This document shows positions 1 through 64,000 of a stretch of DNA of 64,000 nt, one piece after another. Both the position numbers and the translations under genes were made by a program. The stretch lies in contig NW_024882792.1 of NCBI RefSeq assembly GCF_019059575.1, positions 124,001 through 188,000 of the forward strand. Direction: 5' to 3'. A model generated the notes under the pieces. The model was not told the origin of the DNA and made no database searches. It worked only from the letters and a program-made list of their open reading frames with translations. Each line of letters begins with the position of its first letter. Position 1 is the stretch's first letter. The DNA comes from Amphibalanus amphitrite. Taxonomy: Eukaryota; Arthropoda; Thecostraca; Balanomorpha; Balanidae.

Positions 1-892
1 GCTTGCTAGAAATACGCTTGACCTCGTTCAGTTTGCCAGGATGGAGAGCCAACTTTTCATATGATTTATCGTGAGGTTTTAGCAACAATAGATGTTTTTA
101 AAGAAAAAATTAAGTTTGTTATTTGTCAATAAAAGGCTTATGCCGAAAACTCAGGGCATGCATTAAGACATAAAGTACAATCTATCTTACTATTTGAACA
201 GGATCCATCTGTCTGTCTGTTTGTCCGCCACGTCGTGTAGTGGGTTCAATTTAGCCGGCCTACAGGGCAGACGGTATATCGTAGGGGGTTGAAATTTGCA
301 CACCTTCTAGGTGGCGTAACGGGTCAGCGCCTTTTCTAGGTTTCGGCTCGCTGGGGTGCACGGTTCGCGCGTGCGGCGCGCTGGAAGAACGCCAACGAAA
401 TTTTGATCGGTTCTTATATCTTCATTGAGAGCCGGGGTCGACAAACTTTGTGAGCTAAATGCATGCCGATCGGTGGCGAGTGCCTCGCATTGGCGGATCG
501 GCAAGTTATTAATTTGAATGAAAAGTGGCGAAAAATGTGTTAATTTTCGTTCGATGGAAACAGTTTGTGATAAGAGTTTACAAATGCACCGTGTTTGCCG
601 CAATGCGCCACAATTATCTCAGGGCGTCATTTTTGCCGCAAATCGCACAGTTTTGTCAAATGTAGTCCGATATGGGTGCAATTTGGTGCCAAGATGCATG
701 CTCAATCGCCGGGTGAAAATGCGCTGCGTTTGTCGCAATGCGCCACATATGCCACAAAGCGCCATTTCCGACAAATACGATTAAACGTAATGGAATGGCA
801 CGAATAGGGGCAGGGCTGGGAACACTTTAAGTCTGATATTTTAGTACTGATTGGATCCAATTATTATGTGACCTGACATGACCCAGCGGTGT

Positions 893-1178
893 TGGTAGGG
901 GTAGGGGTAGGGGTAGTGGTATTGGTAGGGGTAGGGGTAGTAGTAGGGGTAGTAGTAGGAGTAGTAGTAGGGGTAGGGGTAGGGGTAGGTGTAATGGTAG
1001 TGGTAGGGGTAGTAGTAGGGGTAGGGGTAGTGGTAGGGGTAGTGGTAGGGGTAGGAGTATGGGTAGTAGTAGTGGTAGGGGTAGGGGTAGATGTAGTGAT
1101 AGGGGTAGGGGTATGGGTAGCTGTAGTGGTAGGGGTAGGGGTAGTGGTGGGGGTAGGGGTAGTGGTGGAGGCAAAAGT
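893..1178. repeat. G-rich minisatellite (GGTAGG/GGTAGT)n, copy 1
   Basis: Irregular 6-base units alternate between GGTAGG and GGTAGT with occasional ATG/GTG variants. Runs such as GGGGTAGGGGTAGGGGTAGG supply four closely spaced G-runs, so G-quadruplex formation on this strand is plausible. Both strands give spurious low-complexity frames (Val-Gly, Pro-Leu, Tyr-Pro). Confidence 0.95.
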
Positions 1179-2180
1179 AGAACAGTGGCCCGGGCTGATC
1201 CCAGCGGACGAGAGGTGACCTGTGTGACCTGGCCTGACCCAAAGCGACCGGGGCTGACCCCTTTGACCCGTCTTGACCCCGTATCACCCAAATTTTATCC
1301 AACAACGCCCTCAGGACAGTTCTTTTTTAAATTCTTTTCACATTTCCGTCCATATCTATGCTTCTAGACGACACATCGACATGAATCGAACACCATTCGA
1401 AAGCAAATTGGCTGGTGTCGCAATTTTTCCTACCACGCAGCAAAGCAAGTGGCGCAGCCGCTTGTCTATACTACTATTTGAACAGGATCCGTCTGTTTGT
1501 TTGTTTGTCTGTCCGCCACGCCGTGTAGTGGGTTCAATTTAGCCGGCCTACAGGGCAGACGGTATATCGTAGGGGGTTGAAATATGCACACCTTATAGGT
1601 GACAGAGCGGGTCAGTGCCTTTTCTAGGTTACGACTCGCTGGGGTGCACGGTTCGCGCGTGGGGCGCGCTGGAAGAACGCCAATGAAATTTTGATCGGTT
1701 CGTATATCTTCATTGAGAGCCGGGGTCGACAAACTTTGTGAGCTAAATGCATGCCGATCGGCGGCGAGTGCCTCGCATTGGCGGATGGGCAAGTTTTAAT
1801 TTGAATAAAAAGTGGCGAGAGATTGTGTAGATTTTCGTTGAATGGCGACAGTTTGTGATAGGAATTTACAAATGCACCGCGTTTGCCGCAATGCGTCACA
1901 TTGGTCACAGGGCGTCATTTTTGCCGCAAATCGCACAGTTTTGTCAAATATGGTCTGATAAAGGTGCAATTTGGTGCAAAGATGCATGCTCAATCACCGG
2001 GTGAAAATGCGCCGCGTTTGCCGCAATGCGCCACATTTGTCACAATGCGCCATTTCTGACAAATACGATTAAGGGTATTGGAATGGCACGAATAGGGGCA
2101 GGGTCAGAACTTTTAAAGTCTGATTTTTTTAAAAATATTTATTGGATACAATTATTATGTGACCTGACATGACCCAGTGG

Positions 2181-2624
2181 TAGGTAGTGGTAGTGGTAGG
2201 GGTAGGGGTAGTGGTAGGAGGTAGGAGTAGGGGTAGGGGTAGTGGTAGGGGTAGTAGTAGGGGTAGGGGTAGTAGTAGGGGTAGTGGTAGGGGTAGGAGT
2301 ATGGGTAGTAGTAGTGGTAGGGGTAGGGGTAGTGGTAGGAGGTAGGGGTAGGGGTAGGGGTATTGGTAGGAGTAGTGGTAGGGGTAGGTGTAGGTGTAGG
2401 GGTAGGGGTAGTGGTAGTGGTAGGGGTAGTAGTAGGGGTAGGGGTAGTGATAGGGGTAGTAGTAGGGGTAGTAGTAGTGGTAGGGGTAGGGGAAGGGGTA
2501 GTGGTATGGGTAGGGGTAGTGGTAGGGGTAGGGGTAGTGGTAGGGGTAGTAGTAGGGGTAGTAGTAGGGGTAGTGGTAGGGGTAGGGGTAGGGGTAGTGG
2601 TAGGGGCAGGGGTAGTGGTGGAGG
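2181..2624. repeat. G-rich minisatellite (GGTAGG/GGTAGT)n, copy 2
   Basis: Same repeat as at 893-1178, in the second copy of the 1.3-kb tandem unit, but about 150 bases longer. The flanks on both sides match those of copy 1, so the difference is array length only. Confidence 0.95.
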
Positions 2625-2919
2625 CAAAAGTAGAAGTGTGGCCCGGGCTGATCCCAGCGGACGAGAGGTGACCTATGTGACCTGGCCTGACCCAAAGCGA
2701 CCGGGGCTGACCCCTTTGACCCGTCATGACCCCGTTTCACCCAAATTTCATCCAACAACGCCCTCAGAATAGTTCTTTTTTAAATTCTCTTCACATTTCC
2801 GTCCATATCTATGCTTCTAGACGACACATCGATTTGAAACGAACACCATTCGAAAGCAAATTGGCTGGTGCCGCAATTTTTTGCTACCACGCAGCAAAGC
2901 AAGTGGCGCAGCCGCTTGT

Positions 2920-4888
2920 CTATATTACTATTTGAGGAAGGCGTAGTTTCTGTCTATTACGAAGGTCGCGACATGGTGCTACGTAGCGCGGGTTACAGGT
3001 CACACCGTTGCACCTACCGCGCTGAAATTTGCGCAAGTTATAGAACAAGGATGGACAACGTGCCTTTGAGCGGTCTCGGCTCGATCGGATCGATAGCGAG
3101 CGCGTGGCGCGTGCCCAAAAAGTGCAAATTCGCGTCATAGACTTTACATGTATAAATCGGCTGGCAAAAACGGGCGAAAATGGCTAAATTTGCCCGACAC
3201 GGGTCCGTTCCCCGTGCAATATCTCGGTAGCCGTGCGCCCGATCGGCACGGGGAAAACAGCATCGTGTAGAGAATCGAACGGGCAATCGAATAGTGTGCG
3301 GTGCAGGGGTGGCACGCGCCACGTGCAAGTGTGAGGGCAATTTCATTTCAAAAAGTGCCATTTTAGACGTATTTTGGATTTTATTTTATTTTCCCGTGAC
3401 CATCAGACTGAGAGAGTTGAAACAACGTCAATTGCCAAGAGAAATGTACCGCCTCTCATGGAAAAATTGTGGACAGCTAATTGATCAAAAACAATGTGGA
3501 AAAATCGCTGAATTAAAATGGTATTTGTCCACAATGTGCCACTAAAAAGATACACGGGATTTGCTGCTTAACCTGATACGCTTGACAATTGAAAATGCTA
3601 TCATTAGAAAGAGCATTCAATTCTCTCCAAGATCCAATCATCACGTTTGCATGACAAGCAACAGTATTCTTAAAAATATAAATGTTTTAAACCTCTGCAA
3701 AACGATTTTTAGCGAAAATTATCTACGCCTTTCATTTGTCTTAAAACTACGCACCTCAATTATAAAGCACATTTGACAGATTCTGAAGTGGAAAGCATGC
3801 TTATCAGACACGGGCACCTCGATGCGGTGGATATTTTTTCCACAAACCAAAACGTTTAGCCGTCAAAAAGCAATCGACCGAAATGGATAGATAACCCAAC
3901 CGACACAAGAACAACCGAACACCCGCCGATCGAAAATATCCCTTTTCGCGTTGCGGAGCACGCGGGCCACCCTAGTTAAAGCTAAAAGCAAAACTCCTAA
4001 GCTGTTTTACTGCAAGGTAGAGCAAGGGTGAAATTGACAGCACGAAAGCAAACGTCATTCGACTTTTTTACTACGGCACGTGCTTTTATGAAACACAACC
4101 CAGGATCTTCCTACTGGTCACCAGTAAAACTGCGCTATAGTAACCTAGTAAATTTGCAACTCCAGGTAAAAGTAATTTTTGCTTTATGAAACAAAATTTT
4201 ACTGGTCAACAGTAAAATCGTGCTTTTTACTATTACTTTTTACTAGACAAAGCTTTATGAGAAAGGCTACAGATCGAATTTGGACTCCCTCAAGAATCGG
4301 AAAAGAAATACTCACTTCAAAATAAGGTTGTTTTCAGTTGTTGTAGCGTGTTGTCACTACTTGTGAGTTTGCAGATATTTGCATATATGCATATTGTGCA
4401 GTGCTTTATTTTGGTCACGATAAATAATCATACAAATGTGTCACAGAATTCACACAATTAATGGCAATGACGATCCTCAATTCATGTATAAAGTCTCTTC
4501 CATTTGCAATGTTTCTCAACGGTGCAAATATCGGTTACCACTTCTTATGTCGAAAGTATACGTACTTTCGCGCAGTCTTACATCGCTTTTTCATGTAGCT
4601 GCTCTATAATGATACGCCGATATTGGCTTAGGTAACACCCCCATCGCTTTCTAATGCCGTTTCTGTCGCCCATTACTATTGATAGGCGCTTTCTGTCCTC
4701 TCCATAACTCTTCTTGTCTCTAGTTACCATTCATTTGCCTAATGTAGGTGCTATAGCGCTTCCCTGCACAGAACTTAAAGATCAATAACCGGCCTCACTA
4801 TCTTTTCTGGGAACGATTGTCGGTCTCTAGAGAGCTGCATTGCCTTTGTTTGGAGATTATTGCAGAACCTTTGTAGCGCTATAGGCAT
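2920..4888. other. Unique spacer, no gene seen
   Basis: I see no convincing exon here. A short region at about 4100-4260 contains several ACTGGT/ACCAGT and TTTTACT/AGTAAAA words in both orientations, a small decayed inverted repeat. The missing 5' Wnt exons were looked for here and not found. Confidence 0.5.
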
Positions 4889-6082
4889 TTAACCCGCGCC
4901 CTGCTGGGGGGGGGGGTGTTTGAACACCCCCCTTGTGGTTTTTCGCGAATATCTCAAAAACGGCGGCGCGGAGCGCCGCCGTTTTTGGTACACCTTATCA
5001 TACATCAATTCTACACATGTTGTGAAAATTTCAGACCAAGGTAATTCAAGGTCAGGTCACCAGGTCACTTGAAGTGACCTCACCTCATAAAAACTTTCAA
5101 TGTCTGTCATAGCTACACCGAGTGACCGATCGCTTTGAAACTTTCAGCGATTGCTAAGAGCAATAGCATGTACAAAATGTATATCTCAGAATTTTGATAT
5201 CGATGACCTAAGGTCAGGTCAATTTTGCGACCTCCCCATTATAAGTCTATGGGAGAAAATTGAAATGCGCCTCTTTTGGATGAAAGACATTATACACACT
5301 CCCAAACACCGAATTACAAGTGGTTTAGACACACTGAACTTGAAAATGGTGTCCGTGACCCTTGTTTATGCCCTGAGGTCATCTTAGGTCACGAATGGTA
5401 TCTAACAGTTTTTCGCAAATAACTTTTGATAGAGGCATGCTAGAGCGATGAAAACGCCTTAGATGTGTTCAGCTCGACCATACGGATCGACTGATATGCA
5501 ACATGACTCTTTCCGGTCAGGTCATGACCTTGACCTGAGGTCAAATTTTCAAGTTGACCTTTCAAGGTCAAGTTATAGTTCATTCGATGCGTCTTGACGA
5601 GAGGAACACGATGCCGGTAAAAGTAAGCTCGTACAAGGCTTGGGTCAAAAGTTATTGCAGAAAAACTGTTTTCGAAAATATCGGCTATTTTTGCAGTTTT
5701 TGCCCCCTGCAGGCAAAACCGTTGACCTTAGGTCAAATCTGAGAGAATTACTCAGAAAGGGCGTTAATAGGGCTATCGAATGCGCTTTTCCGCGGCGCTG
5801 TAGCTCTATTGGTTCCCGAGTTATGCGTTGGCTTCTTGGAAATTTTCGACATTCGACCTGGAAATCGGCGAAATTTTGCCTTCAATGACCTCTGGTGACC
5901 TGACCTTTGACCTGACCAAAAAATTGACCGAAGTGATTTCGTCATTATTTTTTACGCTCTTTCGAACGCCGCCTTCCGCGTATCGCTACGTGGCCCAGGA
6001 GCCGAGTTACAAGGGGGGGTGTTCAAACACCCCCCCCCAGCAGGGCGTGGAAATCCAGGACCCCCAGCAGGGCGCGGGTTAA
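4889..6082 (+). mobile_element. TTAA-flanked non-autonomous transposon, family A copy 1
   Basis: TTAA at 4889-4892 and 6079-6082 flanks inverted ends CCCGCGCC...GGCGCGGG. Just inside each end is a hairpin made of a G-run, a palindromic loop (gtgtttgaacac) and a C-run. A second GC-rich hairpin (CGGCGGCGC-GGA-GCGCCGCCG) lies near 4966-4988. The interior is rich in AGGTCA/TGACCT words and carries no transposase. TTAA duplication with CCC-starting ends fits a piggyBac-like element; Kolobok elements also use TTAA. Confidence 0.85.
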
Positions 6083-6144
6083 TGTGGCTTGCTAGGTATC
6101 ATTGATAAGGCTCGTGCTGGGGCAGCGTTGCGTCATTGAATTGT

Positions 6145-6838
6145 TTTTTTTTTACACTGACACTGACACACCGAAACTGTTACTGACACTGACACTGACA
6201 CTGACACACTGACACTGACATAGGTACACTGGCACACTGACACTGACACACTGACACTGACTCGCTGACACGGACTCACTGACACTGAATCACTGACACT
6301 GACAGTGACTCACTGACACTGACACACTGACACTGACACATTGACACTGACTCACTGACACTGACTCACTGACACTGACACGCTGACACTGAAACACTGG
6401 CACTGACTCATTATCACTGACTGACACTGACTGACTGACACTGACTCACTGACACACTGACACACTGACACTGCTACTGACACTGTCACTCACTGTCACT
6501 GACACTGACTCACTGACACTGACTCACTGACACTGATACACTGACACTGACACTGACACACTGACACTGACTCACTGATACTGACACACTGACACTGACA
6601 CACTGACACTGACTCACTGAAACTGACACACTAGCACTGACACTGACTCACTGACACTGACTCGTTGACACTGAATCGCTGACACTGACTCACTGACACG
6701 GACTCACTGACACTCAATTTGACGAAGACACCTGACACACTGACACACTGATAGTGACACTGACTGACACTGACTGACACTGACTGGCACTGACTGTCTG
6801 ACACTGACACACTGACACTGCTACTGACACTGACACCA
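6145..6838. repeat. CACTGA minisatellite upstream of a Wnt exon
   Basis: Units of CACTGA combine into 12-14-base repeats (CTCACTGACACTGA). The array runs to within about 15 bases of the acceptor site of the exon at 6856. Confidence 0.95.
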
Positions 6839-6855
6839 TCATTCTCCCTCCTCAG

Positions 6856-6998
6856 GAACCACCAGCCGGGCCCTGCCACCCGCGAGGCCGCCGTCGTAGA
6901 CGCCCTAACTGCCGGAGCGATAGCCTACTCGCTGACTCGGAACTGCTCCAGTGGCCAGATCGCTGGCTGTACCTGTCAGACCAGACCGACCAGGAGGG
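6856..6998 (+). CDS. Wnt8: Wnt8-like, internal exon A (ATRE...NCSSG segment)
   Basis: Encodes a secreted Wnt ligand segment. After an acceptor (ctccctcctcag), the first base completes a split codon and 47 codons follow, including ATREAAVVDALTAGAIAYS, LTRNCSSG and GCTCQTRPTRR. This matches the Wnt segment in which R-E-(T/A)-A-hydrophobic is followed by a Cys-containing NCS and a short CxC loop; the brevity of that loop is typical of Wnt8. The exon ends with one base of a split codon at a gtgagt donor (phase 1). The next exon restores Ala-Asp-Asp-Trp. Upstream exons with the signal peptide and first cysteines were not found. The last ~60 bases are the seed of the 86-bp array that follows. Confidence 0.88.
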
Positions 6999-8298
6999 GT
7001 GAGTAGCCTCTGATCGGGGGACACGAAACTGCTTCAGTGGCCAGATCGCCGGCTGTACCTGTCAGACCAGACCGACCAGGAGGGGTGAGTAGCCTCTGAT
7101 CGGGGGGCTCGAAACTGCTCCACTGGCCAGATCGCCGGCTGTACCTGTCAGACCAGACCGACCAGGAGGGGTGAGTAGCCTCTGATCGGGGGACACGAAA
7201 CTGCTTCAGTGGCCAGATCGCCGGCTGTACCTGTCAGACCAGACCGACCAGGAGGGGTGAGTAGCCTCTGATCGGGGGGCTCGAAACTGCTCCACTGGCC
7301 AGATCGCCGGCTGTACCTGTCAGACCAGACCGACCAGGAGGGGTGAGTAGCCTCTGATCGGGGGACACGAAACTGCTCCACTGGCCAGATCGCCGGCTGT
7401 ACCTGTCAGACCAGACCGACCAGGAGGGGTGAGTAGCCTCTGATCGGGGGACACGAAACTGCTTCAGTGGCCAGATCGCCGGCTGTACCTGTCAGACCAG
7501 ACCGACCAGGAGGGGTGAGTAGCCTCTGATCGGGGGGCTCGAAACTGCTCCACTGGCCAGATCGCCGGCTGTACCTGTCAGACCAGACCGACCAGGAGGG
7601 GTGAGTAGCCTCTGATCGGGGGACACGAAACTGCTTCAGTGGCCAGATCGCCGGCTGTACCTGTCAGACCAGACCGACCAGGAGGGGTGAGTAGCCTCTG
7701 ATCGGGGGACACGAAACTGCTTCAGTGGCCAGATCGCCGGCTGTACCTGTCAGACCAGACCGACCAGGAGGGGTGAGTAGCCTCTGATCGGGGGACACGA
7801 AACTGCTTCAGTGGCCAGATCGCCGGCTGTACCTGTCAGACCAGACCGACCAGGAGGGGTGAGTAGCCTCTGATCGGGGGGCTCGAAACTGCTCCACTGG
7901 CCAGATCGCCGGCTGTACCTGTCAGACCAGACCGACCAGGAGGGGTGAGTAGCCTCTGATCGGGGGGCTCGAAACTGCTCCACTGGCCAGATCGCCGGCT
8001 GTACCTGTCAGACCAGACCGACCAGGAGGGGTGAGTAGCCTCTGATCGGGGGACATGGAACTGCTCCAGTGGCCAGATCGCCGGCTGTACCTGTCAGACC
8101 AGACCGACCAGGAGGGGTGAGTAGCCTCTGATCGGGGGACACGAAACTGCTTCAGTGGCCAGATCGCCGGCTGTACCTGTCAGACCAGACCGACCAGGAG
8201 GGGTGAGTAGCCTCTGATCGGGGGGCTCGAAACTGCTCCACTGGCCAGATCGCCGGCTGTACCTGTCAGAGCAGACCGACCAGGAGGGATGAGTAGAT
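6934..8298 (+). repeat. 86-bp exon-edge array: exon A 3' end plus donor, ~16 copies
   Basis: The donor core (aggaggggtgagtag) recurs every 86 bases from 7000 to 8290, giving one authentic and about 15 extra copies. Each unit holds ~60 bases of exon A's 3' end and ~26 bases of intron. Reading each copy in the exon frame gives R-R-G-E-stop, so use of a later donor would add a stop codon. Two unit subtypes alternate (ggacacgaaactgcttc and ggctcgaaactgctcc). Confidence 0.95.
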
Positions 8299-8562
8299 TT
8301 CAATCGTGAATCGGATACCAACTTTTTGGTATATCGATACCAAACCGATACCAACTTGGTATTTGGTATTTCAAGGCATTTGGTATTTTGGTATTTTGTT
8401 GGTATTATGAATCCTCACTAATGTAAAAGAGGCTGAGAATTTGGTCAAAAGTTGGCATTTTCCTCATAGTCCCGAGTCGGCTCGGTTTCGGTATTTTTCA
8501 ATGGATATTGTTGGTATTTGGTTTGGTATCGGTATCACGATTTGTCGTAATTGATATCACTA
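8294..8562 (+). mobile_element. hAT-like MITE (GGTATTTGG family), copy 1
   Basis: Shares the interior of the 262-base copies at 40011 and 52862 (ggataccaactttttggtat ... ggtttggtatcgg) and ends in cacta. It sits inside the last unit of the 86-bp array, interrupting a (a/g)tgagtag word. The left end is diverged, so the duplication is not clean. Confidence 0.75.
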
Positions 8563-8742
8563 GTGAGTGAGTAGCCTGTGATCGGGCGAATCGTGCAGGG
8601 ATGTGATATTATGACGATTTCTGTACTCCGACTTCGGTAGGAGGCAGGAGCACGACTTTTGAGGGAGATGGGAGACAGTGGGTCTATCTTCAGGACTAGA
8701 AGGGGGAAATACGGGAGGGGTTGGGTTGCAGCTTGACGAGGT
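8563..8742. other. Residual array copy and short spacer
   Basis: Begins with a broken piece of the 86-bp unit (gtgagtagcctgtgatcggg), showing the array once continued past the MITE. Nothing else recognised. Confidence 0.6.
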
Positions 8743-9647
8743 TTAACCCTCGCCGGCACAGGCCATTTTGAGTCCTTCGACGGCACAAGGGGGGGGGGGG
8801 TTGGTACGACCCCCCCTCGCGTTTGGCCCCTGATCGAGCTAGAGCTTCGCGGAAAAAAAAACGAGCGTGTTGCCCGTCACGAGAGGAAGCCGATGATACC
8901 AAATTTTAAGGTCCTAGGTCATCGGGTGACCTTCCAGGTCAGGTCAATGACCCGAAAACCGGGAAAATTGGGACCTGTTAGAAAGTCGTAAAGTGTGGCT
9001 GCTAAGTGGTTTCCCGGGGTGCTGATCACGAATATCGTGTTAGTTTTGATCAGAGATGATGTCTTTAAGCATTTAGACCAGGTCGGGTCAGGTCAGGTCA
9101 ACCGGTAGGGGTTGTGACGGGTATTCGTAATACGAGTCAACCGCCTCGGACAGCTTCGTAACATGTTACGAAGGCACCAAAACTACTTCGTAAATGTTCA
9201 AATGGTTGCTAAATTCGAATTCAGCTCCAAAAACTAGCCTAGAAACATGTAAAACTCGAAAAAGTGAACCGAGGTCACCCGAGGTCACCAAAGGTCAATG
9301 ACCTGAACTGACCTTCAGGTGACCTTGACACCCAACCTAATGCATGGGAGCAACATCAAATCACATGTTTGAACGTTTGAAACCACGAAAAGCTTGCAAA
9401 CGCGCGGCTAATGCGAGCCGACATGCGCCGAACCGCGATTTCGGCCAAACATGGTCACAGAAAAGAGGTCACAGGTCAAAGGTCATTGGGGTCAGGGTCA
9501 TGAAATTTAAAGGGTAGGTGTAAAATTGATCAATGCGAGGGTACTGAAAGTTTCGTCGCAATCGGCCGCTTTTTACGCGAGTTATTCGCGAAAAACCTTA
9601 GGGGGGGTTGCATCAACCCCCCCCCCCCCTGTGCCGGCGAGGGTTAA
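8743..9647 (+). mobile_element. TTAA-flanked non-autonomous transposon, family B copy 1
   Basis: TTAA at 8743-8746 and 9644-9647 flanks CCCTCGCCGGCACA...TGTGCCGGCGAGGG. Each end carries a G-run/loop/C-run hairpin (loops ttggtacga and ttgcatcaa). The interior is AGGTCA-rich, with no transposase. Confidence 0.85.
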
Positions 9648-10045
9648 GGATAGCCGAAGGCTATGATTTTATTCAATTATTTGATCCACAACCACATAAA
9701 CTGTATTTGCATGAAAAAAATGACGAAATGTACATGCACTTTGTAATGAGTCGTAAAACACCGTGCCAAGCCTGGCTTTAGTCCATGCGTAAAAATCGAG
9801 TGGTGTTTATTAGCTTGTGTGGGTTGCGTCGCCACGGCTCAAAGGTCAATTTATGCGTCTCGTAGTTCATTTAGTAGTTTATTGGAGTCCCCACAGTGGT
9901 GAGAGCCGGGGTTCGAGTCGATCCGCGACGATCGATGTAGGAGACTCTTGACGGGGATGGTCTCCAATTGTGCAGGAAGCATGGGAGCAGCCGAGACCAG
10001 TTGAATCAATCGATACGGTTGGGAAGGACCGTGGTCAGCAGTGTT
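9648..10045. other. Spacer, no gene seen
   Basis: Unique-looking DNA between two transposon insertions in the intron between Wnt exons A and B. Nothing recognised. Confidence 0.5.
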
Positions 10046-10106
10046 AGTGGCGGATCCATGGGGGGGGGGGCAAAATGGGCATTTGCCCCTCCCAAACGGC
10101 ATAATT

Positions 10107-10706
10107 TTAACCCGGCGGCCGCTGGGCCTCCGCGCCACCCGCCGGCCGCTGGGGGGGGGGGCATATAGTTGCCCCCCCCCTTTACTTCTGCGACGATATC
10201 GTCGCAACGCGAAGAGATAGAAAAGCGAAACTTTGCACACATCTTCCTGAATACCTAGCCGAGGTTGTGTCCAAATTTGGTGTCGATCCCATTTGAAGTG
10301 ACGTCACAGTGACGTCATAAGTGAAATTATAGATTTGCGACTCTCATATTCCTCACGATACATCAGATATATGGGACCGAACATAAAGGGTCAATTATTG
10401 GTCAGAAACTAGATGGAAGTGTAGTTAGATGTTTTAGGATGACAGCAGGTGCTGTCTAGTTCATTTACAGTTGAGTTTCATGCTCAGCGTCATCAGAAAC
10501 GGTCCATATCGGAAAACGGCAAAACTTTATGACGTCACTGTGACGTCATCTTAGGTGCTACAACCACCAAACTTTCCTCAAACATTGCCTAGGTATTCAT
10601 TTGAAGCTATGCCAAGTTTCACGTTCGTAGCTCCTCAGGTTTCGGAGATATTTCACAAAACGTAAAGGGGGGCAACTTTATGCCCCCCCAGCGGCTCGTG
10701 GGTTAA
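10107..10706 (+). mobile_element. 600-bp TTAA element with CCCGGCGGCCGC end
   Basis: TTAA at 10107-10110 and 10703-10706. Ends CCCGGCGGCCGCTG and CAGCGGCTCGTGGG are imperfect inverted repeats. G-run/loop/C-run hairpins lie near both ends. Contains tgacgtcacagtgacgtca-type words. Its right TTAA is also the left TTAA of the next element. Confidence 0.7.
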
Positions 10707-11866
10707 CCCGCGCCGGGGCGGGGGTGTTTGAACACCCCCTTGCGGTTTTTCGCAGATATCTCAAAAACGGCGGCGCGGAGCGCCGCCGTTTTTGGCACAC
10801 CTGTTTGTGCATCTTTTTCGCACATGTTATGAAAATTTCAGACCCAGGTCACCTTAGGTCAGCTCACCAGGTCACGCCAAGTGACCTCATCTCAGAAAAA
10901 ATAAGAATGCTCGTCATAGCTACACCGACCGAACGATTGCCTTGAAACTTTCAGCGATTGATTAGAGCAACACTATATATAAAATGTTTATCTCGGAATT
11001 TTGATTTCGGTGACCTAAGGTCAGGGCGGCCTCTCCATTATAAGTCAATGGGAGAAAATTGAAAAGCGTCTGTTTTGCACGAACGCTATTCTAGACACTC
11101 TCAAACATCGAGATGTAGGTAAAATAGACACACTGAACCAGAAAATGGCAACTGTGACCCCTCGTTATGTCCCCGAGGTCAGCTCAGGTCACGAACAGAA
11201 TCTAACAGTTTTTCGATGATAACTTCTAATAGAGGCGTGCTAGAGCTCTGAAAACGCCTTAGATGTGTTCGGCTCGACGTTGCAGACCGACTGATATACA
11301 ACATGACCTTTTCCGGCCAGGTCATGACCTTGACCTGAGGTCAAATTTTCAAGTTGACCTTTCAAGGTCAAATTATAGTTCATTTGACGCGTCTCGACGA
11401 GAGGAACACGATGCTGGCAAAAGTAATGTCATAGCTCTTTTGAGTCAAAAGTTATTGCCGAAAAAAAAACGTTTTTCGTAAAAACGGCTATTTTTTTAGT
11501 TTTTGCCCTCTGGAGGCTAAACCGTTGACCTGAGGTCAATTCTGAGAACATCACTCAGAAAGGTCTGTAACAGGGCTATCGAATGCGCTTTTTTTGCGGC
11601 GCTGTAGCTCTATCGGTTCCCGAGATAGCCGTCGGCAGTTTCCAAAATGTTGAAATAGTCAACATTTTACCTTTGGTGACCTCTGGTGACCTGACCTTTG
11701 ACCTGACCCAAAAAATGACCCAAGTGTTTTCGTCCTTATTTTTGACGTTCTTTCGATTGCCGCTTGCCGCGTGTCGCTACGTGGCCCAGGAGCCGAGTTA
11801 GAAGGGGGTGTTCAGACCCCCGCGGCCCGGCGCGGAATCTCAGAGCACCGGCCCGGCGCGGGTTAA
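10703..11866 (+). mobile_element. TTAA-flanked family A element, copy 2
   Basis: TTAA at 10703-10706 and 11863-11866, ends CCCGCGCC...GGCGCGGG, and the same internal order as the copy at 4889: G-run/gtgtttgaacac/C-run, GC-rich hairpin near 10763, AGGTCA-rich body. It abuts the previous TTAA element, consistent with insertion into that element's own target duplication. Confidence 0.85.
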
Positions 11867-11964
11867 CATTAGGCCTATGGACGAGGCATGGAAAGAATCG
11901 ATAAATTGCTATGGTTTGCCTCCCCCCCCCCCCAAAGAAAACTCTGAGCTGGATCCGCCTCTGG

Positions 11965-13389
11965 GCAGTGTAACCTTTCGCTCGTTTGTGTCTCTCTCAT
12001 GCAAGAGAAATAGATCCTTTGTCGGCTCACTGTTTTCCCGACCGGTTATGAGATTTCAATGATACGTTTGATTGGATTTGGGGAATAGGTTACTTTTTCG
12101 CTTTATCTGAGGCTTTTACATTTAATAATTTTTAGGTGCATCATCTCTCCAATATTGGCACCACTTACCCAGCATAAAACTATCACAGTACCATCACATG
12201 CTTGGAGAGCAATGTTTTTCAATATAGTGGCTACAACATGGTAGTTTTCGGGATGGGCCGGCACCGAACCCGAACACTCATTTATCGGACGCTCTAGCTC
12301 CGAGGATTGACCTCGTGACGTCAGGCGCGCGCACCGCGGCGGCCGGGGCGGCGCCAGAGGCTCTTTTGCTCACTGGACAGCGTGCGGCACGGTCGTGCTT
12401 TCTCATCCCACCCCCACCCCGACTGCCGCCTATGTACTCGCGCTATGCTGCAGATGTTACGTCGCGCCTCGTATACGAAAACGTTTTACCTACCTGTATT
12501 CAATAAATACACCAATAGCGGTTCCAAGTGGTTAGGACAATAACATGTTTCAGCGATGTTAGTTACGCTAGATTTCGTACTACGGAGTGATTCATATCGT
12601 TCTGTTATTTTGCGGAAGGTATTCGTCCATCGAAGTGTCATATCTTGGGCGTGCCACCTCATAAAGGCTGGCTGTGTGAAATGGTCGCTTATGTTCACCA
12701 GACGAATACATTCCCGGAACACGCGCCAGCCTTTTCCTCGGGAGCGAGACGGCGGATAAATACCATTATATGTCAGCTACTCCGTGTTCTCTGCAAAGAA
12801 GCTAGCATGCCCATCGATTTTGTAGCAATCACGTTTTTTTTTCTTCTGCGCAGTGACTCCCATCGACATTTATTTTACCGTAGCAGTGAATTATCCCTGG
12901 CACAGATGTTTCCTCGCTAATAAGCACTGTTAACGAGAGCTCTCTGAGGTGTAGCTAATATCCTGATCGCAGACGATGTGTGCGCTTATACGTGCTGTTC
13001 TCAGCAACATTGTGACCGTAAAAAACAGGCATTCACGCAGTGCCTGAGGGTGTATTTACAGCTATGCTCGGCTGCGCTGCTGTCTCAACTGTCCTCAACC
13101 ATGTGTACTAGCCAGTAGCCACTTGCCAGTACTTGACGTTCATACCTTTATGTACATGTGTGCTCTCAATTGCATCAACAGAACTGTTTTCTCTTAGTTC
13201 CTCCTGTCCTGACCTGCGTTCTCTATTTTTTTTTTTGTCCTGGATTCTGACCTGAAATTCGTCCTCATTTGATTGTCTCCTGTACTCCGCCTCTCGGTCT
13301 TTTCTCACACCAATGGGGGGGGGGGAGTACTGGAAGGAACTCCGCCAGGCACCAAACCAGATCACTTCACTTCAGTCTCTTCACATCAC
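11965..13389. other. Unique spacer, GC-rich patch, no gene seen
   Basis: Intron between Wnt exons A and B. 12300-12440 is CpG-rich (gacgtcaggcgcgcg). No credible exon was found on either strand. Confidence 0.5.
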
Positions 13390-13943
13390 GTATCTGACAT
13401 GCTGTCTCATCTTTCTCATCCCGTCCCACACTGTCTGATTATGTCTCACTTTGTGTCACACTGTCTCACACCATTGCCCTGTCTTTAGATATCTCTCACA
13501 TGGTTCACACTGTCTCACACTGTCCCACACTGTCCCGTCCCACACTGTCCCACAATGTCTCACACTGTCTCATCCCGTCTCGCACTGCCCAACACTATCT
13601 CTCACAGTGTCCCACACTGTCTCACGCTGTCTCACACTGTCTTCACACACTCTCTCTCACATTTCTTACATTGTCTAACACTATCTCACACTGTCTTCAC
13701 ACACTCTCTCACACTCTCACATATTCTCATTTTGTCTCACACTATCTTACACTGTCTTCCCACGCTATCTCACACTCTCTCACACCGTCTCACACCGTCT
13801 CACCTTATCTCACCTTTCTCGCCGCAGCTGACGACTGGCAGTGGGGAGGCTGTAGCGACAATGTCCCACACTGCCTTATACTGTCCCACGCTGTCTCACA
13901 CTGTCTCACACCGTCTCACCTTATCTCACCTTTCTCGCCGCAG
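13390..13943 (+). repeat. Pyrimidine-rich minisatellite before exon B
   Basis: Units of TCTCACACTG with variants (ctgtctcacaccg, ctgtcttcacacac) run up to the acceptor of the exon at 13944, so the polypyrimidine tract is part of an expanded array. Confidence 0.9.
13815..13864 (+). repeat. Decoy copy of exon B acceptor and first ~40 bases
   Basis: The acceptor cctttctcgccgcag and the following exon start (ctgacgactggcagtgggg) are duplicated here, 116 bases upstream of the authentic copy at 13931-13980. After gcgacaatgt the copy falls back into the TCTCACACTG array, so the exon is truncated. The first exon position differing is a silent c/t. Confidence 0.9.
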
Positions 13944-14086
13944 CTGACGACTGGCAGTGGGGAGGCTGCAGCGACAATGTGGAGTTTGGAGTGAGAATGT
14001 CCCAGCAGTTCCTGGACCATGTGCCGCTGAACATGCCGCTGCACCGGGCTCTGCTGAGACTGCACAACAACCAGGCTGGACGAGAG
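13944..14086 (+). CDS. Wnt8: Wnt8-like, internal exon B (WQWGGCSDNVEFG)
   Basis: Secreted Wnt ligand segment. CT joins the G left by exon A to give Ala, followed by DDWQWGGCSDNVEFGVRMSQQ and ending in LLRLHNNQAGRE, the near-invariant Wnt motifs WGGCSDN and LHNNxAGR. The acceptor is tttctcgccgcag. The exon ends exactly on a codon (phase 0) at gtgagata. Length is 143 bases. The last ~38 bases plus donor seed the array downstream, and the first ~40 bases plus acceptor are duplicated upstream, so both edges of this exon are amplified. Confidence 0.92.
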
Positions 14087-15305
14087 GTGAGATAACACAA
14101 CAACTCACAGTACTGAGACTTCACAACAACCAGGCTGGACGAGAGGTGAGATAACACAACAGCACACTGCTGAGACTGCACAACAACCAGACTGGACGAG
14201 AGGTGAGATAACACAACAAACACTGTCACACTGCTGAGACTGCACAACAACCAGGCTGGACGAGAGGTGAGATAGCACAACAACAAACAACAATAAACAG
14301 AGACTGCACAACAACCAGGCTGGACGAGAGGTGAGATAACACAACAACAGACAACAACAAACAACAACAGAGACTGCACAACAACCAGGCTGGACGAGAG
14401 GTGAGATAACACAACACGCTGCTGAGACTGCACAACAACCAGGCTGGACGAGAGGTGAGATAACACAACACGCTGCTGAGACTGCACAACAACCAGGCTG
14501 GACGAGAGGTGAGATAACACAACACACTGCTGAGACTGCACAACAACCAGGCTGGACGAGAGGTGAGATAACACAACACGCTGCTGAGACTGCACAACAA
14601 CCAGGCTGGACGAGAGGTGAGATAACACAACACGCTGCTGAGACTGCAAAACAACCAGGCTGGACGAGAGGTGAGATAACACAACACGCTGCTGAGACTG
14701 CACAACAACCAGGCTGGACGAGAGGTGAGATAACACAACACGCTGCTGAGACTGCACAACAACCAGGCTGGACGAGAGGTGAGATAACACAACACGCTGC
14801 TGAGACTGCACAACAACCAGGCTGGACGAGAGGTGAGATAACACAACACACTGCTGAGACTGCACAACAACCAGGCTGGACGAGAGGTGAGATTACACAG
14901 CAACAGACAACAACAAACAACAGCAGAGGCTGCACAACAATCAGGCTGGACGAGAGGTGAGATAACACGGCAAACACTGTCACACTGCTGAGACTGCACA
15001 ACAACCAGGCTGGACGAGAGGTGAGATAACACAGCAACAAAACACTGGTGAAACTGCACAACAACCAGGCTGGACGAGAGGTGAGATAACACAACAACTC
15101 ACAGTACTGAGACTGCACAACAACCAGGCTGGACGAGAGGTGAGATAGAACAACACACTGCTGAGACTGCACAACAACCAGGCTGGACGGGAGGTGAGAC
15201 ACAACAACTCACAGTACTGAGACTGCACAACAACCAGACTGGGAGAGAGAGGTGAGATAGGTAACACCACAGCAACAGTCACTGCTGAGACTGCACAACA
15301 ACCAG
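14049..15305 (+). repeat. ~54-bp exon-edge array: exon B 3' end plus donor, ~21 copies
   Basis: The word ggctggacgagaggtgagat recurs about 21 times, the first being the true exon end. The basic unit is ~54 bases; some units are lengthened by caacaa-rich inserts. In the exon frame each copy reads G-R-E-V-R-stop. The final copies (about 15235 and 15300) decay. Confidence 0.95.
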
Positions 15306-15455
15306 AATAGTGTGCGATGCGTAGCAGAACTGTAGGTTTTGTTCCGATCAATCAAAATGGATTCACAAAAATAATACATCCATTATTTATATTTCTAAGA
15401 ATATCGTTCTACAGTTGTGAAACATTTATTTGATACTTTAATGCTTAATGCTGTA

Positions 15456-15610
15456 GACTATTACGCAATGTGTTGGTCCGCTATGAAACTCAATCGCCCG
15501 AGCTCATTAAATTAATATTGGTGTCCACAGCATTACGACTATTACGCAATGTTTTGGTCCGCTATGAAACTCAATCACCCGAGCTCATTGAAATAATATG
15601 GGTGTCCACA
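15456..15610. repeat. Two tandem 81-bp repeats
   Basis: gactattacgcaatgtgttg at 15456 and a near copy at 15537, each ending gtgtccaca. The repeats differ at a few bases. The surrounding 15306-16160 is otherwise unique intron with no gene seen. Confidence 0.85.
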
Positions 15611-16164
15611 TTAACTTTTTTCATTTGAACACCGTGCAGAGGTGAAACTGTATCTGTTCACCGCTCACAGACGCGGATCCTGCTGACGATACCCTCAGGC
15701 CACCTGGTTCTACAATGTTGGCCGAACTGCGTATATCGCGAGTAACTTGCCCCTGTGGAACTTGAAACAACCGGATTTGGAAGGTTCTCATCTAATTAAG
15801 CTTTTATGAGCACCGTAGTTAGCTAGTGTAAGACATAATTGGTGGTGCATTTCGTTGCGTAGCAGGTTGAATCTTCAACAGGTTTGAATTTCATTCAGCG
15901 AGTGGGGTTGTTACACGGAGTTCAGGATTTTGCAGCGTGCCTCCGTTTAATTAAAACTGCCCGCGAGTTTATTACAACGAGCTGCATGTTTACCTAAGGC
16001 AAGGTAAACTGGATGTGGCCCGCACAATTGCAGTCGTGTTTACGTTTTTTACGTATTTCTACGTATTTACGTATTATGCTCAGGTATTTCTAGAGCATCT
16101 GTAAGTCAACTGCTAAATGTGCATATTTGCCGTTCAAATCTAGCTCATGGTGTTAAGTGTACTC

Positions 16165-16724
16165 TCTTGTATGCAGTTGGTGCGTCGCTCCACCCGGCGT
16201 CTTTGTGTCACGATCTGAACTGACCATTACCTCTCTTACAGTTGGTGCGCCGTTCGACCCGACGCCTATGCAAGTGTCACGGTGTGAACTGACCCTTACC
16301 TCTGTCTTACAGTTGGTACGCCGTTCGACGCGCCGTCTCTGCAAGTGTCACGGTCTGATCTGTCCTTTCTCTTACAGTTGGTACGTCGCTCCACCCGCCG
16401 TCTCTGCAAGTGTCACGGCGTGAACTGACCTTTACCTCCGTTCTACAGTTGGTACGCCGTTCGACCCGCCGTCTCTGCAAGTGTCACGGTGTGGACTGAC
16501 CTTTACCTCTGTTATACAGTTGGTACGTCGTTCGACCCGGCGTCTTTGTGTCACGATCTGAACTGACCTTTACCTCCGTTCTACAGTTGGTACACCGTTC
16601 GACGCGCCGTTTCTGCAAGTGTCACGGTGTGGACTGACCTTTACCTCTGTTATACAGTTGGTACGTCGTTCGACCCGGCGTCTTTGTATCACGATCTGAA
16701 CTGTCCTTTACCTCTCTTCTACAG
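16165..16724 (+). repeat. 65-71-bp exon-edge array: acceptor plus exon C start, 8 decoys
   Basis: AG followed by TTGGTRCGYCGYTC occurs with exon-like starts at 16177, 16242, 16313, 16378, 16449, 16520, 16587 and 16658, before the authentic start at 16725. Each decoy holds a pyrimidine tract, cag, and 35-50 bases of exon C. In frame they run to TGA soon after (C)KCHG or LCVTI. Two exon variants alternate, one having lost the tgcaagtg segment. Confidence 0.95.
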
Positions 16725-16864
16725 TTGGTACGCCGTTCGACGCGCCGCCTCTGCAAGTGTCACGGTGTGAGCGGCTCCTGCAGCATGGAAACATGCTGGA
16801 CCCAGATCGCAGACTTCACCATCACAGCCGAACGGGTGCGGAGACGCTACAGGAAGGCTAAACG
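16725..16864 (+). CDS. Wnt8: Wnt8-like, internal exon C (CKCHGVSGSC, lipidated Ser)
   Basis: Secreted Wnt ligand segment. Reads LVRRSTRRLCKCHGVSGSC, then SMETCWTQIADF and RVRRRYRKAKR. The Ser codon at 16770-16772 in CHGVSGSC is the Wnt serine that Porcupine acylates in known family members, needed for secretion and Frizzled binding. The acceptor is cttctacag. The exon ends with two bases of an Arg codon (phase 2) at gtgagt. 140 bases. Both edges are amplified: eight decoy acceptors upstream and at least two partial donor copies downstream. Confidence 0.93.
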
Positions 16865-16935
16865 GTGAGTCCCATGACGCTACAGGAAGGCCAAACGGTG
16901 AGAGCCATAACGCTACAGAAAAGCCAAACAATGTG
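16845..16935 (+). repeat. Short exon-edge array: exon C donor, ~3 copies
   Basis: cgctacaggaaggctaaacg-gtgag at the true exon end is followed by a second copy ending aaacggtgagag and a third, decayed copy ending aaacaatg. The unit is ~41 bases. Confidence 0.85.
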
Positions 16936-17689
16936 TATAATAGCTGTGACCATGCTGTGACCATCTGAGGCCCGACTCGGTGACAACCCGCTCGTGTCAG
17001 TGCTACTGTGTATTAGAAAATAAAAACAGGCATGATGGACTGAAGGTAAACAAAATATAACAAAAATGAGTTAGTGTGTCTGAGACAGGTCGACGCGGGT
17101 GTTCCGAATGGCTTGAGCTCGTCACAGTCTAGCAGATCATTCCTGGCACTGTGCCAAACTAGGCATCCTGCAACACAAGAGAACACTATTTCAACCATTC
17201 GGCCTATCTGATATCTCTACACGCTATACAAACGGTTAACCATACATTGGCTCTCATGAATACATACATCTGGTCATAATTATTTACAATATTCATCATA
17301 ATCTCACCACTGGCCCTTCCGCGGCCACGCCTAGGCTCAAAAGAAAGAAAATGCGCAGTTGACGCGTGCCCGTAGCACGAAAATACACTTATTGCGCGCG
17401 AGTTTCGTTTACGCCGCGATACAGTGCAACTAAATCATTAGCGCCGCAGGACAGTGCTACTAAATCATTATCACGTGTTACAACAATAGCTCTGCAATGC
17501 AGTGATTATCAAGATTTAAAATTGACAGGAATATGCTTATTATGGCTATTGTTGGATTGCTCAGTCTTATGCTCTGCTGTGATCATTTACATAGATAATC
17601 TCTGAAACATAACCCTAAACTGGAATCTATTTCTTTCCCAGACTGGCCGTGGATGTAAGCTTTTCATAAACCTATGATTGGCAACATCT
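16936..17689. other. Unique intron spacer
   Basis: Intron between exons C and D. A 28-base near-duplicate (acagtgcaactaaatcatta) lies near 17420-17470. No exon seen. Confidence 0.5.
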
Positions 17690-18141
17690 AATCTTTGACC
17701 TATAACCTCTGATATCTGACCTCTGACCTCTGGTCCGTGACCTATGGTCTCTGACCTCTAACCGTTGACCCCTGACCTCCGATCTCTTACCTTTGAACTG
17801 TGACCTCTGACTTCTGACGTCTGACTTCTGACGTCTGACTTCTTGCTTCTGACTTCTTACTTCTGACTTCTGACTTCTGACGTCTGACGTCTGACCTCTA
17901 ACCCCTAACCCCTAACCTCAGACCTCTAACCTTTGACCTGTGATCTCAGAACTCTAACCTCTGACCTCTGACCTCTGTCCTCTGACCTCTCACCTCTCAC
18001 CTCTAACCTCTGAGCAGCGACTTGTGATCTCTGACCTTTGACCGATGACCTCTGCCCTCTGACCTCTGCCCTCTAACCCCTAACCTCTGCCCTCTGCCCT
18101 CTGCCCTCTGCCCTCTGCCCTCTGACCTCTGACCTCTCCCT
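17690..18141 (+). repeat. TGACCTC minisatellite before exon D
   Basis: Units of (T)GACCTCT, TAACCTC and GCCCTCT run up to the acceptor ctctccctcag, so the pyrimidine tract of this exon is also an expanded array. Confidence 0.95.
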
Positions 18142-18144
18142 CAG

Positions 18145-18272
18145 GCTCACACTCGGCTCCGACGGTAACGACGTCTCTCCTACTGCCTCGGTCAGCTTTG
18201 AGGGTGTGCGGGTCACCGACCTGACGTACATGGACGATTCGCCAGACTTCTGCCGCACAGTGGCACCAAACG
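18145..18272 (+). CDS. Wnt8: Wnt8-like, internal exon D (DDSPDFC)
   Basis: Secreted Wnt ligand segment. Begins by completing the Arg codon of exon C, reads LTLGSDGNDVSP, then VRVTDLTYMDDSPDFCRTVA and PN, ending with the first base of a Gly codon (phase 1) at gtacgt. L-x-Y/F-x-(E/D)-D-S-P-D-F/Y-C is the usual Wnt motif before the last exon. 128 bases. The last ~10 bases plus donor seed a 20-bp array. Confidence 0.9.
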
Positions 18273-18473
18273 GTACGTAACGGCACCAAACGGTACGTAA
18301 CGACACCAAACGGTACGTAACGGCACCAAACGGTACGTAACGGCACCAAACGGTACCAAACGGCACCAAACGGTACGTAATGGCACCAAACGGTACGTAA
18401 CGGCCCCAAACGGTACGTAACGGTACCAAACGGTACGTAACGGCCCCAAACGGTACCAAACGGTACGTAACGA
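18263..18473 (+). repeat. 20-bp exon-edge array: exon D 3' end plus donor
   Basis: ggcaccaaacggtacgtaac repeats about 10 times. Decoy gtacgt donors begin at 18293, 18313, 18333, 18373, 18393, 18413, 18433 and 18463, after the true one at 18273. In frame each copy reads N-G-T-stop. A few units have lost the donor (ggtacc). Confidence 0.95.
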
Positions 18474-19390
18474 CGGGCAATGTCAATGGATAGAAATGCA
18501 AAATGTGTGGTGTGTCAGTCAGTACTCAGTTCCACACTGAGGGCAATTAGGTGTTCGATGTTTCAAAGCAATGCCATTTTGGTGTTTGGTATTTTAAATT
18601 ACGTTCAAGTTAGTGTTTGGCCAACACAGTGCGTTCGTCATAGATCGGTTGTGAAGAACCTCGCCTGTATGTACTTTTGCAGAGTTTTACCTGATCCACC
18701 GTCCGCCGCACATATACGCTACGATATAATATACCTAACATATTTTGCGACAAAAATAGATCCTCGCTTCGGCAAGTGTTAAACATTCTATTCAATTCTA
18801 TTTCACGGGTGTGGAACAGTTTCCGCGTAATATCCTGCCCACTCCAACTATTCATTTCCTGGTTGACGCTGTCCCTTTCGAAAGCACTATTAGTCCCAGC
18901 TAATTAAATGCATATTCATGGAACACCAGGCTTTTCCTCGGAATTTAATCACATTCAGACCGTGACTGAACAAAATTTTTAAGTTGTCCGATGTAGTGCA
19001 ATCATGGTTGTTTCGGGCAGCGGAATTGTTGTTAGCGTTCTGCTGCTGCTGAAATTCACCGAAACATTGCATAATGCAGAGTGACACCAGTTGGCAGTAT
19101 CTGAAACAGGCTTAATTCAATGCCGGCGGCGCTGACATCGGCGCAGAGAGAACAATAATGGCTTTTCAGAGATATATAACTTCTGGCGCAGGGTATAAAA
19201 ACAATGACTGAAGGATGATTTCTGACAACGGGGAGTATATCCCGCTATCGGCCTTGTTGAGAAAGAATTGTTGCAGTCATTATCAGAACGTCAGTCATTA
19301 TCAGCAGTTGCAGTCGTTATCAGCTGTCATTATCATCATTGATCAGAACGTTATCCCGCGGAAAATTTGAAAGTGTTCTCAATAGCGGTA
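18474..19390. other. Unique intron spacer
   Basis: Start of the 17.7-kb intron between exons D and E. Small imperfect repeats of cagtcattatcag lie near 19270-19340. No gene seen. Confidence 0.5.
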
Positions 19391-19556
19391 TACAGGGTGG
19401 GGCAGAAAGATTTACCTCTTGATTTTCTTAAATATTTCGGCCCTGAACAAAGATATCAAATTGATTTCTGGCACATATATGCAGTAGCATGTACGGCTCT
19501 CCAGTAAAAGTCTTGTTGGTTTTGCTTTTTCGGACATATCTGGTCCTATATAATGT

Positions 19557-20469
19557 TTAACCCTCGCCCGCACATGCCATTTTCCCATCCTAGAACGCAC
19601 ATGGGGGGGGGGGGGGTGGTTGCCACCCCCCCCGCGCCATTTCGTTCCTGTTGGAGATAGAGCTTAGCAGTAAAGACCAAAAAGATTCTTTGGGAAGAGA
19701 CGAATCCAATGATACCCAGTTTTACCTTCTCAGGTCAGTCATTGACCTTCCAGGTCAGGTCAAACTAAAAAATGTTGCTGTTTTGGGTCACTGTTGGATA
19801 TCAAGTACGCTGCTTATCAAATACCGATGACGATGCTGTTTTCTGGTGCCAAGCCAGCTAGAACCTCTTTGTCACACTATCCGACCAGAATTTTGCTGCT
19901 GAGGTCATTTCAGGTCAAGTTAGGTCAAGGTCAATTATATGTGTTTGTATGTCTGTGTGTGTCTGTGTGTATACTGATGTGTGCACCGATTGTTTTTGGG
20001 TCCATATCACATGAAATCATGATCTGAGAAGCTTTTACCAAAAACGCAGTCAAAAAACTTCACAAAAAGTAAATTTAGCTTGCCTAAAAAGCAATTATCT
20101 TAGATGACCTAGGTTGACCTTGACCCTGACCTTGACCCCTGTACATCGTCGAACAACATGTTCCATGATAGGTGGGAGGTAAGACTGGCAAAAAAGGCCG
20201 AAATCAGGGTGTCAAAAGCTCACAAGGCCCATGGCAAACGCAAGATGTTGAGAATTGGCCATTTGGGTCATGACATGACCTGAAAAACAAGGTCATATCT
20301 CCGAAACCAAAAATCACAGAAACTTGAAACTTTCAGTGGACATCAAGAAAGGATAGACGAGCAGCTATACGAAAAATCAGCCTTCTAGCTATAAAAATGG
20401 GGAGTGTAGAGCAGAAAGACTGCCTGGGGGGGGTGGCAACCACCCCCCCCATGTGCGGGCGAGGGTTAA
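19557..20469 (+). mobile_element. TTAA element, family B variant, present in left arm only
   Basis: TTAA at 19557-19560 and 20466-20469 flanks CCCTCGCCCGCACATG...CATGTGCGGGCGAGGG, with G-run/C-run hairpins (loops tggttgcca and tggcaacca). The right palindrome arm has the empty site with a single TTAA (tttaaatgcataag on the complementary strand), so the insertion and its TTAA duplication are seen directly. Confidence 0.93.
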
Positions 20470-22914
20470 ATGCATAAGCATCAACCCGGATTATGTGTAT
20501 GCACATTTACCACGAGACTGTGAATTTTCATCGTTGTATGCCAAATACTTTCCGAGATATCCACCAAAAACCTCATTTTCTGCCGTTTGGGGTATTCTGG
20601 CCGCAATCTTCCTGGGATCGCCTATGACATCCATGGTGCCACCTAGCGAGAGGGACGCGGAAACACAGAATCATGAATGAATCGAGCGCGTAGTAAACGG
20701 TGTATGGAAGGGAGACTCGGCAGAGGCTATCCGGGTGGCCGGCGCGCGGCGCGCCCTTAGGCATCGGCCGACCCTTCGGACCGCGTGGGGTCAGAGGTCG
20801 CGCTCGGGAAGTCTCGGCTCTGGGTTTTAGCGCTGTGCAGTCAGGAAGGGAGGGGAGGATAGCGCTAGCCCGACTGACTACTGACTAGTATCTCGGCTGA
20901 TTCGTGTGGGGTGGAACGGATCACAGAACGGGATGGTGGCTAGTGGTGGATGATGGGATGGTGGTTAGGTTAGTGCGTACTGCGTAGAACGTAGCTGAAC
21001 ATGCTTTTTTCATGGCAAACAACATGCAGCATAATGTGCGGGATTATGCCAGAACTCATACAAAAAGGAACTAATATTTCGGCCGAGGGAGTGGATGAGT
21101 GCCGTGACAAAGCATGACGATGCTGCCAAAACCGGGATGCTTGTTTGCTCCCATTTTTTTATTATTAAGTTTTAACCCTAACATGCAGTGCTTGATCCGA
21201 ACTTAGAGGTCCCCGACTGACCTTGGACCTTAAAATCGCACCCGTCCGGTGCGCCACCTTTTCTTCAGGGGCGCTCTTCTTGGTTTTATCTGTTCTTACC
21301 AATAACTAAAGCAAATCGAATGTATAATAAAAAAGGCATACCTCAAACACAGTTTAATTCACATCCGCTCGTGTGCATACTTGTTTTTACCTATACCTTC
21401 TCGCATCAAAATATATCACTTCAGTGCTTAACCTTCAACGGAATTTTGGGTTTTCTGCATATACCCCGGCCGAGGGGGGGAGGGGGCGATTACGACCCCT
21501 CTCCGTCATTTTGCCCCTAATTGAGCTAGCGCCTTGCGGACAAAACTGAGCGCGTGCGTCGTATGAGATGCAGCAACTGGTAACCGAGTTGAATGTCTCA
21601 GGTCCACCGATAAACTCTGAGGTCAGTTTAAGTGCTCCAAGTCGCGGGATCGGTTTTTGGTAAACAACTTCACCTTAAGTGGTTACAGAGCCAAGAGTTT
21701 TGCATGCTCAAACGCGTCGAATAGTTTACGCTTTGTTTTTGTTGAGGTCAATTTAAGGTGTTTACCTCAGTTCATGTCAGGGCAGAGCCACCCAGGCCAC
21801 GAGGCTGACTCAAGAAGGTCATATCGCTTCTTCGATGCGGTAGGTCCTTTCAAGTCCACTGGTGGCTTCCCGACTCGCTAGCTCAATTTGATCGGGACTT
21901 TTTGGTGAAATCTCCTGTGACCTTAGTGACGTCATAAATGAAGTCGCCTAACTTTAAGAATGGAAAAGTGAATGCTGGGGCTTGCAAAAATTGTATAAAA
22001 TCGCGAATTCATGCGCTTGAGACAGCTTTAGATGGCTCCCGGCGCCAAAATAACAGTTTTCATATTTCCCAATTGATTAATAATCGTGAGGTTGCGTGAC
22101 CGACCTGACTTCAGGTGACTCTTAAGAAAAATACGAGATAGCTACATACAAGTTGTGAGGCCTCTGGGAGATAGTACTAGATCATATAAGCTTCATTCCC
22201 CGTTGAAAAGTCCCCTGGCACGAAGGGTGCTGCGACGTCGCGACATTTTGGGGCCTTACAGAGGTTCACTTTTGACGCCATTGGTCAACGGCCTGACCTT
22301 AACCTTCGCACTTGAAGGAGGGTGTCGAACAGACCTCCTACCCTCAGTTTTTCGCAAATAACTCGCGCAAAAAGCGGCTGATTGCGGCGAAAATTTCAGT
22401 ACCCTCGAGTTATTCAATATTACGCCTACCCTATAATTTGCATGACTCTGACTCAAAAGACCTTTTGTGACCTGTTTTCCGAGACCATGTTTGGCCGGAA
22501 TCGCGTTTTGGCGTATTTCGAGTAGAACGCGTTTTATTGTCTTTTTGTGGCTTTAAGCGATCAAACATGTGAAAGGATGTTGATCGCATGGATTCTAGTG
22601 GGTATCAAGGTCACGTGAAGATCAGTCAGGTCACTGACCTTTGATGACCTTTGTTCACTCTTTCGAGTTCTACATGTTTCTTGGGTAGATTTTGGAGTTG
22701 ATTTCGCATTTAGAAACCGTTTGAACATTTAAGAAGTAGTTTTGGTTCACTCGTAACATGTGACCTGACCTGACCTGACCCGACCTGGCCTAAATGCACG
22801 AAAACGTCATCTGTGATCAAAACTAACTTGAATTTCGTGATCAGCACCCCGCAAAACCCTATAACAGCTTCACTTTACGAAGCTCTAACAGGTCCCGATT
22901 CCCCGACTTTTGAG

Positions 22915-23072
22915 CAGTAGCGGCGGAACACCTTCAATTAAGCGGGGGGGGGGGGAGGCACTGCCGACTTTTGGTCCCATTCTTTCCATGCAACGCCCAT
23001 AGGACTAATGTTAAAATGCCAAAATCAAAGGGGGCACGGTGCCCCGGTGCCATCCCCGTTCCGCCGCCAATG
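22915..23072. mobile_element. 158-bp hAT-like MITE, present in left arm only
   Basis: Ends CAGTAGCGGCGGAAC and GTTCCGCCGCCAATG are inverted. The flanking cttttgag (22907-22914 and 23073-23080) is a perfect 8-bp duplication. The right arm has the unfilled site, with one cttttgag in the complement of 26600-26625. Confidence 0.92.
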
Positions 23073-23113
23073 CTTTTGAGTTATATTAACCTGTCAACCA
23101 ATGACCTAGGACC

Positions 23114-24028
23114 TTAACCCTCGCCGGCAGAGGCCATTTTGCGTCCTTCGACGGCACAGGGGCCTTACAGAGGTTTGGCCCCTGTGCCGCGAGGGGTGGT
23201 ACGACCCCCCCCCTCGCGTTTGGCCCCTGACCGAGCTAGAGCTTCGCGGAAAAAACGAGCGTGTTGCCCGTCACGAGAGGAAGCCGGTGATACCCAATTT
23301 TAAGGTCCTAGGTCATCGGGTGACCTTCCAAGTCAGGTCAATGACCCAAAAACCGGGAAAATCGGGACCTGTTAGAAAGTCGTAAAGTGTGGCTGCTATG
23401 TGGTTTTCCGGGGTGCTGATCACGAATATCGTATTAGTTTTGATCAGAGATGATGTCTTTAAGCATTTAGACCAGGTCGGGTCAGGTCAGGTCAGGTCAA
23501 CCGGTAGGGGTTGTGACGGGTATTCGTAATACGTGTCAACCGCCTCTGACAGCTTCGTAACATGCTACGAAGGCACCAAAACTACTTCGTAAATGTTCAA
23601 ATGGTTGCTAAATTCGAATTCAGCTCCAAAAACTAGTCTAGAAACATGAAAAACTCGAAGAAGTGAACCGAGGTCACCAAAGGTCAATGACCTGACCTGA
23701 CCTTCAGCTGACCTTGAAACCCACCCTAGTGTATGGGAGCAACATCAAATCACATGTTTGAACGTTTGAAACCACGAAAAGCTTGCAAACGCGCGGCTAA
23801 TGCGAGCCGACATACGCCGAATCGCGATTCCGGCCAAACATGGTCTCGGAAAAGAGGTCACAGGTCAAAGGTCATTTGGATCAGGGTCAAAAAATTTCAG
23901 GGTAGGTGTAAAATTGAGCAATGCGAGGGTACTGAAAGTTTCGTCGCGATCGGCCGCTTTTTACGCGAGTTATTCGCGAAAAACCTTAGGGGGGATTGCA
24001 TCAACCCCCTTGTGCCGGCGAGGGTTAA
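23114..24028 (+). mobile_element. Family B TTAA element nested in an older family B copy
   Basis: TTAA at 23114-23117 and 24025-24028, ends CCCTCGCCGGCA...TGCCGGCGAGGG. The flanks rejoin into the family B word caattttaaggtcctaggtc, so the host is a relative of the guest. The left end has a small scrambled patch (aggggccttacagaggtt) near 23157-23180. Confidence 0.85.
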
Positions 24029-25525
24029 AATTGGGTATCATCGGCCTTCTCTCGTCAAGGGCAACACGCTCTTTTTCCGCGAAGCTCTAGCTCGATTAGG
24101 GGCTGAACGGCAAAGGGGTCCAACGGACCCTCCTCCCCCTCTTTACGATAGACGCTGACAAAACACCAATATGGGCGAGGGTGAAAATACAGCTGCTGTC
24201 ATAAAAATTCAGCTTGAACCAAAGGTCAGGCTTGCCAAATTTCAGCTCTCGCAGCTATCAACAAAAATAAACATGTGGAGGCAGCACCCGCCTCCCCCCC
24301 CCCCCGTCCTCTCGGCCACTGCCAGCGAGGTTGCGTATCATACATGTTACAAAGCATCATATCAAGATGACACACCCCAGCAGCCTGAACAAAAACTTAT
24401 TACCCACGCTAGTCTATCGGCACCATAGCACATGGTCGAGACTGTCGTCAGCCACGGACTCGCACTCGACCAACCCTCTGAGCCCGTTGACTGCGGGTGA
24501 CCTTGACATGTCTAGACTGATCGGCGGCCGGCCGCTGTCGTGCGGTCGTTACACGCGGAGGGGAGAGAGACACAAAGTTCTACGTTATAGCTGACCTCTG
24601 ACCTTTCCCTGCGCCCTGGTCACCGACCCCGCTCCATGTCGCTGGGCGGTGGCATGGCGGTGGAAACCGGTTCTAGCCTCTACACATGCCACCATTCTAA
24701 CCCTCCCCTCCCCACGCTACTACGCGGCGTGGAGTACGCTCGTGCGTAACTGGGCGGAGCAAGGGGTCACGCGATACAGGGGCGGAACTGGTTGCCCTCC
24801 CGCTCGCCGAGCGACCAACGACTAATACCCTGGAGAACCGTACGGTTCGACTAATACCCTGGAGAACCGTACGGTTCTCCAGGGTATTAGTCGTTGGTCG
24901 CTCGGCGAACGGGAGGGCAACCAGTTCCGCCCCTGTATCGCGTGACCCCTTGCTCCGCCCAGTTACGCACGAGCGTACTCCACGCCGCGTAGTAGCGTGG
25001 GGAGGGGAGGGTTAGAATGGTGGCATGTGTAGAGGCTAGAACCGGTTTCCACCGCCATGCCACCGCCCAGCGACATGGAGCGGGGTCGGTGACCAGGGCG
25101 CAGGGAAAGGTCAGAGGTCAGCTATAACGTAGAACTTTGTGTCTCTCTCCCCTCCGCGTGTAACGACCGCACGACAGCGGCCGGCCGCCGATCAGTCTAG
25201 ACATGTCAAGGTCACCCGCAGTCAACGGGCTCAGAGGGTTGGTCGAGTGCGAGTCCGTGGCTGACGACAGTCTCGACCATGTGCTATGGTGCCGATAGAC
25301 TAGCGTGGGTAATAAGTTTTTGTTCAGGCTGCTGGGGTGTGTCATCTTGATATGATGCTTTGTAACATGTATGATACGCAACCTCGCTGGCAGTGGCCGA
25401 GAGGACGGGGGGGGGGGAGGCGGGTGCTGCCTCCACATGTTTATTTTTGTTGATAGCTGCGAGAGCTGAAATTTGGCAAGCCTGACCTTTGGTTCAAGCT
25501 GAATTTTTATGACAGCAGCTGTATT

Positions 25526-27223
25526 TTCACCCTCGCCCATATTGGTGTTTTGTCAGCGTCTATCGTAAAGAGGGGGAGGAGGGTCCGTTGGACCCCTTTG
25601 CCGTTCAGCCCCTAATCGAGCTAGAGCTTCGCGGAAAAAGAGCGTGTTGCCCTTGACGAGAGAAGGCCGATGATACCCAATTTTAACCCTCGCCGGCACA
25701 AGGGGGTTGATGCAATCCCCCCTAAGGTTTTTCGCGAATAACTCGCGTAAAAAGCGGCCGATCGCGACGAAACTTTCAGTACCCTCGCATTGCTCAATTT
25801 TACACCTACCCTGAAATTTTTTGACCCTGATCCAAATGACCTTTGACCTGTGACCTCTTTTCCGAGACCATGTTTGGCCGGAATCGCGATTCGGCGTATG
25901 TCGGCTCGCATTAGCCGCGCGTTTGCAAGCTTTTCGTGGTTTCAAACGTTCAAACATGTGATTTGATGTTGCTCCCATACACTAGGGTGGGTTTCAAGGT
26001 CAGCTGAAGGTCAGGTCAGGTCATTGACCTTTGGTGACGTCGGGTGATCTCGGTTCGCTTTTTCGAGTTTTACATGCTTCTAGGCTAGTTTTTGGAGCTG
26101 AATTTGAATTTAGCAACCATTTGAACATTTACGAAGTAGTTTTGGTGCCTTCGTAACATGTAACGAAGATGTCAGAGGCGGTTGACACGTATTACGAATA
26201 CCCGTCACAACCCCTACCGGTTGACCTGACCTGACCTGACCCGACCTGGTATAAATGCTTAAAGACATCATCTCTGATCAAAACTAATACGATATTAGTG
26301 ATCAGCACCCCGGAAAACCACATGGCAGCCACACTTTACGACTTTCTAACAGGTCCCGATTTTCCCGGTTTTTGGGTCATTGACCTGACCTGGAAGGTCA
26401 CCCGATGACCTAGGACCTTAAAATTGGGTATCATCGGCTTCCTCTCGTGACGGGCAGCACGCTCGTTTTTTCCGCGAAGCTCTAGCTCGATCAGGGGCCA
26501 AACGCGAGGGGGAGTCGTACCAACCCCCCTTGTGCCGTCGAAGAACGCAAAATGGCCTGTGCCGGCGAGGGTTAAGGTCCTAGGTGATTGGTTGACAGGT
26601 CAATATAACTCAAAAGTCGGGGAATCGGGACCTGTTAGAGCTTCGTAAAGTGAAGCTGTTATAGGGTTTTGCGGGGTGCTGATCACGAAATTCAAGTTAG
26701 TTTTGATCACAGAGGATGTTTTCGTGCATTTAGGCCAGGTCGGGTCAGGTCAGGTCACATGTTACGAGTGAACCAAAACAACTTCTTAAATGTTCAAACG
26801 GTTTCTAAATGCGAAATCAACTCCAAAATCTACCCTAGAAACATGTAGAACTCGAAAGAGTGAACAAAGGTCATCAAAGGTCAGTGACCTGACTGATCTT
26901 CACGTGAACTTGATACCCACTAAAATCCATGCGATCAACATCCTTTCACATGTTTGATCGCTTAAAGCCACAAAAAGACAATAAAACGCGTTCTACTCGA
27001 AATACGCCAAAACGCGATTCCGGCCAAACACGGTCTCGGAACACAGGTCACAAGTCAAAGGTCTTTTGAGTAAGGGTCATGCAAATTATAGGGTAGACGT
27101 AATATTGAATAACTCGAGGGTACTGAAAGTTTCGCCGCAATCAGCCGCTTTTTGCGCGAGTTATTTGCGAAAAACTGAGGGTAGGAGGTCTGTTCGACAC
27201 CCTCCTACAAGTGCGAAGGTTAA
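25526..27223 (+). mobile_element. Older family B element, right-arm mirror copy
   Basis: Mirror of 22299-24185: decayed left end ttcaccctcgccc and right end gcgaaggttaa. It lacks the MITE found in the left arm. Confidence 0.65.
25683..26575 (-). mobile_element. Family B TTAA element, right-arm mirror copy
   Basis: Mirror of 23114-24028, TTAA at 25683-25686 and 26572-26575. Its left-end hairpin is less scrambled than in the other arm. It predates the palindrome because both arms have it. Confidence 0.85.
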
Positions 27224-29133
27224 GGTCAGGCCGTTGACCAATGGCGTCAAAAGTGAACCTCTGTAAGGCCCCAAAATGTCGCGACGTCGCAGCACCCTTC
27301 GTGCCAGGGGACTTTTCAACGGGGAATGAAGCTTATATGATCTAGTACTATCTCCCAGAGGCCTCACAACTTGTATGTAGCTATCTCGCATTTTTCTTAA
27401 GAGTCACCTGAAGTCAGGTCGGTCACGCAACCTCACGATTATTAATCAATTGGGAAATATGAAAACTGTTATTTTGGCGCCGGGAGCCATCTAAAGCTGT
27501 CTCAAGCGCATGAATTCGCGATTTTATACAATTTTTGCAAGCCCCAGCATTCACTTTTCCATTCTTAAAGTTAGGCAACTTCATTTATGACGTCACTAAG
27601 GTCACAGAAGATTTCACCAAAAAGTCCCGATCAAATTGAGCTAGCAAGTCGGGAAGCCACCAGTGGACTTGTAAGGACCTACCGCATCGAAGAAGCGATA
27701 TGAACTCCTTGAGTCAGCCTCGTGGCCTGAGTGGCTCTGCCCTGACATGACCTGAGGTAAACACCTTAAATTGACCTCAACAAAAACAAAGCGTAAACTA
27801 TTCGACGCGTTTGAGCATGCAAAACTCTTGGCTCTGTAACCACTTAAGGTGAAGTTGTTTACCAAAAACCGATCCCGCGACTTGGAGCACTTATACTGAC
27901 CTCAGAGTTTATCGGTGGACCTGAGACATTCAACTCGGGTACCAGTTGCTGCATCTCATACGACGCACGCGCTCAGTTTTATCCGCAAGGCGCTAGCTCA
28001 ATTAGGGGCAAAAAGACGGAGAGGGGTCGCCCTCTCCGTCCCTCTCCGTCAAGGTCGCCCCCCCCCCTCGGCCGGGGTATATGCAGAAAACCCAAAATTC
28101 CGTTGAAGGTTAAGCACTGAAGTGATATATTATGATGCGAGAAGGTATAGGTAAAAACAAGTATGCACACGAGCAGATGTGAATTAAACTGTGTTTGAGG
28201 TAGGTATGTCTTTTGTATTCGATTTGCTTTAGTTATTGGTAAGAACAGATACAACCAAGAAGAGCGCCCCTGAAGAAAAGGTGGCGCACCGGACAGGTGC
28301 GATTTTAAGGTCCAAGGTCAGTCGGGGACCTCTAAGTTCGGATCAAGCGCTGCATGTTAGGGTTAAAACTTAATAATAAAAAAAAAAATGGGAGCAAACA
28401 AGCATCCCAATTTTGGCAGCATCGTCATGCTTTGTCACGGCTCTCATCCACTCCCTCGGCCGAAATATTAGTTCCTTTTTGTATGAGTTCTGGCATAATC
28501 CCGCACATTATGCTGAATGTTGTTTGCCATGAAAAAGCATGTTCAGCTACGTTCTACGCAGTACGCACTAACCTAACCACCATCCCATCATCCACCACTA
28601 GCCACCATCCCGTTTTGTGATCCGTTCCACCCCACACGAATCAGCCGAGATACTAGTCAGTCGGGCTAGCGCTATCCTCCCCTCCCTTCCTGACTGCACA
28701 GCGCTAAAACCCAGAGCCGAGACTTCCCGAGCGCGACCTCTGACCCCACGCGGTCCAAAGGGTCGGCCGATGCCTGAGGGCGCGCCGCGCGCCGGCCACC
28801 CGGATAGCCTCTGCCGAGTCTCCCTTCCATACACCGTTTACTACGCGCTCGATTCATTCATGATTCTGTGTTTCCGCGTCCCTCTCGCTAGGTGGCACCA
28901 TGGATGTCATAGGCGATCCCAGGAAGATTGCGGCCAGAATACCCCAAACGGCAGAAAATCAGGTTTTTGGTGGATATCTCGGAAAGTATTTGGCATACAA
29001 CGATGAAATTTCACAGTCACGTGGTAAATGTGCATACACATAATCCGGGTTGATACTTATGCATTTAAACATTTATAGGACCAGATATATCCGAAAAAGC
29101 AAAACCAACAAGACTTTTACTGGAGAGCCGTAC

Positions 29134-30856
29134 AGTGGGTCTATTTAAGATCTCCAGAGCCACCACGTGGCGCTACGGTCGGGGTAGGGCGAGTCCAAAT
29201 CCCGAGGGAAGTGAGGTCACCGGTCATTGTGGGGGAAGGAGGGAGGGGGAGTGACGCGCTGCAGCTATCGCGGCGTGGAGCGTGCGTAGCGCCGGGAGTG
29301 GGCCGCCCGCCACTGCGCCGCGGCTGAGTGGAGGGGATGCTGGTTGCAGGTCCGCTCACTCGGGTATGGTGGTATCCTGTTCATGTGAAGCCAGCAAGAA
29401 TGCGACTGAAGGGAATAGTTATCTCAAACAAACGGGCAAGCGAGAGGCAACGCCGTAAACTTGTAGCATAAATGTTAAACAATGATAATTGAAATCTAGG
29501 GCCTATACTTTCAGTCGATATTTGCATGTCTTTGGCTTTTCTGAATTTTTATTCAGTTGCATAATTTCTTTCATTCTTTGGCACGCTCAGCCTTGATGGG
29601 TTTTTATCGGGTCGAAAAGAATCACGAGTTGGTCCAGAGAAACGACCAAAAACATCTATGAAACTCATCTAAACATGTATATTAGGTATAAAGTTGCGAC
29701 AATTTTGACTTTGTGATGAGGATATCAGGGAAAGATAAATCGTCGTGTTTGTCAGTGTTGTAGTAGAAGGAAAGGTTTTGGTTAGTGTTTAGATAAAACA
29801 GAGCAGGGTGGGACTCGAACCCACGATATGGCACTCGGCACACAGATCACCCAGCCCCAACGCTACGAGCACCTGTCACCCTGCGCCCCTGCGCAGCTTG
29901 ATGGATAGTGTTTCGGCCAAAGTTGCTGACTTGGATGTCTGACGTCTGTGAATGTCACGAGACCAAGCCCGAAGGTAAACGAGAGAGCCGAACCAGGTTG
30001 GACCGGGTTGAACCCGGCTGGACCGGGGTCTTACACCCAATGATGGTCATACAAAACGGAAGTTAGTTTCGGGTCATATATTTTAATGAACTTTTTTATT
30101 GTTTTTTAACTCATTTTAGCTTATAGTTTTTTTTTTAATTCGAAACTTAATGCACAAAAAATGCGATAGTCATCCACTTTTCCTCATCCTCTATTAGCGA
30201 CTAAATTTGATTTTAGTCCGATGTGACCCGTCTTACCGAAAAAAAAAGAATCGCCGGCCATGACAATTATTCGCCCAAAGGCGCTCTACGCAAGAAACAC
30301 CATCCAGTCCAAAACTGGCGAACGATCTTTCTGGTGCTGGAATTATCTTAAAGGAAAATTTCAGGATATATTAATAATCTTAATCCTTTGAGCTACTGGG
30401 CGCTGGGAGCATTCGCTAGTATTCCACTGCCACCTGCATTACCAACATCGCAATCATTACCAACAATAATACCTACCACAGCATCATGCATTGCCAACAT
30501 CACATATGCATTACTTTGAGTGTGTCATAGGTAACAACAGATGAACCGGCCACGGCAAACCCATGCCTTTATCCTTTCCTTCCAAACAGCCAGGCTACCG
30601 GCCGCCAGGCCCGCCACCGCGATATGGAACAGCGGGCCGGCTGGAATGCGTCATTTGCCTGCGGCAGCGCCCAGCTGCGCCGGGGCTGTTTGACAGGTCA
30701 CCCGCACCGTGACCTCGCCCCTCCCCATCTCCCCATCGGGCCCAGCTCGGTACTGACCTCCCCTTGAATTTGACATGGACCCGACTCAGGCTCAACGCCA
30801 TCTAGTTACGTCTGGAGATCCTTACTAGATCCACTGTACACATCTCAGCGACGGCA
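29134..30856. other. Spacer between palindrome and mariner transposase
   Basis: Begins just outside the palindrome. 29230-29330 and 30590-30780 are GC-rich. Apart from the tRNA-like segment at 29801 nothing is recognised. Its place inside the mariner ends implies it was inserted or grew there. Confidence 0.4.
29801..29890 (-). other. tRNA-like segment, pseudogene or SINE head
   Basis: On the minus strand the 3' part has a T-arm stem GTGGG/CCCAC around TTCGAGT (B-box GGTTCGAGTCC), then CCTGCTC, which pairs at 6 of 7 positions with GCGCAGG at the 5' side. An A-box-like segment (ctcgtagcgttggggc) lies between. The anticodon arm is not convincing, so a functional tRNA is unlikely. Confidence 0.5.
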
Positions 30857-31880
30857 TTATGACTCAATATGGTCACCTTTGTCCTTCACCACTGCATCGA
30901 AACGTTCCTCTGCGGAGGGGCTCGAGCGCCGCACGGTGTCCCCGCCAAGATACGACGGTGCCGTCTCGAGGGCCAGCTTCAGGGCGGCGATTCTGCTGTG
31001 TTCCGCTGCACACACCCTCCTCTCCAAGATGGTCCAGATTGCGAAGTCCATCGGGTTCAGGTCTGGACTTGATGATGGCCGAATGTCTTTGTCCCAGAAC
31101 CCAGGCATGTGGGTCTTCCATCACGATTGAGCGATGTTGGCCGTTTGCGGCGGCGCACCGTCCTGGACGAAGACGTATCCGTCTCGGAACGACTGAGTGA
31201 CCCAAGACAAATTATGTTCCTCCAGCAGATGGACTTAAACCTGTAAATTAACTTTCACAGCCTCCTTGATGAAGGCCAAGGTTCCTTTTGAGCCGTCGGA
31301 TGCGACGGCAGCCCAAACCAAGACACCAGCAGGCTTCTGGCGACGAAAAATGGTGCGAATAGCAGAATTAATGCTGGATGGACCATCTGTCAAAATTCTG
31401 ACGCTTTGGGAGTGTCTCTGGGGCTCAAGCATGAAAATGTTGTCATTGGATCAGAAGAATGTCTTGTTACCGGCGCTCCTGATCTCCTCCAATGACTTTT
31501 GGGTCCTGTGTAGCCGCTTTGCCCTGGATGCCGCCGAAATTAGGTGCCGATGTTGCACCCTGTATGACATGAAGCTCAAGCCGTCGTTTATGATTCTCCT
31601 GGCGGTTCTGGGCGAAACACCGAGTTCCCTTGGCAGTTTGTGCATGCTTCGCCTAGAACTTGAAACACCTTCTTGCGCACGATATTAACCAGCTTTTTGA
31701 GGCAGATATCCCTTGTTCTGCCTGGCATGGAATTCGTCGACACTAACCCTTTCTTTTTTAGTCATTTAATTACACTGCAAACAGTTTTATGGCAACACCG
31801 AGCTGTTTGGCAACGTCTCAGGAGCTATGGCCAACCTACTTCAGTGCCGCAATTTGGGCTCTCTTAGTCATTTTCCCCAT
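30857..31880 (-). pseudogene. Mariner (Tc1/mariner) transposase, dead
   Basis: Would catalyse cut-and-paste at TA sites. The minus-strand frame begins ATGGGGAAAATG at 31880 and ends TAA at 30857, about 341 codons, the normal mariner length. Recognisable pieces are LGVSPRTARRIINDG (DNA-binding region), VLVWAAVASDG before the second catalytic block, and FWDKD followed by SSSPDLNPMDFAIW near the C-terminus, where Asp after NPM is the mariner-type third catalytic residue. The pieces lie in different frames, and early in-frame stops follow IAALK, so the gene is broken by several frameshifts and stops. Confidence 0.88.
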
Positions 31881-32375
31881 AGCTCACCAAAAAATATTAC
31901 AAAATGCAAAAAACGATCTTAATGTTGATACATGAGTCAGTTGGGAAGCTGCATGCAAAATTTTATCAAAATTCGTTCATAACTTTTTGAGTTATGGACT
32001 GAACTCAAACAGGTAAATCTTTCTGCCCCACCCTGTAAATGCTGTTCTGGGGAGCGGGTGGTCTAAATGTTCCCTAAGCTTAGCGTCATCTTTGTGTCCT
32101 GATGCTACACAGCTGATCGTCCCAATGTCCCCCGACATGCCCAGCACGTTACCCCGATGATGGCCTAAATTTGTTAAGTGGGTGCTCAACTCATGCTCGA
32201 TGTGCTACCAAACTGTCTTCGTTGGCGTAACTCGCATTTCATTCCTCATCAGCTCAGTGCTAGCACTGCTTTCTAAGATTTTCCTTGACTGTGTACGCAC
32301 ACAAATTTTAATCAGCATCTAGCTGGGACAGCATAGTAAGACACAATTTGAGCGTATTATCCATTTGGAATCTGG

Positions 32376-35300
32376 GCCCAATCTTACCAATGCCGTGAAT
32401 AGGCAAAATGCCGTGAATGGAGCCCATTCACGGCAACGGCATATTACCAATGCCGTGGATAGCTATTCACGCCATCTCATTCACGGCATGCGGTCGATGT
32501 TTATCCACGGCATTTTGGCAGTGCTTTAACATGGGCAGTGGCACAAGCTGCCGCGAGAGCGGCAGAACAAACGCAAATAATCAGCTGTTTGCGCTGTCGG
32601 TGGCCGTTCCATTCACGCCACCTTTTAGTGCCGTGAATGGCGGGTGTTGTGAAAGGGATAGGTCGCTGGGAGGATGTTACTATGCAATATTTGACACTTT
32701 TATTATTTTTTAAGTAAAGAATTCTTCATATAATGCCCTTGACATCTTAGAGCGACGATTACACGCATAGTGATTATTTCAAAAACATGTATTTTCCAGG
32801 GATAAAATCACACTCAAATCCATAAAAATAAACATGTTTATTCATTATATGGTCTTATTTTTCAAATCCATACGAGATCGTGGAGGCGATTTTAGCACCT
32901 GGGCCCAATCTTACCAATGCCAAACCTATCTATATGCTATAATATGGGTGTTTCAGTGTTCACCCCGTCCGGACGTCTCACAAACATACTTCATGATTTC
33001 TAAGTAAATATTTAAAACAATTAAATACCGTAAACTTGTTAAACAATTATATCAGCACTCACAATGCATATTTTACCACTTTCTGTCTGGCACAGACAGC
33101 TACGAAGCATGCTGTCTTCATGCGTCTCAATCTGACTTCTGAACTGGAAGCCTTTTTCTTGATATGGTTTTGAGATGTAGAAGAGTTTCTTCAATATTTT
33201 GAGGAATTCCTTTTGTTATCATGCTTGTAAAAGCAGAAAAATAAGGCTATAGCTTGAGCTGGCCCGGTGCATGAACCCAAAGTTTAAACTTCACAAGCTG
33301 CATTTCAATTGCATTATTCCAATGACTTAAAAACAGCAGCGGAGCTATCACTAGGTCGTTACTTCAATAATTTTATCTAAAAATTGTTGCAATATCTTAA
33401 CTGTAAGTAAATAGAAATGATGAGTAGCGACACGAAGTTGAAAACTAATCCACTCGATTTTCTCAGCGCAAGAATGTCCTCGCGGAAGTTTATTAGGCCA
33501 GTAATCCGCTTTTCAGGAGAATTCTTTAGGCAGGCTTTAGTTTTTCATAGTTTGCTATCACGTTTTCCACAAATAACTTATCCTTCACACATATATATGT
33601 CTCTAAAACAAATAAACGCCCGACAAAACTTTAAATAGAGAGCTATACCTGTTCACAAGCAATACGCACAATTTCCAACAGCAAAGGTGACAAGAATTGA
33701 CCAATCACATTGCGTGTTTTCTGCTGGCGCTGAATTGTACCTTGGGCAAAATGCGGTGAATAGAAATGCCGTGGTACGGCATTGGTAAGATTGGGTAAAT
33801 GGAGTGCCGTGGATCAGCCGCCGTGGTTGGCATCCACGGCCTCTGCATCCACGGCATTGGTAAGATTGGGCCCTGGGCCCAATCTTACCAATGCCGTGGA
33901 TGCAGATGCCGTGGATGCCTACCACGGCGGCCGATCCACGGCACTCCATTTACCCAATCTCACCAATGCCGTGCCACGGCATTTCTATTCACGGCATTTT
34001 GCCCACGGTACAATTCAGCGCCAGCAGAAAACAAGCAATGTGATTGGTCAATTCTTGTCACCTTCGCTGTTGGAAATTGTGCGTATTGCTTGTGAACAGG
34101 TATAGCTCTCTATTTAAAGTTTTGTCGGGCATTTATTTGTTTTAGAGCCATACATATGTGTGAAGGATAAGTTATTTGTGGAAAACGTGATAGCAAACTA
34201 TGAAAAACTAAAGCCTGCCTAAAGAATTCTCCTGAAAAGCGGATTACTGGCCTAGTAAAATTCCGCGAGGACATTCTCGCGCTGAGAAAATCGAGTGGAG
34301 TAGATTTCAACTTCGTTTCGCTGCTCATCATTTCTATTTACTTGCTGTTAGGATAATGCAACAATTTTGAGATAAAATTATTGAAGTAACGACCTAGTGA
34401 TAGCTCCGCTGTTGTTTCTAAGACATTGGAATAATGCAATTGAAATGCAGCTCGTAAAGTTAAAACTTTGGGTACATGCACCCGGCCAGCTCAAGCTATA
34501 GCCTTATTTGCTGCTTTTTACGAGCACGATAACAAAAGGAATTACTCAAAATATTGAAGAAACCCGTCTACATCTCAAAACCATAACATGTCAAGAAAAA
34601 AGCATTCAGTTCAGAAGTCAAATTGAGACGCATGAAGACAGCATGCTCTGTAGCTGTCTGTGCCAGACAGAAAGTGGTAAAATATGCATTGTGAGTGCTG
34701 ATACTTGTTTGACAAGTTTACGGTATTTAATTGTTTTAAATATTTACTTAGAAATCATGAAGGATGTTTGTGAGACGTCCGGACGGGGTGAACACTGAAA
34801 CACCCATATTATAGCATATATTGATAGGTTTGGCATTGGTATGATTGGGCCCAGATGCTAATATCGCCTCCACGATCTCGTATGGATTTGAAAAATAAGA
34901 CCATATAATGCATAAACATGTTTATTTTTATGGATTTGACTGTGATTTTATCCCTGGAAAATACATGTTTTTGAAATAATCGCTATGCGTGTAATCGTCG
35001 CTCTAAGATGTCAAGGGCATTATATGAAGAATTCTTTACTTTAAAAAAAATAATAGTGTCAAATATTGCATAGTAACATCCTCCCAGCGACCTATCCCTT
35101 TCACAACACCCGCCATTCACGGCACTAAAAGGTGGCGTGAATGGAACGGCCACCGACAGCGCAAACAGCTGATAATTTGCGTTTGTTCTGCCGCTCTCGC
35201 GGCAGCTTGTGCCACTGCCCATGTTAAAGCACTGCCAAAATGCCGTGGATAAACATCGACCGCATGCCGTGAATGAGATGGCGTGAATAGCTATCCACGG

Positions 35301-35377
35301 CATTGGTAATATGCCGTTGCCGTGAATGGGCTCCATTCACGGCATTTTGCCTATTCACGGCATTGGTAAGATTGGGC
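32376..35377. mobile_element. Two head-to-head GCCCAATC-ended elements forming a 3-kb palindrome
   Basis: Element 1 (32376-33871) and element 2 (33877-35377) are inverted near-copies. Each begins GCCCAATCTTACCAATGCC and ends with its complement GGGC. Between them is CCTGG (33872-33876); outside are TCTGG (32371-32375) and CCTGG (35378-35382). This is what two insertions at a CCTGG target would leave if the second hit the first one's duplication. The interior is full of TGCCGTGAAT/ATTCACGGCA words. Each arm has a 73-codon frame with about seven amino-acid differences between arms, so it is not evidently under selection. No transposase seen. Confidence 0.85.
32903..33871. mobile_element. Inner GCCCAATC-ended segment within the left arm
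   Basis: A further GCCCAATCTTACCAATGCC preceded by CCTGG (32898-32902) marks an internal start; it shares the right end at 33871. The mirror segment is 33877-34850, followed by ccaga. Each arm is therefore itself a composite of at least two insertions. Confidence 0.65.
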
Positions 35378-35514
35378 CCTGGTTTCAGTTCCACCCTCCA
35401 GAATCATTTGATAATAGGAAAGCCAAGAACATGCAATGGAGCTTGCTTATACACAACATCTCCTTTCTAAAAAAGATAGTCTAGATCCATCTGTTATTAT
35501 TCCCTAAGTCTTTG

Positions 35515-35600
35515 AGGGTGGCCCTGGGGACGTAGTTGGTAGGAGCGTCATTCCGGGACGGGGGTTGCGGGTTCGAATCCCGGTGCCGATAAGCAGGATT
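35515..35600 (+). other. tRNA-like segment, probably a SINE head
   Basis: Contains an A-box-like gacgtagttggtaggagc and a B-box gggttcgaatcccgg at tRNA spacing, but the acceptor ends do not pair. An unrelated ~80-base tail follows. This fits a tRNA-derived short retroelement. Confidence 0.5.
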
Positions 35601-35690
35601 TTTACCGTAACTTGGCACCATGCCGTTTGAAGGAAAACAAATAAATGCATAAGCTTTTTTTGTAATCCTGGTCAGCTTGCCGAGGAAAAA

Positions 35691-35870
35691 AGAGGCAAAA
35701 AAGCAAAAAGAAAAAAGAAAGAAAAAAGAGATATTACAAAAAAAACAACAATAAAAAGAAAAGAAAAGGAACAAAGAAAAAGATCAAACGAGAAAAGGAA
35801 AGAAAAGAAAAAAGCCAACAGCCCAAAAAACAAAAACAAACGGCAAACAAAGGCACTGGCCAGGACCCCT
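35691..35870. repeat. A-rich purine tract
   Basis: Long stretch of aaaaag/aaagaaa units about 150 bases before the acceptor of the last Wnt exon. The opposite strand gives a spurious Phe-rich frame. Confidence 0.9.
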
Positions 35871-36013
35871 ATCGTCCCCATACTCCCATCCGTCCCAATG
35901 CACCCCACTCTCTCCGCCCCAACTGCAACTCCGAATGGGCTGTTATCACCATGTGGAAGCCCAGAAGCCGTCAAATACGTACGATTACGATTACGATTTT
36001 TTTTCATTTTCAG

Positions 36014-36234
36014 GCGACATTGGCACGCGCGGGCGGGAGTGTTCGCGTGCCACCGGTCCGGGGGTTACCCACGCCGAACGACGCTCCTGTAAAAACCTCT
36101 GTCGACGCTGTGGCCGCAGAGTCAAACGCCAGGTTACAGAGGTCAAGACATCGTGTAACTGCAAATTCCACTGGTGTTGTCAGGTCACGTGCGACACGTG
36201 CACGCAAAAGTCGTACAAATATACGTGCCGGTAA
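36014..36234 (+). CDS. Wnt8: Wnt8-like, terminal exon E with stop
   Basis: C-terminal cysteine-rich domain of the Wnt ligand, the part that contacts Frizzled and LRP in known structures. GC joins the G from exon D to give Gly, then DIGTRGRECSRAT, HAERRSCKNLCRRCGRRVKR, TSCNCKFHWCCQVTCDTC and a final YTCR before TAA at 36232. The SCNCKFHWCC block and C-x-x-LC-x-x-CG spacing are the best Wnt8 marks here. The acceptor is tttttcattttcag. The visible exons give about 258 residues of an expected ~350. Unlike the other exons, its acceptor is not amplified. Confidence 0.93.
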
Positions 36235-37299
36235 TGGCACACGTGGTGGTGCACGTGGCGCACGTGTCAAACGTTGCACCAATGGTTTTGGGTGTCATCG
36301 CAACACTAAAAGACAACACAGGGGCAAGATGTCTGGAGCCTGGCGGATGAATATCTGGAGGAGTGTTGTCGGTGTCCAGTGGCGCCGCCAAGTGGCAGAT
36401 TGCGACAGTTCTAGTGTTGCAGTTGGTCGGCAGATGGCAGTGCGGTGAATCTAGTCTATTTGGCGGCGATTTTGAGTGTTTTGTGGCTATGTTCGTCGAC
36501 TCAGTTCTCCTGTGAGAATTTTTGACAGCTTTTGAACAATGAGGGTGAGAAAACTCAACCAACCGACCGACTAGGGGGGGGGGGCGGGAAGACAATGCTT
36601 GATCACGTGCCCTGTGACTCGCACAATGTGACTGAGCACGTGACGACCTCACAGCCTGAATACATATACGGGTCTACTTGTGCTTAGTAACTGACTGGAT
36701 AGGTTCTCGCGGGTCCTTGCTGAACGGGATTTTCTAGACCTTTTTGGGTAGATGCTGAGTCATTTCGTGATCAGGCTTTTCCGTCCAGTGAATTCACTTG
36801 ATGTGAATCGATGAGCATTGTCTTATGTGTTTTAGCTATGTGTATTATTCGTCTGGTTTTATTTTCCCTTGGGCTACTTCGCCCTGTTGCCCTATTTATT
36901 GACTAAGTTATTGGCGAGCTAACTAGGTGTAGCGTGTAAAGACACAATAGTGAGGCAAATGTCACGCATCGATGGCTCAGGGATGGACATAGAGACCTGT
37001 ACATTTTCAACAGTGACAAATCGGCTTTTTGGACGTTAGTAATGCGACATTAAAACTGGACCAAGTAATGATCAACATTCAAACATTCAAACAATAGTGA
37101 CACAATATTTTTCTTGGTGTCATCAAGCCCGGTAAGCCTTTTCAAACTGCTACTGTTCTGGATATGTGTTTGACCCTTACTGTTCTACTATGCAGTAGTC
37201 ACCGTGTGCCTGTAATATAAATCATGTGATACGTGTACTCTATTTTCGTCTCATCGGATGGATCAGTAAGCGCGCTTATGCCTGTAGTAGGATTGTAAT
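36235..37299 (+). other. Probable Wnt 3' UTR and downstream spacer
   Basis: Follows the stop codon. 36235-36270 is rich in gtgcacgtggcg words. An attaaa at about 37048 is a possible poly(A) signal, but nothing proves the transcript end. Confidence 0.4.
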
Positions 37300-37860
37300 T
37301 ACAAGCGAGCGAGCGCAGCGAGCGAGCGAGTTCATACGAAGGTTTGGACTTTGAATTGTGAAAAACGTCCGCCCGCCGCAAAACGCAAACACCGCAAAAC
37401 GCGCAAAACGCACGCCCGAAACGCCAACGCAAAGGTCGCAAAAAATAAACAAACGCCCGCCCGCCGCAAAACGCAAATAAAAAAAAACGCAAAAACGCCG
37501 CAAAACAATAAAACCGCCCGCATTGCACGCCCGCTAACCGCCAACCGAAAACGCCTAAAAATCGCCAGACCGCCGCCAAAAGCAAACAACGCAAAAAAAC
37601 AAAAAAAAGCGGCCGCCAACCGCAAACAAATTTAACACCGCAAACGACGCAAAAAAGAAAACCGCCCGCATCGCCCGCCCGCCCGCCCGCCGCCAAAGAC
37701 AAACGCCGCAAAAAAAAACACAAAACGCCCGCCCGCCGCAAAACGTAAACACCGCAAAACGTGCAAAACGCACGCCCGAAACGCCAACGCAAACGGCGAA
37801 AAAATCGCCCGACCGCAGCAAACCACACAAAGAAACGCCGAAACGCCGAGAAAAAAAACT
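37300..37860. repeat. Strand-biased CGCCCGCCGCAAAACG minisatellite
   Basis: C- and A-rich units (cgcccgccgcaaaacg, caccgcaaaacg) with almost no T. Two longer blocks at about 37366-37440 and 37728-37800 repeat the same series. Preceded by gcgagcgagcgcagcgagcg, similar to the start of the 690-bp repeats at 53273. A small family A fragment follows at 37865-37945. Confidence 0.9.
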
Positions 37861-40010
37861 CGAGAACCAATAGCACGGAAAAGCGCATTCGATAACCCTA
37901 TTAAAATCCTATCTGAGTAATTCTCTCAGATTTGACCTAACGTAAAAAAAAAATGAAAAATAAACCCGCGCCCTGCTGGGGGGTGTTTGAACACCCCCTT
38001 TGTGGATCTTCGCGAATATCTCAAAAACGGCAGCGCGGAGCGCCGCCGTTTTTGGTACACCTTATCATACATCAATTCTACACATGTTGTAAAAATTTTA
38101 GACCAAGGTCATTCAAGGTCAGATCACCAGGTCACTTGAAGTGACCTCACCTCATAAAAAGTTTCAATGTCTGTCATAGCTACACCGAGTGACCGATCGA
38201 TTTGAAACTTTCTGCGATTGCTAAGAGCAATAGCATGTACAAAATGTATATCTCAGAATCTTGATATCGATGACCTAAGGTCAGGTCAATTTTGCGACCT
38301 CCCCATTATAAGTCAATGGGAGAAAATTGAAATGCGCCTCTTTTGGACAAAAGACTTTATAAACACTCCCAAACACCGAATTACAAGTGTTTAAGACACA
38401 CTGCACATGAAAATGGTGTCCGTGACCCTTGTTTATGTCCTGAGGTCATCTTAGGTCACGAATGGTATCTAACAGTTTTTCGCAAATAACTTTTGATAGA
38501 GGCATGCTAGAGCGATGAAAACGCCTTAGATGTGTTCAGCTCGACGATACGGATCGACTGATATGCAACATGACCCTTTCCGGTCAGGTCATGACCTTGA
38601 CCTGAGGTCAAATTTTCAAGTTGACCTTTCAAGGTCAACTTATAGCTCATTCGATGCGTCTTGACGAGAGGAACACAATGCCGGTAAAAGTAAGCTCTTA
38701 CAAGGCTTGGGTCAAAAGTAATTGCAGAAAAACTGTTTTCGAAAAAATCGGCTATTTTTGCAGTTTTTGCCCCCTGTGGGCAAAACCGTTGACCGTAGGT
38801 CAAATCTGAGGGAATTGCTCAGAAAGGGCTTTAATAGGGCTATCGAATGCGCTTTTCCGCGGCGCTGTAGCTCTATTGGTTTTCGAGTTATGCGTTGGCT
38901 TCTTGGAATTTGTCGACATTCGACCTGGAAATCGGCGAAATTTTGCCTTCAATGACCTCTGGTGACCTGACCTTTGACCTGATCAAAAAATTGACTGAAG
39001 TAATTTCGTCATTATTTTTAACGCTCTTTCGAACGCCGCCTTTCGCGTATCGCTATGTGGCCCAGGGCCCAATCTTATAAAGGTTGTGCTACCAAATGGC
39101 GTACTATCATTCCACCCCACTCTATTTACGGCACCCTATTCACGCAATCTTATAAAGAGAATAGTATGGTAATTCTATTCACGCCATTTTGCCCACAGTA
39201 CATATCAACGCCAGCAGGAAACACGCAACGTGATTGGTCAATGTCTTGTCGCCGTTGCTATTGGAAATTATGCGTACTGTTTGCGAACAGCAAAAGTTAT
39301 GTGTTTTAACTTTTATGGGGCATTTATTTCTTTTAGAGACACACATATGTGTAATGAATAAGCTATTTATGGAAAACGTGATAGCAAACTATGGAAAACA
39401 CAAACATGCTTGAAGAATTCTCCTGAAAAGTGGGTTGCCGACCAAATAAATTTCAGCGAGGGCATTCTCGCGCTCAGAAATTCGAGTGAATAAAGTGTTT
39501 CTTCTACTTATCATTTGCATTTATTTGCTGTTAAGGCATTGCAATAAATTTGTTAAAGAATTATTTAAATAGTCATTTAATTATAGCTCGGCTACTGTTT
39601 CAGTAATTTAAGTAATGCCGTTGACAATGAAGCTCCTACAATTTGAGCATCAGGATACGTACATTAACTGGATCAATTCAAGATAGGTATAGCTTATTTT
39701 CCTTCTTGTCATAAGCTCTTGACATTTTCCTTCTTGAAGATAAACTACTAAAATTCGAAGACTACGTACATGAACTGAATTAGGTCAAGTTACAGCTTAT
39801 TTTCCTTCTTATTATTTTTCCTTAGGTACCTGTTACCTAACATAAAGCTAAAAAGCAATTCCTCAAAAGATTGAAGAACCCAGTCTACATATCAAAGCAT
39901 ATCAAGAAAAATACTCGGCTCAGAAGTCAGATCGAGATGCAGGAAGAGAAACAACACATTGATCCTTAACTGTGCCAGACAGAAAGTGAGGAGATACGAA
40001 TAGTGAGTAG

Positions 40011-40272
40011 TAGAGATGTCAATCGGATACCAACTTTTTGGTATACCGATACCAAACCGATACCAACTTGGTATTTGGTATTTCAATCCTAATGTGTTTG
40101 ATATTTTGTTGGTATTATGAACCCTTACTAATGTATAAGAGGCTAAGAAATTGGTAAAAAGTTGGTATTTCCCTCATCTTTCAAAGTTGGTTCGGTTTCG
40201 GTATTTTCCCACGGTTTTGGTTGGTATTTGGTTTGGTATCGGTATTCCGATTTTCTGTAACTGACATCACTA
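40011..40272 (+). mobile_element. hAT-like MITE (GGTATTTGG family), copy 2
   Basis: Ends TAGAGATGTCAA and TTGACATCACTA-like, flanked by perfect gtgagtag (40003-40010 and 40273-40280). 262 bases, made largely of ggtat and gatacc words in both orientations. Confidence 0.93.
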
Positions 40273-40450
40273 GTGAGTAGGAATTAACAATTTTTTGACA
40301 AACTAAGGTATATCATCATTAATTTAAATATCTAATCAGAAGCCATGAAGTGCCCGTTATTTGTGTCATACGTGAGACGTGAGAATAGGCTAAAGACCCA
40401 TACCGATTCTATAATGCAGTGGCTGCCGAAAATCTATGATGGTTACTGGT

Positions 40451-42202
40451 TAGAGTTGCAAAATTTCCCTACCGCACTACCGGCATGCCGGTAATTTTTC
40501 ACTACCGCAGGTTTTTTCGTGGTATCTGGCATGTCTTGCCGGTAGCATGCCGGTATTTTTGATTTTGTGCAAAAAAAAATATCAGCAAAAGATTCAAACT
40601 TTGGACACTAAGAGGCTCTCAAATTGTAATAAAACAGCAATATTAAACACTGCAAGATACATTTTGTGGTAGAAGTTCCATTGCTAAGGGTAGGGGTAAC
40701 ACATGGACCTCAGCATTTCACAGGCTTGGTTATAATTAGAATTGTCAAGAATCTACTGTGGTCTATAAAAGGAATAATTGTAATGGTACTCATTCATGTT
40801 GCAAAAGCACGATCAATTAGTAGGAGTCTAATGGTAGGTAATATGTATAACACAAAAAATAAATAAATGTTCATGACAACATTCCCTAGGGGAAAAGGCA
40901 GAATCAAAACACCAAAAAACACATTGTTTGGAAACTGGCCTTGAGTCCTGAGATCATGAGATGTGGTCTGAGAACCTCTACAAAGAATTTGACACTGAAA
41001 ATCCAGCTGAAAAGGCAGGTGTTAGGTAGCCCTGAGCCTGACTTTGGTCCCATAATTAAATGAAAATGGATTTGAACTGACATTTTGTCATATCTTTACA
41101 AGAAAACACATCATGCAGGCAAATTGACACAAAGTGGCACAAAATAATACAACCAAGGAATTACTTTTAAGATGCTCTCTCCCCTAATGAATGGATGCAA
41201 TCTGATGACGTAATAGGTATTTATTCATATACCCTTTTTTGGTTGAATAACTGAAGAGAAATGAATTTTCTTGTAGTGAATTACACTCACATTGTTGATT
41301 TCATTATAATTGTGTTGGATAATTTTTATTAATATAATCATTCACGAGGCAGTGGCTTGCAGTCGTAATTTTTTTTTGCAGCGTTTTATTCAGCTGGTTA
41401 AAAGCCTCTATTATGGCGCATTTGTTTCAAATCAGGCCCTCTGAGACCTTGTGTTTGTTCCCGTTTGAGGTTGGAGAGGATGGAGGATATCGTTTTTATA
41501 CAAATTATTTGGTGACTGTTCTCAGGACCAGTGAGTTAGGTATTAACTCATTTTTTTACATGATTCGTATCTTACTCATAAACCAGCAAGCCATGGTGGA
41601 TAGGAAACAGTAGATGTTGATCTCGCTTCCTCAGTTAGGAAGATGGCCGAATCTGTACTTGTTTATGTTTTGACCATCTAGATTTTAAACATTTGGCTGG
41701 TGCCTGCAACATTTTAGGAGAATGTGGAAAAGTAGAACACCTGTGAAATGTAAATGTGATTACTGCTCAGTGCTCACTGTCCAGTCTTTAAAAACACATA
41801 ACACATTTCAGTAATTCAAGTTCTTTTTGTCCTCGCCTTTTTGATGAATGTGTTAGTTTTTTTTGTAGGCATTACCTCTTTGATTACAGGTGATATTTTA
41901 ACAGTTATAGACTGGAATTGAGTTTCAAAATTTTGGGTATTTGTGGGGCCAACTCAGCCAAAATCAGCCTGGCGGTATTTGTGGTTGGATAATGGATGGC
42001 TGCTGGGTGGGACAGGTACTGAAACTGCCAAATGTGGCATCTCTTGTAGAGGTAAGCTAGAATCAAGAATGCAGGTTTTTTAGGATGCCGGTAATTTGGC
42101 GGTTTATTTGCTTGGGGCGTGGTAGCATGCCGGTATCCCAGAAAATTTTTGTGGGGCGGGGCGGTGCCGGTAGCAGCCTTTGGGGAAAACTTTGCAACTC
42201 TA
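40451..42202 (+). mobile_element. hAT-like element with TAGAGTTGCAAA ends, copy 1
   Basis: Ends TAGAGTTGCAAA and TTTGCAACTCTA, flanked by perfect ttactggt (40443-40450 and 42203-42210). Subterminal regions carry repeats of accggcatgccggta. 1752 bases, without a recognisable transposase. A second, inverted copy lies at 47827. Confidence 0.93.
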
Positions 42203-42878
42203 TTACTGGTGCTAAAATCCTCTTAAAAATCCCCTTTTAATTTGAAAAATAAATCCATTTAACGATGACCACTCGTTTTTATGTGTTTTAGTGTGCATTT
42301 AGTTCCTGAAAATACATATTTTGAAATTCATCGTTGTCTGTATAATAAGCATCATTATAATAAACCATGAGTTAATATGTGGAGGATGTTTTAATCTTAA
42401 AAATATCATAACGTAAAATATTGCATACTTATATCATTAAAACATTGAATTTATCTTAAATGAATTAAACTGTCTGAGAAGCTCGTCAAAGTACGCCACA
42501 AATTCTGGCGTGAAATGGACGCCGCTGAAACCGCAAACAGCTGATGATTGTCGGTGTTTTGAGATGTGCACAGCTGCTCACGGTTAAAAGCATGCTAGGG
42601 CATCCTCAAAACCGGCGGCTACCAATGCTGTAGGGAGCGTGCCGTGTTTTCGATTTTACAGAGTTTTATAAGATTGCGTACTATATATCCAGCCTTAGAG
42701 TGCTGCCATATCCATTTCACGACGTTTATAAGATTGGGCCCAGGAGCCGAGTTACAAGGGGGGGGGGTGGTGTTCAAACACCCCCCCCCCAGCAGGGCGT
42801 GGAAATCCAGGACCCCCAGCCGGGCGCAGGTTAACAGCATTTCACTGATACTCGATGATCTGTTTTTTCACTGATCTG

Positions 42879-44066
42879 TTAACCCGCGCCCGGCGGGGGT
42901 CCTGGATTTCCACGCCCTGCTGGGGGGGGGGGGGTGTTTGAACACCCCCCCCTTCTAACTCGGCTCCTGGGCCACGTAGCGATACGCGGAAGGCGGTGTT
43001 CGAAAGAGCGTCAAAAATAATGAGGAAATCACTTTGGTCAATTTTTGGTCAGGTCAAAGGTCAGGTCACCAGAGGTCATTGAAGGCAAAATTTCGCCGAT
43101 TTCCAGGTCGAATGTCGAAAATTTCCAAGAAGCCAACGCATAACTCGGGAACCAGTAGAGCTACAGCGCCGCGGAAAAGCGCATTCAATAGCCCTATTAA
43201 CGCCCTTTCTGAGTAACTCACTCAGATTTGACCTAACGTCAACGGTTTTGCCTGCAGGGGGCAAAAACTGCAAAAATAGCCGATCTTCTCGGAAACAGTT
43301 TTTCTGCAATAACTTTTGGCCCAAGCAATGTACGAGCTTACTTTTACCGGCATCGTGTTCCTCTCGTCAAGACGCATCGAATGAAATATAACTTGACCTT
43401 GAAAGGTCAACTTGAAAATTTGACCTCAGGTCAAGGTCATGACCTGACCGGAAAAGGTCATGTTGCATATCAGTCGATCCGTATCGTCGAGCTGAACACA
43501 TATAAGGCGTTTTCATCGCTCTAGCATGCCTCTATCAAAAGTTATTTGCGAAAAACTGTTAGTGACCTAAGATGACCTCAGGGCATAAACAGGGGGTCAC
43601 GGACACCATTTTCATGTTCAGTGTGTCTAAACCACTTGCAATTCAGTGTTTGGGAGTGTTTATAATGTCTTTCGTCCAAAGGAGGCGCATTTCAATTTTC
43701 TCCCATTGACTTATAATGGGGAGGTCGCAAAATTGACCTGACCTTAGGTCATCGATATCAAAATTCTGAGATATACATTTTGTACATGCTATTGCTCTCA
43801 TCAATCGCTGAAAGTTTCAAAGCGATCGGTCACTCAGTGTAGCTATGACAGACATTGAAACTTTTTATGAGGTGAGGTCACTTCAAGTGACCTGGTGACC
43901 TAACCTTGAATGAGCTTGGTCTGAAATTTTCACAACATGTGTAGAATTGATGTATGATAAGGTGTACCAAAAACGGCGTCGCTCCGCGCCGCCGTTTTTG
44001 AGATATTCGCGAAAAACCACAAGGGGGAGTGTTCAAACACCCCCCCCCCAGCAGGGCGCGGGTTAA
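42879..44066 (-). mobile_element. TTAA family A element, copy 4, reversed
   Basis: TTAA at 42879-42882 and 44063-44066, ends CCCGCGCC...GGCGCGGG. Reversed relative to the neighbouring copy 3, whose right TTAA lies only 44 bases away. It retains both hairpins and the AGGTCA-rich core. Confidence 0.9.
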
Positions 44067-45199
44067 TCTTCCTTCCATATGCAGCAGACACAGGCATTAG
44101 ATATTCAATTACCTCAAGGCTATATAACCAGGTAGGCTACTCCGGTTTCCATAACTGGCAATAGGCCCGATCGGCCCGCCACCTACCGGCCGGAGCGCGG
44201 AACTACTGTGACGTCACAAAGACCCTAGCGGCCCCCTTGCGCCCGCCGTAAATACATTACGCCGGGCGGGCGGCAGGCTTTTTAACGTATTTTTGGAAAA
44301 AGTAATAGGTTTAGTGAAAAATGGTTCTTAGATATTTCGAAGAAAAATGTCTCGTCTTTTCGATGATGCATTTGGATTTGGGACAATCAGGCGGACATTA
44401 TGATACTTTCGGTAAATGGACTCGCCGTCGCACTACTAGCGATGTGCGGTGCGTCTGTAGTTTAGCTGCAGTGCTCTTTGCCCCTTGTGGTGCTTCTTTT
44501 TCCTTGATGACGCTTTTATTAGGATTTTTTCAAATGTTTTGAATGGACGGGTGAAGGATTGATAATTGACATGTCATGGGTAGCTTGTCGAGAGGGCACT
44601 TCCCAATTGAAAAGAAATCCGGACTCCTGAGAGCTTTGAAAGCCAAAATGCCCACACATTCAGACGAGGCTTGACAACTGGCTAAACCTAGCCTAATGAC
44701 AGTTGGCTGCGACTGCCAACACCAGCTGCAGTCAATCCTGTCAGTAATCTATATCGATTCGCTTCAGCTCGCGCTTATTGAAAATTCAGCGCCGTGTCCA
44801 TAAGCTCGAAGCTCTTCACTGAAGAACAATAACTAGCCGGCCAACTGAGCTAGACGTCTAATACAAAGACCAAAAGAAGATCACTTCAATAGCCCAAAGG
44901 GACTTCTCGGTTTCTTCACAAGACCCAATAGGCCACCCAACACGTAACAAGAAACATATACAACAAATTGAACTGAAAACATTAAGACAAGGTCGAGCGT
45001 GACGGAAAAAATAATTTATTTAAATGTAAAAACGCAGTAATCGAACGATGACAATGATGTACGCACTACTCATCTGTCCAGACTGGCGCCGGATTGCAGA
45101 ATGATATCTCGCGAGACGCAGTCGTAAATGCGCTTTTCATGCCAAGCTTGATTTAGACGCGGTGACTGGTTGTTGTCATGCCACCTTGCCGCTCTTTTG
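44067..45199. other. Unique spacer, no gene seen
   Basis: 44150-44290 is GC-rich with a tgacgtca word. Short open frames near 44321-44542 show no recognisable domain or convincing splice sites. Confidence 0.45.
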
Positions 45200-45495
45200 T
45201 GCTACAATGCGTGGACGGGAGTGGGACACTGGCGACTGTCGGGTCCTCTGCACTGCTCTGAGCGGACGGGACACCGACGTCTGTCAGTTCTTATGCGTTA
45301 CACTGCGCGGACTGGACGTCGGCGTCCGTCGGGTTTACTGCGCTGCCCCGGTGGCACATCGGGACATCGCATCTGCCGTCTGTCAGTTCTTGAAGCGCGG
45401 GCCGGACATCGGCGTCTGCCGGTTCTTTTGCGCTGCGCTGCGCGAACGGGACACCGGTATCTGTCAGGTCTTCTACGCTGCGCGGACTGGGTACT
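45200..45495. repeat. ~45-bp minisatellite, ~6 diverged units
   Basis: Units run from acaccgacgtctgtcagtt to gctgcgcggactgg with lengths of 41-48. Both + frames stay open through it, which creates protein-like open frames with repeated Cys that I do not call as a gene. Confidence 0.8.
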
Positions 45496-45572
45496 GGTTC
45501 TTTTGGATATGTAGGAAATGCAGGATCTGAAAGGGACACGAGCACATATATCACAAACAAGGCAGAAGGAAT

Positions 45573-46320
45573 CAGTGGCGGATCCAAGGGGGTCATATGG
45601 GTCATGCCCCCCCCCTTGGGGCCCTTGCGGTGCCCCACGGGGGCACCACAGGCCTGCCAGGGCTACCACCGGCCTATCAATTCCTAGGGGCACCACAGGC
45701 CTGACGGGGGCACCACAGGCCCTCCAGGGGCACCCAACGGCCTCGCAGGGGCCAGGGGCACCCCTGGCCTCACAGGGGCACCACCGGCTTCGCAGGGCCC
45801 AGGGGCACCTTGGGCTTATCAGAGGCACTTCAGGTTTGTCAGGGGCACCACAGTCCTGCCAGGGCCTAGGGGCACCAGCGGCCTAGCAGGGGCACCACGG
45901 GGCTGTCAGGGGCACCATAAGTCTGTCAGGGGCACCTCAGGCTTGTCAGGGCCCAGGGTCACCACAGTCCTTTCAGGGGCACCACAGGCCTGTCAGGGAC
46001 ACCAGAGGTCTGTCAGGGGCACCACAGGCCAGCCAGGGGCACCACCGGCCTCGCAGGGGCATCTTGGGCCCGTCAGGGGCACCACGTGCCTGTCAGGGAC
46101 ACTTCAGGCCTTTCAGGGGCACCACAGTTCTGTCAGGGCCCAGGGGCAGGGGAAAAATTAAAAAAAAAAACAGGAAAAAAATAAAAATAGGGCCCACCAC
46201 AAAAATAGGCCCACAAAATTAAGTGGCCGAAATCCGTTAAGTTTTAATTTTGGGTATAGGTAGGGGCCCCACTTCGATTCATGACCCCCCCCCCCTGGAG
46301 TTTTTCTGGATCCGCCCCTG
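45573..46320. mobile_element. hAT-like MITE carrying a GGGGCACCACAGG minisatellite
   Basis: Ends CAGTGGCGGATCCA and TGGATCCGCCCCTG, flanked by gaaggaat (45565-45572) and gagggaat (46321-46328), 7 of 8 matching. From about 45625 to 46150 the interior is a ~21-base array of ggggcaccacaggcctgtca. Confidence 0.85.
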
Positions 46321-47826
46321 GAGGGAATATGATGGCTTGTTTAGTGGATGGGGCAATATGTGAGTGAAAGGTTGAAATAATGCCTACACAAAGTGCGGCG
46401 ACAGTTCCAAATGCAGAATAAACGTAAGCTGTGACTCAAATCTATAACAAAAGAAGCAGGAGAAGAATCAGATCTCCGCACTGACAGTGGCATTTTTATG
46501 TTTCAAGACTTTCAGGTTTAAATCATTGTTGCATGGCTAAGAAAGACAAAACCAGAGTAAAATAGATATGGTGCATGCTGCGCACTCAATTTACCAAAGA
46601 TTTTGTTAAGATTTTGTGTTATTTTTTTTCACTGTTCAAGCTTCCTATGGATTTCAATTAAAAATGAGCCAGTTATGAGCAAACATGTGCAGTGTAAATT
46701 GGTGCAAAGAAAGTTCACTGATCCTTATGCAAGGTAGCATTACTATTTTCACTTTTCAGTATGGTAACTTATAAAGCATAGGCAACAAAGTTATTAACAA
46801 TTTCATTTTTGTACTACAACAAGCACTCATGCATGGAGTCCAGGACAGGCTCAGGAACCAGGGCTGCGGAGAAGTCGCTTAGCACACCAAGCTCGGAAAA
46901 CATCAGTATCTTTATTTTTGTAGCATCAAAGAAAGTATAAAATTATCCAGCCAACTATTTAAATGGACTGGCATGAGTTATATTTGTTTTGTTGACATAT
47001 TCATTAAAAAAGAACAAACAGTTAGCTGACAAATGCTAATGTGAACTCCAAATTAGAATAGTTTTATATCTAGTTTTGAACACCCATCCAGAATAACCAG
47101 CAAGCACATTTTCTTTGAGAATATAACAAAATAAACACCCTTTCTAATAGACACCGCAGTACAGATTGATATGGATGGAATTTTTCTGAAGATATAAACA
47201 TAACAAATGTAGGTGTACTGATACTCACCTGTTTTGCCCAAATTGAAAGGTATGGCAGGACATTTACATGTCAATATTATGGTGATGATCAATTTGACAA
47301 TGCCTGCCACAGAAGCCTAGTAAATTTTCAAAAGAACTTCGTAATAACTTCATATATTTTCACAATATCACGGTGGGTAATACAACATACAACCCGCAAC
47401 AAAAGCTAAACAAGTTTGCGCCGACATTGTATCATGCGCCATTCAGGCCTTTTCTAGGGGGACTGTCTTCTGTGTAAATCAGGAAAACGACAAATGACGT
47501 CACCAGGGGTACGGTTATCGTTCATCCCAAAATTTGTAAAACTTAGAGTGAAATATTTAGTTTCGTGCACATGTGTCACTTAAAACGAAAACTAACTTTC
47601 ATAAAAAGCCTCAAGTTTGCATCAAACTCAAGGATATTTTTTAAACGAGGTCAAAAAGTAACCACGGGCTTCTATAGTGGTATGTGCAGCAGGGGATAGT
47701 ATGACGTGGCAAGGCTGACAGCCAATCAGCGAGCCAGTTGGCCTATTGCCACTTTTGAATATCCCCTTTAACACGGGAATGAACCCCCCTGAATTACCTG
47801 GCCTACATGAGCAAGTAAATACGTAC
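46321..47826. other. Unique spacer, no gene called
   Basis: AT-rich unique DNA. A strong minus-strand donor (CAG-gtgagtat, near 47229) is noted, but no coding context supports it. Confidence 0.45.
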
Positions 47827-50785
47827 TAGAGTTGCAAAGTTTTCCCAATGGGCTGCTACCGGCACCGCCCCGCCCCACAAAAATTTTCTGGGATACCGGC
47901 ATGCTACCACGCCCCAAGCAAAAAAAACCGCCAAATTACCGGCATACCAAAAAACCTGCATTCTTGATTCTGGCTTACCCCTACATGAGATGCAACATTT
48001 TGGCAATTTCAGTAGCCGCCCCACCCAGCAGCCACCCATTGTCCAACCAAAACTACCAGCAGCCTGATGTTGGCTGAGTTCGCCCCACAAATACCACAAT
48101 TTTGAAACTCCATTCTAGTCTACAGCTGTTTAATTATATCCTGTAATCAAAAAGGTATTGCCTACAAAAAGCATTAACACATTCATCAAAAAAGCAAGGA
48201 CAAAAAGAACTTGAATTACTGAAATGTGTTTCTGAAGATTGCACAGTGAGCAGCAATCACATTTGCCACAAGCGTTCTTATTTTCCACATTCTCCTAAAA
48301 TATTGCAGGTACCAACCAAATAATGAACTATAGATAGTCACAAATCACAATATTGATATAAAAAACTACAGATTCGGCCATATTCCTAACTCAAACTCAT
48401 GGACTCATGAACTGAGGAAGCGAGAACAACATCAGCTTTTTCCTATCCGCCAAGGTCATCCTATCCGCCATGGCTTGCTGGCTCGTGAGTAAGATACGAA
48501 TCATGTAAAAATATGTGTTAATAACTCACTTGTCCTGAGAAGTCACCAAATAATATGTATAAAAACGATATAATATCCTCCCCCATCTCAAACGCGGGAA
48601 CAAACAAATGGTTATAAAGGATTTCGAAACAGATGCGCCATAACACAGTTTTTAACCAGCTGATTAAAACACTGCAAAAAAGGTTTTAGGACTGCAAACT
48701 TCTGCCTCGTGAATGATTTTATTCATAAAAATCATCCAACACGATATTGAATTCCAATGAAATCAACACTGTGAGTGTTATTCACTACAAGAAAATTGAT
48801 TTCTCTTGAGTGATTCAACCAAAAGGGCATATGAATAAATATTACGTCATCAGCTTACATCCTTTCATTAGGGGACAGAGGATCTTAACCCGCGCCCAGA
48901 TGGGGTCTGCCGAGCAACGTGGTCTGATGGGGGGGGGGGCCATTTTGGCCCCCCCCTCAGATCTCGAGAACCACGCAACATAGCGACAAGCGGTAAACGG
49001 TGTTGGATAGTCCCAACGGGGAACTACCTTGTGACCCAATTTCATTGACCTCGGTCAAACCGATGACGTCACAGGTCAGGTCAAAGGTCGAATTTTCACC
49101 GTTTTCAGGCATTTCAAGAAATGCGTTGTAAAATCGAGTAAAATGCATTTCATTGAAAATCATCGGTGGAGAAATGTTCTTCAAACACATGTTTTGCTAT
49201 TTGAGGTCACTGATACCAGGTCAGGTCACAGAGGTCAGGTCACTGGGGGGTCACAATATGAAAGTGTCGTGTGATACATGTTTTATGGTCCATTTTACAT
49301 GACAAATGCGATTATGTGGGTCAGACAGACTTTAGGGCCAGCTTAGGTCACGTTTTGGTCAAGGTCAGGTCAAGGTCAGGTAAAAGTCAGGTCAACTTAG
49401 GTCAAATTTCAAAGTTGATATTTTTGCATAAAATGGGTATCGATTCGATGCAGCTCGTCACGGGGAGTTCAATGGTGGTCTCCGTTTTGCGCTACGAGGT
49501 CTAGAATTGCTAAAAATTGAGTTCAAAAATTTGACGTCATAAATTTTTAACAGTTTTTTTTGCTATAACTTGGCCAAAAAAAGAGGTATCGATCTAAAAT
49601 TTGGTATGTATATCGAAGAGCGTAGGGACTATTGCATATACTCCGGTTTTTTCGAAATTCGAAAAAAAATTGGAATTTTTTTGAGTTTTTCTAAAAAAAT
49701 CAATTTTTTTGATTTTTGGGGGTCAAAATCCCAAAATTTCGAAAATCCGAGATAGCAGTTTTGTAGCGCCGTCTTTTCTCTACACAACCACATAAAGAAC
49801 TTTAAAATTGCTTGTTAACTATAGAATTGGTGAGCGTTTCAAGATGTCATGTTTTTTGCTCATTTTTGCTCGAACATGACCTCAGTTTGACCTCAATAAC
49901 TCCTGACCTGAGGTGACCTGTGACTTGAAGTTTTGTGTGAAGGTGTCAAATTGATGCCCGGTAAGGTACCCAAAATTTGGCGGCGCTGCGCGCCGCCGTT
50001 TTCTCGCTATTTAAGAAAAACCACAGGGGGGGGGGGCAAAATGCCCCCCCCCCCCATCAGGGCGCGGGTTAAAAGTCAATCCTTGGTTGCCTTTGCGCCA
50101 CATTGCGCCACTTTGTATTCATTTGGTCTGCATGTTGTGTTTTCTTGTAAAGATAAGACAAAATGCCAGTTTAATTCATTTTCATTTCATTTTGGGACCA
50201 AAGTTAGACTCAGGGCTACCTAACACCTGCCTTTTCAGCTGGATTTTCAGTGTCAAATTCTTTGTAGAGTATCTCAGACCACATCCCAGGACTCAAGGCC
50301 AGTTGAACAATGTGTTTTGTGTTGTTTTGATTCTGCCTTTTGCCTAGGGAATGTTGTCATGAACATTTATCTATTTTAGTTATTGTATTATGCCTATTAC
50401 CTACCTACCATCAGACTTACTAATTGGTTGTGCTTTTGCAACATGAATGAGTATTCTTTGTCTTCCTTTGATAGACCACAGTAGATTCTTGACAATTCTA
50501 ATTAGAGCCAAACCTGTGAAATGCTGAGGTTCATGTGTCACCCCTACCCTTAGCAATGGAACTTCTACCACAAAATGTATTTTGCAGTGGCTAAGATTGC
50601 TGTTATTACAATTCAATAGCCTCTTAGTGTCCAAAGTTTGAATCATATGCTGATAATTTTTTTTTGTGCAAAATCAAAAATACCGGCATGCTACCGGCAA
50701 GACATGCCAGATACCACGAAAAAACCTGCGGTAGTGAAAAATTACCGGCATGCCGGTAGTGCGGTAGGGAAATTTTGCAACTCTA
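47827..50785 (-). mobile_element. hAT-like element with TAGAGTTGCAAA ends, copy 2
   Basis: Ends TAGAGTTGCAAA and TTTTGCAACTCTA, flanked by perfect atacgtac (47819-47826 and 50786-50793). It is an inverted, few-percent-diverged copy of 40451-42202, enlarged by a TTAA element at 48885. Confidence 0.93.
48885..50072 (+). mobile_element. TTAA-flanked transposon, family C copy 1
   Basis: TTAA at 48885-48888 and 50069-50072, ends CCCGCGCC...GGCGCGGG. Hairpins are G-run/ccattttgg/C-run and G-run/caaaatg/C-run, plus a GC-rich hairpin near 49980. The matching site in the copy at 40451 holds a single TTAA (complement of 41164-41185), a paralogous empty site that confirms the insertion. Confidence 0.93.
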
Positions 50786-50882
50786 ATACGTACCAGGCAC
50801 GGATTTTCATATCCGCTCACGGCTGTAGCTCGTTTGCAATACGCATTTACTCGGCTCAATGCTCATGCAACCCAGGTCAATG

Positions 50883-52550
50883 CAGGGCTGGGAAATCCCC
50901 CATACTTTCATACCCCAGTAGGTAGCAGATATCGGTTTATTGTTCCTTCATTTGTAGCAAAATCAGCATTTCTCTCTTCCGTAGATCATAAAGAAAAATA
51001 CAATAAAAACATCAAAATTCGCGCATTTTCGAAAAAGAGGTACCACCGGTCAGTGATCTCGTCGGCGAATATGAACAAAACATCTGTAAAGCCAACACAA
51101 GTTCAAAACGTCAGCTTTGTGCTCCATTTTATGACGAATCTGGCCGCTCTTTGTAGCAGTTTCCAGTGTAGCCATAACTAATTCTTCATACTCTGAGTCG
51201 TGTAGCTAAAGGTATCTGCTACGCCTTTTTATGTGCTATCTTTCTTATAAATATTGCAAAAAGGAATTTCATTATTTGTGAAATATTCCAACGACATATT
51301 TACGAAACAAAACAAATTGTCTTAAAAAGGGAATTGTTCAATGATCAATAAAAATACGAAAAGAATCAACTCATTTTGCCCATGACAGCTCTAAAAAGCC
51401 ATCTTTTATGAAGCAGTATCCTGCAACGTCTTTAATTCTTTTTGATGACGTCATACAATATTTTTTGTCAGTTTCAAGTGAATTTTTCTTTGAATTATAC
51501 ATATTTGAAAAGAATAAGAGTTTTAAAGCACCAAATAACCTTCTTTTGTAAGTAACATTAAGAAACATTTACAAAAATATACAAAAACATCATTTATGTT
51601 TGTGTGTTTGGTTGATGCAGTGGTTGATGCGTTGTTTCTGGCGCATTAGAGACGATTCTAGTTGTCGTTTCTCGTGGCTAGTTTGATGGGTTTTGATGAG
51701 TGTTTCTGGGTGTTTTTGCATTATTTCGGCAAGTGTATCTTTCATTTTGCCTCTAGTTTAGGGAAGTGGGATGTTCCAGGCCTTATTTCAAGTGCTGTAA
51801 TGACAGTTGTCCGTATAGCGGCGTGCAGTACCCAGTTAAAGAGCAAGGTAGCCACCCAGCACGCAAAGCAAGATGTGAAGATATAGGGAGATATGATCGG
51901 ATTTGCGCAGAAGGTGAGATCTGATTGAAATATTGATCAAGTAACGCCCAGAAAAGAATATTTTATTTACTTCTTTAATGTTCAATTATTATGTTACCTC
52001 TAAACCTTGATAGGTGACAACTGGCAACATTTGTACAGCGGGTTCGGCATGCACAATGATTGTAAATTGTTGACCAGACTGCTTAGCCAAATCAACCTGA
52101 TTTCTTCCAAATACTTTCTGCCTGAGTAGGCTAATACCTTCTGAATCCTTAAGGTGCTGGGATGCTGATAGGAAAATTCTAGGGCTCACTGGAGCTTCCT
52201 GGTGCTCCGGGGGGTGCTGGAACTTGCCCTGAGAAAGCCCCACAGCAACTTATTTTGGTATTTGTATGCTTCCTACAAAGAGTAAGAAATAAGAAAAAGA
52301 ACATTCACAGGGGGCAGAAGCAAGACACTATCTTTTTTTTGTGCGTGCAGCCAACTAAATCAAAACATTTAAAGCTCACTTTGAGAAAAGATAGAAAATG
52401 GTAGTGGAAAGTTCTGTCCAGAATTTCTGTTGACTTGTAAAATCATTTTCTTTAGCAGAAATGATGTGAGGGACATTTGTGGCAATGTAGCTAATAAGAG
52501 TTTCTCGTAATATCTGGTATGTAGCAGATTCAGCATTTTTCCCAGCCCTG
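50883..52550. mobile_element. hAT-like element with CAGGGCTGGGAAA ends
   Basis: Ends CAGGGCTGGGAAA and TTTCCCAGCCCTG, flanked by perfect ggtcaatg (50875-50882 and 52551-52558). 1668 bases, no recognisable transposase. The ends resemble those of known hAT elements. Confidence 0.93.
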
Positions 52551-52861
52551 GGTCAATGATTTTCCACATTTCACAAGCTCACGCATTCAGGTCCTCTAGC
52601 ACACCACTGCATATGCGACGGCCTTTAGGAGCACGTTTGGGCGCTATAGGCAACCCGCACTACACGCCTGTCTGCCGGCACAGTCTAGCCGCCAGACCGC
52701 CGCTCGCCGTTACTACATATGGCGACCGTCGCCAAGCCGCCGCCGCCAGTCGTTCGGTCGACGGAGGAGATTCGATGAATTCGAAATTTCGAAATGTCAG
52801 TCTCTAGGCGACAGGCGGACAGGCGTTGGTGTCAGTGTCAGTGTCACTTGTCAGTTTCGAT
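52551..52861. other. GC-rich spacer
   Basis: Short unique stretch, CpG-rich around 52600-52770, between two hAT-like insertions. No gene seen. Confidence 0.5.
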
Positions 52862-53123
52862 TAGAGATGTCAATCGGATACCAACTTTTTGGTATACCGA
52901 TACCAAACCGATACCAACTTGGTATTTGGTATTTCAATCCTAATGTGTTTGGTATTTTGTTGGTATTATGAACCCTGACTTATGTATAAGAGGCTAACAA
53001 ATTGGTAAAAAGTTGGTATTTCCCTCATCTATCAAAGTTGGTTCGGTTTCGGTATTTCCCCACGGTTTTGGTTGGTATTTGGTTTGGTATCGGTATTCCG
53101 ATTTTCTGTAATTGACATCACTA
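52862..53123 (+). mobile_element. hAT-like MITE (GGTATTTGG family), copy 3
   Basis: 262 bases with TAGAGATGTCAA start, flanked by perfect gtttcgat (52854-52861 and 53124-53131). Very close to the copy at 40011. Confidence 0.95.
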
Positions 53124-53272
53124 GTTTCGATGTAGCTGCGTGTCGATGGCAATGCGGGTGTGTCTGTGTATGCATCGGTTTTGTTGTAGGTGTGCGTGGA
53201 GTGTCGATTTCGTTGTAAGTGTCAGAATCAGTGACACTGTCATGGAATCTGTGCTAGAGTCAGTCTCTGTTT

Positions 53273-53966
53273 TTACGGAGCGAGCGAAGCGAGCGTAGTC
53301 TTTCCTTAGATTAACGGAAATTTCTGAGTATGAGCGGCCGGCCGGCCGGCCGGCCGGCCGTGGTCACGCTTTTGCGAGGCTTATATCTCAGCAACCACTT
53401 GACCGATTTACACGCGGTAATTTTTGTAGGGTAGCTTCATTCCTTCTACCAAGTATTGGACTATTCCCGATGCATGTGGGTGACCCCTTATGCACGTGCC
53501 ACGTGCAAAACGAAGAGGTGTCAGTTTTGTAATTGTTGCAATATCTCGGTAACTACTTGGCCAATTGCGCTGAAAGTTGGCATGTAGGTAGGCACCCACT
53601 AGGCACTGCATATACATGTGCCAGAGTTGGGGTGCTGCTGCACGTGCGCACGTGCAGGGGTCGTTTCCAGATCTCGGGAACGGCTGGACCGATTGCGCTC
53701 AAATTTGGTACACGGTTAGGGACCGGTTAGTAGGGTGCCGTGCACAAGTCAGTTGGGACCCATTTTGCACGTGCGCACGTGCAGGGTGCCGCTTCCAGAT
53801 CTCGAGAACGGCTGGGCCGATTGTGCCCAAATTTGGCACATCGCTAGAGACCAGTTAGTAGGGTGCCGTGCACAAGTCAGTTGGAGGTACCCCCTCGCAA
53901 TTTCGCACGTGCAAGGCCCACCCTCTCGCTCGCTCCGTTAGTCGCCCCAAAAGGCGTTATACTGGT
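53273..53966 (+). repeat. 690-bp GCGAGCGAAGCGAGCG repeat, copy 1
   Basis: Starts ttacggagcgagcgaagcg, followed by a GGCC run, and ends cgttatactggt. Inside, a module containing ctcgagaacggctggaccga and the self-complementary GCACGTGCGCACGTGC occurs twice. Mobile status is inferred from the second copy at 55494; no target duplication is clear. No coding region. Confidence 0.85.
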
Positions 53967-54511
53967 GGTATTGGTGTCTGGATCAGTGTCAGTGTCACTG
54001 TAATGGAATCTATGTCAGTGTCAGCCTGTGTGATGTTGTGCGTGTGTTCAGCTGTAATGAGCCCAAAGCACCGACAGCCCAAATCAGTTATCTCTAAAGC
54101 CGCAAAGGCTCTGACTGAAAGCAGCATGGGATAACTAATCGTCTACGATGCTATCGATGGTCTCTGAAGGCCAATCTTAATCCACGCAAAAGCCGATATT
54201 ATGGGCACTAAAAGGGGCAATGAGAAGCTACAGCCTTTTCAGCATAATAAATTTACGTTGAATGATGTCGCGATAGAACGTTTTGGTTTCAATCCGAGTT
54301 CAAATCATTGTTTTCAGTTTGGAGAAAGCGTTTACATTCCTGAATGAGTAAAACATGTATTTTGATGACGTTAACACACGCATAGCACATGGACAATCCG
54401 AAGCAACAGTCGACATTACCTCAAATTCTTCCACAGCCATATCACATCGAACATTCAAACATGGAATCGCCTCAGTATTTAGGTATCTTAAAACATAACA
54501 TAGGTAAGGAC

Positions 54512-54777
54512 TAGTGATGTCAATTACGGAAAATCGGAATACCGATACAAAACCAAATACCAACCAAAACCACGGCAAAATACCGAAACCAAACCAACTT
54601 GGGAAACTGAGGGAAATACCAACTTTTTACCGATTTCTTAGCCTCTTATACATTAGTAAGGGCTTATGATACCAACAAAATACCAAACACATTACGATTG
54701 AAATACCAAATACCAAGTTGGTATCGGTCTGGTATCGGTATACCTACCAAGAAGTTGGTATCCGATTGACATCTCTA
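54512..54777 (-). mobile_element. hAT-like MITE (GGTATTTGG family), copy 4, reversed
   Basis: Starts TAGTGATGTCAATTACGG, ends TTGACATCTCTA, flanked by perfect gtaaggac (54504-54511 and 54778-54785). The surrounding 53967-55493 is otherwise unique, with no gene called. Confidence 0.94.
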
Positions 54778-55493
54778 GTAAGGACATTCGCAGAACATTT
54801 AGCAAAGAGCCTTGCTCGCAGGTAACAATTTGAAGTTTATTCAAACAAAATATGCAAAGTGGTTTTGTTACAGCAGCCATCCATAGTAAGCGCTCCACAG
54901 CCGACCAATGCTGGCCTAGTTGTAATGACTGACATTGCTGACATGATTCACTCGCCTGACATGAATGACATGCTGACATGGATGACTCGCCTGACATAAT
55001 AGGGATGACGGTCATCACACCTGACATGGGTGAGTAGCTGATAAACGCATCCGGCATCTCATGATACATGACAGCAGAGGTCATTGGTAAGAAAGCGAAC
55101 AGAAGCAGGATATAGAGGAACTTAGCCACCGAGCGAGCACTGATTCGCTGTGACCTTGCAGCAAGACAACTTGTGAAGAACGCGTTGGCTCAAAAGTGAT
55201 ATGTAACATTTGAAAGTATAGATACAATAACCATCAACCCCAGCCTATTAGCATACATTAAATGCCTGTTTCTTGGTTCTAAATGGGAGATTATTTAATG
55301 AAAAATAAGGCTTGTAACACTTGATCACGAAAACATATGTGAATTCAACGTAATCCTGCCTCCCAGTTTTGAAACGTCACTCGATAGCACTCCTAGCACA
55401 TACTCACTCATATTCATGCACTCATCTCCTAAAACATTAATTTGTAGAAGTTGCGTGAACCGTTAAATGGTTCAGAAATTTTTAACAATATCA

Positions 55494-56182
55494 TTACGGA
55501 GCGAGCGAAGCGAGCGTAGTCTTTCCTTAGATTAACGGAAATTTCTGAGTATGAGCGGCCGGCCGGCCGGCCGGCCGTGGTCACGCTTTTGCGAGGCTTA
55601 TATCTCAGCAACCACTTGACCGATTTACACGCGGTAATTTTTGTAGGGTAGCTTCATTCCTTCTACCAAGTATTGGACTATTCCCGATGCATGTGGGTGA
55701 CCCCTTATGCACGTGCCACGTGCAAAACGAAGAGGTGTCACTTTTGTAATTGTTGCAATATCTCGGTAACTACTTGGCCGATTGCGCTGAAAGTTGGCAT
55801 GTAGGTAGGCACCCACTAGGCACTGCATATACATGTGCCAGAGTTGGGGTGCTGCTGCACGTGCGCACGTGCAGGGGTCGTTTCCAGATCTCGAGAACGG
55901 CTGGACCGATTGCGCTCAAATTTGGTACACGGTTAGGGACCGGTTAGTAGGGTGCCGTGCACAAGTCAGTTGGGACCCATTTTGCACGTGCGCACGTGCA
56001 GGGTGCCGCTTCCAGATCTCGAGAACGGCTGGGCCGATTGTGCCCAAATTTGGCACATCGCTAGAGACCAGTTAGTAGGGTGCCGTGCACAAGTCAGTTG
56101 GAGGTACCCCCTCGCAATTTCGCACGTGCAAGGCCCACCCTCTCGCTCGCTCCGTTAGTCGCCCAAAAGGCGTTATACTGGT
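55494..56182 (+). repeat. 690-bp GCGAGCGAAGCGAGCG repeat, copy 2
   Basis: Differs from copy 1 by about three substitutions (for example caattgcgc/cgattgcgc and ctcgggaac/ctcgagaac), one fewer GGCC and one deleted C. Left and right flanks differ completely from those of copy 1. Confidence 0.9.
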
Positions 56183-56501
56183 TAATAATGTTTAAACACA
56201 CGAAACCATCCAAACCATTATCACGCGAAAGATTGAGATCACAATTTGTGCCAGAAATAACGACTGAACAACAACACACAAAGACCCTCACATTTTCATG
56301 AGCACAGTTTCCATGGCAACAGGAATGGCAAGCGTCATATCGACAAGCAAGACTAACAGAACACACCACTGAGATGTAGAATATACGCTTTATGGAGCTC
56401 AAACCCCATTCAGCACCATACAAACACACCCTGAAAGCACTGCTTAGAGAAGATCTGAAATTACGTCAGCAATCCACATCTTAGTTTACGACTATGCGGC
56501 C

Positions 56502-57495
56502 TTAACCCTATTCCTGGCGGGCTCCGCCGGGACAAGAAACTGGCGGGGGGGGGGCCGATTCGGCCCCCCTTCAGATCTCAAAAACTACACATCGCAGCGA
56601 CAAACGGTAAACGGCATCGGATACGCACGGTCAAGATCTACAATTTTTACCAAGGTCATTTTCAGGTCAGGTCAAAGATGACGTCACAGGGGTCGAAAAA
56701 GTCAAAATGGCGGCGCTAGATATGGAGAGAGTTTTTCTCGAATAACTTTCGAATTAGTCAAGATAGGAACAAACTAAGGGCATCATCGTGATCCTCTCGT
56801 CAATCCGCATCGAATGATATATATGTTGACCTCGAAAGGTCAAGGTCAAAGGTTGACCTCAGGTCACGTGACCTCGAGGTCATCATGTATATCATTCGAT
56901 GCGTCTTGACGAGCTGAACACAATGAGACCATCCACGCGGCTGTATCTTGTTCCTGTACGGAGTTACTGGCCAAAAACCTTTGGTGACCTTTGATGACGT
57001 CACATGACCTCACAGCTGCCCAACAGCAAAACAGACCTCAAGGTAGTGAAGGTTGATCGTATATAAAGTCATGTATGGTATATGGGGCCATTCCGACCCG
57101 TTTTAGTGTTAAAAACAGGGAGTTGATTTTTCCCCCATTGACTTATAATGGGGAGGTCGCGAAACTGACCTGACCTTAGGTCACCGATATCAAAATTCCG
57201 AGATATACAAATTGCACATACTGGTACCCTAACTAAAGCCTGAAGAGAAGAAATTGATCGGTCAAAAACTCTAGCTCTTGCATGATTGCAAACTTTTCTG
57301 AGGTAGGGTCACCAAACCGCCTCTGGTGACCTGACCTGAGGTCAGATCAACTCAAAATTTTCAGACATGTTGCGTAGAAACCTTTTAGGAAAAGTCAGAA
57401 AATTTGAGCTTCCTAGCTCAACGCGTTTGGGAGAAATAACCAAAAAACCTCAGGGGGGGGGGCTCCTGAGGCCCCCCCGCCAGGAATAGGGTTAA
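56502..57495 (+). mobile_element. TTAA-flanked transposon, family C relative
   Basis: TTAA at 56502-56505 and 57492-57495, ends CCCTATTCCTGGCGG...CCGCCAGGAATAGGG. G-run/C-run hairpins have loops ccgattcgg and ctcctgag. AGGTCA-rich, including the palindrome aggtcacgtgacct at about 56862. No transposase. Confidence 0.88.
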
Positions 57496-57528
57496 GATAC
57501 GTCGGATACATTGACACAAATACCCTGT

Positions 57529-57632
57529 TCAAACATTGAGATAGACGAGTGTTCTGTTTGATTCTTGCTTCAAGAAAGCACCGAAGAGCGCCGGGAAGTA
57601 GATAAACCCAGCTACTGTTGTTACCCACGTGT
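57529..57632 (-). CDS. Candidate terminal exon, unknown membrane-type protein
   Basis: On the minus strand a good acceptor (tgtattttcttctttgcag) precedes a frame reading TWVTTVAGFIYFPALFGAFL, then K-Q-E-S-N-R-T, ending with TGA at 57529-57531. The hydrophobic run would make one membrane helix. No family recognised. If real, it needs an upstream exon ending after codon base 1, and the candidate at 58397 does not supply that phase. It may be an orphan or a chance frame. Confidence 0.3.
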
Positions 57633-58396
57633 CTGCAAAGAAGAAAATACAAGTCAGCTCTGCCACGGGGATATGCTCGCAGTTGTTTCTCTCGTTTCAT
57701 AGGCGTATCGCAGAAAGGCAGTCACAGACGCCGCTTGACATATCCCGAAAAACATTCAAAAAAAGAAAAAAGAAACTCGGTTTTCGATTCCGTATGCATT
57801 GGTGTACAGTTTAAAGTAAACTTTTTCCGATAAAAGTTGTTGAATTGTCTTTCTATTCAAGTCACAAAATGGCGAATTCTTATCAATTTCAGATGGTGTG
57901 GGTGGATAAACACTTCTTATTAAAACGAATTATTTACATTATACTTAGCACCGGTAACACATCACATGGTGAAAGACAAAAGTTGTCGCTACCTGTCATG
58001 GGATCATTTCTGGTGAATGTTGGCCTTGATCACGACCAGAAAACGGAGCGAAGACAACATGGAGACCATTGGACACCGATCAATGCCTGGCGGACAGTAT
58101 GTGCCTGAAAAGGACATACACTGGCTAAATATGACGTCATTGGGGAGAGATAGATGCAGACCGGGTGCAAATGACGTCACCGGAGACATATAGATACAGA
58201 CCGGCTAAACTTAAGTTCAAATGAACTGGAAGATTTATTTGATATTTTCTTAGCTCAGCGAATAGAAAGACGCTAAAATCACACGCTCAAAACCATTACC
58301 GGCGTGAAAAACAACATTAAAAGATATTTCTGAACTTTTACGTAAACACCTTTCACAAACATGTATGACAAATTTTAAATTTCAAAAACGACTTAC

Positions 58397-58648
58397 ATGG
58401 CTCCATCGGAGAAGGAAGAGCAGTGCGGAGCCTTTCCCATCGGACTGGTCACTCGTAGCCACACCTGTCGGCCATTGGTGGGCGGCTGGCGTGACGTCAC
58501 TGGTAGCTGCGCCGCTGATTGGCCGGAGAAGCTGGCGCTGCGCGGCCATTGGTCGCCGGCCGTGTCAAGGTCAGCGGAGCCCAGCTTGTGTCGCACGGAG
58601 GCGGAGCTCATAGCGGCGCCCGTGCTCTCGTTCCATGTGATCATGTGT
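58397..58648 (-). CDS. Candidate internal exon over a promoter-like segment
   Basis: Minus-strand acceptor ctgtctatccgcag and strong donor at-gtaagt bound a 252-base open frame (HMITWNESTGAAMSSASVRH at its start, SPMGKAPHCSSFSDGA at its end). No family recognised. The same bases hold CCAAT, CRE and GC-box words, so the open frame could be a by-product of GC-rich promoter DNA. Joining directly to 57632 in phase gives a sequence without obvious protein character. Confidence 0.25.
58470..58556. promoter_or_regulatory. Promoter-like cluster: three CCAAT boxes, GC box, CRE
   Basis: ATTGG (CCAAT reversed) at 58474, 58518 and 58548, GGGCGG at 58479 and the full CRE palindrome TGACGTCA at 58492 fall within 80 CpG-rich bases, unlike the AT-rich surroundings. 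It could be a promoter for a gene on either side. No transcription start can be placed. Confidence 0.4.
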
Positions 58649-58699
58649 CTGCGGATAGACAGATGATGTCAGCTTCAGCGATGAAAAGTAGTATTGTCA

Positions 58700-58956
58700 A
58701 GGACACAAACAGTGGCTACCGATACCAAACCAAATACCAATCCAAACAATGGGAAAATGCCGAAAGACAAGTTAACTCGTAAACTCGATAGAATTAAAAC
58801 TTTTTATCAAATTCAGAGCATATTAAACGTAAGTGGTGCTTCATAAAACCAAAAAATATCAAATGCGTTATGTTTGAAGAACCAAACATCAAGCCGGTAT
58901 TGGTTTGGTATCGTTATACGAGTACCACAAAACTGGTATACGATTGACATCTTTAG
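58700..58956 (-). mobile_element. hAT-like MITE (GGTATTTGG family), copy 5, decayed
   Basis: Retains taccgataccaaaccaaata at the left and gattgacatctttagta at the right. Many substitutions, no clean duplication. Confidence 0.65.
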
Positions 58957-59931
58957 TAGGAAGTTACCCGGATGAAATTTAAGCTTATTGACGAAGCAAT
59001 AAGGCCTGCACTTAGATGACGTCATTGTCAGTGGTAATGTTACAGTTAGTATGCGAAATCCGTTAGTATGCAACGCAACTAGTTTCGTTGCAAACTACCT
59101 GATCGGCCAAGTAGTTTGCAACGAAACTAGTTCCGTTGCAAACTAACTGACCGTCCAGTTAGTTTGCAAACTAACTAGTTAGGATGCAAACTACCTAGTT
59201 GCTTTGCAACGGAGCTAGGTGTGTTGCAACGTAACTAGTTTTAATGCGAAATCGACGAGGCAGTGGCTCTGTTTGTCGTTTATATTCAACTTTTATGTAA
59301 ATTTTAACAACGGTTGTTAAAACAAAGCTGTGTTTTTCTAACGGGTGACACTAGACATACGAATAGGACGGGTGGTCACATTTATGGATGAAAATTGAAA
59401 AAGTGAATTAACCAGATTCGACTACATAATGTGACGATCACTGGCGGATCCAGAGCAGGGGCAGTTCCGGGGGGCATTTTGCGATTTTGATTTTTTTTTT
59501 TGCGACACACACTAACACCAGTCACCACCGCCGCCGCACAGACCAGGGCCCGGTTCTTATAGAAACACTTACCGGTAAGTGTCACTTGGGCCAAAGTGAC
59601 ACTTATCTTAGTACGACTTGAAGGCTCGGTTCTTATAGCCACACTTAAAGCCTCCCTATGATAAGTGTCACTTTCCTTAGGGAGACTTTGAGTGAGACAA
59701 AGTAAAACGAACTTTGCATCTCTAAAATGTTGTCATTTCTGGCAAATCTGTCCATTTTAGGAAGCAGTCACGTGCAATTTGTTCAATTCATACTTTGGAT
59801 GTGCATATGACCGAATATTCGAATAAGAGCCAATACGTTGAGATGCAGTTTTACATTTACCTTTGACTCTTTGTTGTTGTTGTTGTTGTTCTTGTTCTTT
59901 GGAAATTATTAACGCCATTGATAAATAGCAC

Positions 59932-60300
59932 TTAACCCGCGCCCCGTACCGCCATCGGCGGACCCTGCCACCCGTAGGGGGGGGGGGCGTTTCCCCCCTA
60001 TGATCTTGGAAGGTTACCGACCGATTTTCAAATTTCAAACGGCATTCGATAGCTCCATCGGGGAACTACCTTGTAACCAAATTTCATTGATCTAGGTCCA
60101 AATGATGAAGTCACGGGTCAGGTCAAAGGTCACAATTTCACCGTTTAGAGGCCTAATTCTAAGGAATGCGTTATAACATCGAGCAAAAGGAAAGTTATCG
60201 AAAATCATCGATAAAGCGTTGGTTGCCCATGATACATAACGACGCATTTTTTTCCAAACCCCATATCTGTTCTCCCTTGAATTTCCGGGAGGCGCGAATA
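59932..60300 (+). mobile_element. Truncated TTAA family C fragment
   Basis: TTAA at 59932, CCCGCGCCCC start and one G-run/C-run hairpin, then ~300 bases matching the left part of the element at 48885 (ggggaactaccttgt). It stops where a 690-bp-type repeat begins, and no right end is present. Confidence 0.75.
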
Positions 60301-60315
60301 ATCCCATTTAAAATG

Positions 60316-60730
60316 TGTCCAATCGGCCCAGCCGTTCTCGAGATCTGGAAGCGGCACCCTGCACGTGCGCACGTGCAAAATGGTTCCCAACTGGCTTTTG
60401 CACACGGCACTCTACTAACCGGTCCCTAACCATGTACCAAATTTCAGCACAATTGGTTCAGCCGTTCTCGAGATCTGGAATCGACCCCTGCACGTGCGCA
60501 CGTGCAGCGGCACCCCAACTGTGGCACATGGATAATGGATATGCATTGTCTAGTGGGCGCCTACCTACATGCCAACTTTCAGCACAATAGTACAAGTAAT
60601 TGCCAGATTATTGTAATGTGAACGAACGTGACACCTCTTCATTTTGCATTCGGCACGTGCAGTGAAGGTCGCCCACATGCATCGAAACTAGCTAATATCG
60701 GGGTAGAAGGGATGGGATCACTAAACAGAG
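60316..60730 (-). repeat. Diverged, reversed fragment of the 690-bp repeat
   Basis: Contains ccgttctcgagatctggaa twice and gcacgtgcgcacgtgca twice, matching 53500-53860 in reverse, at clearly lower identity than the two copies at 53273 and 55494. Confidence 0.8.
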
Positions 60731-61399
60731 AAGACTGCTCATCAAATGCTTGAACGGTTGCGAAGATACATGCGTCCCAAAAGTGCTTTATTATAATCAT
60801 GTCACACTAACCGCGGTTAGGGTGGTGTCACCCTCCCTAACCAAAATCACACTTACCGGTAAGTATCACTAAGGCTAGTATGGCTATAAGAACGAGTCCC
60901 ACTTTCCGGGTTAGTGCAGCTCGATGTTAGGGTGGCTATAAGAACCGAGAACCGAGTTCTCACTAACACTTAGCAAGTGTCACTTGCTTAGTGAGACTTT
61001 TAGGGTGGCTATAAGAACAAAATCGCCAATTTCAAGTGTCACTAGGCTTAGTGAGGCTTGAAAGTATGGCTATAAGAACCGGGCCCAGAACTCAACTGTA
61101 TTGTCCCATATTGTCCCGTGATCCGGGGTAAGCCGGGTAAGCGTGCGATCAAGAATCTGTCTCACCGGCCGACTCCTACTGCGACTTGCCTAGCCAGGTG
61201 ACCTAGCGGTGCCGGGCCATTCGGTAACAGCCAATGATCAAAGGGCAGGCTGCGTCACAGACTGATCGGTTGTGGAGGTAGGAGCTCGTCAGCGACTCGG
61301 TTCTGGAATATTCCTACATGTAAATCGGCAGCAGAGCCTTTACTTTCCGCTTATGTCTACGCATTTATGGTGATTACTGGCGGTTCCAGAAAGATGATC

Positions 61400-62509
61400 T
61401 TAACCCTCGCCCCGCGCGCTGGGGGGGGGGCAATTTGGCCCCCCTTTGGTTTTTCCTAAATAGCAAGAAAACGGCGGCGCGCAGCGCCGTCAAATTTTCA
61501 GTACCTTTCCGGGCATTAATTTGACACCTTCACACAAAATTTAAGTCCTAGATCACCTTAGGTCAGGATTTATTTAGGTCAAACTGAGGTCATGTTCGAG
61601 CCAAAATGAGCAAAAACATGAAATCTTGAAACGCTCACAAAAGCTACAGTTACCAAGTAACTTCAAAGTTCTTTATATGGTCATGTAGACAAAAGACAGC
61701 GTTACAAAACTGCTATCTCAGATTTTCAATTTTTTTATCCCAAAAATTCAAAAAAAATATTAAAAAAAACTCAAAAAAATCCCAAAACTCTTCCGAATTT
61801 CGGAAAAACCCAGAATATATGTGATAGTCCCTGCGTTCTTCTATATACAATATACATACCAAATTTTAGATCGATACCTCCTTTTTTGGCCAAGTTATAG
61901 CAATTCTAGACCACGTAGCGCAAAATAAAAACCACCATTGAACTCCCCGTGACGAGTTGTATCGAATCGATACCCATTTTATGCAAAAATATCAACTTTG
62001 AAATTTGACCTAATTTGACCTGACCTTGACCTGACCTTCACCGAAACATAATCTAAACTGACCCCAAAGGCTGCCTGACCCACATAATCGTATTTGGCAT
62101 ATAAAATGGACCATAAAACATGCATCACATGATACTTTCATATTGTGACCCTCAGTGACCTAACCTCTGGGACCTGATCTGGTATCAGTGACCTCAAGTA
62201 GCAAAATATGTGGTTGACGAACATTTCCCCATCGATGATTTTCAATGAAATGCATTTTACTCGATTTTACAACGCATTTCTTGAAATGCCTGTAAACGGT
62301 GAAAATTCGACATTTGACCTGACCTGTAACGTCATCGGTTTGACCTAGGTCAACGAAATTGGGTCACAAGGTAGTTCCCTGATAGGGCTATCAAACACCG
62401 TTTGCTGCTTGTCGTTATGTGGTTATCGAGATCTTAGGGGGGGGGGCCAAATTGCCCCCCCCCCCAGCAGGGCGCGTTGGTCGGCAGACCCCAACGGGGC
62501 GTGGGTTAA
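61400..62509 (-). mobile_element. TTAA-flanked transposon, family C copy 2, reversed
   Basis: TTAA at 61400-61403 and 62506-62509. Matches the element at 48885 in reverse (ttaatttgacaccttcacac, gaaattgggtcacaaggtag). Hairpins with caatttgg and caaattg loops, plus a GC-rich hairpin near 61470. Confidence 0.88.
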
Positions 62510-63120
62510 ACGTTGCGGGAGACATAATCCCAAAAAGTTTCTCCAAATTCCAAAAACCTTTCGGATTTTGATTCCAATCCTTACACACGGCTGTGCAGTC
62601 TAAAACAAGCATTTGATTATAAAAGTTGTTCAGTTTTCGTTTCATTCTCATAATAAGTAAATATTTGTCGCTTTCGGGCGCTTCGTGGATGGCGGAGCGA
62701 TTTTGGGCGCCCCCCCCCTCTGGATCCGCCAGTGATCGTAACGTTATGTAGTCGAATCCGGTTAATTCACTGTTTCTATCCTAAATGTGACCACCCGTCT
62801 TATGTCTAGTGTCACCCGTTAGAAAAACACAGCTTTGTTTTAACAACCGTTGTTAAATTTACATAAAAGTTGAATATAAACGTCAAATAGAGCCACTGCC
62901 TCGTCGATTTCGCATTACAACTAGTTCCGTTGCAACACACCTAGTTCCGTTGCAAAGTAACTAGGTAGTTTGCATCCTAACTAGTTAGTTTGCAAACTAA
63001 CTGGACGGTCAGTTAGTTTGCAACGGAACTAGTTTCGTTGCAAACTACCTGGCCGGTCAGGTAGTTTGCAACGAAACTAGTTGCGTTGCAAACTAACGGA
63101 TTTCGCATACTAACTGTAAC

Positions 63121-64000
63121 AGTAATAGAAGTAGTGAGGACGAAATGTGGGGTTACCAGCCATCAGCGTCGATCACTATAATATAACAAGCTACTGGAAA
63201 TTTAGGGAAAATAATTATGTATTTGTTAAGTAATACAGAAATCATTTATAATAAGATAAACGACATGCTGCCATGCATCGTCGTTCAAGCACAAACACCA
63301 GAAAATATGTCATAAAACATGCACCAGAATGTGAACTTGTTTATGCAATCATTGTCGGAATCACGTGTATGCAATGACTGAGACGAGAGCATGTTTGACA
63401 TTGCATTGCTATTCCGCTGCGTCATCGAATGGTGTGAAGGACATCGCCCTTCAATTTCTGCAGAATTGTCAACTAGCGTCCAAAGTGGGCACCATGGGTG
63501 GAGCTTTTCCAGGGAAGTTGGTGGGGCAAAAAGTCGTCAAGCCCATAGTGTCCGATTAAAAGTTGAATAAAATGCCACACTGAATCAATTCCTATCATAA
63601 CAGATATAATATTTTGTATTTATAGACATTCAATAGCTCTTCAACAGTGTTCGCCACGGGCCCCAAAATCCCCAGCCCAGCCCGGCCCGGGCCCATGGGT
63701 TCAGAGCCCGGCCCAGCCCGTAGCCCGCTCTTGGCAAATATGTCTAAGCCCAGCCCGGCCCGGCCCGTCAAAAATAGCAATCTAGTTATTGTCTTAGTCT
63801 ATTGCTATAATAAGCATGATTGATTACACTATTTTGAGAACAATTCAAATTACATGAATATTAACATGGCAATCATGACTCCCTTCTTTTCAATGAATAT
63901 AATCATTTTAAGTACCTATGGCACAAATTTTAACAGTAACAGCAAGCACCTCAGTCATGATATCACACCTATAAAAAGTTTACATGATTATATTAACTAC
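63121..64000. other. Spacer with a CCCGG-rich patch
   Basis: 63650-63775 is a short array of agcccggcccggcccg-like words. The remainder is AT-rich with nothing recognised. Confidence 0.5.

Follow-up and report, generated by a model that had tools for sequence, protein, structure and literature searches.

In the barnacle Amphibalanus amphitrite, we found that many exon edges of the Wnt8 gene are repeated in tandem, apparently leaving the protein unaltered. All four donors (exons A to D) and two of the five acceptors (B and C) in the window, by which we mean the whole 64-kb stretch of DNA that was analysed, sit in head-to-tail arrays of up to about 20 copies, and in each case the unit is the exon's own edge plus its splice site. 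The arrays were called with Tandem Repeats Finder (TRF) together with reading of the sequence, and the calls bear out an earlier sequence-only reading which had claimed that every visible Wnt8 donor is arrayed with its own exon end and that acceptors are arrayed as well. We think it likely that these are mirage-type minisatellites, produced by ordinary tandem duplication and tolerated where one intact edge survives, rather than by a mechanism that targets borders.

The gene was identified by protein searches, in which its product matched A. amphitrite Wnt-8b-like at 100% (rounded; there is one T/S difference) and Branchiostoma Wnt8 at 44%; amphioxus was accordingly dropped as a possible source. 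Coordinates are positions in the window, and all listed features are on the plus strand. The exons are as follows.

6856..6998, plus strand: Wnt8 exon A, functional, with its end (phase 1) at the first donor and a frame that continues into exon B
13944..14086, plus strand: Wnt8 exon B, functional
16725..16864, plus strand: Wnt8 exon C, functional
18145..18272, plus strand: Wnt8 exon D, functional
36014..36234, plus strand: Wnt8 exon E, the last exon, containing the stop codon

The exon E acceptor has no TRF array. Three further Wnt8 coding exons lie upstream of the window on C1295, near 114453, 119781 and 120406, and their donors have no TRF array either. Thus the statement that all donors of a Wnt gene are affected holds for A to D in the window but not for the gene. 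When first donors and last acceptors are used, the window exons give an intact Wnt8 of 257 aa. On the second haplotype the same rule gives residues 38-333 of NCBI protein P0001, which is apparently annotated on the second-haplotype contig, the lengths (98,491) being equal. A second NCBI Wnt8 protein, P0002, is missing part of exon A and by reading extends into array-like sequence; as this example indicates, exon-edge arrays seem to mislead gene prediction.

The following arrays were found at the exon edges.

6934..8296, plus strand: A donor array, 16 units of 86 bp, each 65 nt of exon end, GTGAGTAG and 13 nt of intron
13771..13980, plus strand: B acceptor duplication, 116 bp x 1.8 (2 copies)
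14054..15305, plus strand: B donor array, 20 units of 54-70 bp, each 33 nt of exon end, GTGAGATAACAC and a variable spacer
16177..16770, plus strand: C acceptor array, 9 acceptors 65-71 bp apart, the last being functional
16843..16941, plus strand: C donor array, 3 units of 33 bp, the donor of the third being broken
18262..18456, plus strand: D donor array, about 10 units of 20 bp, each 11 nt of exon end and GTACGTAAC

Three of the unit sizes given by the sequence-only reading (86, 54 and 20 bp) were recovered, but the C donor unit is 33 bp and not about 41. The functional unit of the A array is the first, and its last unit carries GT changed to AT; the end units A01 and A16 are diverged from the inner units, a feature judged in this array only. 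In the B acceptor duplication a ghost acceptor with 36 nt of exon B (from 13828) precedes the functional acceptor, and degenerate copies follow the 20 units of the B donor array. In the C acceptor array every unit combines a polypyrimidine tract and its AG with roughly 40 nt taken from exon C. The units are exon-specific: among the best-scoring candidates of a genome search, the A unit matched only the Wnt8 locus and its second haplotype.

Two intronic repeats and an insert lie close by.

6154..6836, plus strand: 14-bp (ACACTGAC-type) intronic array, ending 19 nt before the exon A acceptor and containing no exon sequence
17696..18137, plus strand: TGACCTC intronic array, ending 7 nt before the exon D acceptor and containing no exon sequence
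8297..8567, plus strand: MITE-like insert of about 271 bp between two TGAGTAG words, with ends that are loosely inverted by eye

The insert lies inside the last A unit, and the intron resumes after it. A reading of the intronic repeats as tandem branch points was considered and set aside. CTGAC occurs 74 times before acceptor A (in 683 nt) and 22 times before acceptor D, and 0 times in the B array.

The barnacle arrays fit a type of minisatellite that the sequence-only reading had mentioned for amphioxus and that does exist in the literature, here in an arthropod rather than a cephalochordate. Amphioxus "mirages" are reported in Adh3, the globins BflGb6 and BflGb9, and PGBD5; their units straddle the border of exon and intron, on the donor or the acceptor side, AG/GT is kept in many units, regular splicing is supported by RT-PCR, BflGb6 has 6 or 3 units depending on the haplotype, and boundary units escape homogenisation (PMC3087553, PMC3902484). 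Somatic length instability is described for Adh3 (PMC3087553). The Wnt8 repeats likewise run head to tail with a boundary-spanning unit and vary in copy number between haplotypes, and the A array has homogenised inner units and diverged end units. In contrast, half of the coding edges of this one gene are arrayed, its ghosts show a codon-periodic pattern, and a related barnacle Wnt gene has an array at its stop codon; none of these was found in the parts of the amphioxus reports consulted (PMC3087553, PMC3902484). The basis for splicing also differs, being RT-PCR for amphioxus and reading frame plus an annotated protein in the barnacle. Literature searches returned no report of border-spanning arrays in barnacles. 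Ordinary intronic minisatellites share equal unit sizes, higher-order units (138 bp in C) and diverged end units with the barnacle arrays, but lack exon sequence and a functional splice site.

Which copy is used was examined by changing single sites among those with exact motifs, a set that leaves out broken or variant copies. We found that all 49 alternatives led to an early stop. Among the sites tested the frame was kept only by use of the first donor and the last acceptor, in agreement with annotated P0001. This suggests, from frame and one annotated protein, that the working sites are the first donor and the last acceptor. The copy joined to the exon body would then be the one that yields the protein, and the ghosts gave no open product in the tests made.

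These data suggest how the arrays may have formed. Duplications would arise via ordinary slippage or unequal exchange, as in minisatellites. A duplication within an exon would break the protein and be removed. One that crosses an edge would have almost no effect on fitness: since short exons are recognised as units, the spliceosome would take the first donor or last acceptor, and a transcript spliced at any other copy would meet an early stop and be degraded. This logic would extend to a 31-bp array which we found across the stop codon of a Wnt gene on both haplotypes, since there the first stop would count. Expansion near the exon would hand the functional role from copy to copy, and ghosts would therefore hold past versions of the exon end.

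Consistent with this, the C acceptor copies have a coding footprint. Variable columns at codon positions 1, 2 and 3 numbered 1, 1 and 9 of 10 columns each (positions 1 and 2 against 3, P = 3.5e-5, with the reservation that the copies are related and the changes not independent), and 11 of 13 distinct changes were synonymous. Since these ghosts vary mainly at third positions, the copies probably descend from the working exon. Unit C07, which lies two units ahead of the functional copy, contains both amino-acid changes found within the compared 30 nt of the window haplotype. The footprint is clear in this array only: synonymous changes were 3/8 in A and 4/9 in B, not above chance, and 12/24 without the C acceptor against 6.4 expected (P = 0.013, again for related copies whose changes are not independent). 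In the A unit the functional copies of the two haplotypes differ at 5 positions, and at 3 of these the ghosts depart from the copy of their own haplotype, which speaks against the account above. On one haplotype the T/S variant is shared between coding copy and full ghosts, and on the other it survives in the last A unit. It is conceivable, though speculative, that in hyper-diverse animals traffic runs both ways, the working edge seeding ghosts, the ghosts evolving, and copies or variants returning to the working position. The C acceptor codon pattern, the T/S variant pattern and the stop-codon array all fit such traffic; if it is real, exon ends are both archived and rewritten in the arrays, from which new introns could also be built.

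The sequence-only reading had proposed a mechanism aimed at exon-intron borders. Such a process might, for instance, involve breaks or template switching, either where the DNA carries splice signals or where RNA-DNA hybrids form during splicing. Within the window, 5 of 9 edges are inside TRF arrays of period at least 18 (the B donor is not among them because TRF begins that array late), more than expected by circular shifts (P = 0.006) or independent placement (P = 0.0005), for a gene chosen because it looked striking. We weigh this proposal against a survey of other Wnt genes, for which 53 of 99 listed exon matches were fetched with the aim of one haplotype per gene. Three C488 matches were left out as the same exons as C182, giving 50 exons; two matches of the nearly intronless C40 gene, Wnt8 itself and the remaining second haplotypes, save for five stretches that face arrayed edges, lay outside the survey. 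Edges here are the ends of Pfam matches, not mapped transcripts.

We found the edge base in an array at 5 of 79 edges, compared with 4.1% of random genome positions (P = 0.23), which argues against border targeting, as does the array that spans a stop codon, a site without splicing. TRF arrays touched 0 of 11 chaperonin exon matches (two loci, 11 of 101 matches), one array beginning 26 nt past a match. On the other side, 7 of 14 edges of the whole Wnt8 gene are arrayed against the 5 of 79 (a post hoc comparison), an outlier that the neutral view leaves unexplained. Nor does it account for an excess close to edges: among the 79 edges of other Wnt genes, 11 have an array no more than 80 nt away, compared with a background of 6.1-8.2% of windows (P 0.008 to 0.057). 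Exon-proximal array ends per 80-nt bin outward numbered 11, 1, 2, 2 and 1, the first bin including arrays that enter the exon, and array coverage was 9-13% within 80 nt and 1-7% beyond 160 nt. However, near windows did not differ significantly from those further out at the same edges (Fisher P = 0.10; with shorter periods included, 0.28 and 0.23). Exon interiors were poor in arrays, which covered 38 of 7716 nt there and 2131 of 30351 nt in flanks, as fits the removal of duplications that fall inside an exon. Taken together, we consider an edge-directed process unlikely.

Three arrays in these samples required individual judgement. L060 (16 bp x 2.5) is counted in the 5 of 79 by rule yet does not convince as a mirage. 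The array at the C73 acceptor (L061, 30 bp x 12) is convincing as an acceptor array but is uncounted because it includes hardly any exon sequence and stops 27 nt short of the Pfam match. In a random stretch, L024 has GTGAGT units that look mirage-like when the plus strand is read. The open frame next to it, which by eye is cadherin-like, runs on the minus strand, however, so that the array seems just to abut the donor of that frame.

Selection might instead keep the repeats as spare splice sites or for regulated alternative splicing of Wnt8. In the B array the exon part and donor are nearly constant while the spacer varies, and many donors are identical, as this would predict. We regard it as improbable given the early stops from every tested alternative, some ghost donors that are broken on both haplotypes, and copy numbers that differ several-fold. 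Between window and second haplotype these were 16 and 4 for the A donor, 2 and 1 for the B acceptor, whose duplication is thus missing from the second haplotype, 20 and 19 for the B donor, 9 and 2 for the C acceptor, and 3 and 5 for the C donor. Such differences also fit ordinary duplication that is tolerated, as does a separate Wnt gene in which a 47-bp donor unit occurs 5 times on one haplotype and once on the other, with flanks 94-96% alike. Least probable is that the arrays are false expansions of simple edges: a related barnacle's genome is described as hard to assemble (PMC8270832), but most of the same edges are arrayed on two separate contigs, where the arrays are related yet different, vary internally, and show variants specific to single units as well as an order of unit types. 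In addition, three other Wnt genes (C415/C336, C119/C647 and C73/C174) have splice-edge arrays on both of their haplotypes.

The arrays also bear on how introns may arise. In the Rogers model, introns are gained by tandem duplication of AGGT-bearing exon segments (as cited in PMC3087553), and potato RdRp is given as a case of gain by tandem duplication (PMC4974935). The barnacle duplications likewise bring splice signals within a gene, but they span an existing boundary and merely lengthen the intron. Our results suggest that border-spanning arrays are not confined to amphioxus and can arise in an unrelated animal. Runs of as many as 20 near-identical donors, and a donor present in 16 copies on one haplotype and 4 on the other, make a natural experiment on which splice site a cell chooses and why. 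The arrays also supply raw material from which introns could be gained, a process that can be traced by comparing alleles.

The window was searched with Tandem Repeats Finder (TRF), which detected strong tandem arrays at the exon edges of the Wnt gene; array units and their splice sites were placed by reading the sequence and by script. Every unit repeats the edge of its own exon, splice site included.

Exon-edge arrays in the window (+ strand)
Exon A (6856-6998), donor: 16 units of 86 bp
Exon B (13944-14086), donor: 20 units of 54-70 bp
Exon B, acceptor: 2 copies of 116 bp
Exon C (16725-16864), donor: 3 units of 33 bp
Exon C, acceptor: 9 units, spacing 65-71 bp
Exon D (18145-18272), donor: about 10 units of 20 bp

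Thus the sequence-only reading was right that visible donors A to D all lie in arrays built from their own exon edge and donor, and that acceptors (B and C in the window) are arrayed too. Its unit sizes (~86, ~54, ~41 and 20 bp) agree except for the C donor. TRF found no array at the acceptor of exon E (36014-36234). Simple arrays with 14 and 7 bp units and no exon sequence inside precede the acceptors of A and D.

CTGAC-rich simple arrays in the window
6154-6836: before acceptor A, ending 19 nt short of it
17696-18137: before acceptor D, ending 7 nt short of it

We take CTGAC to be a branch-point-like word. Two long GGTAGG hexamer arrays lie upstream of exon A (894-1166 and 2183-2619).

Outside the window Wnt8 has three upstream coding exons: a first, a short one that encodes about 11 residues, and a third that covers roughly residues 38-76. 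TRF found no array at their donors, so the claim of arrays at all Wnt8 donors holds for the window (4/4) but not for the gene. An acceptor duplication is present only at the last of the three, in both haplotypes. On C1295, the contig of which the window occupies 124001-188000, 7 of 14 Wnt8 coding edges are arrayed (4/7 donors and 3/7 acceptors).

When the first donor and last acceptor copies, those running into the exon bodies, were used, exons A-E gave a single open frame of 257 aa. The product contains a Pfam wnt domain (E 1.6e-72), and its top PDB matches are solved Wnt-8 chains. The top protein match was 'protein Wnt-8b-like [Amphibalanus amphitrite]', at a rounded 100% with a single visible T/S difference. 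Pollicipes pollicipes, also a barnacle, came second among species (73%); Branchiostoma stood at 44%. The window is thus of barnacle and not of amphioxus origin. On C1857, a second contig, the same rule reproduces residues 38-333 of the NCBI Wnt-8b-like protein, P0001. The 49 single alternative splice sites tried in the window comprised donors of A (14), B (18), C (1) and D (7) and acceptors of B (1) and C (8); every one led to an early stop. Exon definition and the decay of wrongly spliced transcripts are established ideas, and these stops would be consistent with the two together.

We searched the window's assembly (G000; 807.5 Mb, 2644 contigs) with the A unit and, among the best candidates scored, found matches only at the C1295 locus and on C1857. 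The latter is 98,491 bases long, as is the contig listed for P0001. The two contigs are collinear across Wnt8, matching stretches being about 80-95% identical, and 50 of 892 bases differ over the six exons compared. The C1857 copy may be a recent duplicate; the two are most likely alleles, since PMC8270832 gives a coding diversity of about 5% for a related barnacle, Balanus improvisus.

Copy number, C1295/C1857
A donor: 16/4
B acceptor: 2/1
B donor: 20/19
C acceptor: 9/2
C donor: 3/5

Array copies other than the functional one ('ghosts') were then compared. In the exon parts of the C acceptor array, variable columns at codon positions 1, 2 and 3 number 1, 1 and 9 of 10; the adjoining intron varies at 21/32 columns (14/32 without the first unit). 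For the first eight codons alone, upstream of a 4-nt gap present in three ghosts, the values are 0, 1 and 7 of 8. Synonymous changes make up 11 of the 13 distinct ones (P 1.3e-4, ranging from 7e-5 to 3e-4 for transition weights 1-8). Both amino-acid changes of the C1295 array (30 nt compared) fall in C07, which lies two units before the functional C09. This suggests that the C acceptor ghosts retain a memory of coding constraint, in this one array only: the footprint was absent from the A and B arrays, with 3/8 and 4/9 changes synonymous. A recent duplication of a 138-bp double unit is suggested by units C06 and C08, which show no difference in the part compared.

Five A-unit positions differ between the functional copies of the two haplotypes.

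A-unit positions
21: C in 16/16 C1295 copies; G in the C1857 functional copy and both full ghosts
47 (T/S): S in all three C1857 copies; T in C1295 save the last unit
30 and 51: one functional copy differs from the ghosts of both haplotypes
3: C1295 ghosts mixed

This pattern indicates that A copies are akin to their own haplotype's exon, with an older state preserved at the far end, and that homogenisation is incomplete.

Minisatellites spanning exon-intron boundaries, termed 'mirages', are described for amphioxus in PMC3087553 and PMC3902484, which are the sources here for the original Adh3 work. No barnacle report of exon-edge arrays was found among the top literature matches, mostly outside subscription journals.

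A Pfam search listed 99 Wnt exon matches in the genome. We fetched 53 so as to cover each gene by a single haplotype where possible; 3 of these belonged to a second haplotype and were removed, leaving 50 exons whose edges are the ends of the matches. TRF arrays (period 15 or more) lay over 4/40 donor edges, 1/39 acceptor edges, 0/11 first-exon starts and 1/10 stop-codon ends. They covered 2131/30351 flank bases versus 38/7716 exon-interior bases, and 3305/80000 bases of eight random stretches.

Arrays at other Wnt genes (L, fetched stretch)
C189 (L041): donor, 47 bp; C827 (L065), the other haplotype, has one copy, flanks 94-96% identical
C415 and C336: donor, 26 bp
C119 and C647: donor, 20 bp
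C182: acceptor, 54 bp; one haplotype seen
C73 and C174: acceptor signal, 30 bp
C131 (L036 562-980) and C375 (L069): stop codon, 31 bp; both haplotypes

These are clear further mirages. The 31-bp array starts in the last codons, takes in the stop codon and continues downstream. At two chaperonin loci (11 exon matches) no exon was touched by a TRF array; one array starts 26 nt beyond an exon match.

Other repeats were seen. A 3.3-kb palindrome (window 23193-26527) is self-complementary at 97.7%. Arrays of the GGGGCACCACAGGCCTGTC type at three separate loci (window 45632-46148; L070 2070-2728; L021 9833-9945) are probably a dispersed minisatellite family. Alike 127-128-bp tandem pairs (GCACGTGCGCACGTGC...; window 53639-53884 and 55856-56101; L025 8487-8728; C1857:82445-82763) are probably a piece of a dispersed element.

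Wnt8, chosen for its arrays, is an outlier (7/14 edges versus 5/79 in other Wnt genes, P = 2e-4). There may be a modest pull of arrays towards exon edges: TRF on the 50 exons and random stretches placed an array within 80 nt of 11/79 edges, compared with 6.6%, 6.1% and 8.2% of 80-nt windows in three different backgrounds (P 0.015, 0.008 and 0.057). Against windows 160-399 nt off the same edges, P = 0.10. However, the edge base itself is arrayed about as often as random DNA (5/79 versus 4.1%, P = 0.23), and the border-targeting mechanism proposed from sequence alone is not supported. Because arrays are scarce in exon interiors, are polymorphic in presence and can include a stop codon, we favour tolerance: arrays would be tolerated anywhere that one intact boundary copy remains.
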